39,146 bases of DNA from Ottowia flava (GTDB lineage: Bacteria; Pseudomonadota; Gammaproteobacteria; Burkholderiales; Burkholderiaceae_C). The position numbers and the translations under genes are program-made. Numbering within the stretch: position 1 is the stretch's first letter; each line of letters begins with the position of its first letter. This document shows, one piece after another, positions 1 to 39,146 of the stretch. The notes beneath the pieces were generated by a model that worked only from the letters and a program-made list of their open reading frames with translations, made no database searches and was not told where the DNA came from. The stretch covers positions 1 through 39,146 of the forward strand of contig NZ_VRUA01000026.1 of NCBI RefSeq assembly GCF_008017535.1, written 5' to 3'.

Positions 1-77
1 ACTCAGCCACCGAACACCTGCCTCCCATCACGCGACTCGCATTCGACGGGAACAACGTGTTGAGAAACTACAGTTAG
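1..77 (+). mobile_element. 3' end of a transposase gene (IS481-like), cut by the window edge
   Basis: The frame opening at base 3 reads 24 codons to a TAG at 75-77, ending PPITRLAFDGNNVLRNYS. A short tail with a PP-I-T/S-R-L motif followed by NN-x-L resembles the C-termini of IS481-family DDE transposases; the family call rests on this tail only. Bases 5-73 recur perfectly in inverted orientation at 39078-39146. The two copies differ first in the last codon (AGT against AGC) and are unrelated after the stop, so the visible repeat ends with the coding region. Confidence 0.5.
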
Positions 78-123
78 GTGCGTGGCGGTTGCGCAGGCGA
101 GCCTGCTGCCCAACCTGAACACA

Positions 124-144
124 CCCCGCTTCGGCGGGGTTTTT
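124..144 (+). terminator. Rho-independent terminator after the transposase tail
   Basis: A 6-bp GC stem (CCCCGC/GCGGGG) with a TTCG tetraloop is followed by five T. It lies 47 bases downstream of the transposase stop codon and would end transcription coming out of the insertion sequence. Confidence 0.75.
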
Positions 145-503
145 CATGCGTCAGGGTCAGCACAGCCTGCACCCCACCCCTCGTTTTCTGACTCGTCATA
201 CCCAACGTGCCGCCCTGATCTGGCGCGGTGCTCCGCCTTGGCCGCAGGTTCTGGCGTGGCGTAACACGACGCGGCTGCCAGCCAGGCGAGAAAAAAGTCA
301 CGAAATACCACACAACCAATGCTCTTAATGACTAATTCTGTGCGGTCTTGCGTCATATCAAGAGTACTTAAGATTTCTTTTTATAAAATTAGATAGGTTT
401 TTATAGCTATTTCCAACTAATTATTGACCACGTGATGACCGTTTCGCACTTCACCACGCCCAGCGTTGGCCCATCGATCCACTCGCCTTCCACGCCTTGC
501 GCT
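145..503. other. Intergenic stretch without a convincing gene
   Basis: Short frames here overlap on both strands and look like chance openings in GC-rich DNA. Bases 357-425 are much richer in A and T than the surroundings (for example TTATAAAATT at 381-390) and probably hold the promoter of the exported repeat protein downstream. I see no clear -35/-10 pair with normal spacing. Confidence 0.4.
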
Positions 504-1853
504 ATGTCCGCTGCGCCGGCCCCGCGTCGCCGCTCCCGATCGCGCACTTGGGTCGTCGCCCGTGCCCTGGCCCTGTGGACCGGTGTCACGCTGGGTATGG
601 CCGCGCCGGCGGCAGCACAGTTGGCCGTCAACGCCGGCTTTGACACGCTGAACTGCGGCACCGGAGGCACCGACTCAGCCCCCCTCGTCGATGCGGCAGG
701 CGGCCTGACCTACACCAACATGATCTGCACGAACGGGCCGGCCTACTCTGCCATCCGCGCCAGCGGCTATGGCGTGGGAACCACCTCGAATTCACACGTT
801 GCCACGCCCTTCGTCGGCATGACAGGCGAAATAAGCCGCCCCGGCGAGCGTTTCTCGCTGACCAGTGTGATGGCTACCTCTGCCTGGAGGGACGGCATGA
901 CGGTCACCTGGACAGGCTACCGCGGCGCGACGACCGTCGGGACTGTCGTCCATACCCCCTTGGCGACGGGGCCCACCCTGGTCGACCTGAGCGCACTCAG
1001 CAACGTGGATCGCGTGACCATCGCACGCAGCGGTGGCACTTTGCACCCCGGTTACGACGCCGGTTGGGAGGGTGACAACGTCGTCCTCGACAACCTGCGC
1101 TACACCTTGCTGCCCTCGCAAGTGACGATCGCCGTCACGCCGCCGACCAACGGCACTTTGACGTGCACGCCCAACCCGGTGTCGATTGGCGAGACCATCA
1201 CCTGCACTGCCACCCCGGCCGCCAACTACGTGCTGACAGGCTTTACCGGCTGCACCCGCGTGGGCACCACCAACACCTGCACGCTGACCAACGTCCTGGC
1301 GCCAGCGACGATCTCGGCTGCGTTCGCGCTGGTGACCTATCCCGTCACCGCGACACCGCCCACCAACGGTACGCTGAGTTGCACGCCCAATCCGGTGCCG
1401 CATGGCTCGAGCACGACCTGCACGGCGGTGCCCGATGCCACGTATGAGCTGACCGCGTTCACCGGCTGCACGCGCAACGGCTCGACCAACACCTGTACGC
1501 GGACCAACGTCACCGCGCCGGCCACGGTTTCCGCCGCGTTTGCGCGCGCGCCCGTCACCATCGCCATCACGTCGCCCACCAACGGTACGCTGAGCTGCAC
1601 ACCCAACCCGGTCGCCTTCGGCGGCAACGCCACCTGCACCGCGACGCCCGCGCCCGGCTTCGAGCTGACCGGCTTCACTGGCTGCACCCGCGTTGGCATG
1701 ACCAACACCTGCACCCTGACCAACGTGTCGGCGGCCACGACAGTGGCGGCAAGCTTCGGCGTGCCCGTGCCCACGCTGAACGAATGGGCGCTGATGCTGC
1801 TGGGCCTGGGCGCGGCCGGGCTGGGCGCGCGGCGGCTGCGTCGGCAAAACTGA
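504..1853 (+). CDS. Exported protein with three Cys-rich InlB-B-like repeats and an IPTL-CTERM sorting tail
   Basis: The N-terminus has Arg-rich, hydrophobic and AxA-type segments (ending AAPAAAQ) typical of a Sec signal peptide. Three tandem repeats of about 70 residues start near bases 1122, 1332 and 1554. Each reads roughly PTNGTL(S/T)CTPNPV...CTA...GFTGCTR...NTCT.TNV and has four Cys, which could form two disulfides; they resemble divergent InlB B-repeats. The last 28 residues are VPTLNEWALMLLGLG, a short membrane segment and RRLRRQN, the IPTL-CTERM signal that is recognised by an exosortase-like enzyme in other species. No exosortase lies in this window. The frame is open back to GTG 432/ATG 435; ATG 504 is preferred because it gives a normal signal peptide, but no ribosome-binding site decides it. 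Ligand and function are unknown; a surface or secreted adhesin-like role is inference. Confidence 0.8.
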   Translation: MSAAPAPRRRSRSRTWVVARALALWTGVTLGMAAPAAAQLAVNAGFDTLNCGTGGTDSAPLVDAAGGLTYTNMICTNGPAYSAIRASGYGVGTTSNSHVATPFVGMTGEISRPGERFSLTSVMATSAWRDGMTVTWTGYRGATTVGTVVHTPLATGPTLVDLSALSNVDRVTIARSGGTLHPGYDAGWEGDNVVLDNLRYTLLPSQVTIAVTPPTNGTLTCTPNPVSIGETITCTATPAANYVLTGFTGCTRVGTTNTCTLTNVLAPATISAAFALVTYPVTATPPTNGTLSCTPNPVPHGSSTTCTAVPDATYELTAFTGCTRNGSTNTCTRTNVTAPATVSAAFARAPVTIAITSPTNGTLSCTPNPVAFGGNATCTATPAPGFELTGFTGCTRVGMTNTCTLTNVSAATTVAASFGVPVPTLNEWALMLLGLGAAGLGARRLRRQN

Positions 1854-1878
1854 TCGCCAACTCGGCTGTATCGGCAAA

Positions 1879-1901
1879 CCCCGCTGCGGCGGGGCTTCTT
1901 T
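1879..1901 (+). terminator. Terminator of the IPTL-CTERM gene
   Basis: CCCCGC-TGCG-GCGGGG followed by CTTCTTT, 26 bases after the stop codon. Confidence 0.7.
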
Positions 1902-1933
1902 CGTGGGCGAAGACGATGCGGCTCTGCCAAATT

Positions 1934-1985
1934 GCTATCGAATCGGAAGCTGCCTGCGCAAGCTGATCTTGTGTGAGCGAGGAAT
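1934..1985 (+). repeat. Dispersed intergenic repeat, copy 1
   Basis: It begins GCTATCGAATCGGAAGCTGC and shares its first 27 bases exactly with the copy inside dnaX (36600-36626). The right half (from AAGCTGATC on) is degenerate. It lies between the IPTL-CTERM terminator and the ppa terminator. Confidence 0.7.
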
Positions 1986-2073
1986 ATTGAGCTTCAGTTC
2001 CGCCGCATCGTTGTGTCGACTTTCCCAAAGAGGTCGGCAGTGACTGCGGCCATGCGCGCGGTGGTTACGCGGC

Positions 2074-2098
2074 AAAAAGCCCCGCACTGCGGGGCTTT
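2074..2098 (-). terminator. Terminator downstream of ppa, possibly bidirectional
   Basis: A 10-bp stem (AAAGCCCCGC/GCGGGGCTTT) with a 3-base loop. Read on the minus strand it ends in five T, so it suits ppa, whose stop codon is about 95 bases away with repeat copy 2 in between. Confidence 0.7.
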
Positions 2099-2133
2099 CC
2101 GGGGAGCGCGAGAGCTCCTTAGAATGACTCAAA

Positions 2134-2180
2134 TGCTATCGAATAGATAGCCGACAGCGCTTATTGCTGTAACGCTGACG
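2134..2180 (+). repeat. Dispersed intergenic repeat, copy 2
   Basis: GCTATC-GAATA-GATAGC is a perfect 6-bp inverted repeat forming the left half of the element; it is followed by CGACAGCGCTTATTGCTGTA, a diverged right half. It sits directly downstream of ppa. Confidence 0.6.
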
Positions 2181-2193
2181 GCCACTTTGATGA

Positions 2194-2721
2194 TCAACCC
2201 TTGTAGTTGGCCACGCCGTCGGTGATTTCCTTGTGGGCGGCTTCGACGCCTTCCCAGCCTAGCACCTTGACCCACTTGCCGGCTTCGAGATCCTTGTAGT
2301 GCTCGAAGAAGTGGCTGATGGCCTTCAGGCGCATCGGGTTGACGTCGTCGACCTTCTTCCAGTGGCTGTAGATGGGCAGGATCTTGTCAGTGGGCACGGC
2401 GAGGACCTTGCCGTCGACGCCGGCTTCGTCTTCCATCTTGAGGATGCCCAGTGCGCGGCAGGTGACGACCACGCCCGGCACCAGCGGGTAAGGGGTGATG
2501 ACAAGCACGTCCACCGGGTCGCCGTCGCCCGACAGGGTCCGCGGCACGTAGCCGTAGTTGGTCGGGTAGTACATGGCGGTGGTCATGAAGCGGTCGACGA
2601 AGATCGCGCCCGATTCCTTGTCCACTTCGTACTTGATCGGGTCGGCGTTCATCGGGATCTCGATGACCACGTTGAATTCTTCGGGGGCCTTCTTGCCGGG
2701 GGTCACGTTGTGCAGGGACAT
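2194..2721 (-). CDS. ppa: Inorganic pyrophosphatase, soluble family I
   Basis: This cytoplasmic enzyme hydrolyses pyrophosphate to two phosphates using Mg2+ and pulls biosynthetic reactions forward. The 175-residue length is that of bacterial family I enzymes. The family signature DGDPVDVLV is present, placing the metal-binding aspartates at D66, D68 and D71, one position away from the E. coli enzyme, and K30 and the [10 protein letters not shown] segment also match. The ATG at 2721 gives the family's usual N-terminus. The gene is divergent from hppA, so the soluble and the ion-pumping pyrophosphatase share one 245-bp intergenic region, and both could answer to the same signal. A TAAAAT hexamer (minus strand, 2773-2778) is a weak -10 candidate. 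Confidence 0.97.
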
Positions 2722-2870
2722 GCGTTGTTTTCGGTTGTGGGTAGGTGGAACGGGAACTCGGGATTAACCCTGATTTTACTTTCGCGCCCCTTGCGGGCCG
2801 CCGAATTGTCACGTTTTCGGGCTAAATTCGTCATGTTGGCCAATCGACAGCCCCGCGCGGGTGCGAGGAA

Positions 2871-2959
2871 GCAACGCAGCGGAGGAGACCGGTTGCGTTG
2901 CCCCCCATCAAGGCCAATGCCCGTGCTCCTCCACAAGCGCAACCGCTTTGAGTGAGGAG
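2871..2959 (+). promoter_or_regulatory. Structured hppA leader with competing hairpins over the ribosome-binding site
   Basis: GCAACGCA (2871-2878) and TGCGTTGC (2894-2901) form a perfect 8-bp stem. GGAGGAG (2881-2887) can pair with CTCCTCC (2926-2932). The same CTCCTCC can instead pair with GAGGAG at 2954-2959, the ribosome-binding site of hppA. The pairings exclude each other, so this leader could switch translation on and off. This is seen as base complementarity only; no known riboswitch class was recognised. Confidence 0.35.
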
Positions 2960-2966
2960 ACTCCCC

Positions 2967-5447
2967 ATGACAGGACATTCGGCGCTGATATTGGCGCTTG
3001 TGTGCGGGCTGATCGCCGTGGCCTACGGCTTCTGGGCGCGCGGCTGGATTCTTTCGCAGGACGCGGGCAACCCGCGCATGCAGGAGATCGCCGCCGCCAT
3101 CCAGACCGGCGCAGCGGCTTACCTGGCGCGCCAGTACAAGGCCATTGCCATCGTGGGCGTGGTGCTGGCCATCCTGATCGCGCTGGCGATCGACGTGACC
3201 ACGGCGGTCGGCTTTGTCGTCGGCGCGGTGCTGTCGGGCGCATGTGGCTTCATCGGCATGAACGTGTCGGTGCGGGCCAACGTGCGCACGGCGCAGGCGG
3301 CCACGCGCGGCATCGGGCCGGCGCTGGACGTAGCCTTTCGCGGCGGCGCCATCACCGGCATGCTGGTGGTGGGCCTGGGCCTGCTGGGCGTGGCGGCGTT
3401 CACCTGGTTCCTGCTGGGGCGCGCCGACGGCACGACCACGCCGCTGGCCACGCTGCTGAACCCGCTGATCGGCTTTGCCTTCGGCTCGTCGCTGATCTCG
3501 ATCTTTGCGCGCCTGGGCGGCGGCATCTTCACCAAGGGCGCCGATGTAGGTGCCGACCTGGTGGGCAAGGTCGAAGCCGGCATCCCCGAGGACGACCCGC
3601 GCAACCCGGCGGTGATCGCCGACAACGTGGGTGACAACGTGGGCGACTGCGCCGGCATGGCGGCCGACCTGTTTGAAACCTACGCCGTGACGCTGATCGC
3701 CACCATGGTGCTGGGCGCGCTGATGGTGACGGGCGGGCAGATGCAGGCGGTGATGTACCCGCTGGCGCTGGGCGCGGTGAGCATCGTGGCGTCCATCGTC
3801 GGCACCTTCTTCGTCAAAGCCAGCGCGGGCATGAAGAACGTGATGCCGGCGCTGTACAAGGGCTTGGCGATTGCGGGCGTGCTGTCGCTGATCGCGTTTT
3901 ACTTCGTCACCGCCTGGATCATCCCGGACAACGCCATCGCCGCCAGCGGCAGCGTGATGCGCTTGTTTGGCGCCTGCGTGGTCGGCCTGGTGCTGACGGC
4001 GGCGCTGGTGTGGATTACCGAGTACTACACCGGCACGCAGTACAAGCCCGTGCAGCACGTGGCGCAGGCCAGCACCACCGGCCACGCGACCAACATCATT
4101 GCCGGCATCGGCGTCAGCATGAAGTCCACGGCTTGGCCGGTGCTGTTCGTCTGTGTGGCCATCATCGCCGCGTACTGGCTGGGCGGGCTGTACGGCGTGG
4201 CCGTGGCCGCCATGTCGATGCTGAGCATGGCCGGCATCGTGGTGGCGCTGGACGCTTACGGCCCCATCACCGACAACGCCGGCGGCATCGCCGAGATGGC
4301 CGAATTGCCCCCCAGCGTGCGCGACATCACCGACCCGCTGGACGCGGTGGGCAACACCACCAAGGCGGTGACCAAGGGCTACGCCATCGGCTCAGCCGGG
4401 CTGGCGGCGCTGGTGCTGTTTGCCGACTACACGCACAAGCTGGACGTGTTTGGCGCCAAGGTCAGTTTTGACTTGAGCGACCCAATGGTCATCGTTGGCC
4501 TGTTCATCGGCGGGCTGATCCCCTACCTGTTCGGCGCCATGGCAATGGAGGCGGTGGGCCGCGCCGCCGGCAGCGTGGTCGAAGAGGTGCGCCGCCAGTT
4601 CCGCGAGATCAAGGGCATCATGACCGGCGAGGCCAAGCCCGAGTACGGCCGCGCGGTCGACATGCTGACGGGCGCCGCCATCAAGGAAATGATGATCCCG
4701 TCGCTGCTGCCGGTGGTGGTGCCGATCCTGGTCGGCCTGCTGCTGGGGCCGAAGGCGCTGGGTGGCCTGCTGATGGGCACCATCGTTACCGGCCTGTTCG
4801 TCGCCATTTCGATGTGCACGGGCGGCGGCGCGTGGGACAACGCCAAGAAGTACATCGAAGACGGCCACCACGGTGGCAAGGGCAGCGACGCGCACAAGGC
4901 CGCCGTCACCGGCGACACCGTGGGCGACCCCTACAAGGACACGGCCGGCCCCGCTGTCAACCCGCTGATCAAGATCATCAACATCGTGGCGCTGCTCATC
5001 GTGCCGCTGGTGGTCAAGTTCCACCCCGGCGCGGTGACCGAGGCACCGACCGTCACACCGGCGGCCGTGACCGCGCCCGCAGCGGGCGCCACCATGATCG
5101 GCGCTGCAGGCGCCCAGCCGGACGCCGATTCGGTGCAGGTTGAGGGCGAGGTGGTGCGCTTTTACTTCGCCACCAGCAAGGCCAACCCGCACCCCGACAG
5201 TGCGCGCGCGCTGCAGGTCATCGTGGACGGCGTGAAGGCCGGGCGCAAGGCGGTCGTCAGCGGCTACGTCGACAGCACCGGCAGCGCCGCCGCGAACGAA
5301 GCCATCGCCAAGCAACGCGCCTTCGCCGTGCGCGACCTGCTGAAAAGCCTGGGCGTGGCCGACGACCAGATCGAGCTGGCCAAGCCCGCCGACATCCAGG
5401 CCGGCAGCGGCGCGCAGGCGCGGCGTGTGGAGGTGACGCTGCGCTGA
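2967..5447 (+). CDS. hppA: K+-independent H+-translocating membrane pyrophosphatase with C-terminal OmpA-like domain
   Basis: This inner-membrane enzyme couples pyrophosphate hydrolysis to outward H+ pumping. Residues 1 to about 686 are the multi-span core with signature segments [33 protein letters not shown] and [23 protein letters not shown] places Lys at residue 466, the residue that marks the K+-independent H+-pumping class (K+-dependent relatives have Ala). A Pro/Ala/Thr-rich linker (about 687-715) leads to an OmpA-like domain (about 720-826) with GYVDSTGS and an RA.AVRDLL helix; D769 and R784 have the same 15-residue spacing as the peptidoglycan-binding Asp and Arg of OmpA. Known membrane pyrophosphatase topology puts the C-terminus outside, so this domain would be periplasmic. 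ATG 2967 is chosen over GTG 2952 because GAGGAG (2954-2959) lies 7 bases before it. Confidence 0.95.
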
Positions 5448-5471
5448 CCCGGTCACCCCGCCTTTGAACCC

Positions 5472-5499
5472 AGGGCAGCCACGCGCTGCCCTATTTCTT
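5472..5499 (+). terminator. hppA terminator
   Basis: AGGGCAGC/GCTGCCCT, an 8-bp stem with a 5-base loop followed by ATTTCTT, 25 bases after the hppA stop. Confidence 0.75.
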
Positions 5500-5521
5500 G
5501 AGCAGCGTTGTCCTGCGACTT

Positions 5522-5588
5522 GCTACATAAAAAGAAGCTGTCCGCGCAATTGGCTGTAAGGCCAGCGCGCGAAAAGGCTTGAAATTCA
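5522..5588 (+). repeat. Dispersed intergenic repeat, copy 3
   Basis: It reads GCTACAT...AGAAGCTGTCCGCGCAATTGGCTGTAAGGCCAGCG... and ends in the usual AT-rich TTGAAATTC. The rest of the 5500-5767 gap shows no gene. Confidence 0.6.
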
Positions 5589-5767
5589 CTGCACACGGCA
5601 CAGCGGACGCCCGGGCAAAGTGCACACCGTCGCGCCGCCCGTCACGGCACCTATGCATCGCGCGCCGCCAGACGGCCCGGCGCCGCGTATGCTCCGGCTG
5701 CGGCCTTGCGTGGTACAACGCCCGGTCGCCCTCTTCTTCCGTCTGTCGCCGACCCGGCCCTTTGCGC

Positions 5768-6532
5768 ATGACCCCACCGAACCAGGCCCCCCAGCCGGTG
5801 CACGAACCGCACCAGCCGATTTCCGAGTACTACCGGACCGAAGCCGAACGCGCCGGCTTCCTGCGCGAGATCTTCGATTCGACGGCCACCGACTACGACA
5901 AGGTCGAGCGCCTGCTGGCCCTGGGCACCGGCCCCTGGTACCGGCGCCAGGCGCTCAAGCGCGCGGGCCTGGCGCCCGGCATGCAGGTGGTGGACGTGGG
6001 CTTTGGCACCGGCCTCGTGGCCAAGGAGGCGATCGCCATCATCGGCAACCCGGCCCTGCTGACCGGCGTGGACCCGAGCCCGGCGATGATGGGCGCCAGC
6101 CCGCTGGCCGGCAAAGTCAAACAGGTCGAAGGCAAGGCCGAAAGCATTCCGCTGCCCGACGCCTGCGCCGACTTCATCAGCATGGGTTACGCGCTGCGCC
6201 ACATCGGTGACTTGAGCGCGGCCTTCCGCGAATTCCACCGCGTGCTCAAACCCGGCGGGCGCCTGTGCATTCTGGAAATCACCAAGCCCGAAGGCGCGGT
6301 CGGCACGGCGCTGCTCAAGGGCTACATGCGCGGCTGGGTGCCGCTGGCCGCGTGGCTGTCGCGTTCGGCCACCCACACGCCCAAAATCTGGCGCTATTAC
6401 TGGGACAGCATCGAAGCCTGCGCGCCGCCGCAGCGCATTCTGGAGACCCTCAAGGCCGCCGGTCTGGCCGACGCCAACCGGCATGTCGAGCTGGGCACCT
6501 TCTCCGAGTACCGTGCCCGCAAGCCGGGCTGA
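5768..6532 (+). CDS. Class I SAM-dependent methyltransferase, UbiE-like
   Basis: A 254-residue protein with a Rossmann methyltransferase core: motif I VVDVGFGTG (about residues 76-84), an acidic residue after beta 2 (TGVDPSP), and the post-motif LKPGGRLCILEI of UbiE/COQ5-type enzymes. These methylate quinone precursors or other small molecules; the substrate here cannot be read from the sequence. The N-terminal FDSTATDYDKV region resembles the UbiE start but the protein lacks the strict UbiE signature, so I treat it as a paralogue rather than ubiE. The frame stays open upstream to 5579, but that part overlaps repeat copy 3; ATG 5768 gives the expected N-terminus. The next gene starts 45 bases downstream on the same strand, suggesting co-transcription. 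Confidence 0.82.
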   Translation: MTPPNQAPQPVHEPHQPISEYYRTEAERAGFLREIFDSTATDYDKVERLLALGTGPWYRRQALKRAGLAPGMQVVDVGFGTGLVAKEAIAIIGNPALLTGVDPSPAMMGASPLAGKVKQVEGKAESIPLPDACADFISMGYALRHIGDLSAAFREFHRVLKPGGRLCILEITKPEGAVGTALLKGYMRGWVPLAAWLSRSATHTPKIWRYYWDSIEACAPPQRILETLKAAGLADANRHVELGTFSEYRARKPG

Positions 6533-6576
6533 GGGCGGCGCGGCGCGCAACCCCCGGCACTGTCATCTGCTGCCCG

Positions 6577-7368
6577 ATGCGCCCCACAAACGCTGCCCCA
6601 TTGCCCCCGGCGCCCGGCCTGGCCACGCGCCGCGCTTGGCTGGCGACCGGTGCGCTGGTGCTGCTGCCGCTGGCCGGCTGCGTACCCCCCATCCGCCCTG
6701 TGCAGGACCGCATGGACCGCGTGCTTGACCTGGCCCAGCCCGGCGCGCGCGCGCGCACGCTGCTGGTGCTGCTGCCCGGCGCCTACGACACGCCGCAGGA
6801 CTTCATTCGCGAAGGCTTCGTCGTCGCCGTGCGCGAACGCCAGCTGCCCGTCGACCTGCTGCTGCTGGACGCGCACACCGGTTACTACACGTCGCAGCAA
6901 ATCGTTGACCGCCTGCTGAACGAGGTGGTGCGCCCGGCGCGCGAACAAGGCTACGCGCGCATCTGGCTGGTCGGCATCTCGCTGGGCGGCTACGGCTCGC
7001 TGCTGTTCACGCGCGAACATGCCGACCTGATCGACGGTGCCTTCGTCATGGCCGCCTTCCTCGGCCGGCGCGACCTGCCCGCGGCCATCGGCCAAGCCGG
7101 TGGCCTGCGCACGTGGGACGGCCAGTTGGACGGCGCCGACGCGCACGACCTGGCCCTGTGGCGCTGGCTGCGCGAGCGCGCCCTCAGCCCCGGCCCGCAG
7201 CGCCCGCCGCTGTGGATCGGCTACGGCGACGACGACCGCTTCGTCGCCAGCAACCGCCTGATCGCCGCCACCTTGCCGCCCGCGCAAGTGCTGGTCACCG
7301 ACGGCGGCCACGCCTGGGCGCCCTGGCGACGCCTGTGGGACAGGTTTCTGGACCTGCGGGCCTGGTGA
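6577..7368 (+). CDS. Lipoprotein alpha/beta hydrolase
   Basis: The 263-residue product starts with an RR-containing n-region, a hydrophobic segment and lipobox LAGC, so it is probably a lipid-anchored envelope protein. The body has alpha/beta-hydrolase marks: VLLPGAYDTP near the oxyanion strand, nucleophile elbow GISLGG (Ser), GYGDDDRF (probable acid Asp) and DGGHAWAPW (His). An esterase, lipase or depolymerase-like activity is plausible but the substrate is unknown. ATG 6577 was chosen because it gives a compact signal peptide; the open frame upstream overlaps the methyltransferase gene. It follows that gene closely on the same strand. Confidence 0.8.
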   Translation: MRPTNAAPLPPAPGLATRRAWLATGALVLLPLAGCVPPIRPVQDRMDRVLDLAQPGARARTLLVLLPGAYDTPQDFIREGFVVAVRERQLPVDLLLLDAHTGYYTSQQIVDRLLNEVVRPAREQGYARIWLVGISLGGYGSLLFTREHADLIDGAFVMAAFLGRRDLPAAIGQAGGLRTWDGQLDGADAHDLALWRWLRERALSPGPQRPPLWIGYGDDDRFVASNRLIAATLPPAQVLVTDGGHAWAPWRRLWDRFLDLRAW

Positions 7369-7608
7369 ATCCTTTCGGCTGAGCGCGCCGGGCTGACGCG
7401 GCCCCTGCGTACGCCTGCGCCGCCGCGCCAACACAGGTCCCCTTCCCTCGGCCACGGGCTGGTCCACGCGCGCCCGTCCCGCGCCGACCTGGGAATACCC
7501 CAGCATGACGGAATTGTTTCGGTGGCTCAGAATTTATTCACCGACCGACCGGTCGGCGTATCTTTTCCAGCCACACGGTTGGCCCATCCCCACCCACTCC
7601 CCACGCCC
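7369..7608 (+). other. Intergenic region before the tannase-family gene
   Basis: No gene is seen. Bases 7514-7540 (TTGTTT, then AATTTATTCA) form an AT-rich patch that could be the promoter, directly followed by the palindrome at 7545-7556. Confidence 0.4.
7545..7556. promoter_or_regulatory. Perfect palindrome CCGACCGGTCGG, TetR-type operator candidate
   Basis: This 12-bp perfect palindrome is extended on the left by one more CCGA unit and lies 52 bases before the tannase-family start. Sites containing GACCGGTC are common for TetR-family repressors. No TetR gene lies in the window, so the regulator would be encoded elsewhere. Confidence 0.4.
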
Positions 7609-9210
7609 ATGACAAGACAGGTCCCCGCTTACTTTCAGCCCACCCCGATCGCGCTTGGCATGGCCGGCTTCGCCATCGCCCTCTCGCTGGCCGCTTGCGG
7701 CGGTGGCAACGACGACGACACGCCGCAGCCGCCCGTCAACCAGGTCAAGGCCGCCTGCCTGGCGCTGCCGGGTCAGGCCTTGTCGGACGCCAAGGTCACG
7801 GCCACCAAGTGGTACGACGCCGATGCCGCACTGGGCACGCCGGGCTTGTGCCAGGTGCTGGCCACGCGCGCGCCGTACCTGGACATGGAAGTGGTGGTGC
7901 CCGACGGCTGGTCCGGCCGGCTGTGGCAACAGGGCGGCGGCGGGTTTGACGGCAGCATTCCCTCTGCCTTGACGCTGGACGCCGCTGGCCACCTGACTGC
8001 GCTGAACCTCGCGGTGCAGAAGTACGGCGCGGTCTACGCCGCGTCCAACGGCGGCAACCGCAGCATGGTCCCTGACCAGGCCGGCCCGCTGGTGTTCGTC
8101 AACGGTACGCCCGAAGGCGCGCAAAGCGCCAAGGACTTCGCCTACGCATCGCTGGACACCACGCAGCAAGTGGCGCGCGCCGTGGTGTCGAAGTTCTTCG
8201 CGCAGTCGCCCAAGTACAGCTACTTCAACGGCTGCTCCAACGGCGGCCGCAACGCCTACATCGCGGCCGAACGCTGGCCCGACCGTTACGACGGCATCGT
8301 GTCCGGTTGCGAAGGCATGGACATGGCTGGCCAGACCGCCGCGTGGATGGACATGGCGCGCCGCGTCGGCACGCCAGCGATGCCAAGCCAGGCGCAGTGG
8401 ACGGCCACCTACCAGGCCGCTCTGGCCGCCTGCGACGGGCTGGACGGCGTGCAGGACGGCATCATCAACAACGCCGCCGCCTGCCACTTCGACGTGGCCA
8501 GCCAGGCCTGCGGCGCCGCAGGCGCCAGCGCCGACCCATCGGTCTGCCTGAGCCCGGCGCAGCTGCAAACCGTGCAGGACCTGCTGGGCGACATGAAGGG
8601 CCCGTCGGGCGAAAAGGTTTACACCGGCTATGGCTGGGCCAACTGGTCTGCGCCCACCTACGGCCGCCTGGGCGGCGGCTTCATGGCGCTGGCCACGGGC
8701 GACAGCGCGTGGGTCACCTCGCCCGCCAAGCAGGCCAGCTACACCGTGGCGTCCGACTACGCCTTGACCGCCGCGAGCCTCAACGCCATCGGCGCCGACC
8801 ACCACAAGCCCGCCATCGCGGCCTACATCGCGTCGGGCAAGAAGCTGCTGCACTGGCACGACGGCGCCGACAACCTGCTGTCTTGGCGCGACCACGTCCA
8901 TAACGTTGAAGCCATGCACGCGCTGGCGCAGCAGGCCGGGCTGAAGAACCCGGCTGACAACAGCCGCATGTTCATCGTGCCGGGCACCTCGCATGCCGGC
9001 GGCAACCCGCTCACCGTGGTGGACTGGGCCGGCGCCATCACCGCCTGGGTCGAAAAAGGCCAGGCCCCCGCGCAGCTGACCGTCAACCTGCCCAAAGCCT
9101 CGCCCGCGCGCACCCTGCCCGTGTGCCCGTACACGGCCTACCCACAGTACAGCGGCAGCGGCGATGTGAATTTGGCGGCCAGCTACCGCTGCGTCGACAA
9201 CGCTCCTTGA
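7609..9210 (+). CDS. Tannase/feruloyl-esterase family lipoprotein hydrolase
   Basis: A 533-residue product with signal segment and lipobox (LSLAAC) followed by a Gly/Asp-rich spacer, so probably anchored in the outer membrane or periplasm. The body matches tannase/feruloyl-esterase hydrolases: the nucleophile motif GCSNGGR (Ser210), WHDGADNLLS with Asp418, and PGTSHAGG with His462. Such enzymes cleave esters of phenolic acids or related polyesters. In the family's CS-D-HC motif a Cys before Ser and a Cys after His form a disulfide; here Cys209 is present but His462 is followed by Ala, so the bond cannot form in the usual way. ATG 7609 is chosen for its lipoprotein signal; the upstream GTG 7522 would run through the palindrome. 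Confidence 0.85.
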   Translation: MTRQVPAYFQPTPIALGMAGFAIALSLAACGGGNDDDTPQPPVNQVKAACLALPGQALSDAKVTATKWYDADAALGTPGLCQVLATRAPYLDMEVVVPDGWSGRLWQQGGGGFDGSIPSALTLDAAGHLTALNLAVQKYGAVYAASNGGNRSMVPDQAGPLVFVNGTPEGAQSAKDFAYASLDTTQQVARAVVSKFFAQSPKYSYFNGCSNGGRNAYIAAERWPDRYDGIVSGCEGMDMAGQTAAWMDMARRVGTPAMPSQAQWTATYQAALAACDGLDGVQDGIINNAAACHFDVASQACGAAGASADPSVCLSPAQLQTVQDLLGDMKGPSGEKVYTGYGWANWSAPTYGRLGGGFMALATGDSAWVTSPAKQASYTVASDYALTAASLNAIGADHHKPAIAAYIASGKKLLHWHDGADNLLSWRDHVHNVEAMHALAQQAGLKNPADNSRMFIVPGTSHAGGNPLTVVDWAGAITAWVEKGQAPAQLTVNLPKASPARTLPVCPYTAYPQYSGSGDVNLAASYRCVDNAP

Positions 9211-9326
9211 GCCCCGCACCAACCCGCTTGTAGCCCGCGCGGCGCAGCGCTATAAAGCGCCGAACAGTCGCCGCGCCCGCCCCCGCTCGCGCAGTGGCAG
9301 CGCCCTTTCTTGCAGGAGCCCATCCC

Positions 9327-9857
9327 ATGCGCACCCTGACCGACCAACTGGCCCAGTACGCCGCCTACCACCGCGACCGGCGCAACATCGCCACGCACTT
9401 TGTCGGCATCCCGATGATCGTGCTGGCCGTGCAGGTGCTGCTGTCGCGCCCGCTGCTGGGCGACGTGGCGGGTGTGCCGGTCACGCCCGCGCTGCTGGTC
9501 ACGGCGCTGACCTGCGCCTACTACCTGTGGCTGGACCGGCCGCTGGGCGTGCTGATGGCGCTGCTGATGGCCGCCGGCCTGGCGCTGGCCTGGCCGCTGG
9601 CGGCGCAGACCGCGGCGCTGTGGCTGTGGAGCGGCATCGGCCTGTTCGTGCTCGGTTGGGTGATCCAGTTCGTCGGCCACATCTGGGAGGGGCGCAAGCC
9701 GGCGTTTGTGGACGACCTGGTCGGCCTGGTCATCGGCCCGTTGTTCGTGGTGGCCGAGATCGTCTTTGCCCTGGGCGGGCGGCGCGCGCTGCACGCGGCG
9801 ATCGAGCAGCGCGCCGGCCCGTTGCGCAGCGGGCGCCAGGCGCTGGGCACGCACTGA
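9327..9857 (+). CDS. Mpo1-like / DUF962 integral membrane protein
   Basis: A 176-residue membrane protein with about four hydrophobic segments. The N-terminal YHRDRRNIATHFVGIP and the later QFVGHIWEGRKPAF are the conserved His-containing motifs of the DUF962/YGL010w family. The yeast member Mpo1 is an Fe(II)-dependent dioxygenase acting in alpha-oxidation of 2-hydroxy fatty acids; bacterial members are mostly unstudied, so that role is only a suggestion here. AGGAG at 9314-9318 lies 8 bases before ATG 9327 and decides the start. Confidence 0.85.
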   Translation: MRTLTDQLAQYAAYHRDRRNIATHFVGIPMIVLAVQVLLSRPLLGDVAGVPVTPALLVTALTCAYYLWLDRPLGVLMALLMAAGLALAWPLAAQTAALWLWSGIGLFVLGWVIQFVGHIWEGRKPAFVDDLVGLVIGPLFVVAEIVFALGGRRALHAAIEQRAGPLRSGRQALGTH

Positions 9858-9882
9858 TGGCGGTGCCCAGGGGCGGGCCGGA

Positions 9883-9955
9883 TAACTATCTTTTGAATAG
9901 CTGCCTGCGCAGGTGGTTGTAGGGCTGTTGCCCGATTTCTTCCTGAATTTCTGAT
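9883..9955 (+). repeat. Dispersed intergenic repeat, copy 4 (full length)
   Basis: ACTATCTTTTGAATAGCT, then CTGCCTGCGCAGGTGG, TTGTAGGGCT and an AT-rich end near GAATTTC. Its core is identical over 28 bases (9899-9926) to the copy inside dnaX. It fills most of the gap between the Mpo1-like gene and the aldehyde dehydrogenase. Confidence 0.85.
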
Positions 9956-10015
9956 ACTCGCTGGCGCATACCCGTTGGACGGTGCCCGCCGCCCGATCTG
10001 CGCAACAATGCGCGG

Positions 10016-11449
10016 ATGCAACTGAACTTCATCGCCAACGAATCCGTCGCGTCCGCCAGCGGGCGCACCCTGCCGGTGATCGACCCGTCGGACGGCCAGG
10101 TCTTTGACGAGATCCAGCGCAGCGACGAACGCGACATCGACGCCGCCGTGCGCGCCGCGCGCAGCGCCTTTGACGGGCCGTGGGGCCAGCTGTCGGCGGC
10201 CGAGCGCGGGCGCCTGCTGCTGGCGCTGGCCGCCAAGGTCGAACAGCACGTGGACGAGCTCGCGGCGCTGGAGCAGCGCGACTGCGGCAAACCCACCAAA
10301 CAGGCGCGCGCCGACGCGACCGCGCTGGTGCGCTACTTCGAGTTCTACGCCGGCGCCTGCGACAAGTTCCATGGCGAAACCCTGCCCTACCAGAACGGCT
10401 ACAGCGTGCTGACCTGGCGCGAGCCACATGGCGTCACCGGCCACGTCATCCCCTGGAACTACCCGATGCAGATCTTCGGGCGCAGCGTGGGCGGCGCGCT
10501 GGCGGCGGGCAACTGCTGCGTCGTCAAACCGGCCGAAGACGCCTGCCTGAGCCTGATCCGCGTGGCGCAGCTGGCGGCCGAGGTCGGCTTTCCGCCCGGC
10601 GCCATCAACATCGTCACCGGCTACGGCCACGAAGTGGGCGACGCGCTGGCGCGCCACCCGGGCATCGACCACATCAGCTTCACCGGCAGCCCCAAGGTTG
10701 GCACGCTGATCCAGCAGGTCGCGGCTGAACGGCATTGCCCGGTCACGCTCGAACTGGGCGGCAAAAGCCCGCAGATCGTGTTTGCCGACGCCGACCTGGA
10801 CGCCGCCATCCCCGTCATCGTCAACGCCATCGTGCAGAACGGCGGCCAGACCTGCTCGGCCGGCTCGCGCGTGCTGATCGAGCGGAGCATCTACGACCAG
10901 TTGCTCGGCCGTCTGGGACAGGCCTTCGAAGCGCTGCGCGTGGGCCCCGCGGCGATGGACCTGGACATCGGCCCGCTGATTCGCCAGAGCCAGCAGCAGC
11001 GCGTGTGGGATTTCCTGTCGGACGCGCAGTCGTCGCACATCCCGGTGGTCGCACAGGGCCAGATCGTCGACGAAGCGCCCGAGACCGGGTTCTACCAGGC
11101 GCCGGTGCTGCTGGCCGACGTGCCGGTGCGCCACCGCGTGGCGCAGGAAGAGGTGTTCGGCCCGGTGCTGGCGGCGATGCCCTTCGACGACGAAGACCAC
11201 GCGGTGGCCCTGGCCAACGCCACGCCGTTCGGCCTGGTCGCCGGCGTGTGGACGCAGGACGGCGCGCGCCAGTTCCGCATGGCCAAACGCGTGAAGGCCG
11301 GCCAGGTCTTCATCAACAACTACGGCGCCGGCGGTGGCGTGGAGTTGCCCTTTGGCGGCTACAAGTCCAGCGGCTACGGGCGCGAAAAAGGCTTTGAGGC
11401 GCTGTACGGCTTCACCGTGCTGAAGACGGTGGCGTTCAAGCACGGCTGA
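10016..11449 (+). CDS. NAD(P)+-dependent aldehyde dehydrogenase
   Basis: A 477-residue ALDH-superfamily enzyme that oxidises an aldehyde to its acid in the cytoplasm. Visible marks are the cofactor-binding PWNYPMQIF and KPAEDA segments, FTGSPKVG, the general base in LELGGKSP (Glu246), the catalytic nucleophile in GGQTCSAGSR (Cys280), and EEVFGPVL plus PFGGYKSSGYGRE near the end. The overall sequence is closest to the broad betaine/aminobutyraldehyde/semialdehyde group; the substrate cannot be fixed. It stands alone, after repeat copy 4 and convergent with the thioesterase gene. There is no clear ribosome-binding site before ATG 10016. Confidence 0.92.
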   Translation: MQLNFIANESVASASGRTLPVIDPSDGQVFDEIQRSDERDIDAAVRAARSAFDGPWGQLSAAERGRLLLALAAKVEQHVDELAALEQRDCGKPTKQARADATALVRYFEFYAGACDKFHGETLPYQNGYSVLTWREPHGVTGHVIPWNYPMQIFGRSVGGALAAGNCCVVKPAEDACLSLIRVAQLAAEVGFPPGAINIVTGYGHEVGDALARHPGIDHISFTGSPKVGTLIQQVAAERHCPVTLELGGKSPQIVFADADLDAAIPVIVNAIVQNGGQTCSAGSRVLIERSIYDQLLGRLGQAFEALRVGPAAMDLDIGPLIRQSQQQRVWDFLSDAQSSHIPVVAQGQIVDEAPETGFYQAPVLLADVPVRHRVAQEEVFGPVLAAMPFDDEDHAVALANATPFGLVAGVWTQDGARQFRMAKRVKAGQVFINNYGAGGGVELPFGGYKSSGYGREKGFEALYGFTVLKTVAFKHG

Positions 11450-11454
11450 AACGC

Positions 11455-11522
11455 TCCGTTATTGGTAGCTGGCCGCGCAGATCCACGTAGCGCTGCAGCC
11501 CGATTTGCCTTGAAAATTTGGC
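11455..11522 (+). repeat. Dispersed intergenic repeat, copy 5
   Basis: GGTAGCTGGCCGCGCAGATC, then GTAGCGCTGCAGCCCGATTT and TTGAAAATT. It occupies the whole space between the convergent ALDH and thioesterase genes. Confidence 0.7.
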
Positions 11523-11523
11523 A

Positions 11524-12045
11524 TCAATCGCTGCCTGGGAACGCGGTTCGCGCCTCATCAAATCGCGCGACCAGTTCGCGCCGCAAGCTGCGCCGCAACT
11601 CGGCCGCGTGGTGGCGTCGGCGTTGGATCGGGGTTTGTGGCAACCAGGGCGGCACTTCGGCGGGCTTGCCGTCGTCGCCCACGGCCACCATGGTGAAGAA
11701 GCAGCTGTTGGCGTGGCGCACGACGCGCTTGCGGATGTTTTCGGTCACGACCTTGACGCCGATTTCCATCGAGGTGCGGCCGGTGTAGTTGATGCTGGCC
11801 AGAAAGGTGACCAGCTCGCCCACGTGGATCGGCTGCAGGAAGGTGACCTGGTCGACCGACAGCGTGACCACGTAGCGCCCGGCGTAGCGGCTGGCGCAGG
11901 CGTAGGCGACCTGGTCGAGCAGTTTGAGGATGGAGCCGCCGTGCACGTTGCCGGAAAAATTGGCCATGTCGGGCGTCATCAGCACCGTCATGCTGAGCTG
12001 GTGCTGGGCGTCTTCGCTGGCTGGGTCGGGGCTCATGGGGTGCAT
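11524..12045 (-). CDS. Acyl-CoA thioesterase, hotdog fold (YciA/BACH type)
   Basis: A 173-residue single-hotdog protein that hydrolyses acyl-CoA to free acid and CoA. NFSGNVHGGSILKLLDQ contains the typical N-x-x-G-x-V-x-GG-x-x-L-x-x-x-D pattern with Asp44 as the probable catalytic acid and His35 replacing the usual residue of related enzymes. YVVTLSVDQVTFLQPIHVGE is the second conserved strand block. The C-terminal tail of about 35 residues is Arg-rich and not part of the fold. ATG 12036 (MSPDP) is an alternative start. The gene starts just downstream of the DUF937 terminator on the same strand, so it has its own promoter or depends on read-through. Confidence 0.88.
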   Translation of the reverse strand: MHPMSPDPASEDAQHQLSMTVLMTPDMANFSGNVHGGSILKLLDQVAYACASRYAGRYVVTLSVDQVTFLQPIHVGELVTFLASINYTGRTSMEIGVKVVTENIRKRVVRHANSCFFTMVAVGDDGKPAEVPPWLPQTPIQRRRHHAAELRRSLRRELVARFDEARTAFPGSD

Positions 12046-12051
12046 CCCATC

Positions 12052-12075
12052 AAAAAAAAGCCCGGCGAACCGGGC
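12052..12075 (-). terminator. Terminator of the DUF937 gene
   Basis: On the minus strand GCCCGG-TTCG-CCGGGC is followed by eight T; it lies 18 bases after the DUF937 stop codon. Confidence 0.9.
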
Positions 12076-12093
12076 GGGTGTGGCAGCACGCGA

Positions 12094-12780
12094 TCAGCGG
12101 CGCCCGCCCAGCAGGCCGCCACCCATCTTCAGCAGATCGGCCAGGTCGACGTCACCGTCGCCGTCCTGGTCGAGCACGGCGTTCATCAGACCGCCGCCCA
12201 GGCCACCGCGTTGCTGCATCTGCGCGCGCTCCTGGCCCAGCATGCTGCCCAGGCCGCCCGCGTCCACGCCGCGCGCCATGACCTGCTTGGCCAGAAAGGC
12301 CATGACGATGGGCGCCAGGATCTTCAGCAGATTGCCGGCCTGGCCGCTGTTCATGCCCGTGACCTGGCCCAGGCCGCTTTCGGCGCGCGATTGCTGGCCA
12401 CCGAAGATGTGGCCGAGGATGCCACCGGCGTCCATCTGACGGCTGGCCGGCGCGCCACCGCCCAGCACGCTGCCCAGCAGACCGCCCAGGCCACCCATCG
12501 CACCGGCGCTGCCACCGCCGCCGCCGAGCAGGCCGCCCAGCAGACCACCCAGGTCCATGGCGCCACCGCCGCCACCGTGGTCGCGCTGCAGCGCGCCGAG
12601 CAGGTCGGCCGCGCCGCCCGGTTGCTGGGCGTTGCGGCCCAGCGCGCCCATCAGCATCGGCAATGCCGCTTCAATGGCGCTGGCAGCGGTGTTGGGGTCG
12701 GTGCCCAGCTGCTGGGCAATCTGGCCGGTGGGCGCGCCCTGCAGTTGGCGCATCAAATCGTCGACGAGGGAAGCGTTCAT
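12094..12780 (-). CDS. DUF937 protein with a C-terminal EF-hand-like calcium motif
   Basis: A 228-residue protein. Residues 1 to about 60 (LVDDLMRQLQ...AIEAALPMLMGAL) and the helix around NLLKILAPIVMAFLAKQV match DUF937 (YidB-related), whose function is not established. The middle is extremely rich in Gly with repeated GGLLGG and GGLGGLLG units. Residues 203-217, LDQDGDGDVDLADLL, form a perfect DxDxDGxxDxxD calcium-binding loop like those of dockerin or EF-hand proteins. No signal peptide is visible. ATG 12780 is the first start inside the family alignment; a longer open frame upstream reads antisense to the SDR gene and is not credible. Confidence 0.8.
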   Translation of the reverse strand: MNASLVDDLMRQLQGAPTGQIAQQLGTDPNTAASAIEAALPMLMGALGRNAQQPGGAADLLGALQRDHGGGGGAMDLGGLLGGLLGGGGGSAGAMGGLGGLLGSVLGGGAPASRQMDAGGILGHIFGGQQSRAESGLGQVTGMNSGQAGNLLKILAPIVMAFLAKQVMARGVDAGGLGSMLGQERAQMQQRGGLGGGLMNAVLDQDGDGDVDLADLLKMGGGLLGGRR

Positions 12781-12934
12781 GGTGTGTGCGGGCCTTTGCC
12801 AAAACAGTGGGAAGAAATCAAGGCGGCCATGGTAGTCCGTTTGCCGTCTGAGCGACATGGGGGCTACCCATCTGCTGGCTACACTGCGGGCTAGTTCACA
12901 CCCCTGTCCGATTTTTGCCATGGAGAGCCCCCGC

Positions 12935-13699
<765 letters not shown>

Positions 13700-13722
13700 C
13701 GCACGCGGCGCCTGGGTTTTTG

Positions 13723-13797
13723 AGAGAAATTGGGCCCTGACCCTGGACAGTATTGCGCTGCCAGCTATTCAATTCATAGCTATCGTACTACCGGTGC
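13723..13797 (-). repeat. Dispersed intergenic repeat, copy 6
   Basis: Read on the minus strand: GATAGCTATGAATTGAATAG, CTGGCAGCGCAATACTGTCC, then an AT-rich end. It fills the gap between the convergent SDR and TlpA-like genes. Confidence 0.7.
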
Positions 13798-13798
13798 A

Positions 13799-14347
13799 TC
13801 ACACCCAGCGTGCCAGTTCCGCCACGTCTTCGGCAAACAACTGCCCTTTTTCCGCCTGCACCACGCGCCCGTCCTTGCCGCGCACCACGGTGACGGGCAG
13901 GCCATCGGGCTTTGGGTAAACCTTTGTCAGTTCAGGGCTGAGCCACACCGCGGGAAAGGTGTAGCCCTTGCGCGCCAGGTAGGCGGCGGCGTCTTCGGGC
14001 TTCTTGTCGATCGACAGCGCCAGCATCTGCAGCCCGCGCCCGCTTTGTGCTGCCCAGAGCTTTTGCATCTCGGGGCTTTGCTGCGCGCAGAACGGACACC
14101 AGCTGGCCCACCAATACAGGATGACGGGCTTGCCTTGCGCCTGCGCCGGGTCAAAGCGGCCACCGCCGATCAGCGGAGCGGGGGCCAGCGGCAGCGCCGT
14201 GCCGACCGCGGGCAGCGGCTGCGGCGCAGCTTTCTGCGCGGCGGCCCAGGCGGGCGCCAAGCCGATCGGCAACGCGGTCAAGAGCGTGCGCCGGGTGAGG
14301 GGCATTGGGGTGCCCATTTCGGGCCGGGTGCGGTCGTTGTCGGGCAT
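13799..14347 (-). CDS. TlpA-family thiol:disulfide protein, exported
   Basis: A 182-residue thioredoxin-fold protein with active site WCPFC (Cys84 and Cys87) after the strand ILYWWAS, and a cis-Pro loop in GLPVTVV. It is a TlpA/ResA-like periplasmic reductant or oxidoreductase. The N-terminus LTRRTLLTALPIGLAPAWAAA has twin Arg and an AxA site, so Tat or Sec export is likely. Start codons at 14347, 14317 and 14305 are all possible; the last gives the most compact signal peptide, and no ribosome-binding site separates them. The partner protein is unknown. Confidence 0.85.
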   Translation of the reverse strand: MPDNDRTRPEMGTPMPLTRRTLLTALPIGLAPAWAAAQKAAPQPLPAVGTALPLAPAPLIGGGRFDPAQAQGKPVILYWWASWCPFCAQQSPEMQKLWAAQSGRGLQMLALSIDKKPEDAAAYLARKGYTFPAVWLSPELTKVYPKPDGLPVTVVRGKDGRVVQAEKGQLFAEDVAELARWV

Positions 14348-14424
14348 GCCGCCATCGTAGCGGCGTGCGACGGGGTGCGCTGACGGTCGCTTGAGGCGCC
14401 CAAGCCTTGCACGCGGTCACGATG

Positions 14425-14491
14425 CGATTTTCAAGCATTTTCGGGCGCCAGCCCTGATACAGACTGCGCAGCCAGCTATCGTTTTAAAAGC
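14425..14491 (-). repeat. Dispersed intergenic repeat, copy 7
   Basis: On the minus strand: TTTTAAAACGATAGCTGGCT, GCGCAGTCTGTATCAGGGCT, then GCTTGAAAATC. It lies between the divergent TlpA-like gene and moaA. Confidence 0.75.
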
Positions 14492-14557
14492 AATCCGAAG
14501 TCGCACCGCGCCGCGCGGTCACCTATGCACCCGCCTGCACAGGTGCGCCGTGCGGGG

Positions 14558-14563
14558 GATAAT
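14558..14563 (+). promoter_or_regulatory. -10 box of moaA, leaderless-type spacing
   Basis: GATAAT ends 6 bases before ATG 14570, so transcription would start at or next to the start codon. No good -35 is seen. The preceding GGGGG could be read as a weak ribosome-binding site instead. Confidence 0.35.
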
Positions 14564-14569
14564 TACTCC

Positions 14570-15706
14570 ATGGGCGAACGCGTCATTCCCTTGGTCGATC
14601 TCCGCACGGCAACGCTGGCGGTGCCATCGGCTGCGACAACCGCACCCACCGGCACGCTGCTGGACGCGCGCGGTCGGCCATTGCGCGACCTGCGCATCAG
14701 CGTGACGGACCGCTGCAACTTCCGCTGCAGCTACTGCATGCCGAAAGAGGTGTTCGAAAAGACTTACACCTACCTGCCACACAGCGCGCTGCTGTCGTTC
14801 GAGGAAATCACGCGCTTGGCCGAACGCTTTGTGGCGCACGGCGTGCACAAGCTGCGGCTGACGGGCGGCGAGCCGCTGCTGCGCAAGGGCATCGAAACGC
14901 TGGTCGCCCAACTGGCCGCGCTGCGCACGCCGCAGGGCGAGCCGCTGGACATCACGCTGACCACCAACGGCAGCCTGCTGGCGCGCAAGGCCGAGGCACT
15001 GAAGGCCGCCGGCCTGCGCCGCGTGACCGTCAGCCTGGACGGGCTGGACGACGCCGTGTTCCGCGAGATGAACGACGTGGACTTCCCCGTCGCCAGCGTG
15101 CTGGCCGGCATCGAAGCGGCGCGCGCCGCGGGGCTGGGGCCGATCAAGGTCAACATGGTGGTCAAGCGCGGCACCAACGAGGCGCAGATCCTGCCCATGG
15201 CGCGGCATTTCCGTGGCAGCGGCATCGTGCTGCGCTTCATCGAATTCATGGACGTGGGCGCCACCAACGGCTGGCGCATGGACGAAGTGCTGCCATCAGA
15301 CGAGGTGCTGGCGCTGCTGCAAAGCGAATTCGCCCTGGTGCCGCTGCAAGCCAGCCAGACCGGCGAGACGGCGCAGCGCTGGGGCTACGCCGGCGCCGAT
15401 GGGCGGCACGACCCGGCGCTGGGCGAAGTGGGCTTCATCAGCAGCGTGACGCACGCCTTTTGCGGCGACTGCAACCGCGCGCGTTTGTCGATGGACGGCA
15501 AGCTGTTCCTGTGCCTGTTCGCCAGCCAGGGCTACGATTTGCGCGCGCTGCTGCGTGGCGGCGCCGACGATGCGGCGCTGGACGGCGCGCTGGCCGCCAT
15601 CTGGCAAGGCCGCAGCGACCGCTACAGCGAGCTGCGCGCCAGCCTGCCGCCCGACACTGGCGCAGGCGGCCCCAAGCGGGTCGAAATGAGCTATATCGGC
15701 GGCTGA
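14570..15706 (+). CDS. moaA: GTP 3',8-cyclase, molybdenum cofactor biosynthesis
   Basis: This radical-SAM enzyme makes 3',8-cyclo-GTP from GTP, the first step of molybdopterin synthesis. The N-terminal 4Fe-4S site is CNFRCSYC (Cys49, Cys53, Cys56); [13 protein letters not shown] is the SAM-binding GGEP motif; the second, substrate-binding cluster is Cys298, Cys301 and Cys315 ([10 protein letters not shown]...LFLC). The protein ends in GG, which is needed for activity in MoaA. At 378 residues it is longer than the E. coli enzyme, mainly through an N-terminal extension of about 35 residues. ATG 14570 is favoured over ATG 14525 because a -10-like box lies just before it. mobA and moeA follow within 4 kb on the same strand. 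Confidence 0.96.
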
Positions 15707-15824
15707 GGGCGTCCGCGGCGAGCGCCCTCGAAAGAAGCGACTTTATCGGACAGCCAATGTCATGTGAGTGCGTTAGGGTGAGCGGTCTGCTGCCTTGGCG
15801 CAGCGCTCTGATGAAGATCGTTTT

Positions 15825-16742
15825 ATGAAGCTGTTCCGCCCCGCCGTTCCGCCGACCTCTTTCGATGGATCGGCAATGCCCTCTGCCCTGGGCCTGATTG
15901 CACGTGTTGGCCCCGCAGTGGCCGCGGTAGCCATGCTGGCCGCCTGTGCGCAGCCCGCCACGCAATCGACGAACCCACCGCCCATGAATCAACCGCCATC
16001 GTCCTCGATCGCACCGGCCGCACAGGCCGCCGATTTGGCACGCCAGCTGACCGCCTACGAATGGGAGCTGACCGGGGTGCGCGATGCCCGAGGCCAGAAC
16101 GACGCCCACTGGCGGGTCACCGACCGCCCGCCGCTGCGCCTGTCCTTCAAGGAAGGTCGCGTGGCCGCGCAAAACCTGTGCAATGTGGTGGGTGCCGGTT
16201 ACGAAGTCAACGGCACGCAGTTGCGCATCAGCCGTGGCATGGCCACGATGCGTGCATGCCCTGAGCCGGGCCTGATGGCGCTTGAGCAGCGCGTGTCGCA
16301 GCAGTTGCCGACCGCCGAGTCGGCAGAGATCAGGCCGGGCGCAGGGGGGGTTGATGCCCCACGACTCACGCTGCGCTTTGCCGATGGCAGCCAGTGGGAA
16401 TTGGCCGGCGCGGCAACGCCAGAGACCCGTTACGGCTCGGCCGGCGAGCGCATGTTCCTGGAAGTCGCACCCAGAAAGGTGGCCTGCAATCACCCGCTGA
16501 TGCGCAACGCCAAGTGTCTGCGCGTGCGCGACGTGCACTACAACACGCAAGGCGTCAAAACCTCGACCGGCCCCTGGCGCATCTTTCAGGGCAGCATCGA
16601 AGGCTACGAGCACCGCCCCGGCGTGCGCAACATCCTGCGCGTCAACCGCTATTCACGCGCGGTGAACGGGCAAATCCCCGCCGATGCACCAAGCCACGCC
16701 TATGTGCTGGACATGGTGGTGGAAACGCGCACCGCGCGCTAA
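15825..16742 (+). CDS. META and DUF4377 domain lipoprotein
   Basis: A 305-residue product with lipobox LAAC (Cys41 from this start). Residues from about 70 to 190 (LTAYEWELTGVRDARGQ...LCNVVGAGYEVNGTQLRIS...MACPE-type segment RACPEPGLMALEQ) match the META domain of HslJ-like proteins. The rest, starting ERMFLEVAPRKVACNHP and including NAKCLRVRDV and IEGYEHRPGVRNILRVNRY, matches DUF4377. Both domains occur in envelope lipoproteins linked to stress or drug tolerance, but the molecular role is unknown. ATG 15876 would give a more usual signal peptide of 24 residues. The gene separates moaA from mobA. Confidence 0.85.
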   Translation: MKLFRPAVPPTSFDGSAMPSALGLIARVGPAVAAVAMLAACAQPATQSTNPPPMNQPPSSSIAPAAQAADLARQLTAYEWELTGVRDARGQNDAHWRVTDRPPLRLSFKEGRVAAQNLCNVVGAGYEVNGTQLRISRGMATMRACPEPGLMALEQRVSQQLPTAESAEIRPGAGGVDAPRLTLRFADGSQWELAGAATPETRYGSAGERMFLEVAPRKVACNHPLMRNAKCLRVRDVHYNTQGVKTSTGPWRIFQGSIEGYEHRPGVRNILRVNRYSRAVNGQIPADAPSHAYVLDMVVETRTAR

Positions 16743-16861
16743 GTGAATTTGCTCTGACAGCACGCCCGCGCATGTCCTCGCGCTGACGGTCCTTCGCGAG
16801 ATTGGAACCAGCGCCCTCGCGCGAGGAGCCATGCTTGTCCGAAGGCGAGTGGCTCAGCGGG

Positions 16862-16867
16862 TATAAC
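16862..16867 (+). promoter_or_regulatory. -10 box of mobA, leaderless-type spacing
   Basis: TATAAC ends 6 bases before ATG 16874; no Shine-Dalgarno sequence lies between. Confidence 0.35.
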
Positions 16868-16873
16868 CAGTGC

Positions 16874-17539
16874 ATGAGCACCCTTGCCGACGCCCCTTCC
16901 ACCATTCCGCCCGACCAAATCACCGCCCTGCTGCTCGCGGGCGGCCGTGGCAGCCGCATGGGCGGCGTCGACAAGGGCCTGCAGAATTTTCACGGCACGC
17001 CTCTGGCTCTGCACGCGTTGCTGCGCCTTCAGCAGCAAAGCCTGCCGCCCGGCGAGGTGCTGATCAACGCGAACCGCAACCTGGCCGCGTACGAATCGTT
17101 CGGCGTCTCGGTCTGGCCCGATGCCCTGCCCGACTTCGCCGGCCCGCTGGCGGGGTTTCTCACCGGGCTTGAGCGCTGTGAGACGCCCTACCTGCTGACG
17201 CTGCCGTGCGACGTCCCCCATTTTCCGCTATCGCTTTGCGAGCGGCTTGCGTACGCCCTGCAAGCGGAAAACGCTGATATCGCCATGGCCGCCGCGCCCG
17301 AGGCCGACGACGCCGGACACACGCGCGTGCGCACGCAGCCGGTGTTCTGCCTGCTGCGCGCCGAGCTGCTGGAAAGCCTGGTGCGCTTCACCCATGGCGG
17401 CGGCCGCAAGATCGATGCGTGGACGGCGCAGCACCGGCAGGTGATTGTGCCTTTCGACACCCCCGACGACGACCCGCTCGCGTTCGCCAACGCCAACACG
17501 CTGGACGAACTGCGTCGCCTGGAAGGTGCTGCGCCCTGA
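16874..17539 (+). CDS. mobA: Molybdenum cofactor guanylyltransferase
   Basis: This cytoplasmic enzyme joins GMP from GTP to molybdopterin-bound molybdenum, giving the dinucleotide cofactor used by DMSO-reductase-family enzymes. The 221-residue protein begins, after a short extension, with the nucleotidyltransferase motif [18 protein letters not shown], followed by [15 protein letters not shown] and the metal-binding LPCDVPHFP, all typical of MobA. ATG 16874 is chosen because it lies just before the conserved N-terminus; the frame is open to 16802. The gene belongs to the moaA/moeA region, and the GNAT gene follows 24 bases later. Confidence 0.94.
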
Positions 17540-17563
17540 ACCCCCTTTGACCGGAGTCTTGCC

Positions 17564-18088
17564 ATGGCCACCGCCGATACGCCCGTGATCCGCCTTCTGA
17601 GCGATGCCGACCTGCCCGCCTACAAGACGCTGCGCGACGCGGGCCTGAAGTCCGACCCCGAGGCCTTCACCTCCGACTTCGACAGCGCCACCGCCCTGCC
17701 CCCGGCCACCTACGCCACGCGGCTGGGCCGCCCGCCGGACGACCATTTCATCCTGGGCGCCTTCGCCGCAGACGGCAGCATGCTCGGTGCGGTGGTCTGC
17801 CAGCGCGAATCGCGCCTGAAGGAGCGCCACCGGGCCGAACTCGTCGGGATGATCATCACGCCGGACGCGCGCGGTCGCGGCCTGGGCAAGGCCTTGCTCA
17901 AGGAGTTTGGTGTGCTCGTGCGCCAACTGCCGGGCATCGAACACGTGGTGCTGAGCGTCACCGCCAGCAACCAGGCTGCCGTGCACTTATACGAAGCGGC
18001 GGGCTTTCAGCGCTACGGCCTGCTGCCGCGTGCGGTGCAGGTGGATGGCGTGTACCACGACAAGGCCTTGATGGTCAAAACGCTATGA
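17564..18088 (+). CDS. GNAT family N-acetyltransferase
   Basis: A 174-residue acetyl-CoA-dependent acyltransferase. The signature is LVGMIITPDARGRGLGKALL, with RGRGLG binding the CoA pyrophosphate, followed by VLSVTASNQAAVHLYEAAGFQRYG, the conserved C-terminal motif B. The target may be a small amine or a protein N-terminus and cannot be predicted. A GGAG at 17552-17555 precedes ATG 17564. It lies between mobA and moeA and is probably co-transcribed, though a link to molybdenum cofactor synthesis is not known. Confidence 0.9.
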   Translation: MATADTPVIRLLSDADLPAYKTLRDAGLKSDPEAFTSDFDSATALPPATYATRLGRPPDDHFILGAFAADGSMLGAVVCQRESRLKERHRAELVGMIITPDARGRGLGKALLKEFGVLVRQLPGIEHVVLSVTASNQAAVHLYEAAGFQRYGLLPRAVQVDGVYHDKALMVKTL

Positions 18089-18089
18089 A

Positions 18090-18140
18090 CAAGCTAGCTG
18101 GCTACGCCCGCTGGTAGGCCTTTTCAGCCCCGTTCTCCTC
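18090..18140 (+). repeat. Dispersed intergenic repeat, copy 9 (degenerate)
   Basis: TAGCTGGCTACGCCCGCTGG, then TAGGCC...CAGCCCC and CTCAAAT. It follows the order of the family's blocks but is poorly conserved. Confidence 0.4.
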
Positions 18141-18185
18141 AAATGGCTCTTCTGGCGCCCGCGCACGGCGGCGCGCTCTTGACGC

Positions 18186-19553
18186 ATGAAATCGATTGAA
18201 CAGATCGCCGCCGAACTGCAGGGCTACGACCCCAAGGCCCTGCCCGCCGACACCGTGAATGCGTTCCTGGCGGAGCTGGTCGAGCCGGTGACCGATGTCG
18301 AGCGCCTACCGCTCATGCAGGCGCTGGGCCGCGTGCTGGCCGAGGACATCGTCTCGCCCATCAGTGTGCCGCCGCACGACAACTCGGCGATGGACGGCTT
18401 CGCCTTCCGGGGCACGCAACTGGCGCCGGGTCAGCCGCTGACGTTGCGCGTCGTCGGCACGGCCCTGGCCGGCGCGGCCTGGCGCGGTGAGGTCGGCCCC
18501 GGCGAGTGCGTGAAGATCATGACGGGTGCCGTCATGCCGGAAGGGCTCGACACGGTGGTGCCGCAGGAATTCGCGCGCGTCGATGGCGACGCGGTGGAGA
18601 TCCCGGCCAACGTGGTTCGGCTCGGTGACAACCGTCGCCATCTGGGCGAAGACCTCATGGCGGGCCAGGCGGCACTTCAAAAAGGCGAGCTGCTCGCGCC
18701 CGCTGCGCTTGGCTTGGTGGCCAGTTTGGGCATCGAATCCGTGCACGTGCTACGGCGCGTGCGCGTGGCGTACTTTTCCACCGGCGACGAAATCCTGAGT
18801 CTGGGCGAGGCGCCGCGCGAGGGCGCGGTGTACGACAGCAACCGCTACACCGTGTTCGGCCTGCTCACGCGACTGGGCTGCGAGGTGATCGATCTCGGCG
18901 TCGTCCCGGACGACCCGGCGCAGCTTGAAGCGGCCTTCCGCCAGGCCGCCGCGCGCGCCGACGCCGTGATCACCAGCGGCGGGGTCAGCGTCGGTGAAGC
19001 CGACCACACCAAGGCCATGATGCGCCAGCTGGGCGACGTGGTCTTCTGGCGCATCGCCATGCGGCCGGGTCGCCCGATGGCGGTGGGGCGCATCCCGCGT
19101 TCGCGCCTGACAAATGGTGCCGCTGCAGAACTGTCTATTTCAGCAAAATCGGCCTCCGGCCCTACTGCAGATTGCGCGGCCAGCTACCCGAAAGATAGCA
19201 ACGCCGTGCTGTTCGGCCTGCCCGGGAACCCGGTGGCGGTGATGGTCACCTTCCTCGCCTTCGTGCGCCCGGCCTTGCTGCGCCTGATGGGCGCGCGCCC
19301 CCAGCCAACGGTGTACCTGCGCGCCGCCAGCGCCGAGCCGATCCGCAAAAAGCCCGGCCGCACCGAGTACCAACGGGGCATCGTTGCGCGCGATGCCGAT
19401 GGGCGCCTGACGGTGCGGACCACTGGCAACCAGGGCTCGGGCGTGCTGTCGTCGATGGTGCAGGCCAACGGCCTGATTGTGCTGGGCCATGCCCAGGGCA
19501 ACGTGGCGGCAGGCGATCTGGTCGAAGTGATGATGTTCGACGGCGCGATCTAA
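18186..19553 (+). CDS. moeA: Molybdopterin molybdotransferase, with an internal in-frame repeat insertion
   Basis: MoeA inserts molybdate into adenylylated molybdopterin. Typical segments are PPHDNSAMDGFAF, KIMTGAVMPEG, YFSTGDEILSLGEAPREG, ITSGGVSVGEADHT and LFGLPGNPVAVMVTF. At 455 residues it is about 45 longer than E. coli MoeA (411). Most of the excess is a segment at about residues 305-340, between MRPGRPMAVGRI and NAVLFGLPGNPV, which are nearly adjacent in other MoeA proteins. DNA of this segment (19133-19202) is a copy of the dispersed repeat. The frame is intact, so the protein may still work, with an extra loop in its third domain next to the cofactor-binding region. Confidence 0.95.
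   Translation: MKSIEQIAAELQGYDPKALPADTVNAFLAELVEPVTDVERLPLMQALGRVLAEDIVSPISVPPHDNSAMDGFAFRGTQLAPGQPLTLRVVGTALAGAAWRGEVGPGECVKIMTGAVMPEGLDTVVPQEFARVDGDAVEIPANVVRLGDNRRHLGEDLMAGQAALQKGELLAPAALGLVASLGIESVHVLRRVRVAYFSTGDEILSLGEAPREGAVYDSNRYTVFGLLTRLGCEVIDLGVVPDDPAQLEAAFRQAAARADAVITSGGVSVGEADHTKAMMRQLGDVVFWRIAMRPGRPMAVGRIPRSRLTNGAAAELSISAKSASGPTADCAASYPKDSNAVLFGLPGNPVAVMVTFLAFVRPALLRLMGARPQPTVYLRAASAEPIRKKPGRTEYQRGIVARDADGRLTVRTTGNQGSGVLSSMVQANGLIVLGHAQGNVAAGDLVEVMMFDGAI
19133..19202 (-). repeat. Dispersed repeat, copy 8, inside moeA
   Basis: On the minus strand: GCTATCTTTCGGGTAGCTGG, CCGCGCAATCTGCAGTAGGG, then CCGGAGGCCGATTTTGCTGA. It has the same block order as copies 4, 5 and 7. It is translated as part of moeA without a stop or frameshift. 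Confidence 0.85.
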
Positions 19554-19563
19554 AAGGCGCGCT

Positions 19564-20328
19564 TCAGCGCCACACCGGCAGCCTTTCGCGCGCGCCCAGC
19601 CGCTCTGAGATCTGCTGCGCGGCCGACACGATCAACGGGGCAAACGTGCGCATCTGTGTGGCCTTGAAGCGCTCACGCGGACCCGACAGTCCAAGCGCCG
19701 CCACGACGCGCCCACTGGCGTCGCGGACCGGAGAGGCGATGCCGTAGACGTTTTCGTTCCATTCACCCTTGTTGATGGCGTAGCCCTGCGAGCGCACACG
19801 CGTCATTTCCTGCAAAAAACGCCCAGGATCGACCAGCGTCAGCGGCGTGCGCGCGTCCAAGCGCTGCGAGAGCCGCTCGAGAGCTGGATCGGACTGAAAC
19901 GCGAGCATGGCCTTGCCCGTGGCCACGCAGTAGGCACGCGCACGGCCTCCGATCTGTGAGTACGCACGCACCGGGTTGGGGCTGTCGAGCTTGTGGACAT
20001 AGACCACCTCGTCGCCGTCGAGCACCGACAGGTGCACCGTCTCGCGCGTGCGATCAAGCAGGTCGTCCATGATCTGCTCGGCGTGGACCCGAAGATCCAG
20101 CTTGGCGAGCACGGCAGAGCCCAGTTCCCACAGCTTGATGGCCGCGGTGTAACGGCCCGACTGCGGATCGCGCACGATGAAGCGCGCCTCGACCAACGCA
20201 CCCAGCAGGCGGTGCACGTTGCTCTTGACCAACTGCAACTCGTTGGCAATGTCGGTCAGCCCCAGCGGCCGCTCGCTGTGCGCGAGCAACTCAATGATGG
20301 CCAAGCCTTTGATGAGGGTGTTGTTCAT
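19564..20328 (-). CDS. IclR family transcriptional regulator
   Basis: A 254-residue regulator. The N-terminal winged helix-turn-helix (LTDIANELQLVKSNVHRLLGALVEARFIVRD, here residues about 23-54) is followed by the IclR effector domain (VHLSVLDGDEVVYVHKLDS, CVATGKAMLAF, YAINKGEWNENVYGIASPVRD, AALGLSGP). IclR proteins usually bind a small organic acid and control an adjacent catabolic operon. The gene is divergent from the CoA-transferase operon, and two matching 15-bp operator-like sites lie in the 292-bp gap, which supports local control and autoregulation. It is convergent with moeA, with only 10 bases between the stop codons. Confidence 0.93.
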   Translation of the reverse strand: MNNTLIKGLAIIELLAHSERPLGLTDIANELQLVKSNVHRLLGALVEARFIVRDPQSGRYTAAIKLWELGSAVLAKLDLRVHAEQIMDDLLDRTRETVHLSVLDGDEVVYVHKLDSPNPVRAYSQIGGRARAYCVATGKAMLAFQSDPALERLSQRLDARTPLTLVDPGRFLQEMTRVRSQGYAINKGEWNENVYGIASPVRDASGRVVAALGLSGPRERFKATQMRTFAPLIVSAAQQISERLGARERLPVWR

Positions 20329-20412
20329 GGTGCGCTGGAGATTGTGCCTTCAGCGTCTGGAGGCGGACCGAGCCGACCCCCGAGAGCCAAGTTGCCATTC
20401 ACAATACATAAG

Positions 20413-20427
20413 TTCTGATATACGGAA
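20413..20427. promoter_or_regulatory. IclR operator candidate 1
   Basis: TTCTGATATACGGAA, a quasi-palindrome (TTCYG...CGGAA). It lies 85 bases upstream of the iclR start. IclR-family operators are often 15-bp palindromes with TTCC/GGAA-like arms. The same pattern recurs at 20521-20535. Confidence 0.5.
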
Positions 20428-20520
20428 TAAAAATTCAAGAAAACGATCAAGTCGCTGAGGTGCTTTGACGGATTTCACAACACTTTCTGAACTGGATTCA
20501 TCAGTCAAACATAGGCCAAT

Positions 20521-20535
20521 TTCTGCATATCGGAA
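20521..20535. promoter_or_regulatory. IclR operator candidate 2
   Basis: TTCTGCATATCGGAA matches site 1 in both arms and differs in the centre. It lies 86 bases before the CoA-transferase start, so the two sites are placed almost symmetrically with respect to the two divergent genes. No other gene is seen in 20329-20620, which is unusually AT-rich. Confidence 0.5.
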
Positions 20536-20620
20536 TATTTGTTTTCTATTTCAGAACCTTCTAGCATCCTCTCGACATCTTTCAGGGTGCCCCACCCTGA
20601 ACGACCCTACCCGCTCAGTC

Positions 20621-21784
20621 ATGACCTCCTCCTCTTCGATACTCCCCCTGGCTGGCGTGCGCGTCGTCGAGTTCTGCTCGACGGCCTCCGGTCCGTTTTC
20701 AACGATGCTGTTGTCGGACATGGGCGCCGACGTCGTGAAAGTGGAGCCGCCAACGGGCGATGGCTTGCGGCAGTGGCCACCGCTGAACCAGGGCTACAGC
20801 GAGAACTTCGCGTCGCTCAACCGGAACAAGCGCTCTGTCGTTCTCAACCTGAAGGACGCGAGCGATGTCGCTCTGGCGCGGCAGCTGATTCTTGAGGCCG
20901 ACGTGGTGGTCGAGAACAACCGCCCCGGCGTGATGGACCGCCTGGGCTTGGGCTACTCAGCAATGTCGGCGGAGAAGCCTTCGCTGATTTTCTGCTCGAT
21001 CTCGGCGTACGGTCAGACCGGTCCACGCTCGGCCGAGGGCGGCTTCGATCTGACCATCCAGGCAGCAGCCGGCGTGATGAGCGTCACAGGTGAGCCTGAC
21101 GGCGCACCCGTGAAGTGCGGCGTGCCGCTCTCCGACTTCGCATCGGGCCTATACGCCGCCTATTCGGTCGCATCCATGCTCGTGCACGTGCGCTCGGGCG
21201 GGCACGGGGCGCACATCGACATTCCGATGTTCGGCTGCACGCTGGGCATCGCTGCGCTGCAGACCAGCGAGTACTTTGGCAATGGGCGCAGCCCCGTCAA
21301 GCTCGGTTCGGCCCACCCCCGGAACGCGCCGTACCAGGCGTTCCATGCGCAAGACGGCTATTTCGCCATCGCCGCAGGCAACCACAAACTCTGGTTGTCG
21401 GTGCTGGACGTGGTGGGCATGCCGGAGTTGGCGGAAGACGAGCGCTTCATCAACACGACCGATCGGGCACGCAACCAGGCGGACCTCAAGGAGATTCTTG
21501 AGGTCGTCTTCACGCGCCAGCCCGTTGACCACTGGATCCAAGCCTTCAACGACGCGGGCGTTCCACACGCACGCATCAACGACTACGCCGCCGCGCTTGC
21601 CGACCCTCAGACGGCGCATATGGGCTGGGTGCAGACACTGGATTTGCCGAACGGTGAGAAAACAGAGACCTTCGCTTCGCCCGTGCGGCTGAACGGCACG
21701 GGGTTTAGCATTCGCCGCCCGCCGCCTGCCTTGGGGCAGCACACGGACGAGGTTCGCCAGCAGTTCGCGGTCAAGGAAATGTGA
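20621..21784 (+). CDS. Family III CoA-transferase (CaiB/BaiF type)
   Basis: A 387-residue enzyme that moves CoA between carboxylic acids. It opens with LPLAGVRVVEFCSTASGPF and has MGADVVKVEPPTGD, LNRNKRSVVLNLK, VVVENNRPGVMDRLGLGY and ISAYGQTGPRS, all typical of the family. PLSDFASGLYAAY places Asp172 at the position of the catalytic Asp169 of formyl-CoA transferase. The C-terminal part (DAGVPHARIND and the Pro-rich RRPPPALGQHTDEV) is also typical. ATG 20621 is the natural start; the open frame to 20465 runs through the AT-rich control region. Its TGA overlaps the next ATG (TGATG), so translation is coupled to the thiol dioxygenase. The acid substrate is unknown; a sulfur-containing acid is inferred from that partner. 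Confidence 0.92.
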   Translation: MTSSSSILPLAGVRVVEFCSTASGPFSTMLLSDMGADVVKVEPPTGDGLRQWPPLNQGYSENFASLNRNKRSVVLNLKDASDVALARQLILEADVVVENNRPGVMDRLGLGYSAMSAEKPSLIFCSISAYGQTGPRSAEGGFDLTIQAAAGVMSVTGEPDGAPVKCGVPLSDFASGLYAAYSVASMLVHVRSGGHGAHIDIPMFGCTLGIAALQTSEYFGNGRSPVKLGSAHPRNAPYQAFHAQDGYFAIAAGNHKLWLSVLDVVGMPELAEDERFINTTDRARNQADLKEILEVVFTRQPVDHWIQAFNDAGVPHARINDYAAALADPQTAHMGWVQTLDLPNGEKTETFASPVRLNGTGFSIRRPPPALGQHTDEVRQQFAVKEM

Positions 21785-22380
21785 TGGGCGTGCAGGAAAA
21801 CCGTTTGCTGGAATTCGTCGCGGCGATGACGCGCCTGGTTGAAGCAGGACCCGCCGACGAAGCACGTCTGCTGCAAGGCGCTGAACCGTTGATGAAGGCG
21901 CTGGTCGCCCACGACGACTGGCTGCCCGAAGCCATGGCGCAGCCCCACCCGCAGTTCTATCAGCAGCACCTGCTGTACGGCGATCCGCTCGACCGCTTTT
22001 CGCTGGTCAGCTTTGTGTGGGGCCCCGGCCAGCAGACACCGGTGCACGACCACACCGTGTGGGGAATCATCGGCATGCTGCGCGGCAGCGAGTGCGCGCA
22101 GGCGTTTGACCGTGCGGCCGATGGTCGCTTCGTGCCTGCTGGCCCTGAGGTCACGCTTCGCCCCGGTGACCTGGACACCGTATCGCCCACCCTGGGCGAC
22201 ATCCATCTCGTGCGCAATGCGCATGCCGACCGCGTGTCGATCAGCATCCACTTGTACGGGGGCAACATCGGCCGGATCGCCCGTCACGTTTACGTGCCGG
22301 AAACCGGCGAAGTCAAGGACTTCGTTTCTGGCTACTCCAACACGCTCTCGCCCAATTTGTGGGCACGCGTCGCCTCGTGA
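21784..22380 (+). CDS. Thiol dioxygenase, 3-mercaptopropionate dioxygenase type
   Basis: A 198-residue cupin of the cysteine dioxygenase family, which oxidises a thiol to a sulfinic acid with O2 and Fe(II). The three-His metal site is TPVHDHTVWG (His88, His90) and GDIHLV (His141). Gln61 in YQQHLLYGDP stands where cysteine dioxygenases have the substrate-binding Arg; a Gln here is the mark of bacterial 3-mercaptopropionate dioxygenases (known example: His89, His91, His142 and Gln62 in the Pseudomonas enzyme). SFVWGPGQQTPVHDH and GIIGMLRGSE also match that subgroup. The start overlaps the CoA-transferase stop, and its own stop overlaps the next GTG. Product and function in the operon are inference. 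Confidence 0.9.
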   Translation: MGVQENRLLEFVAAMTRLVEAGPADEARLLQGAEPLMKALVAHDDWLPEAMAQPHPQFYQQHLLYGDPLDRFSLVSFVWGPGQQTPVHDHTVWGIIGMLRGSECAQAFDRAADGRFVPAGPEVTLRPGDLDTVSPTLGDIHLVRNAHADRVSISIHLYGGNIGRIARHVYVPETGEVKDFVSGYSNTLSPNLWARVAS

Positions 22381-23135
22381 GCGGCCCAGACCTGGTGGCC
22401 GCGCGCGACGGCGCGGTGCTGCACCTCCAACTGAACCGTGCGGACAAGGGCAATGCGCTTTCGTCCACGCTGGTGACCGCCCTGACCGACGCGGTGGACA
22501 AGGCTTCGCAAGATGCCAACCTGCGCCTGCTCGTCATCTCTGGCGCAGGGCGACACTTCTGCACGGGCTTCGACCTCTCAGACCTCGACAACGAGACGGA
22601 CGACAGTCTGCTATCGCGCTTCACGCGTGTCGAGTTGCTGCTTCAGGCGGTGCATGCCGCTCCGTTCACCACGCTCGCGCTCGCCCACGGGCGCACGACG
22701 GGCGCCGGCGCCGATCTGTTCGCCGCCTGCACAGAACGCTGGATCGTCGGCGATGCGAGTTTCACGTTCCCCGGCGCCGCGTTTGGCCTTGTGCTCGGCA
22801 CGGCGCGCCTGGCAACGTTGGTGGGTGCGCCCTCGGCCGCGAGTTGGCTTCAGGGCGGTGCCGTCGTCGACGGGGCGACGGCTCTTGTCAGCGGCCTGGC
22901 TACTCGACAGATTGAAAGCAGCGCACTCGTCGCCGAGCAAGCCGCGCTGACTGCCCGCGTCAGCCGGCTTGATGGAGCGACCCAGCGCGCCATTCACGCC
23001 GCGATCGATGCGACACGCCGCCCCCGCGGCGAAGCAGGCGACGCTGAAGACTTGGCTCGGCTCGTCCGCTCGGCCGCTCGGCCCGGGCTGCGCGACCGCA
23101 TCGCCGCCTACCGCGCCGCCCAACGCAAGCGTTGA
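22377..23135 (+). CDS. Enoyl-CoA hydratase/isomerase-like protein lacking both catalytic Glu
   Basis: A 252-residue crotonase-fold protein. SGAGRHFCTGFDLSDL matches the CoA-binding/oxyanion region. The two places where enoyl-CoA hydratase has Glu are changed: GAGADLFAAC carries Asp113 in place of the first Glu, and FPGAAFGL carries Gly133 instead of the second. It therefore probably does not hydrate enoyl-CoA in the usual way and may act as another type of crotonase-fold lyase, hydrolase or isomerase. The start GTG 22377 overlaps the dioxygenase stop (GTGA), so it is the third gene of the same operon. A longer start at GTG 22359 is possible. Confidence 0.85.
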   Translation: MSGPDLVAARDGAVLHLQLNRADKGNALSSTLVTALTDAVDKASQDANLRLLVISGAGRHFCTGFDLSDLDNETDDSLLSRFTRVELLLQAVHAAPFTTLALAHGRTTGAGADLFAACTERWIVGDASFTFPGAAFGLVLGTARLATLVGAPSAASWLQGGAVVDGATALVSGLATRQIESSALVAEQAALTARVSRLDGATQRAIHAAIDATRRPRGEAGDAEDLARLVRSAARPGLRDRIAAYRAAQRKR

Positions 23136-23178
23136 CCGAGTCAGCACCTACTTTTTTGAGCCTCTGCCGGACCACCAC

Positions 23179-23340
23179 GTGACCGCCGCTTCGTTCGAGA
23201 CCCTGTGCCTGTGCTGGCGCGTGCACGAACTTGGAGGCGGAGGCGCTGCACGTGACTTCGAGATCAAAGTGAGTCCGCGCAAGGCCAAGGTCACCGGGCA
23301 AGGCGCCATCGCCATGGGCACGCGCGCAGGCATTCGCTGA
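23179..23340 (+). CDS. Small unrecognised open frame in the CoA-transferase operon
   Basis: Between the two crotonase-fold genes a 288-bp gap contains one frame with coding-like GC bias, opening at GTG 23179 and closing at TGA 23338-23340 (53 residues). It includes FETLCLCWRVHELGGG and DFEIKVSPRKAKVTGQG. No ribosome-binding site precedes the GTG, and the frame is open further upstream inside the previous gene. It may be a small protein, a relic of a longer gene, or chance. Confidence 0.25.
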   Translation: MTAASFETLCLCWRVHELGGGGAARDFEIKVSPRKAKVTGQGAIAMGTRAGIR

Positions 23341-23423
23341 GAACCCTCCGGCGCCGCGCAGAAGCCTTGAACAGCCAACAAAAGGCGCCCCGCCTAGTCA
23401 CAGTCATTCATCAGGAGACATCC

Positions 23424-24161
23424 ATGTCGCAAGTCAGCATCGAACAGCACGGCAAGGTCACGCTGTTCACCATCAACCGCCCCGCTCGCAAGAACGCCAT
23501 CTGCAAGGAGACCGCGCTGGAACTTCAGGCGGGCTTCGCCGAGTTCGACGCCTCCGATCAGCGCGTGGCCGTCATCACCGGCTCGGGCAACGACGCCTTC
23601 TCCTCGGGCGCCGACGTGAGCAACCTGTCCGAGCTGTGGCGCTGCATCCCGGGATCTGGCTTCACCACCGACAAGCCGATCATTGCCGCAACGGCTGGTT
23701 GGTGCGTGGGCGGTGCCATGGTGCTCACCATGATGTGCGACCTGATCGTCGCGGCCGACAACACGAAGTTCTCCTACCCCGAGGCTCGCCTGGGCTTCAC
23801 CGGCGGCATGATCGCCGGCCTGGCCGCGCGCATCCCGCACAAGGTGGCCATGGATTTGATCCTGTTGGGACGCACCATGGATGCCCATCGCGCCTACAAC
23901 GTCGGGCTCGTGAGCGACGTGGTCGACACCGGCAAGCAGGTCGAAGTAGCCATGCAGCAGGCCCAGACGCTGGCGGACTCTGCACCATTGGTCCTCACCA
24001 CCATCAAGCGCTTCGTGAACCAGCACGTGCTGCCCAAGAGCCCGGCCGAGGCCATGTCGGAGACCCTGCGCCAACTGAATGTCGTGCGCGAGAGCGACGA
24101 CATCAAGGAAGGCATGGCTGCCTTCAGGGAAAAACGCCTCCCGGTTTACGCTGGCCGCTGA
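23424..24161 (+). CDS. Enoyl-CoA hydratase/isomerase family protein
   Basis: A 245-residue crotonase-fold enzyme. LFTINRPARKNAI, ITGSGNDAFSSGADVSNL and GWCVGGAMVLTMMCDLIVAAD are the CoA-binding and oxyanion segments, and SYPEARLGF supplies Glu120 at the position of the second catalytic Glu of hydratases. The first Glu is replaced (GGAMVL). One acidic residue is typical of isomerase-like members. AGGAGA at 23413-23418 lies 5 bases before ATG 23424. It is the last gene of the IclR-linked cluster and may share its mRNA with the upstream genes or have its own promoter. Confidence 0.88.
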   Translation: MSQVSIEQHGKVTLFTINRPARKNAICKETALELQAGFAEFDASDQRVAVITGSGNDAFSSGADVSNLSELWRCIPGSGFTTDKPIIAATAGWCVGGAMVLTMMCDLIVAADNTKFSYPEARLGFTGGMIAGLAARIPHKVAMDLILLGRTMDAHRAYNVGLVSDVVDTGKQVEVAMQQAQTLADSAPLVLTTIKRFVNQHVLPKSPAEAMSETLRQLNVVRESDDIKEGMAAFREKRLPVYAGR

Positions 24162-24357
24162 GCCAGCGACGGCATCGGCAACGCGTCGTGCGCCGGCCTG
24201 ACCGACGCATGGCGGCGCAGTGACGCTGGGCCACCCAAATGGACGCGCGGTCCCTGCCCGGCTTCTGCCGTTTATCGACTTCAGGCCCGACCAAGCTGCG
24301 CCATCAGATCTGGCCGATTCGCAATCCCCTTCCATGGCCGCGAATCGGCCAACGGGC

Positions 24358-24363
24358 TATCCT
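24358..24363 (+). promoter_or_regulatory. -10-like box before the thioredoxin-like gene
   Basis: TATCCT ends 9 bases before ATG 24373, with no Shine-Dalgarno sequence between. The region 24162-24372 holds no gene. Confidence 0.25.
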
Positions 24364-24372
24364 GCACATGTC

Positions 24373-24702
24373 ATGGCCTACACACCCACCTTTATTCCTG
24401 AATCGCTGACCCGCGCTGATGTCGACGCGCAGCGCGGCGCGCTTGTGCTCGAGTTCGGGACGAACTGGTGTGGCTGGTGTCGAGGGGCGCAACCGGACAT
24501 CGAAGCCGCCTTCGCTCAGGCGGGCGCGGATGTTCCGCACGTCAAGGTCGAGGATGGCCCGGGACGGCGCCTGGGACGAAGCTATGGCATCAAGCTGTGG
24601 CCGACGCTGGTTTTCCTGAAGGACGGGCAGGAGGTCGCCCGGCTCGTTCGGCCAGATGGCTCGGGCGCTATCGCCCAAGCGCTGAAGCAACTCAGCGATT
24701 GA
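24373..24702 (+). CDS. Thioredoxin-family protein with a WCGWC active site
   Basis: A 109-residue cytoplasmic thioredoxin-fold protein. The active site is NWCGWC (Cys33, Cys36), differing from the WCGPC of classical thioredoxin by Trp for Pro, which should change the redox potential. IKLWPTLVFLKDGQE contains the cis-Pro loop and the usual following strand. It probably reduces disulfides in a protein partner. ATG 24373 starts directly at the fold; the open frame to 24220 has no support. It is convergent with the CusF-like gene. Confidence 0.88.
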   Translation: MAYTPTFIPESLTRADVDAQRGALVLEFGTNWCGWCRGAQPDIEAAFAQAGADVPHVKVEDGPGRRLGRSYGIKLWPTLVFLKDGQEVARLVRPDGSGAIAQALKQLSD

Positions 24703-24718
24703 GTGGCACGGCCTGACC

Positions 24719-24746
24719 CACGGGGCGCCAGCCGGCGTACCCCGTG
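24719..24746. terminator. Strong hairpin between convergent genes
   Basis: CACGGGG (24719-24725) and CCCCGTG (24740-24746) enclose CGCC-AGCC-GGCG, giving an 11-bp interrupted stem. It lacks a T run, so a terminator role is likely but not certain. Confidence 0.5.
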
Positions 24747-24757
24747 AAGGTCGTGGA

Positions 24758-25219
24758 TCAGTCGTCGAAAATGGTCGAGCACGGCTGGAAGCGCGCGCAA
24801 GGTGAGACCGCCCGCAGACGCACCACCGTGTTCCCTTCAGGGCGCGCCTCAGCGACAAAACCCACATGATCGCCGACCTGCAGGCCCAGCACCAACGACG
24901 GGTCCGCCACGCGAAACGTGACCGTCGTGAAGGGGATCTTCCCTCCGGGCAACAACTTGAGTCGCAAGGCATTGGGTTCCCGTGGGCTCGGCAAGCTGCG
25001 AACCACAGCGCGGGTGTAGACGACGCGCGCGTTCACTGAACTGCCAGGGCGGTCGGCCTGCGCCGAAACCGGCGCACCGCCATCACCGTACGGCGCGCGA
25101 GCGAACAAGAACCCGGGTCTCGAAGTCACCTCCGTGGCGCGGACACCCTGCGACCCAAGCAAGCCGATCACCATCGCGGCTTGCAGCAACGGTGGACAGC
25201 GCAGGAGGAATAGGTTCAC
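24758..25219 (-). CDS. CusF-like domain protein without the metal-binding residues
   Basis: A 153-residue exported protein: NLFLLRCPPLLQAAMVIGLL and an ATEV site form a signal peptide. The C-terminal 70 residues follow the CusF beta-barrel pattern (TTVTFRVADPSLVLGLQVGDHVGFVAE, compare M-T-M-x-F-x-V-x-D-x-x-L-x-x-G-L-x-x-G-D-x-V-x-F). CusF binds Cu(I)/Ag(I) through His, Trp and two Met; here the Met positions are Thr and Val and no Trp or His is seen nearby, so copper binding in the known way is unlikely. GTG 25219 is chosen since it opens the signal peptide; TTG 25264 is the longest start. Confidence 0.6.
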   Translation of the reverse strand: MNLFLLRCPPLLQAAMVIGLLGSQGVRATEVTSRPGFLFARAPYGDGGAPVSAQADRPGSSVNARVVYTRAVVRSLPSPREPNALRLKLLPGGKIPFTTVTFRVADPSLVLGLQVGDHVGFVAEARPEGNTVVRLRAVSPCARFQPCSTIFDD

Positions 25220-25270
25220 GGCCGCATTGTCACACTGTGACGGTGCCCCACGGCCGCCAGCCAAGTGGCG

Positions 25271-26287
25271 TCAGGCGCCCCAAGGAGGTACGGGGAGAAA
25301 CATTTCTTCCAGCGCCTGCAACATCACGCGCACCTTGGCGATGCGCACGCGGCTGGGCGTGTAGCAAGCGTACAAGTGTCGGCCGAAACGGGTACTGGGC
25401 TCATGGTCGCTCAGCACCTGTACCAGGCGGCCGTCGCGCAGCAAGGGCTGCGCAAGGTATTCCGGCAGGATGGCCAGACCGCGTCCTGCGACAGCGGCGT
25501 CCACCATGGCGTCGGTGCTGTTCATGCGCAGCCGGCTGGTCGCGGTGTGGATGTGCTCCTCGCCCTGCGGGTCGATCAAGTGCCAGCGGTGGTCGTCGGT
25601 GAGCAGGTAGCTGAGCGTCTGGTGGTGCGGCAGCTCGCCGGCATGCTGCGGCGTCCCATGCATCTGCAGGTAGGCGGGCGAGGCACAGATGAGGCGCTCC
25701 AGCGTCGCCAACCGCCGCACCACGGCGTCCTGGGGCGGCATGCGGGTCATGCGCAAAGCCAGATCGATGTCCTCGGCCTCCAGATCGACCAACTGGTCGC
25801 TCAGGATCAACTCGCAGGTCAAGCCAGGGTGTGCGTCGGCCAGGCGCCCGAGCAGCGGCGCGATGTACACGCGACCGAAGCTGATGGTGGCACTGACCCG
25901 CAGTACCCCCAGCGGCGTTTCGCCCTGGTTGCGCACGGCGATCTGCGTGGCAGCCACGGCGTCGAGCGCGGCCAGCGCGTGGTGATGAAACTGCTCGCCC
26001 GCCGGGGTCAGACTCAGGCGGCGCGTCGAGCGTTCAAGCAGGCGAGCGCCGAGGATGGCTTCCAGCTCGGCGATCTGCTTGCTGACCAACGCGCGCGTGC
26101 AGTCCAGTTCGCGCGCCGCGGCGGCCATGCTGCCGTGTTCAACCGTGCGCACAATTGCCGCCCAGGCCGGCAGCCACTGCGCGGCGGGCGCCGCGGCCGG
26201 CGGGCCGCTGACGCCTCTGCCCTGCCGGATCGCGTGAGCAGCATCGGATGAGGATTGCCGCAACTTTTGAGCCCGGGAATGCACCAT
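25271..26287 (-). CDS. LysR family transcriptional regulator
   Basis: A 338-residue LysR-type regulator. The winged HTH is AIVRTVEHGSMAAAARELDC followed by TRALVSKQIAELEAILGARLL and LTPAGEQF; the effector domain (LRVSATISFGRVYIAPLLGR, DLALRMTRMP, AAVAGRGLAILPEYL) follows. About 35 residues before the HTH are unusual and low in complexity, so a later start is possible, but no internal Met lies there. ATG 26287 fits the edge of the intergenic inverted repeat. It is divergent from the MFS gene, the usual arrangement for a LysR that controls its neighbour. Confidence 0.92.
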   Translation of the reverse strand: MVHSRAQKLRQSSSDAAHAIRQGRGVSGPPAAAPAAQWLPAWAAIVRTVEHGSMAAAARELDCTRALVSKQIAELEAILGARLLERSTRRLSLTPAGEQFHHHALAALDAVAATQIAVRNQGETPLGVLRVSATISFGRVYIAPLLGRLADAHPGLTCELILSDQLVDLEAEDIDLALRMTRMPPQDAVVRRLATLERLICASPAYLQMHGTPQHAGELPHHQTLSYLLTDDHRWHLIDPQGEEHIHTATSRLRMNSTDAMVDAAVAGRGLAILPEYLAQPLLRDGRLVQVLSDHEPSTRFGRHLYACYTPSRVRIAKVRVMLQALEEMFLPVPPWGA

Positions 26288-26306
26288 TGTCAACCAATCA
26301 TTGACA
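26288..26306. promoter_or_regulatory. Inverted repeat TGTCAA-N7-TTGACA between lysR and the MFS gene
   Basis: Perfect 6-bp arms with a 7-base spacer, directly next to the lysR start codon and 111 bases before the MFS start. TTGACA (26301-26306) is also a consensus -35 box for the MFS direction, though no good -10 follows at normal spacing. It may be the LysR binding site. Confidence 0.4.
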
Positions 26307-26417
26307 TAAACACGTCCATTTTGCGCTGTTTTGTCACCAGCTTCAGGCCCTATGATCCCATCGCATCCGATCACGCTTCTCCGCGCCCCGGATCAAGATT
26401 TCTCAGGCGGTTTCACC

Positions 26418-27632
26418 ATGTTCAAGCAACTTCGCGGTCCCGGCGTCATGGGCATCACGCTGGCAGCGGCCGGCATTCTGATGGTGACGATGGGTGCCCG
26501 CCAGTCGGTCGGCCTGTTCGTGGGCCCGATGAACACCACCACCGGGCTGGGCATTGCCACCATCAGTTTCGCGTTGGCCGTCGCGCAGTTCACCTGGGGC
26601 GCGGTGCAGCCGCTGGCGGGCGCGGCAGCCGACCGCTGGGGCCCGCGCGCCGTACTGATCGCGGGGGTGCTGGTGCTGGCGCTGGGCACGGCGCTGACGC
26701 CGATGGTCAGCACTGGATGGGGCCTGATCTTCACCCAGGGTCTGCTGGTCGCGATGGGAGCGGGCGCGGGCAGTTTCTCGGTGCTGATCGGAGCGGCGGC
26801 GCAGCGCATGAGCCCCGAGGCGCGAGGCGCCGCCTCGGGTGTGATCAACGCGGGGGGCTCGATGGGCCAGTTCGTGTTTGCGCCGCTCGCGCAAAAGCTG
26901 ATCCAGCTGTTCGGCTGGATGGGCGCCATGTACACGCTGGCCGTGGTCTCGCTCGCGGCGCTGCCGATGATCGGCCGCGTGACCAAGGGCGGCAACACCG
27001 TCCATACGGTCGCGGCAGACGACGGCGGCCTGCGCCGCGCCGTGCGGGAGGCGATGGGCGACCGCAGCTACCTGCTGCTCCATCTGGGTTTTTTCACTTG
27101 CGGCTTTCACATTGCGTTCCTGGTGACACACCTGCCAACAGAGGTCGACCTGTGCGGCCTGCCCCCGTCGGTGGCGAGCTGGTCGCTCGCGCTGATCGGC
27201 CTGGCCAACATCGTGGGCAGCCTGGTGGTGGGTCACCTGGTGGGGCAGTACCGAAGCAAGATGATTCTGGCCATCATGTACGCCAGCCGCGCGCTGCTGG
27301 TGCTGTGGTACTTGGCGATGCCGCGGGAGCCGTGGGTGTTCTACATCTTCGCGATCGGCCTGGGCTTCACCTGGCTGGCCACGGTACCGCCAACGGCCGG
27401 CATCGTCGGCAAGCTGTTCGGCGTGCGCTACCTGGGCACGTTGTTCGGGCTGACGCTGCTGTCGCACCAGATCGGTGGCTTTCTGGGCGCGTGGCTGGGC
27501 GGCCTGGCGATCACCCGCTTTGGCGACTACACATGGATGTGGTGGGCCGACATTGCGCTGGCCCTGATGGCCGCCGTGGTCAACCTGCCGATCCGCGAGG
27601 CACCGGTCAAGCCTGCGATGCAGGCGGCGTGA
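26418..27632 (+). CDS. MFS transporter
   Basis: A 404-residue inner-membrane carrier with about 12 hydrophobic segments. The loop 2-3 motif is AGAAADRWGPRAVL, the second-half loop is VGQYRSKM, and MTMGARQSVGLFVGPMN at the start resembles carriers of the monocarboxylate/oxalate-formate group. It probably exchanges or imports an organic acid by H+ symport; the substrate cannot be read. ATG 26418 is preferred because it precedes the first membrane segment closely. It is divergent from lysR and convergent with the PaaK-like ligase, which could activate an imported acid. Confidence 0.9.
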   Translation: MFKQLRGPGVMGITLAAAGILMVTMGARQSVGLFVGPMNTTTGLGIATISFALAVAQFTWGAVQPLAGAAADRWGPRAVLIAGVLVLALGTALTPMVSTGWGLIFTQGLLVAMGAGAGSFSVLIGAAAQRMSPEARGAASGVINAGGSMGQFVFAPLAQKLIQLFGWMGAMYTLAVVSLAALPMIGRVTKGGNTVHTVAADDGGLRRAVREAMGDRSYLLLHLGFFTCGFHIAFLVTHLPTEVDLCGLPPSVASWSLALIGLANIVGSLVVGHLVGQYRSKMILAIMYASRALLVLWYLAMPREPWVFYIFAIGLGFTWLATVPPTAGIVGKLFGVRYLGTLFGLTLLSHQIGGFLGAWLGGLAITRFGDYTWMWWADIALALMAAVVNLPIREAPVKPAMQAA

Positions 27633-27683
27633 CGGCGAGTTGGCGCTGAAGCTCTTGATGGACGTCGCTTATTCAGGGCATCA

Positions 27684-27751
27684 TCACTATCAATTAAGTA
27701 GCTGACTGCGCTGATGGCTGTAGGTATACAGCTCGATTTCACTAAAAATTG
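27684..27751 (+). repeat. Dispersed intergenic repeat, copy 10
   Basis: TCACTATCAATTAAGTAGCT, GACTGCGCTGATGGCTGTAG, then CTCGATTTCACTAAAAATTG. It lies between the convergent MFS and ligase genes. Confidence 0.75.
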
Positions 27752-27814
27752 GCCCGTTCAGACAGCTGCCCAGCACCGGTCTTCGGTCGGCGTCGCCATC
27801 GACCGACCCGACGT

Positions 27815-29233
27815 TCAAGCCATCAGCATCCGGCAGGCCTTGCCGCTGCGCCCGCGCGGTACCACCACGCCAGCCTCGCCCAATACGCGGATGGGCTCGG
27901 CGCCCTGCGCGGTAGCGAAGTGCTGCAGTGCATCGCGGCAGCGGTCGATCACGGCGCGCGCCTCGTCGCCCTCGTGCGGCACGCGCAGCACCAGCGTATG
28001 GGTGTCGCGCTGCTGCAGCTGGAAGTCGAACAGACCGCACTGCTCTTCGACCACGGTGCACAGGGCCATGGGCAGCAGGCTGACGGTTTCGCCCTTGCGT
28101 CGCAGAGAAGGCACGCGCAGCACGTCGTCGCGGCGACCGCCGACGTCCAGCATGGGCAGCGGCGAGCCACAGCCGCAGCGCTGGCTGTGCAGCGTGACCT
28201 GGTCGCCCAGGTCGTAGCGGATCAGCGGCTGCACCAGGTTGGCGAGGTTGGTCAGCAGCACCGTGTGCGAGGGCTGGCCGCGTGGCACCGGGCGGTAGTG
28301 CTCGTCCACCGGCTCCAGGATCACCCAGTCTTCGTTGACGTGCAGATGGCCGTGCGCGCATTCCCAGGCGATTGGCAGGAATTCCGACGCACCGTAGCTG
28401 CTGCGCACCGCCGCGCCATCGAAGCTGCGGCGCACGCGCTCACGCGCGGCGGCGCCCAGCGCCTCGCCACCCGTCATGACGCAGCGTGGCCGGATCTGCA
28501 ACCGCCCCGCAGCTGCTTCATCGGCCAGAAGGGCCGCCGCGGTCGGGTAGGTGGCGAGCACGGTAGGCTGGAATTCGTTCAGCGCAGCCACCAGCGCCTC
28601 GGTCGACTGCAGCAGGCTGAAGCAGCGCGCGCTCTTGGCCAACCAGGGGTTGACGCGGCGCAGGCGCTCGAAGCTGACCACGCTGGCAAAGTGTCCGCCG
28701 GTGGCCGTGACCATCGCGGTGCGATCACCCGCGCCGAACGCGTCGAGCGCCGAGAACGGACCGAACAACCGCCCCGCGCCGCTGCTGCGTCCGGCAACAC
28801 GGTGGCGCACCGCCTCGAGCGCGTCGTACACCGCCATCGCCGGCGCGTCCTGCACGAACACACCCGGCTTTGAGCTGGTACCCGAGCTTTCCCACACCAC
28901 ATAGCGGCCAAGCCAGGCTTCACCGACCCGTGTGTCGTCAGCGGTGAAATCGCGCAGTTCATCGAGGCGCAACGCCGGATCGGTCACCCACTGGTCAAAG
29001 TCACCCATCAATTCGGCCCGGGTGACGTGCGGCACGTGCGCAAGATGGTGGCCCCGGCCTGCCGCCGGTGCTAGCCGCTCGCGGTAGAAAGCCGAGCCGT
29101 GGCGCGCGGCGTCGAGCAGGCGCGCGAGCCGCTGTTGCTGGCGCTGCGCCAGCAACGAAGGCGTGGCATGCGTGGCGGCCATCACGTCCAGCGTGGCGGC
29201 CTGCATGTGCAAGGGGTCGAATACGGACGTCAT
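27815..29233 (-). CDS. Phenylacetate-CoA-ligase-like AMP-forming enzyme
   Basis: A 472-residue member of the PaaK/CapK adenylating family, which activates a carboxylic acid with ATP, usually to its CoA thioester. Visible are the phosphate loop VVWESSGTSSKPGVF (about residues 112-126), SSYGASEFLP (substrate/AMP contact), LIRYDLGDQV, and CGCGSPLPMLDVGGRRDD near the hinge. The acid is unknown; an aromatic acid is typical for PaaK itself. ATG 29233 is used; GTG 29272 would add 13 residues. With the MFS carrier and LysR gene it may form an uptake-and-activation module, although it is transcribed convergently to the carrier. Confidence 0.82.
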   Translation of the reverse strand: MTSVFDPLHMQAATLDVMAATHATPSLLAQRQQQRLARLLDAARHGSAFYRERLAPAAGRGHHLAHVPHVTRAELMGDFDQWVTDPALRLDELRDFTADDTRVGEAWLGRYVVWESSGTSSKPGVFVQDAPAMAVYDALEAVRHRVAGRSSGAGRLFGPFSALDAFGAGDRTAMVTATGGHFASVVSFERLRRVNPWLAKSARCFSLLQSTEALVAALNEFQPTVLATYPTAAALLADEAAAGRLQIRPRCVMTGGEALGAAARERVRRSFDGAAVRSSYGASEFLPIAWECAHGHLHVNEDWVILEPVDEHYRPVPRGQPSHTVLLTNLANLVQPLIRYDLGDQVTLHSQRCGCGSPLPMLDVGGRRDDVLRVPSLRRKGETVSLLPMALCTVVEEQCGLFDFQLQQRDTHTLVLRVPHEGDEARAVIDRCRDALQHFATAQGAEPIRVLGEAGVVVPRGRSGKACRMLMA

Positions 29234-29693
29234 GGGCGGCGCCTTTGGCTGCCGCCACGCGTCCACCGGCACGAATGCTGGCCTGTCATGCGTGATGTCT
29301 CCTGTTTACCGTCCGATGCGCGCGCCCCCGTTCAAGTTCCCGCCTGCGACAGTAAAAAACGGCGGCAATCACGTCCTTCAGCGGCTGTCAATCCATGTTG
29401 CCAGACCCGGGTGCGCCCGTATTGACAAGGGTCAAATTGGACAGATCACTTGCAGAGACTTACTTCGCCTTAAAACTGTCACTAGTACATAGAATTTCGC
29501 TATAAGCCCTTTTCCATACTGCGAATACAGCTACTTTTTTAGGAGCAATTGTCCATCAACGAGTCCGCGCGTCGCAGCGGATGCCGATGGCTGGTGGTGT
29601 GAAACCAGCCAGAACGCCCGGCCTAAATTCTGGCGCCGCCACGCACTCGTTGAAGTCGCCCCGTGTCGCCATGCTTGGCGCGTGCGCCGCGTT
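29234..29693. other. Intergenic region between the ligase and rnhA
   Basis: No gene is credible here. It holds TTGAC-AAGG-GTCAA (29422-29435), a perfect 5-bp inverted repeat in a position suitable for an operator of the ligase gene, and repeat copy 11 (29490-29552). Bases 29420-29550 are AT-rich. Confidence 0.5.
29490..29552 (-). repeat. Dispersed intergenic repeat, copy 11
   Basis: On the minus strand: CAATTGCTCCTAAAAAAGTA, GCTGTATTCGCAGTATGG, then GGGCTTATAGCGAAATTC. The core is diverged but the block order is kept. It lies downstream of rnhA. Confidence 0.65.
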
Positions 29694-30149
29694 TCAGGTG
29701 CCCGACCGCAGCGAATCGACACCGCGGTTGGCCAGCGCATCGGCGCGCTCGTTGCCCTCGTGCCCGGCGTGGCCGCGCACCCAGTGCCAGTGGATGGTGT
29801 GACCCGCGCCGCTGACCAGCGCGTCCAGGCGCTGCCATAGGTCGACGTTCTTGACCGGCTGCTTGCTGGAAGTGCGCCAGCCCTTGGCCTTCCAGCCGGT
29901 GATCCATTCGGTGATGCCCTGGCGCACGTACTGGCTGTCCAGGTACAGGTCGATCTCGCACGGCCGCTTGAGCGCGGACAGGCCTTCGATCACCGCCGTC
30001 AGTTCCATGCGGTTGTTGGTGGTGTGGGCCTCGCCGCCGAACAGCTCTTTCTCATGCCCGGGCGAACGCAACCACACGCCCCAGCCGCCGCGGCCGGGGT
30101 TGCCCTTGCAGGCGCCATCGGTGAACATCTCAATTCGATTCAAGGTCAT
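29694..30149 (-). CDS. rnhA: Ribonuclease HI
   Basis: This enzyme cuts the RNA strand of RNA/DNA hybrids, removing primers and R-loops. The 151-residue protein has the four metal-binding acids Asp11 ([11 protein letters not shown]), Glu49 (NNRMELTAV), Asp71 (LYLDSQYV) and Asp137 (ERADALAN), plus His127 in the flexible loop [12 protein letters not shown]. The first 20 bases of the gene overlap the end of the methyltransferase gene, so the two are translationally coupled. The order gloB, methyltransferase (yafS-like), rnhA is also known from E. coli. Confidence 0.97.
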
Positions 30150-30975
30150 TTCTTCTAACAGACGGCTGTGGTGCTGCGCGACCAGCTACCGAAACAGGAG
30201 CACCCGACACCGCGGGCGCCTTTTTCCAACGGGCGCCCACCAGCTTGGCGCCCTGGGTGCGCTTGACCGCCACGGCCACGTAGGCGGCGCCCAGCACCGG
30301 CCACCAGCGGGCGCCTATGCGGTCCACCCATTCAAAGCGCGCCAGTGCGCCGGCGCTGCGCACGGCCGGTCGGTAACAGCCAAAGGCGATCGATTCCAGC
30401 TCGAACTCCAGCAGACGCAGCCAGTCGCGCAAGCGCCAGTGGCCGATGAATTCGCAGCCGTCCGGCAGGTAAGTACTGCCACTCCCCAGGCTGCGGTACA
30501 CATGCGCGCGCACCTGCCGCCAGCCCCACAGACTGGCCGGGTTCAGGCCCGAGATGGCCACCCGCCCCTCATGCACCAGCACGCGCTGCACCTCGCGCAG
30601 CGTGGCGTGCGGGTCGGCGCTGAACTCCAGTGTGTGCGGCAGCACCACGAGGTCGACACTGGCCTCGGCCAACGGCAGGGCGGCGCTGTCGGTGACCAGC
30701 GCTGTCTTCCAGGCCGATGGTGCCGCGTCGGCGGTGAGCGGAGGCCAAGCAGACGCCTCAGGTGCTTCTGCGCCAGGATGTACGCCGCCCAGATCGGCGT
30801 ACCAGCGGTGCGGCATGCGGTTGGCCCGCAGCGCGTCCAGTGCGGGCAGGCCCAACTGCACGGCGTGGTAGCCGAACACGTCGGCCAGCGCAGCATCGAA
30901 CTGCGCCTGCTCCCAGGCCAGCGCGTACTGGCCGGGCGGTGTATGAAACCAATCAAACAGGCCGGTCATCGGCAT
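30130..30975 (-). CDS. Class I SAM-dependent methyltransferase, YafS-like
   Basis: A 281-residue protein next to rnhA and divergent from gloB, the position of yafS in E. coli. The N-terminal [52 protein letters not shown] and [18 protein letters not shown] blocks are those of this conserved family. Motif I is poorly conserved, and the target is unknown. The last 25 residues ([20 protein letters not shown]) are encoded by a copy of the dispersed repeat (30158-30202), so the native C-terminus has been replaced or extended. ATG 30969 is an alternative start. Confidence 0.85.
30158..30202 (-). repeat. Dispersed repeat, copy 12, in the methyltransferase 3' end
   Basis: On the minus strand: GGTGCTCCTGTTTCGGTAGC, TGGTCGCGCAGCACCACAGC, then a short end. 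Only the left and core blocks are clear. Confidence 0.6.
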
Positions 30976-31035
30976 GCGTCAAGAGGTGCAAGTGTAAAGA
31001 TGGGTAGCTCGGACAAGCGGACGATCACGCGTTTT

Positions 31036-31041
31036 TATAAT
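31036..31041 (+). promoter_or_regulatory. -10 box of gloB, leaderless-type spacing
   Basis: A consensus TATAAT ends 9 bases before ATG 31051 and no Shine-Dalgarno sequence lies between. Transcription would begin about 3 bases before the start codon. Confidence 0.45.
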
Positions 31042-31050
31042 CGCCCACTC

Positions 31051-31821
31051 ATGGAATTGATTGCACTGCCCGCCTTCCAGGACAACTATTTCTGGATGTT
31101 GCACGACGGACGCCACGCCTTGGTGGTGGACCCGGGCGAAGCGGCGCCCGTGCTGGCAGCGCTGCGCCAGCAGGGCCTGACGCTGGCGAACATTCTAGTC
31201 ACGCACCACCACGCCGATCACACCGGTGGCGTGGCCGAATTGCACGCCACCACCGGCGCCCTCGTCTGCGGTCCGGCGCGCGAGCGCATCCCCGAACCGT
31301 TTCGCCCGCTGCAAGGCGGTGACCACGTTCAGGCGCTGGGCGTGGACTTTCGCGTGATCGACGTGCCGGGCCACACGGCCGGGCACATCGCCTACTTCGC
31401 CGCCGATGTGAACGACGCGCCGCTGCTGTTCTGCGGCGACACGCTGTTTTCCGGCGGCTGTGGCCGCCTGTTCGAAGGCACGCCGGCGCAGATGCTGGCC
31501 TCGCTCGACACCCTGGCCGCACTGCCGGGCAACACGCGGGTCTGCTGCGCGCACGAGTACACCTTGTCCAACCTGCGTTTTGCCTGTGTGGTGGAACCAA
31601 GCAACCAGGCTCTGGCCGATTACCTGCAGCGCTGCGAACAGCTGCGCGCCCAGGGCCAGCCGACGCTGCCGTCCACCATCGGGACGGAGCGTGCGGTCAA
31701 CCCTTTTCTCCGCAGCCGGGAACCTGAGGTCGTGCAATCCGTGCACACGCAGGCGGCTTCCGCAACGGACGAAGTGGCGGTGTTCGCCGCGCTTCGCGAA
31801 TGGAAAAACAACTTCCGATGA
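31051..31821 (+). CDS. gloB: Hydroxyacylglutathione hydrolase (glyoxalase II)
   Basis: This cytoplasmic enzyme hydrolyses S-lactoylglutathione to lactate and glutathione, completing methylglyoxal detoxification. The 256-residue protein has the metal motif [10 protein letters not shown] (His52, His54, Asp56, His57), [29 protein letters not shown] and [13 protein letters not shown], and the family's short C-terminus ending REWKNNFR. The start follows the natural N-terminus MELIALPAF. The stop overlaps the start of the transglycosylase gene (ATGA), so the two form an operon. Confidence 0.97.
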
Positions 31822-33461
31822 AATGGTCCTATGTGCTGGCGCTGGCCGCCAGCGTCTGGCTGGCTGGCTGCGCCGCCCCAGGCAGCACCTCCGGCGATGC
31901 GCCCTCCCGCACGTCCACCTCGACCCGCCAACCCACCGCGGGCGACATGCCGCCGGTCTCCATGACCGAGCTGCGCTCGGGCAAGGTCGCGCCGCTGGAC
32001 GCCCCGGCCGACCTGTGGGACCGCATTCGCCGCGGCTACGCCATGCCCGACCTCGACACCGACCTGGTGCGCCAGCAGGAGCAGTGGTACAGCAGCCGCC
32101 CCGACTACATCCAGCGCATGACCGAGCGCTCGCGCATGTACATCTTCCACATCGTCGAAGAGCTGGAACTGCGCGGCATGCCGACCGAATTGGCGCTGCT
32201 GCCCTACATCGAATCGGCCTTCAACCCGCAGGCCGTGTCCAGCGCCAAGGCGGCGGGCATGTGGCAGTTCATGCCGGCCACCGGCAGCTCGTTCGACCTG
32301 CGCCAGAACATGCTGCGCGATGACCGGCGTGACGTGATCGCCTCGACCCGCGCCGCGCTCGACTACCTGCAGCAGTTGCACGACCGCTTTGGCGACTGGC
32401 ATTTGGCGCTGGCCGCCTACAACTGGGGCCAGGGCAACGTGAACCGCGCCATCACGCGCAACCAGGCGGCGGGCCTGGGCACCGGCTATCTCGACCTGAG
32501 CATGCCGGCCGAGACGCGCAACTACGTGCCCAAGCTGCAGGCGGTCAAGAACATCATCGCCCGCCCCGACAGCTACGCCACCGCGTTGCCGCTGATCGAG
32601 AACCACCCCTTCTTCGACACGGTCGACATCACCAAGGACATCGACGTGGAAGTGGCCGCGCGCATGGCCGAGGTGCGGCTGGAGGACTTTCGCGCCCTCA
32701 ATCCCTCGCAGCGCAAGCCGGTGATCTTCGCCGCGGGCACGCCGCAGGTGCTGCTGCCCTGGAACAACGCCGTCACCTTCAACCGCAACCTGGCCGCCGC
32801 CGACCCGCAGTCGCTGGCCTCGTGGACGGCCTGGGTCGCGCCTTCCAACCTGCCCTCGCGCGAAGTTGCCAGCCGCTTCGGCATGGACGAGGAAAGCTTC
32901 CGCGAGATGAACAACATCCCGCGCGGCATGCTGATCAAGAGCGGCTCCACGGTGCTGGTCAAGCGCAGCAACGGCGCAGCCACAGCGGTGGCAAGCCACG
33001 TCGTCAACAACGCCCAACTCTCGTACACGCCGGAAGTGGTGTTGCGCCGCACCACGGTGCGCGCACGCAAGGGCGACACCATCGCCAGCGTGGCCAGCCG
33101 CTACGACCTGCCAGCCGCCACCGTGGCCGGCTGGAACAAGGGCGGCGCCCACGCCAGCCTGAAGCGCGGCCAGCCGGTGGTGCTGTACCTGCCGGTGCGC
33201 GCCGCCGCTGCGGCGGCGGGTGACGGCATCGCCTCTGCCCGCCACCGCGCCCGCGCCGAGCGCAGCACGCCCAGCCGGGGCCACCAAAAGGCCGAGCGTG
33301 CCAGCGGCCGCGCCGCCAAGGGCCAGCCATCGGCGCGGGCTGCCAAAGGCGGCAAGGAAAGCAAGACGGCCAAGTCGACTGCCAGATCGTCTTCAGGCGG
33401 CAAGGCTGCGGCCAAGTCCGCCCCGGCCAGAACATCCGCCAAGGGCAAGAGCAAGCGCTGA
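31818..33461 (+). CDS. mltD: Membrane-bound lytic transglycosylase, MltD-like
   Basis: This lipoprotein cuts peptidoglycan glycan strands. Its lipobox is LAGC (Cys18). The transglycosylase domain (about residues 95-215) has [16 protein letters not shown] with catalytic Glu132, [12 protein letters not shown] and [17 protein letters not shown]. Two LysM peptidoglycan-binding segments follow (around [19 protein letters not shown] and [20 protein letters not shown]). The last 75 or so residues are a basic Lys/Arg/Ala/Ser tail of low complexity, which could bind anionic polymers. ATG 31818 overlaps the gloB stop and yields a proper signal peptide, so it is preferred to ATG 31800. MltD next to gloB is also seen in E. 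coli. Confidence 0.94.
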
Positions 33462-33470
33462 AGACCCGCC

Positions 33471-34520
33471 TCAGGCCTGGAAGCGCTGCTTGGCCTTGCG
33501 GGCGAATTCGTTGGTGTACACCGCTTCAGCCGACACCCGCACCGGCGGCGTGAGGGCGCCGTAGCGCTCCACCAGCCGAACGGCGGTCTGCACGCCCAAT
33601 TCGGTCAGCACGCCATCGGGCGACAGCGCCTCGCGCGACTTCTCGAAAGCACCGAGGAACACCGCGCGGTCGCCATGCATCGACACTTCGGGCATGGCGC
33701 GCACGATGTCGCTCGGCCCCGCGGTTTGCAACCACTTGAGCGCCTTCACCACCGCATTGGTGATGCCCTGCACCGTGCGCGGGTTGCGTTGAAGGAATTC
33801 GGCTGGCGCATAGAGGCTGCCGCCTGGCATTGGCCCCCCAAACAGATCCTGTGTGATGCGCAGCAGGCGCGTGTCGGTCACCACGCGGATGTCGCCGCGC
33901 GCCTCCAACAGGCTGATCAGCGGATCGAAATGCGCGATGGCGGCGATCTCGCCTTCGCGCAGGGCGGCCACCGCGGACAGCGCGCTGTTCAGCGCCACGA
34001 ACTCCACCTCGCCAGGCACCAGGCCGCTGCGCACCAGCACGAGCTTGGCAAACCAGTGCGTGGCGGGCTCCTGCGCTGAAATGCCGACCCGGGCGCCCCG
34101 CAATTGCGAGAGGTGGCGAAAACCCGGCACCGCGCGCGTGCTGACGCCAAACACCAGTTGGGGCGCGCGCCCCAGCAACGCGAAGGCCATGCAATCCACG
34201 CCACGCTGGCGCAGCATGATGGCGCTTTCCACGCCCCCCACCGCCAAGTCGGACGTGCCCTTGGTCAGCGACTGCTGGATCGGGCCGGTGCCACCCAACT
34301 CGTGGAATTCAACCTCCAACCCTTCTGCCGCAAAGTAGCGCAACTGCGCGGCGACGGTCAGCGGCAGTTGGTACAGGGCAGAGCCCTCGTTGACCGCCAT
34401 GCTGACGCGGGGGCGCTCAGGCCGTGCAGCGCCGTTTTGGGCCCGCGCCGTCCCGGCCGCCCAGATCAGGGCGGGCAGCCCTCTCAGCAGGGCACGACGT
34501 GAGGAACTCGGGGCGGGCAT
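33471..34520 (-). CDS. ABC transporter substrate-binding protein, NMT1/SsuA-like
   Basis: A 349-residue periplasmic binding protein of the nitrate/sulfonate/thiamine-precursor group. The N-terminus SSRRALLRGLPALIWAAGTARAQ has twin Arg and an AxA site, so Tat export is possible. LPLTVAAQLRYFAAEGLEVEF, SDLAVGGVESAIMLRQRG and GARVGISAQEPATHWFA are typical of the family. No permease or ATPase gene lies nearby, so it is an orphan or works with components encoded elsewhere. It is convergent with mltD, with 9 bases between the stops. ATG 34520 is the start; TTG 34526 is possible. Confidence 0.88.
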   Translation of the reverse strand: MPAPSSSRRALLRGLPALIWAAGTARAQNGAARPERPRVSMAVNEGSALYQLPLTVAAQLRYFAAEGLEVEFHELGGTGPIQQSLTKGTSDLAVGGVESAIMLRQRGVDCMAFALLGRAPQLVFGVSTRAVPGFRHLSQLRGARVGISAQEPATHWFAKLVLVRSGLVPGEVEFVALNSALSAVAALREGEIAAIAHFDPLISLLEARGDIRVVTDTRLLRITQDLFGGPMPGGSLYAPAEFLQRNPRTVQGITNAVVKALKWLQTAGPSDIVRAMPEVSMHGDRAVFLGAFEKSREALSPDGVLTELGVQTAVRLVERYGALTPPVRVSAEAVYTNEFARKAKQRFQA

Positions 34521-34878
34521 TGTCAACAGGCTTCGGGATCACTTAGAACATGCCCCCCACCAGCATGGAGCACGCATATGCGGGACGTTAGCGAATACTC
34601 CGCCAAGCTGCATCCGGGCGTATCCCAATCGGGTTTGCCTGTACGCCCGATGCCGGCGCTGCCGGCCCGTCACAGCCGCTCGCGCCGGACGAAATCGAAA
34701 GTTCTAACGCATTCGCGGCGCTGGCAGCGACCCAAACCAAGCGTGTGGCACACGCCCGGTTTGTAGGTCGAGCTCATAGATCAAATTGGCGTCTAGCCCT
34801 TGCAGAGCAAGCGCGGATAGCTATGCATTTGATATCAAACCAACGACCGATGTGCTCGGCGTCGCTGCCGGCCGCTGC
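34521..34878. other. Intergenic region between recR and the binding-protein gene
   Basis: No credible gene. It contains a long imperfect hairpin (CATCCGGGCGTA at 34611-34622 with TACGCCCGATG at 34642-34652) in the expected 5' leader of the binding-protein gene, and repeat copy 13. No thiamine-pyrophosphate riboswitch motif is visible. Confidence 0.5.
34774..34840 (-). repeat. Dispersed intergenic repeat, copy 13
   Basis: On the minus strand: GATATCAAATGCATAGCTAT, CCGCGCTTGCTCTGCAAGGG, CTAGACGCCAATTTGATC. All blocks are recognisable. Confidence 0.75.
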
Positions 34879-35469
34879 TCAACGCCGGTCGACCAGCGCG
34901 TGGGCGATGGTGCCCAGGTCGACGTATTCCAGCTCGCTGCCGGCCGGCACGCCGCGCGCCAGGCGGGTCACGGTCAGGCCGCGGTTCTTCAGCGCCTGCG
35001 CGATGACGTGGGCCGTCGTCTCTCCTTCGGCGGTGAAGTTGGTGGCCAGGATGACCTCCTGCACCGTGCCGTCGCTGGCGCGCTCGATCAGCTTGTGCAT
35101 GCCGATGTCGCGCGGCCCCACGCCGTCCAGCGGGCTGAGCTTGCCCATCAGCACAAAGTAGCGCCCCTTGAACGCCCCCGTGCGCTCCAGCGCCGCCTGA
35201 TCGGCCGGCGTTTCCACCACCGCCAGCTTGCTGGCGTCGCGGCGCGGGTCCTGGCAGGTGGCGCACACCTCGCCTTCGGTGAACGTGTGGCACAGCGCGC
35301 AATGGCGCACCTGGCTCACCGCGTCCTGCAGCGACCGCGCCAGCAGTTGCGCGCCCTCGCGGTCGTGCTGCAGCAAATGAAACGCCATGCGCTGCGCCGA
35401 GCGCACGCCCACGCCCGGCAGGCGCCGCAGCGCCTGCACCAGGGTGTCGAGACTGTGGGTGTCACTCAT
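34879..35469 (-). CDS. recR: Recombination mediator protein RecR
   Basis: RecR works with RecO (and RecF) to load RecA on gapped DNA. The 196-residue protein has the N-terminal helix-hairpin-helix ([20 protein letters not shown]), a Cys4 zinc finger (Cys57, Cys60, Cys69, Cys72), and a Toprim domain ([19 protein letters not shown] and [20 protein letters not shown]). The Walker-like [15 protein letters not shown] segment closes the protein. It lies downstream of dnaX and ybaB in the standard bacterial order, but 185 bases with hairpins and a repeat separate it from ybaB. Confidence 0.97.
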
Positions 35470-35487
35470 AGCAAATCAGACAGGCGG

Positions 35488-35534
35488 TAAAAACGCAGTG
35501 AGCCCAACAGCGGTCGTTCGCCCAGCTACGACCT
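35488..35534 (-). repeat. Dispersed intergenic repeat, copy 15 (degenerate)
   Basis: On the minus strand: GTAGCTGGGCGAACGACCGC, then TGTTGGGCTCACTGCGTTTT. The core palindrome is lost; assignment to the family is tentative. Confidence 0.4.
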
Positions 35535-35565
35535 CATCGTGGCGCAACACGTTCCAGCCAACGCC

Positions 35566-35647
35566 GTGCCCGGACCTGCGCCGGGCACTGGCGTTGTCCC
35601 CCTTCCCGAAGAGAGAAGGGGGAAGGCGCGTCAGCGCCTCAGGGGGA
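35566..35647. repeat. Cluster of hairpins between ybaB and recR
   Basis: Three perfect stems follow one another: GTGCCCGG/CCGGGCAC (35566-35588), CCCCCTTC/GAAGGGGG (35598-35622) and AGGCGC/GCGCCT (35624-35639); TCCCCC at 35597 can also pair with GGGGGA at 35642. The set looks like a compact structured repeat or a terminator region for ybaB. No T run follows on either strand. Confidence 0.5.
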
Positions 35648-35654
35648 TGACCTT

Positions 35655-35990
35655 TTAAAACGGGAATTTCATGCCCGGCGGCATGCCCGGCATGCCCGCC
35701 GGCATCAGCTTGCCCATCTTCTCGGCTGAGACTTCCTCGGCCTTGCGCACGGCGGCGTTGAAGGCGGCGGCGACCAGGTCTTCCAGCATGTCCTTGTCGT
35801 CGGTCAGCAGGCTCGGATCGATGGTGACGCGCTTGACGTCGTGCTTGCCCGTCATCAGCACCTTGACCATGCCGGCGCCGGATTCGCCTTCGACTTCCAT
35901 CTGCGCCAGCTCGTCCTGCGCCTTCTTCATGTTGTCCTGCATGGCCTGCGCCTGCTTCATCAGGCCAGCCAGTTGTCCTTTGTTGAACAT
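35655..35990 (-). CDS. ybaB: YbaB/EbfC nucleoid-associated protein
   Basis: A small DNA-binding protein that associates with the nucleoid as a dimer. The 111-residue sequence has the typical start [20 protein letters not shown], the core [30 protein letters not shown] and [14 protein letters not shown]. The C-terminus is Met/Gly/Pro-rich ([13 protein letters not shown]), longer than in E. coli. It sits between dnaX and recR as in most bacteria. Confidence 0.96.
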
Positions 35991-36136
35991 CGTTTGATTT
36001 CCTTTTCAGATCCATGGACGGCGGCGCGCTGCGCCACCAGTTGTGTTCGAAACCCGTGCGCCGCGCGCCAGAGCGCTGGTCATGGGGGCATCCATTTGAA
36101 CGAGGCAGCCCGCCCAGCTTGGCTCCGGGTGCGCCG

Positions 36137-38410
36137 TCACAGCGGTTTGATGCTGCCAGGGACGATTTTCGCCCCAAACTCGCGCATCATTTCCTGCACG
36201 AAGGGGTCGGCCATCACCAGCGCCTCAGCCGCCTTCATGCGCTGGGCCGCCGCGTAGTGGTTGCGGCGCGATGGGCTGTCGGCCACGCGGCCCAGCTCGA
36301 CGTTCAGACGCACGCCGTGCCCGGCGTCGGCCAGCGCGGCCTGCAGCCGGTCGCGCACGCCGGCTTGGCGCAGGGTTTCGGTTTCCACACGCAGCGTCCA
36401 CTGATCGGCCTGCCGTTCGGCCAGTTGGGCCTGCAGGGCCAGTTCGCGCACCAGGGCCGTCACCTTTTCGCGCGCGATCAGGTCCTGCACCAGCGCATGC
36501 CAGAAGTCGCCCAGCTCGGTGGCGGCGACCGGTTCGGGCTCGGGCCCCGCAGCAGGCTGCGCCTGGGCACGATCGACACTGCCTTCACGCACCTTGACCG
36601 CTATCGAATCGGAAGCTGCCTGCGCAGGTGGTTGTAGGGCTAGCGCCGAATTTTCTTCAAATTCCTGGGGACGCGCATGCGCTGCCCCGCGCACGGGCAG
36701 GGGGCGCAGCGGCGAGCCAGCGGCCGGTGGCAAACCGCTGGGCGGGGCCATCGCCATCGCATCGCGCGGATCGTCGGCGTCGCCCCAATCGTCAGGCCAC
36801 GGCGCGCCCGCGTCGTCCGCGTCAATAGGTGCGAAGGCGGCGTCGCCCATGTCGTCTGCTGGGTTGTCGGCGAGGTCAGTCGCGCCACCCTCCGCGCCCG
36901 CACCGGGCGCGACGTCTGACAGCGTCGCGCCCGGTGCGGGCGTCGCTAACGCTGACGTCGCTGCGGCGGTCTGCGCGGCGAGACTCACCGCAGGTGCTGC
37001 CTCGTGGGTCACGGCGGCCGCCGCAGGCTCGGCGGGCGCATCGGTCATCACCGATTCCGCGTTCACTGCGCGATCCTGCGGCGGCGCCGTGTCCATGGTC
37101 GCCGGCGGCGCTGGGTCCGGGCTCGCCGGTGCCTTCTCCGGCGACGCGAGCTTCGGCTGCGCGACCGGGGGTGGCGCACTGGCCACCGGTGCCGCTGGCT
37201 GCGCGGCAGGTGGGCTGACCGACGCCGCGGCCGCGGGCGAGGTGGCCGCTGGCGCCGCGCCTTCAGCTGATTTCAGAGTTTTTTTTTCCGCCGCGTCCGC
37301 TGGACCGGTACGGGGCTTGAACGGCAACAGCCGCAGCAGCACCATGGTCAAACCAGCGTATTCGTCGGGCGCCAGGCCCAGCTCGGTGCGGCCGTGGATG
37401 CACAGGCTGTACAGCAACTGGGTTTCGTCGGCCGGCATCAACGCGGCCAGGCGCGCGGTTTCCTGCGCGTCGGGGTCGGCGGCATCGACGGCCATGTCGG
37501 GCACCGCCTGCTGCACGGCCATGCGTTGCAGCACGCTGGCCATATCTTCCAGCGTGGTGGCGGCGGACAGGCCGGTGGCCCGCAGCTGGTTGGCCAGCTC
37601 GACTACGGTCTTGCCGTCGGCCTGCGCCAGCGCCTCGATCAGGCGGAACACGACAGTGCGGTCGACCGAGCCGAGCATTTGCCGCACACCGGCTTCCTGC
37701 AACTGGCCCGAGCCGAACGCGATCGCCTGGTCGGTCAGACTGAGCGCGTCGCGCATCGAGCCGCGGGCGGCGCGCGCCAAGAGGCGCAGCGCCTGCGGTT
37801 CGGCCGGCACGTTTTCGGCGGCCAGCACGTGGGTGAGGTGCTCCAGCACCGTCTCGGGCGCCATCGGCCGCAGGTTGAACTGCAGGCAGCGGCTGAGCAC
37901 GGTGACCGGCACCTTCTGCGGGTCGGTCGTGGCCAGCACGAACTTGAGGTATTCGGGCGGCTCTTCCAGCGTCTTCAACATGGCGTTGAAGGCGTGGCCG
38001 GTGAGCATGTGCACCTCGTCGATCATGAAGACCTTGAAGCGGCCCTGCACCGGCTTGTAGACGGCTTGCTCCAGCAATTGCTGCACTTCGTCCACGCCAC
38101 GGTTGCTGGCGGCGTCGAGTTCGGTGTAGTCGACGAAGCGACCGGCATCGATCTCGGTGCAGGCGGCGCACACGCCGCAAGGCTCGGCCGTGATGCCGCC
38201 CTGCCCGTCCGGGCCAGTGCAATTGAGCGATTTGGCCAGGATGCGCGACACCGTGGTTTTGCCCACGCCGCGCGTGCCGGTGAACAGGTAGGCGTGGTGC
38301 AGGCGCTGCTGCGTCAGCGCGTTGGTCAGGGCCTGGACGACGTGCTCCTGACCCACCATCTCCGTGAACTTGCGCGGGCGGTATTTGCGGGCCAGAACCA
38401 AATAAGACAT
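36137..38410 (-). CDS. dnaX: DNA polymerase III subunits tau/gamma, with repeat insertion and A9 slippery run
   Basis: DnaX is the clamp-loader ATPase; full-length tau also binds polymerase and helicase. The 757-residue protein has Walker A GTRGVGKTT (45-53), a Cys4 zinc site (Cys64, Cys78, Cys81, Cys84), Walker B FMIDEVHML and the SRC motif in VLSRCLQF. Domains I-III end near LLRLLPFKP (about residue 365). A Pro/Ala-rich linker follows, then the C-terminal tau part (DFWHALVQDLIAREKV...EFGAKIVPGSIKPL). Codons 375-377 (GAA AAA AAA) contain nine A; a -1 shift adds five codons and stops, giving a 382-residue gamma. The linker contains a copy of the dispersed repeat at about residues 582-604. ybaB and recR lie downstream. 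Confidence 0.97.
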   Translation of the reverse strand: MSYLVLARKYRPRKFTEMVGQEHVVQALTNALTQQRLHHAYLFTGTRGVGKTTVSRILAKSLNCTGPDGQGGITAEPCGVCAACTEIDAGRFVDYTELDAASNRGVDEVQQLLEQAVYKPVQGRFKVFMIDEVHMLTGHAFNAMLKTLEEPPEYLKFVLATTDPQKVPVTVLSRCLQFNLRPMAPETVLEHLTHVLAAENVPAEPQALRLLARAARGSMRDALSLTDQAIAFGSGQLQEAGVRQMLGSVDRTVVFRLIEALAQADGKTVVELANQLRATGLSAATTLEDMASVLQRMAVQQAVPDMAVDAADPDAQETARLAALMPADETQLLYSLCIHGRTELGLAPDEYAGLTMVLLRLLPFKPRTGPADAAEKKTLKSAEGAAPAATSPAAAASVSPPAAQPAAPVASAPPPVAQPKLASPEKAPASPDPAPPATMDTAPPQDRAVNAESVMTDAPAEPAAAAVTHEAAPAVSLAAQTAAATSALATPAPGATLSDVAPGAGAEGGATDLADNPADDMGDAAFAPIDADDAGAPWPDDWGDADDPRDAMAMAPPSGLPPAAGSPLRPLPVRGAAHARPQEFEENSALALQPPAQAASDSIAVKVREGSVDRAQAQPAAGPEPEPVAATELGDFWHALVQDLIAREKVTALVRELALQAQLAERQADQWTLRVETETLRQAGVRDRLQAALADAGHGVRLNVELGRVADSPSRRNHYAAAQRMKAAEALVMADPFVQEMMREFGAKIVPGSIKPL
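36600..36665 (+). repeat. Dispersed repeat, copy 16, inside dnaX
   Basis: GCTATCGAATCGGAAGCTGC, CTGCGCAGGTGGTTGTAGGG, then GCGCCGAATTTTCTTCAAAT. It shares 28 identical bases with copy 4 and 27 with copy 1. It lies antisense to dnaX and is translated in frame within the linker of tau. Confidence 0.9.
37279..37287 (-). other. A9 slippery run in dnaX, probable gamma frameshift site
   Basis: On the coding strand the frame reads GCG GAA AAA AAA ACT CTG. A -1 ribosomal shift on A-AAA-AAA, or one extra A in the mRNA, gives AAC TCT GAA ATC AGC TGA (stop at 37263-37265). Loss of one A gives CTC TGA (stop at 37273-37275). It is the only such A run in this GC-rich gene. Confidence 0.7.
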
Positions 38411-38516
38411 GCTGAGGATTTTACGGTGTGAGACCCGGGGCCTCCGGCTTAGAGCCGCGCCCCTGAAACTGATGCATGTACGCCACGATGTACCCCTTTT
38501 TTATCAAAAGGCCGGT

Positions 38517-38861
38517 ATGCTGCGTCGCAACAGACATTCCCGACTCATCGTAGACATCAACGCCACCGGCAGGCTGTATCAGCCGGCCCATGTGGCGTCT
38601 GACTTGCCCGACATGCTCGAAATCATCGAAGCTTGCGCGCCCATCACCCCCGAAGGCTGCGCGGACGCCGATCCTCAGGCCATGGTGCTGGTAGGCTCGC
38701 TGGATGGCTGCTGCCACCCCCGCGCAGGTCGCCTGAAAGCCCGCCTGGTGGATTGCCAATGCCACGACCAGTTGGCACAGTTGCGCGCCGAAGTCACGCA
38801 CCTGCTCACCCTGAGTTTTGGCCCTGTTGAAGCCCAGCGCCGCCTGCAGGCACTACAATAG
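38517..38861 (+). CDS. Small protein of unknown function
   Basis: A 114-residue frame divergent from dnaX, ending with its TAG at the first bases of the 4.5S RNA gene. It begins MLRRNRHSRLIVDINATGRL and includes LPDMLEIIEACAPITP and GCCHPRAGRLKARLVDCQC; five Cys are present but no known domain was recognised. There is no signal peptide or membrane segment. The frame is open upstream to 38409 (ATG 38472 also possible), and no ribosome-binding site decides the start. Codon bias and position support a real gene, but its function is unknown. Confidence 0.5.
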   Translation: MLRRNRHSRLIVDINATGRLYQPAHVASDLPDMLEIIEACAPITPEGCADADPQAMVLVGSLDGCCHPRAGRLKARLVDCQCHDQLAQLRAEVTHLLTLSFGPVEAQRRLQALQ

Positions 38862-38950
38862 ACCCCGACGGGCCTTCCCGCATGGTGAAGGAGCCAACCG
38901 GGTCAGGTGGGGAACCAAGCAGCCCTAACTTTGGAGTCAGTGCCGGGGTC
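38861..38950 (+). ncRNA. ffs: 4.5S RNA, signal recognition particle RNA
   Basis: The RNA has the conserved Ffh-binding loop: GGGTCAGGTGGGGAACCAAG followed by CAGCCCTA, close to the E. coli GGUCAGG...GGAA...AAGCAGCC. The ends GACCCCG (38861-38867) and CGGGGTC (38944-38950) pair to close a single long hairpin of about 90 bases. TACAAT at 38854-38859 is a likely -10 box, so the exact 5' end may be a few bases later than given. It lies on the far side of the small gene from dnaX, a common arrangement. Confidence 0.93.
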
Positions 38951-38977
38951 AAGGCTCGTCACCCTATTCAGCGGCAA

Positions 38978-39052
38978 CGCTATCTTTTGCATAGCTGCCC
39001 GCGCTGATTGCTCTAGCGCAAACAGCCCAAATCATTCCAAGTCTTGATTTCT
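38978..39052 (+). repeat. Dispersed intergenic repeat, copy 14
   Basis: GCTATCTTTTGCATAGCTGC, CCGCGCTGATTGCTCTAGCG, then AAATCATTCCAAGTCTTGAT. The full block order is kept. It lies between the 4.5S RNA gene and the transposase tail. Confidence 0.75.
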
Positions 39053-39073
39053 GGGGGAGTGACCCCAGACGGA

Positions 39074-39146
39074 CTAGCTGTAGTTTCTCAACACGTTGTT
39101 CCCGTCGAATGCGAGTCGCGTGATGGGAGGCAGGTGTTCGGTGGCT
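39074..39146 (-). mobile_element. 3' end of a transposase gene (IS481-like), second copy, inverted
   Basis: On the minus strand the frame runs from the window edge to TAG at 39074-39076 and encodes the same C-terminus as bases 6-77 (ending NNVLRNYS). Bases 39078-39146 are an exact inverted copy of 5-73. The gene body lies beyond the window. Confidence 0.5.

Follow-up and report, generated by a model that had tools for sequence, protein, structure and literature searches.

Transcriptional slippage in the dnaX gene of Thermus thermophilus was measured by Larsen et al. 2000 (cited through PMC1088944 and PMC5009743), and the Thermus mechanism is described as using stop codons in both non-zero frames (PMC5009743). 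According to the latter source, Thermus is said to slip at transcription owing to a second lysine tRNA, with anticodon CUU; efficient slippage in bacteria is reported for runs of nine A residues; in E. coli, ribosomal shifting works better on A_AAA_AAG; and slippage in a Roseiflexus IS element with the motif T5C5 is enabled by a stem loop in the nascent RNA. A GeneTack study described two-ORF dnaX genes with poly-A runs, mostly A10, which were read as RNA polymerase slippage (PMC3711429). A 2012 review stated that most bacteria beyond enterobacteria and Thermus keep no dnaX frameshift signatures and may lack gamma (PMC3290774), and protein-truncating slippage was left aside in another study because its function is hard to show by comparison (PMC1088944). 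For dnaX slippage in Comamonas, Burkholderia or Betaproteobacteria, no earlier description was found in the open-access literature, which is not proof of priority.

The window, i.e., the whole 39,146-nt stretch of DNA analyzed (Ottowia flava, contig NZ_VRUA01000026.1), carries a dnaX gene with a run of nine A residues on its sense strand (A9), which, judging from related genes, is very probably a programmed slip site for a gamma-like short DnaX. Matches to PF13177, PF22608, PF12169, and PF12170 (AAA+ core, lid, domain III, and domain V) all passed their own cut-offs, and the protein scored 411 bits against NCBIfam TIGR02397 dnaX_nterm (cut-off 250). The coordinates of the features are given in Table 1. 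The dnaX frame around the run reads GCG GAA AAA AAA ACT CTG AAA TCA, with GAA as residue 375 and TCA as residue 381. The run begins in codon 375 of 757, and the domain III match (PF12169) reaches residue 365. Past the run, the +1 frame comes to a stop after one codon and the -1 frame after five. Full-length tau from the zero frame has 79.4 kDa. The products predicted for the other frames are of 378 amino acids and 41.1 kDa with the C-terminus EKKL (A8 mRNA), 379 amino acids ending in EKKKL (A11 mRNA), and 382 amino acids and 41.5 kDa ending in EKKNSEIS (A10 mRNA or -1 shift). Because domain III ends at residue 365 and domain V spans residues 634 to 753, a product ending at A9 would be the three-domain gamma form.

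Table 1. Features of the Ottowia flava dnaX locus; positions refer to the window
Feature	Position	Strand	Basis
dnaX, DNA polymerase III tau/gamma subunit, zero-frame product of 757 aa	36137..38410	-	Pfam and NCBIfam matches
DnaX domain III, residues 238-365, final domain retained in the predicted gamma	37316..37699	-	PF12169, E 4.2e-18
Tau domain V, residues 634-753, missing from the predicted gamma	36152..36511	-	PF12170, E 1e-9
A9 putative slip run (T9 on the + strand), codons GAA AAA AAA ACT, residues 375-378	37279..37287	-	sequence and relatives
+1-frame TGA; would end the product of A8 or A11 mRNA, 378 or 379 aa	37273..37275	-	sequence
-1-frame TGA; would terminate the 382-aa product of A10 mRNA or of ribosomal -1 slippage	37263..37265	-	sequence
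Predicted RNA hairpin, -11.9 kcal/mol, ends 2 nt before the run; possible nascent-RNA stimulator	37290..37316	-	folding
Gene for the bacterial small SRP RNA, opposite strand, upstream of dnaX	38867-38963	+	RF00169, 57.1 bits
ORF downstream of dnaX, presumably YbaB/EbfC	35655-35990	-	
ORF downstream of dnaX, presumably RecR	34879-35469	-	

The initial annotation had described a run in the codons GAA AAA AAA ACT of a GC-rich dnaX gene, lying just past domain III, with the -1 stop after five codons (382 residues) and the +1 stop after one, and all of this was recovered, with both TGA codons located and a GC content of 70% for the gene. Its remark that long A runs are otherwise avoided in the gene agrees with A9 being the sole A run of at least 7 within dnaX. 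The rest of the window contains one further A/T run of at least 7, an A8 at 12052-12059, and 14 distinct A/T runs of at least 9 (counted from 19 overlapping matches) were found in the 4.12-Mb genome. The longest of these 14 is an A13 at contig C53:153617-153629 (L217). Apart from dnaX, the clearest A9 on a coding sense strand was, by eye, that at contig C18:41866-41874 (L209), a few codons past the possible start of a 514-aa open frame, which we take from its sequence to resemble an outer-membrane receptor. The order dnaX-ybaB-recR is the usual one for these genes. An SRP RNA gene was also present at 7 of the 12 other dnaX loci scanned, several of the remaining loci being perhaps too short to reach it.

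Nearest relatives were collected in a scan with DnaX residues 1-388, from which the best 80 of at least 589 were picked by protein similarity and not by the run. They include Acidovorax, Comamonas, Delftia, Variovorax, Rhodoferax, Ramlibacter, Limnohabitans, Hydrogenophaga, and Curvibacter, and many are metagenome-assembled. Exactly A9 in the identical codon phase was present in 80/80 (best 80 of at least 589), and the lysine codons at the site were therefore AAA in 160/160, whereas AAG (769) exceeded AAA (464) in the remainder of dnaX in 81 genes (these 80 and that of the window). Such conservation against the codon preference had been named as a check in the initial annotation. AAG codons in place of the run, mentioned there as counterevidence, occurred in 0/80 (best 80 of at least 589), and the three AAG exceptions found in the wider sample, described below, represent a different slippery site, so that this check speaks for the proposal. 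The flanks vary among the 80, with GAA or CAA (Glu/Gln) as the preceding codon and ACT, ACA, AGC, AGT, or ACC (Thr/Ser) as the following one. A protein-level need for Lys-Lys was rejected as the reason, the codons being fixed in these 80 while the flanking residues vary.

As the 80 closest relatives are a biased set, a wider sample was taken. The family sample comprised 90 loci from a search of 200 family genomes (30 top-scoring and 60 hand-picked among the matches listed, the weakest matches being absent), and the order sample 90 loci from 89 of the 150 genomes searched within the order, with 3 loci lacking a readable ORF. In the family sample, which includes the window's own genome, A9 was found in 52/90 loci and no run of at least 7 in 38/90 (among the matches listed). 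The pooled set held 247 distinct dnaX sequences, 164 from the window's family and 83 from other families of the order. Exact A9 was present in 126/164 family genes, and the 38/164 others all lacked a run of at least 7, so that no A7, A8, or A10 was seen at the site in the family. The fixity of AAA in the 126-gene set follows by definition, the set having been picked by the run, and was not used as evidence; the genes are related and the counts thus not independent, and weight was placed on the contrast between run-bearing and run-less genes. From the comparison with relatives, A9 is more than chance, and a chance origin of the run in dnaX appears very unlikely.

All 126 family genes with a run of at least 8 have exactly 9. 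This constancy speaks against phase variation, in which the DNA run would change in length and switch tau off and on, although assemblies give one length per genome and are blind to mixtures. Homopolymers act as contingency loci in some bacteria, but tau is expected to be essential, and phase variation at this site is hardly credible. Base profiles of 45 nt on each side of the run placed the conservation mostly near it, approximately CGGC(T/G)G-A9-CTCTGA. The codon directly 5' of the run (window 37289-37291, minus strand) is an alanine codon in 104 of the 126 A9 genes, as GCT in 67, GCG in 32, GCA in 5, and GCC in 0; elsewhere in the A9 genes, GCC makes up 43% of alanine codons. The absence of GCC before the run may reflect a role in the hairpin or in the slip context.

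Stop codons follow the run closely in both other frames. In 125/126 A9 genes, the -1 stop lay within 11 codons, L198 being the exception with 21. The +1 stop came one codon past the run in 100/126 and within 8 codons in 125/126, the exception here being L267 with 55. By comparison, in the linker background of 81 A9 genes, a -1 stop occurred within 10 codons in 22% and a +1 stop within 8 codons in 15%. Among positions in codons 362-391 of the 38 family genes that lack a run, 1.9% had both stops within 11 codons, and 4/38 genes held any such position; in 67 run-less genes of other families, the values were 6.3% of positions and 19/67 genes. Stops and run are coupled. A point against is that, of the 142 genes with a run of at least 8 A, 8 miss one or both stops within 11 codons, two of these in the window's family. 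The kind of slippage that was set aside earlier as hard to assess can be tested in practice by asking whether the run and the stops in both other frames are conserved together, and by using relatives without the run for comparison.

The presence of stops in both frames favors RNA polymerase slippage of the Thermus type over -1 frameshifting of the E. coli type. RNA polymerase likely does most of the slipping at A9, considering the stops in both frames, the two conserved A residues beyond the heptamer, and the absence of AAG from the 80 nearest relatives (best 80 of at least 589). In this mechanism, the polymerase would slip on A9 while transcribing, leaving part of the mRNAs with 10, 11, or 8 A. 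Ordinary translation of these mRNAs would meet the nearby stop in the resulting frame and yield a product of about 41 kDa with domains I-III, and mRNAs with 9 (or 12) A would give full-length tau. A nascent-RNA hairpin just 5' of the run may assist slippage. The sequences themselves show the run, its conservation, and the coupled stops in both frames; the occurrence of slippage and the existence, amount, and use of gamma are inferred. Against polymerase slippage here counts the behavior of the E. coli enzyme, which is reported to slip less on A than on T runs and to make no deletions on the A runs tested (PMC6260861).

The alternative is that the ribosome slips by -1 on A_AAA_AAA, as in programmed E. 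coli-type frameshifting, and terminates after NSEIS on a faithful RNA. The heptamer takes 7 of the 9 A (the last base of codon 375 plus both lysine codons), stands in the correct phase, and makes such a shift physically possible; the near -1 stops in 125/126 A9 genes suit it as well. The equally frequent +1 stops and the conserved first and ninth A are left unexplained by ribosomal slippage, and the better E. coli site, A_AAA_AAG, occurs in 0/80 of the nearest relatives (best 80 of at least 589). Together with the evidence on stimulators below, this makes a mainly ribosomal origin unlikely. The initial annotation had left the choice between an E. coli-type and a Thermus-type mechanism undecided; the comparison favors transcriptional slippage, with -1 frameshifting as a possible route.

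On the tree of the N-terminal 360 residues (FastTree), A9 needs 4 changes in the family. One reading of these is that the run was gained once, at the root of a clade of 131 genes (support 85), and lost three times. A9 is present in 126/131 genes of this clade, and 33 of the 38 run-less family genes fall outside it. Five clade members lack A9, and in three of these A_AAA_AAG stands in the shift phase: L174 and L178 read TCA AAA AAG CCT GA, with the -1 stop 1 codon on in each, and L254 reads GGA AAA AAG, with the -1 stop 3 codons on. A fourth, L264, has neither A9 nor A_AAA_AAG. The fifth, L233 (genome G299), reads GAN AAA AAG with Ns at and after the site, and its open frame ends after 387 codons, the broken frame being probably a sequencing error; it was treated as uninformative, although the tree counts it among the three losses. 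The heptamer in three A9-less members suggests that the product rather than the mechanism is under selection. Programmed gamma production, as proposed in the initial annotation, is strongly supported by this comparison, through A9 in 80/80 relatives (best 80 of at least 589), the paired stops, and the heptamer in 3/5 A9-less clade members.

It is also conceivable that no functional gamma is made, the run being tolerated and the stops acting as a fail-safe that limits the waste from unavoidable slippage. No sign of functional use was reported for 40 of 53 slip-prone gene groups with homologs (PMC1088944), and both A9 and the heptamer are missing from 35/164 genes of the pooled family set. L264 and the 33 genes outside the clade that lack both sites mean that gamma made by the A9 or heptamer route is not needed family-wide. 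A single synonymous change from AAA to AAG would, however, break the run, and 126/131 clade genes, which are GC-rich, retain it nevertheless, while three of the five that do not have the other known dnaX shift site. A mere fail-safe is therefore quite improbable, and a programmed slip site remains the preferred reading.

Folding of the 126 A9 genes gave hairpins ending within 12 nt of the run with a mean of -11.5 kcal/mol, compared to -9.8 for shuffled sequences and -8.8 for the linker. The structure z score in the window from -37 to -1 was -0.72 (SE 0.10) in the 126 A9 genes versus +0.09 (SE 0.14) for the corresponding segment of 37 run-less genes; from -41 to -5, the contrast was weaker (-0.85, SE 0.09, versus -0.46, SE 0.20). 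No common position or sequence of the upstream hairpins was found among the A9 genes, and they vary from gene to gene. A conserved, positioned RNA element was dropped from consideration, as conservation lies mostly near the run and the upstream hairpins are common but variable. The predicted upstream structure is compatible with a hairpin that the nascent RNA would form inside the exit channel of the polymerase, as described for the Roseiflexus IS element.

Stimulators of the ribosomal kind were sought on both sides of the run. Downstream hairpins were modestly stabler than shuffles (-14.3 versus -12.6 kcal/mol, 63 of the 126 A9 genes folded), which would suit a ribosomal stimulator, and showed no conserved position. 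The downstream z score from +15 to +51 was no stronger in A9 genes than in run-less genes (-0.41 versus -0.48), counting against ribosomal slippage; from +6 to +42, the values were -0.34 and -0.13. Shine-Dalgarno-like sequences upstream of the run, which ribosomal slippage could have used, were not clearly enriched in the 126 A9 genes (-6 kcal/mol or below in 11.1% versus 9.7% of background windows; mean energy -3.35 versus -2.67), and no Rfam frameshift element was matched in 36100-39146 at E up to 5, the SRP RNA being the only match. Among the 12 other dnaX loci scanned with Rfam, one neisseria_FSE match was obtained, in L083 of another family (f45), where RF01843, the Neisseria frameshift element, scored 29.1 bits at 1340-1379 (minus strand), below the gathering score of 50. 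That gene has an in-phase A_AAA_AAG at codon 391.

Lysine tRNA genes were searched in 79 chosen genomes with a sequence pattern covering the D arm and the anticodon loop, so that any CUU tRNA whose D arm deviates from it would escape. By this pattern, tRNA-Lys(CUU) was present in 25/33 A9 genomes and 24/27 run-less genomes of the family, i.e., it was not commoner with A9, and the Ottowia flava genome has tRNA-Lys(UUU) only, a point in favor of ribosomal slippage, as is the E. coli heptamer in three clade members. Of the genomes with that heptamer, G302 and G178 have UUU only and G248 both UUU and CUU. The 8 A9 genomes lacking an exact CUU match include the window's genome and its two congeners. 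In one congener (G164, C1:3682948-3682969), a tRNA-Lys match with one mismatch and the anticodon loop CTT lies about 0.9 kb from another tRNA-like match. The two-lysine-tRNA rule was not supported, CUU being no more frequent in A9 genomes and the window's genome having UUU only.

Runs of A also recur outside the family. In other families of the order, the linker holds an A9 or A10 in 13/83 genes. These 13 genes come from 7 families, their runs lie at other codons and take up three different phases, and 10/13 have both stops within 11 codons. For the rest of the class, 70 loci were taken from 113 genomes with a match, giving 69 readable genes; 10/69 have an A9 or A10 linker run, 8 of these 10 with both stops within 11 codons, and in 3 more genes A_AAA_AAG is closely followed by a -1 stop, in one case near the C-terminus. 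Not all such recurring runs need be functional, above all in AT-rich genomes. Across all 247 genes, runs of at least 8 require 15 changes. It is possible, if rather doubtful, that gamma production by dnaX toggles repeatedly between polymerase slippage and ribosomal frameshifting, and that the Comamonadaceae clade fixed a hairpin-assisted A9, a composite of the Thermus and Roseiflexus arrangements, once, some descendants later moving to a ribosomal site with the short protein kept.

That a large clade conserves A9 together with stops in both other frames argues, on sequence grounds, that some of the bacteria beyond enterobacteria and Thermus do make gamma, and the clade offers many cultured species in which the purpose of gamma can be asked. 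Compared to the two-ORF dnaX genes of the GeneTack study, the poly-A run in dnaX and the reading as polymerase slippage are shared (PMC3711429), but recoding there makes tau, whereas in the window's gene tau comes from standard decoding and the short form would come from slippage. As in the Roseiflexus IS element, many A9 genes have a predicted stem loop immediately 5' of the run; the motif there is T5C5 and the stem loop is the reported enabling feature (PMC5009743), and here it amounts to a statistical tendency. The -1 frameshifting of E. coli and Neisseria dnaX concerns the same gene, with a -1 stop soon after the site and A_AAA_AAG in three A9-less clade members. The window differs in having no A_AAA_AAG, no clear enrichment of Shine-Dalgarno-like sequence among the A9 genes, no Rfam frameshift match, and close +1 stops too.

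Thermus dnaX is the closest in kind, with a sense-strand A9, tau as one zero-frame ORF, near stops in both frames, and a gamma-like truncated product (PMC5009743). It differs in that slippage was measured in Thermus and is predicted in Ottowia flava, that Thermus has two lysine tRNAs and Ottowia flava one by pattern, and that the run here, in a distant lineage (Comamonadaceae), lies at codon 375 of 757, just past domain III. Marks of the Thermus type are also mRNA of mixed run length and the presence of tau and gamma at about 1:1. From the genes compared, the locus appears to represent a Thermus-type system that has become fixed in a large clade of proteobacteria.
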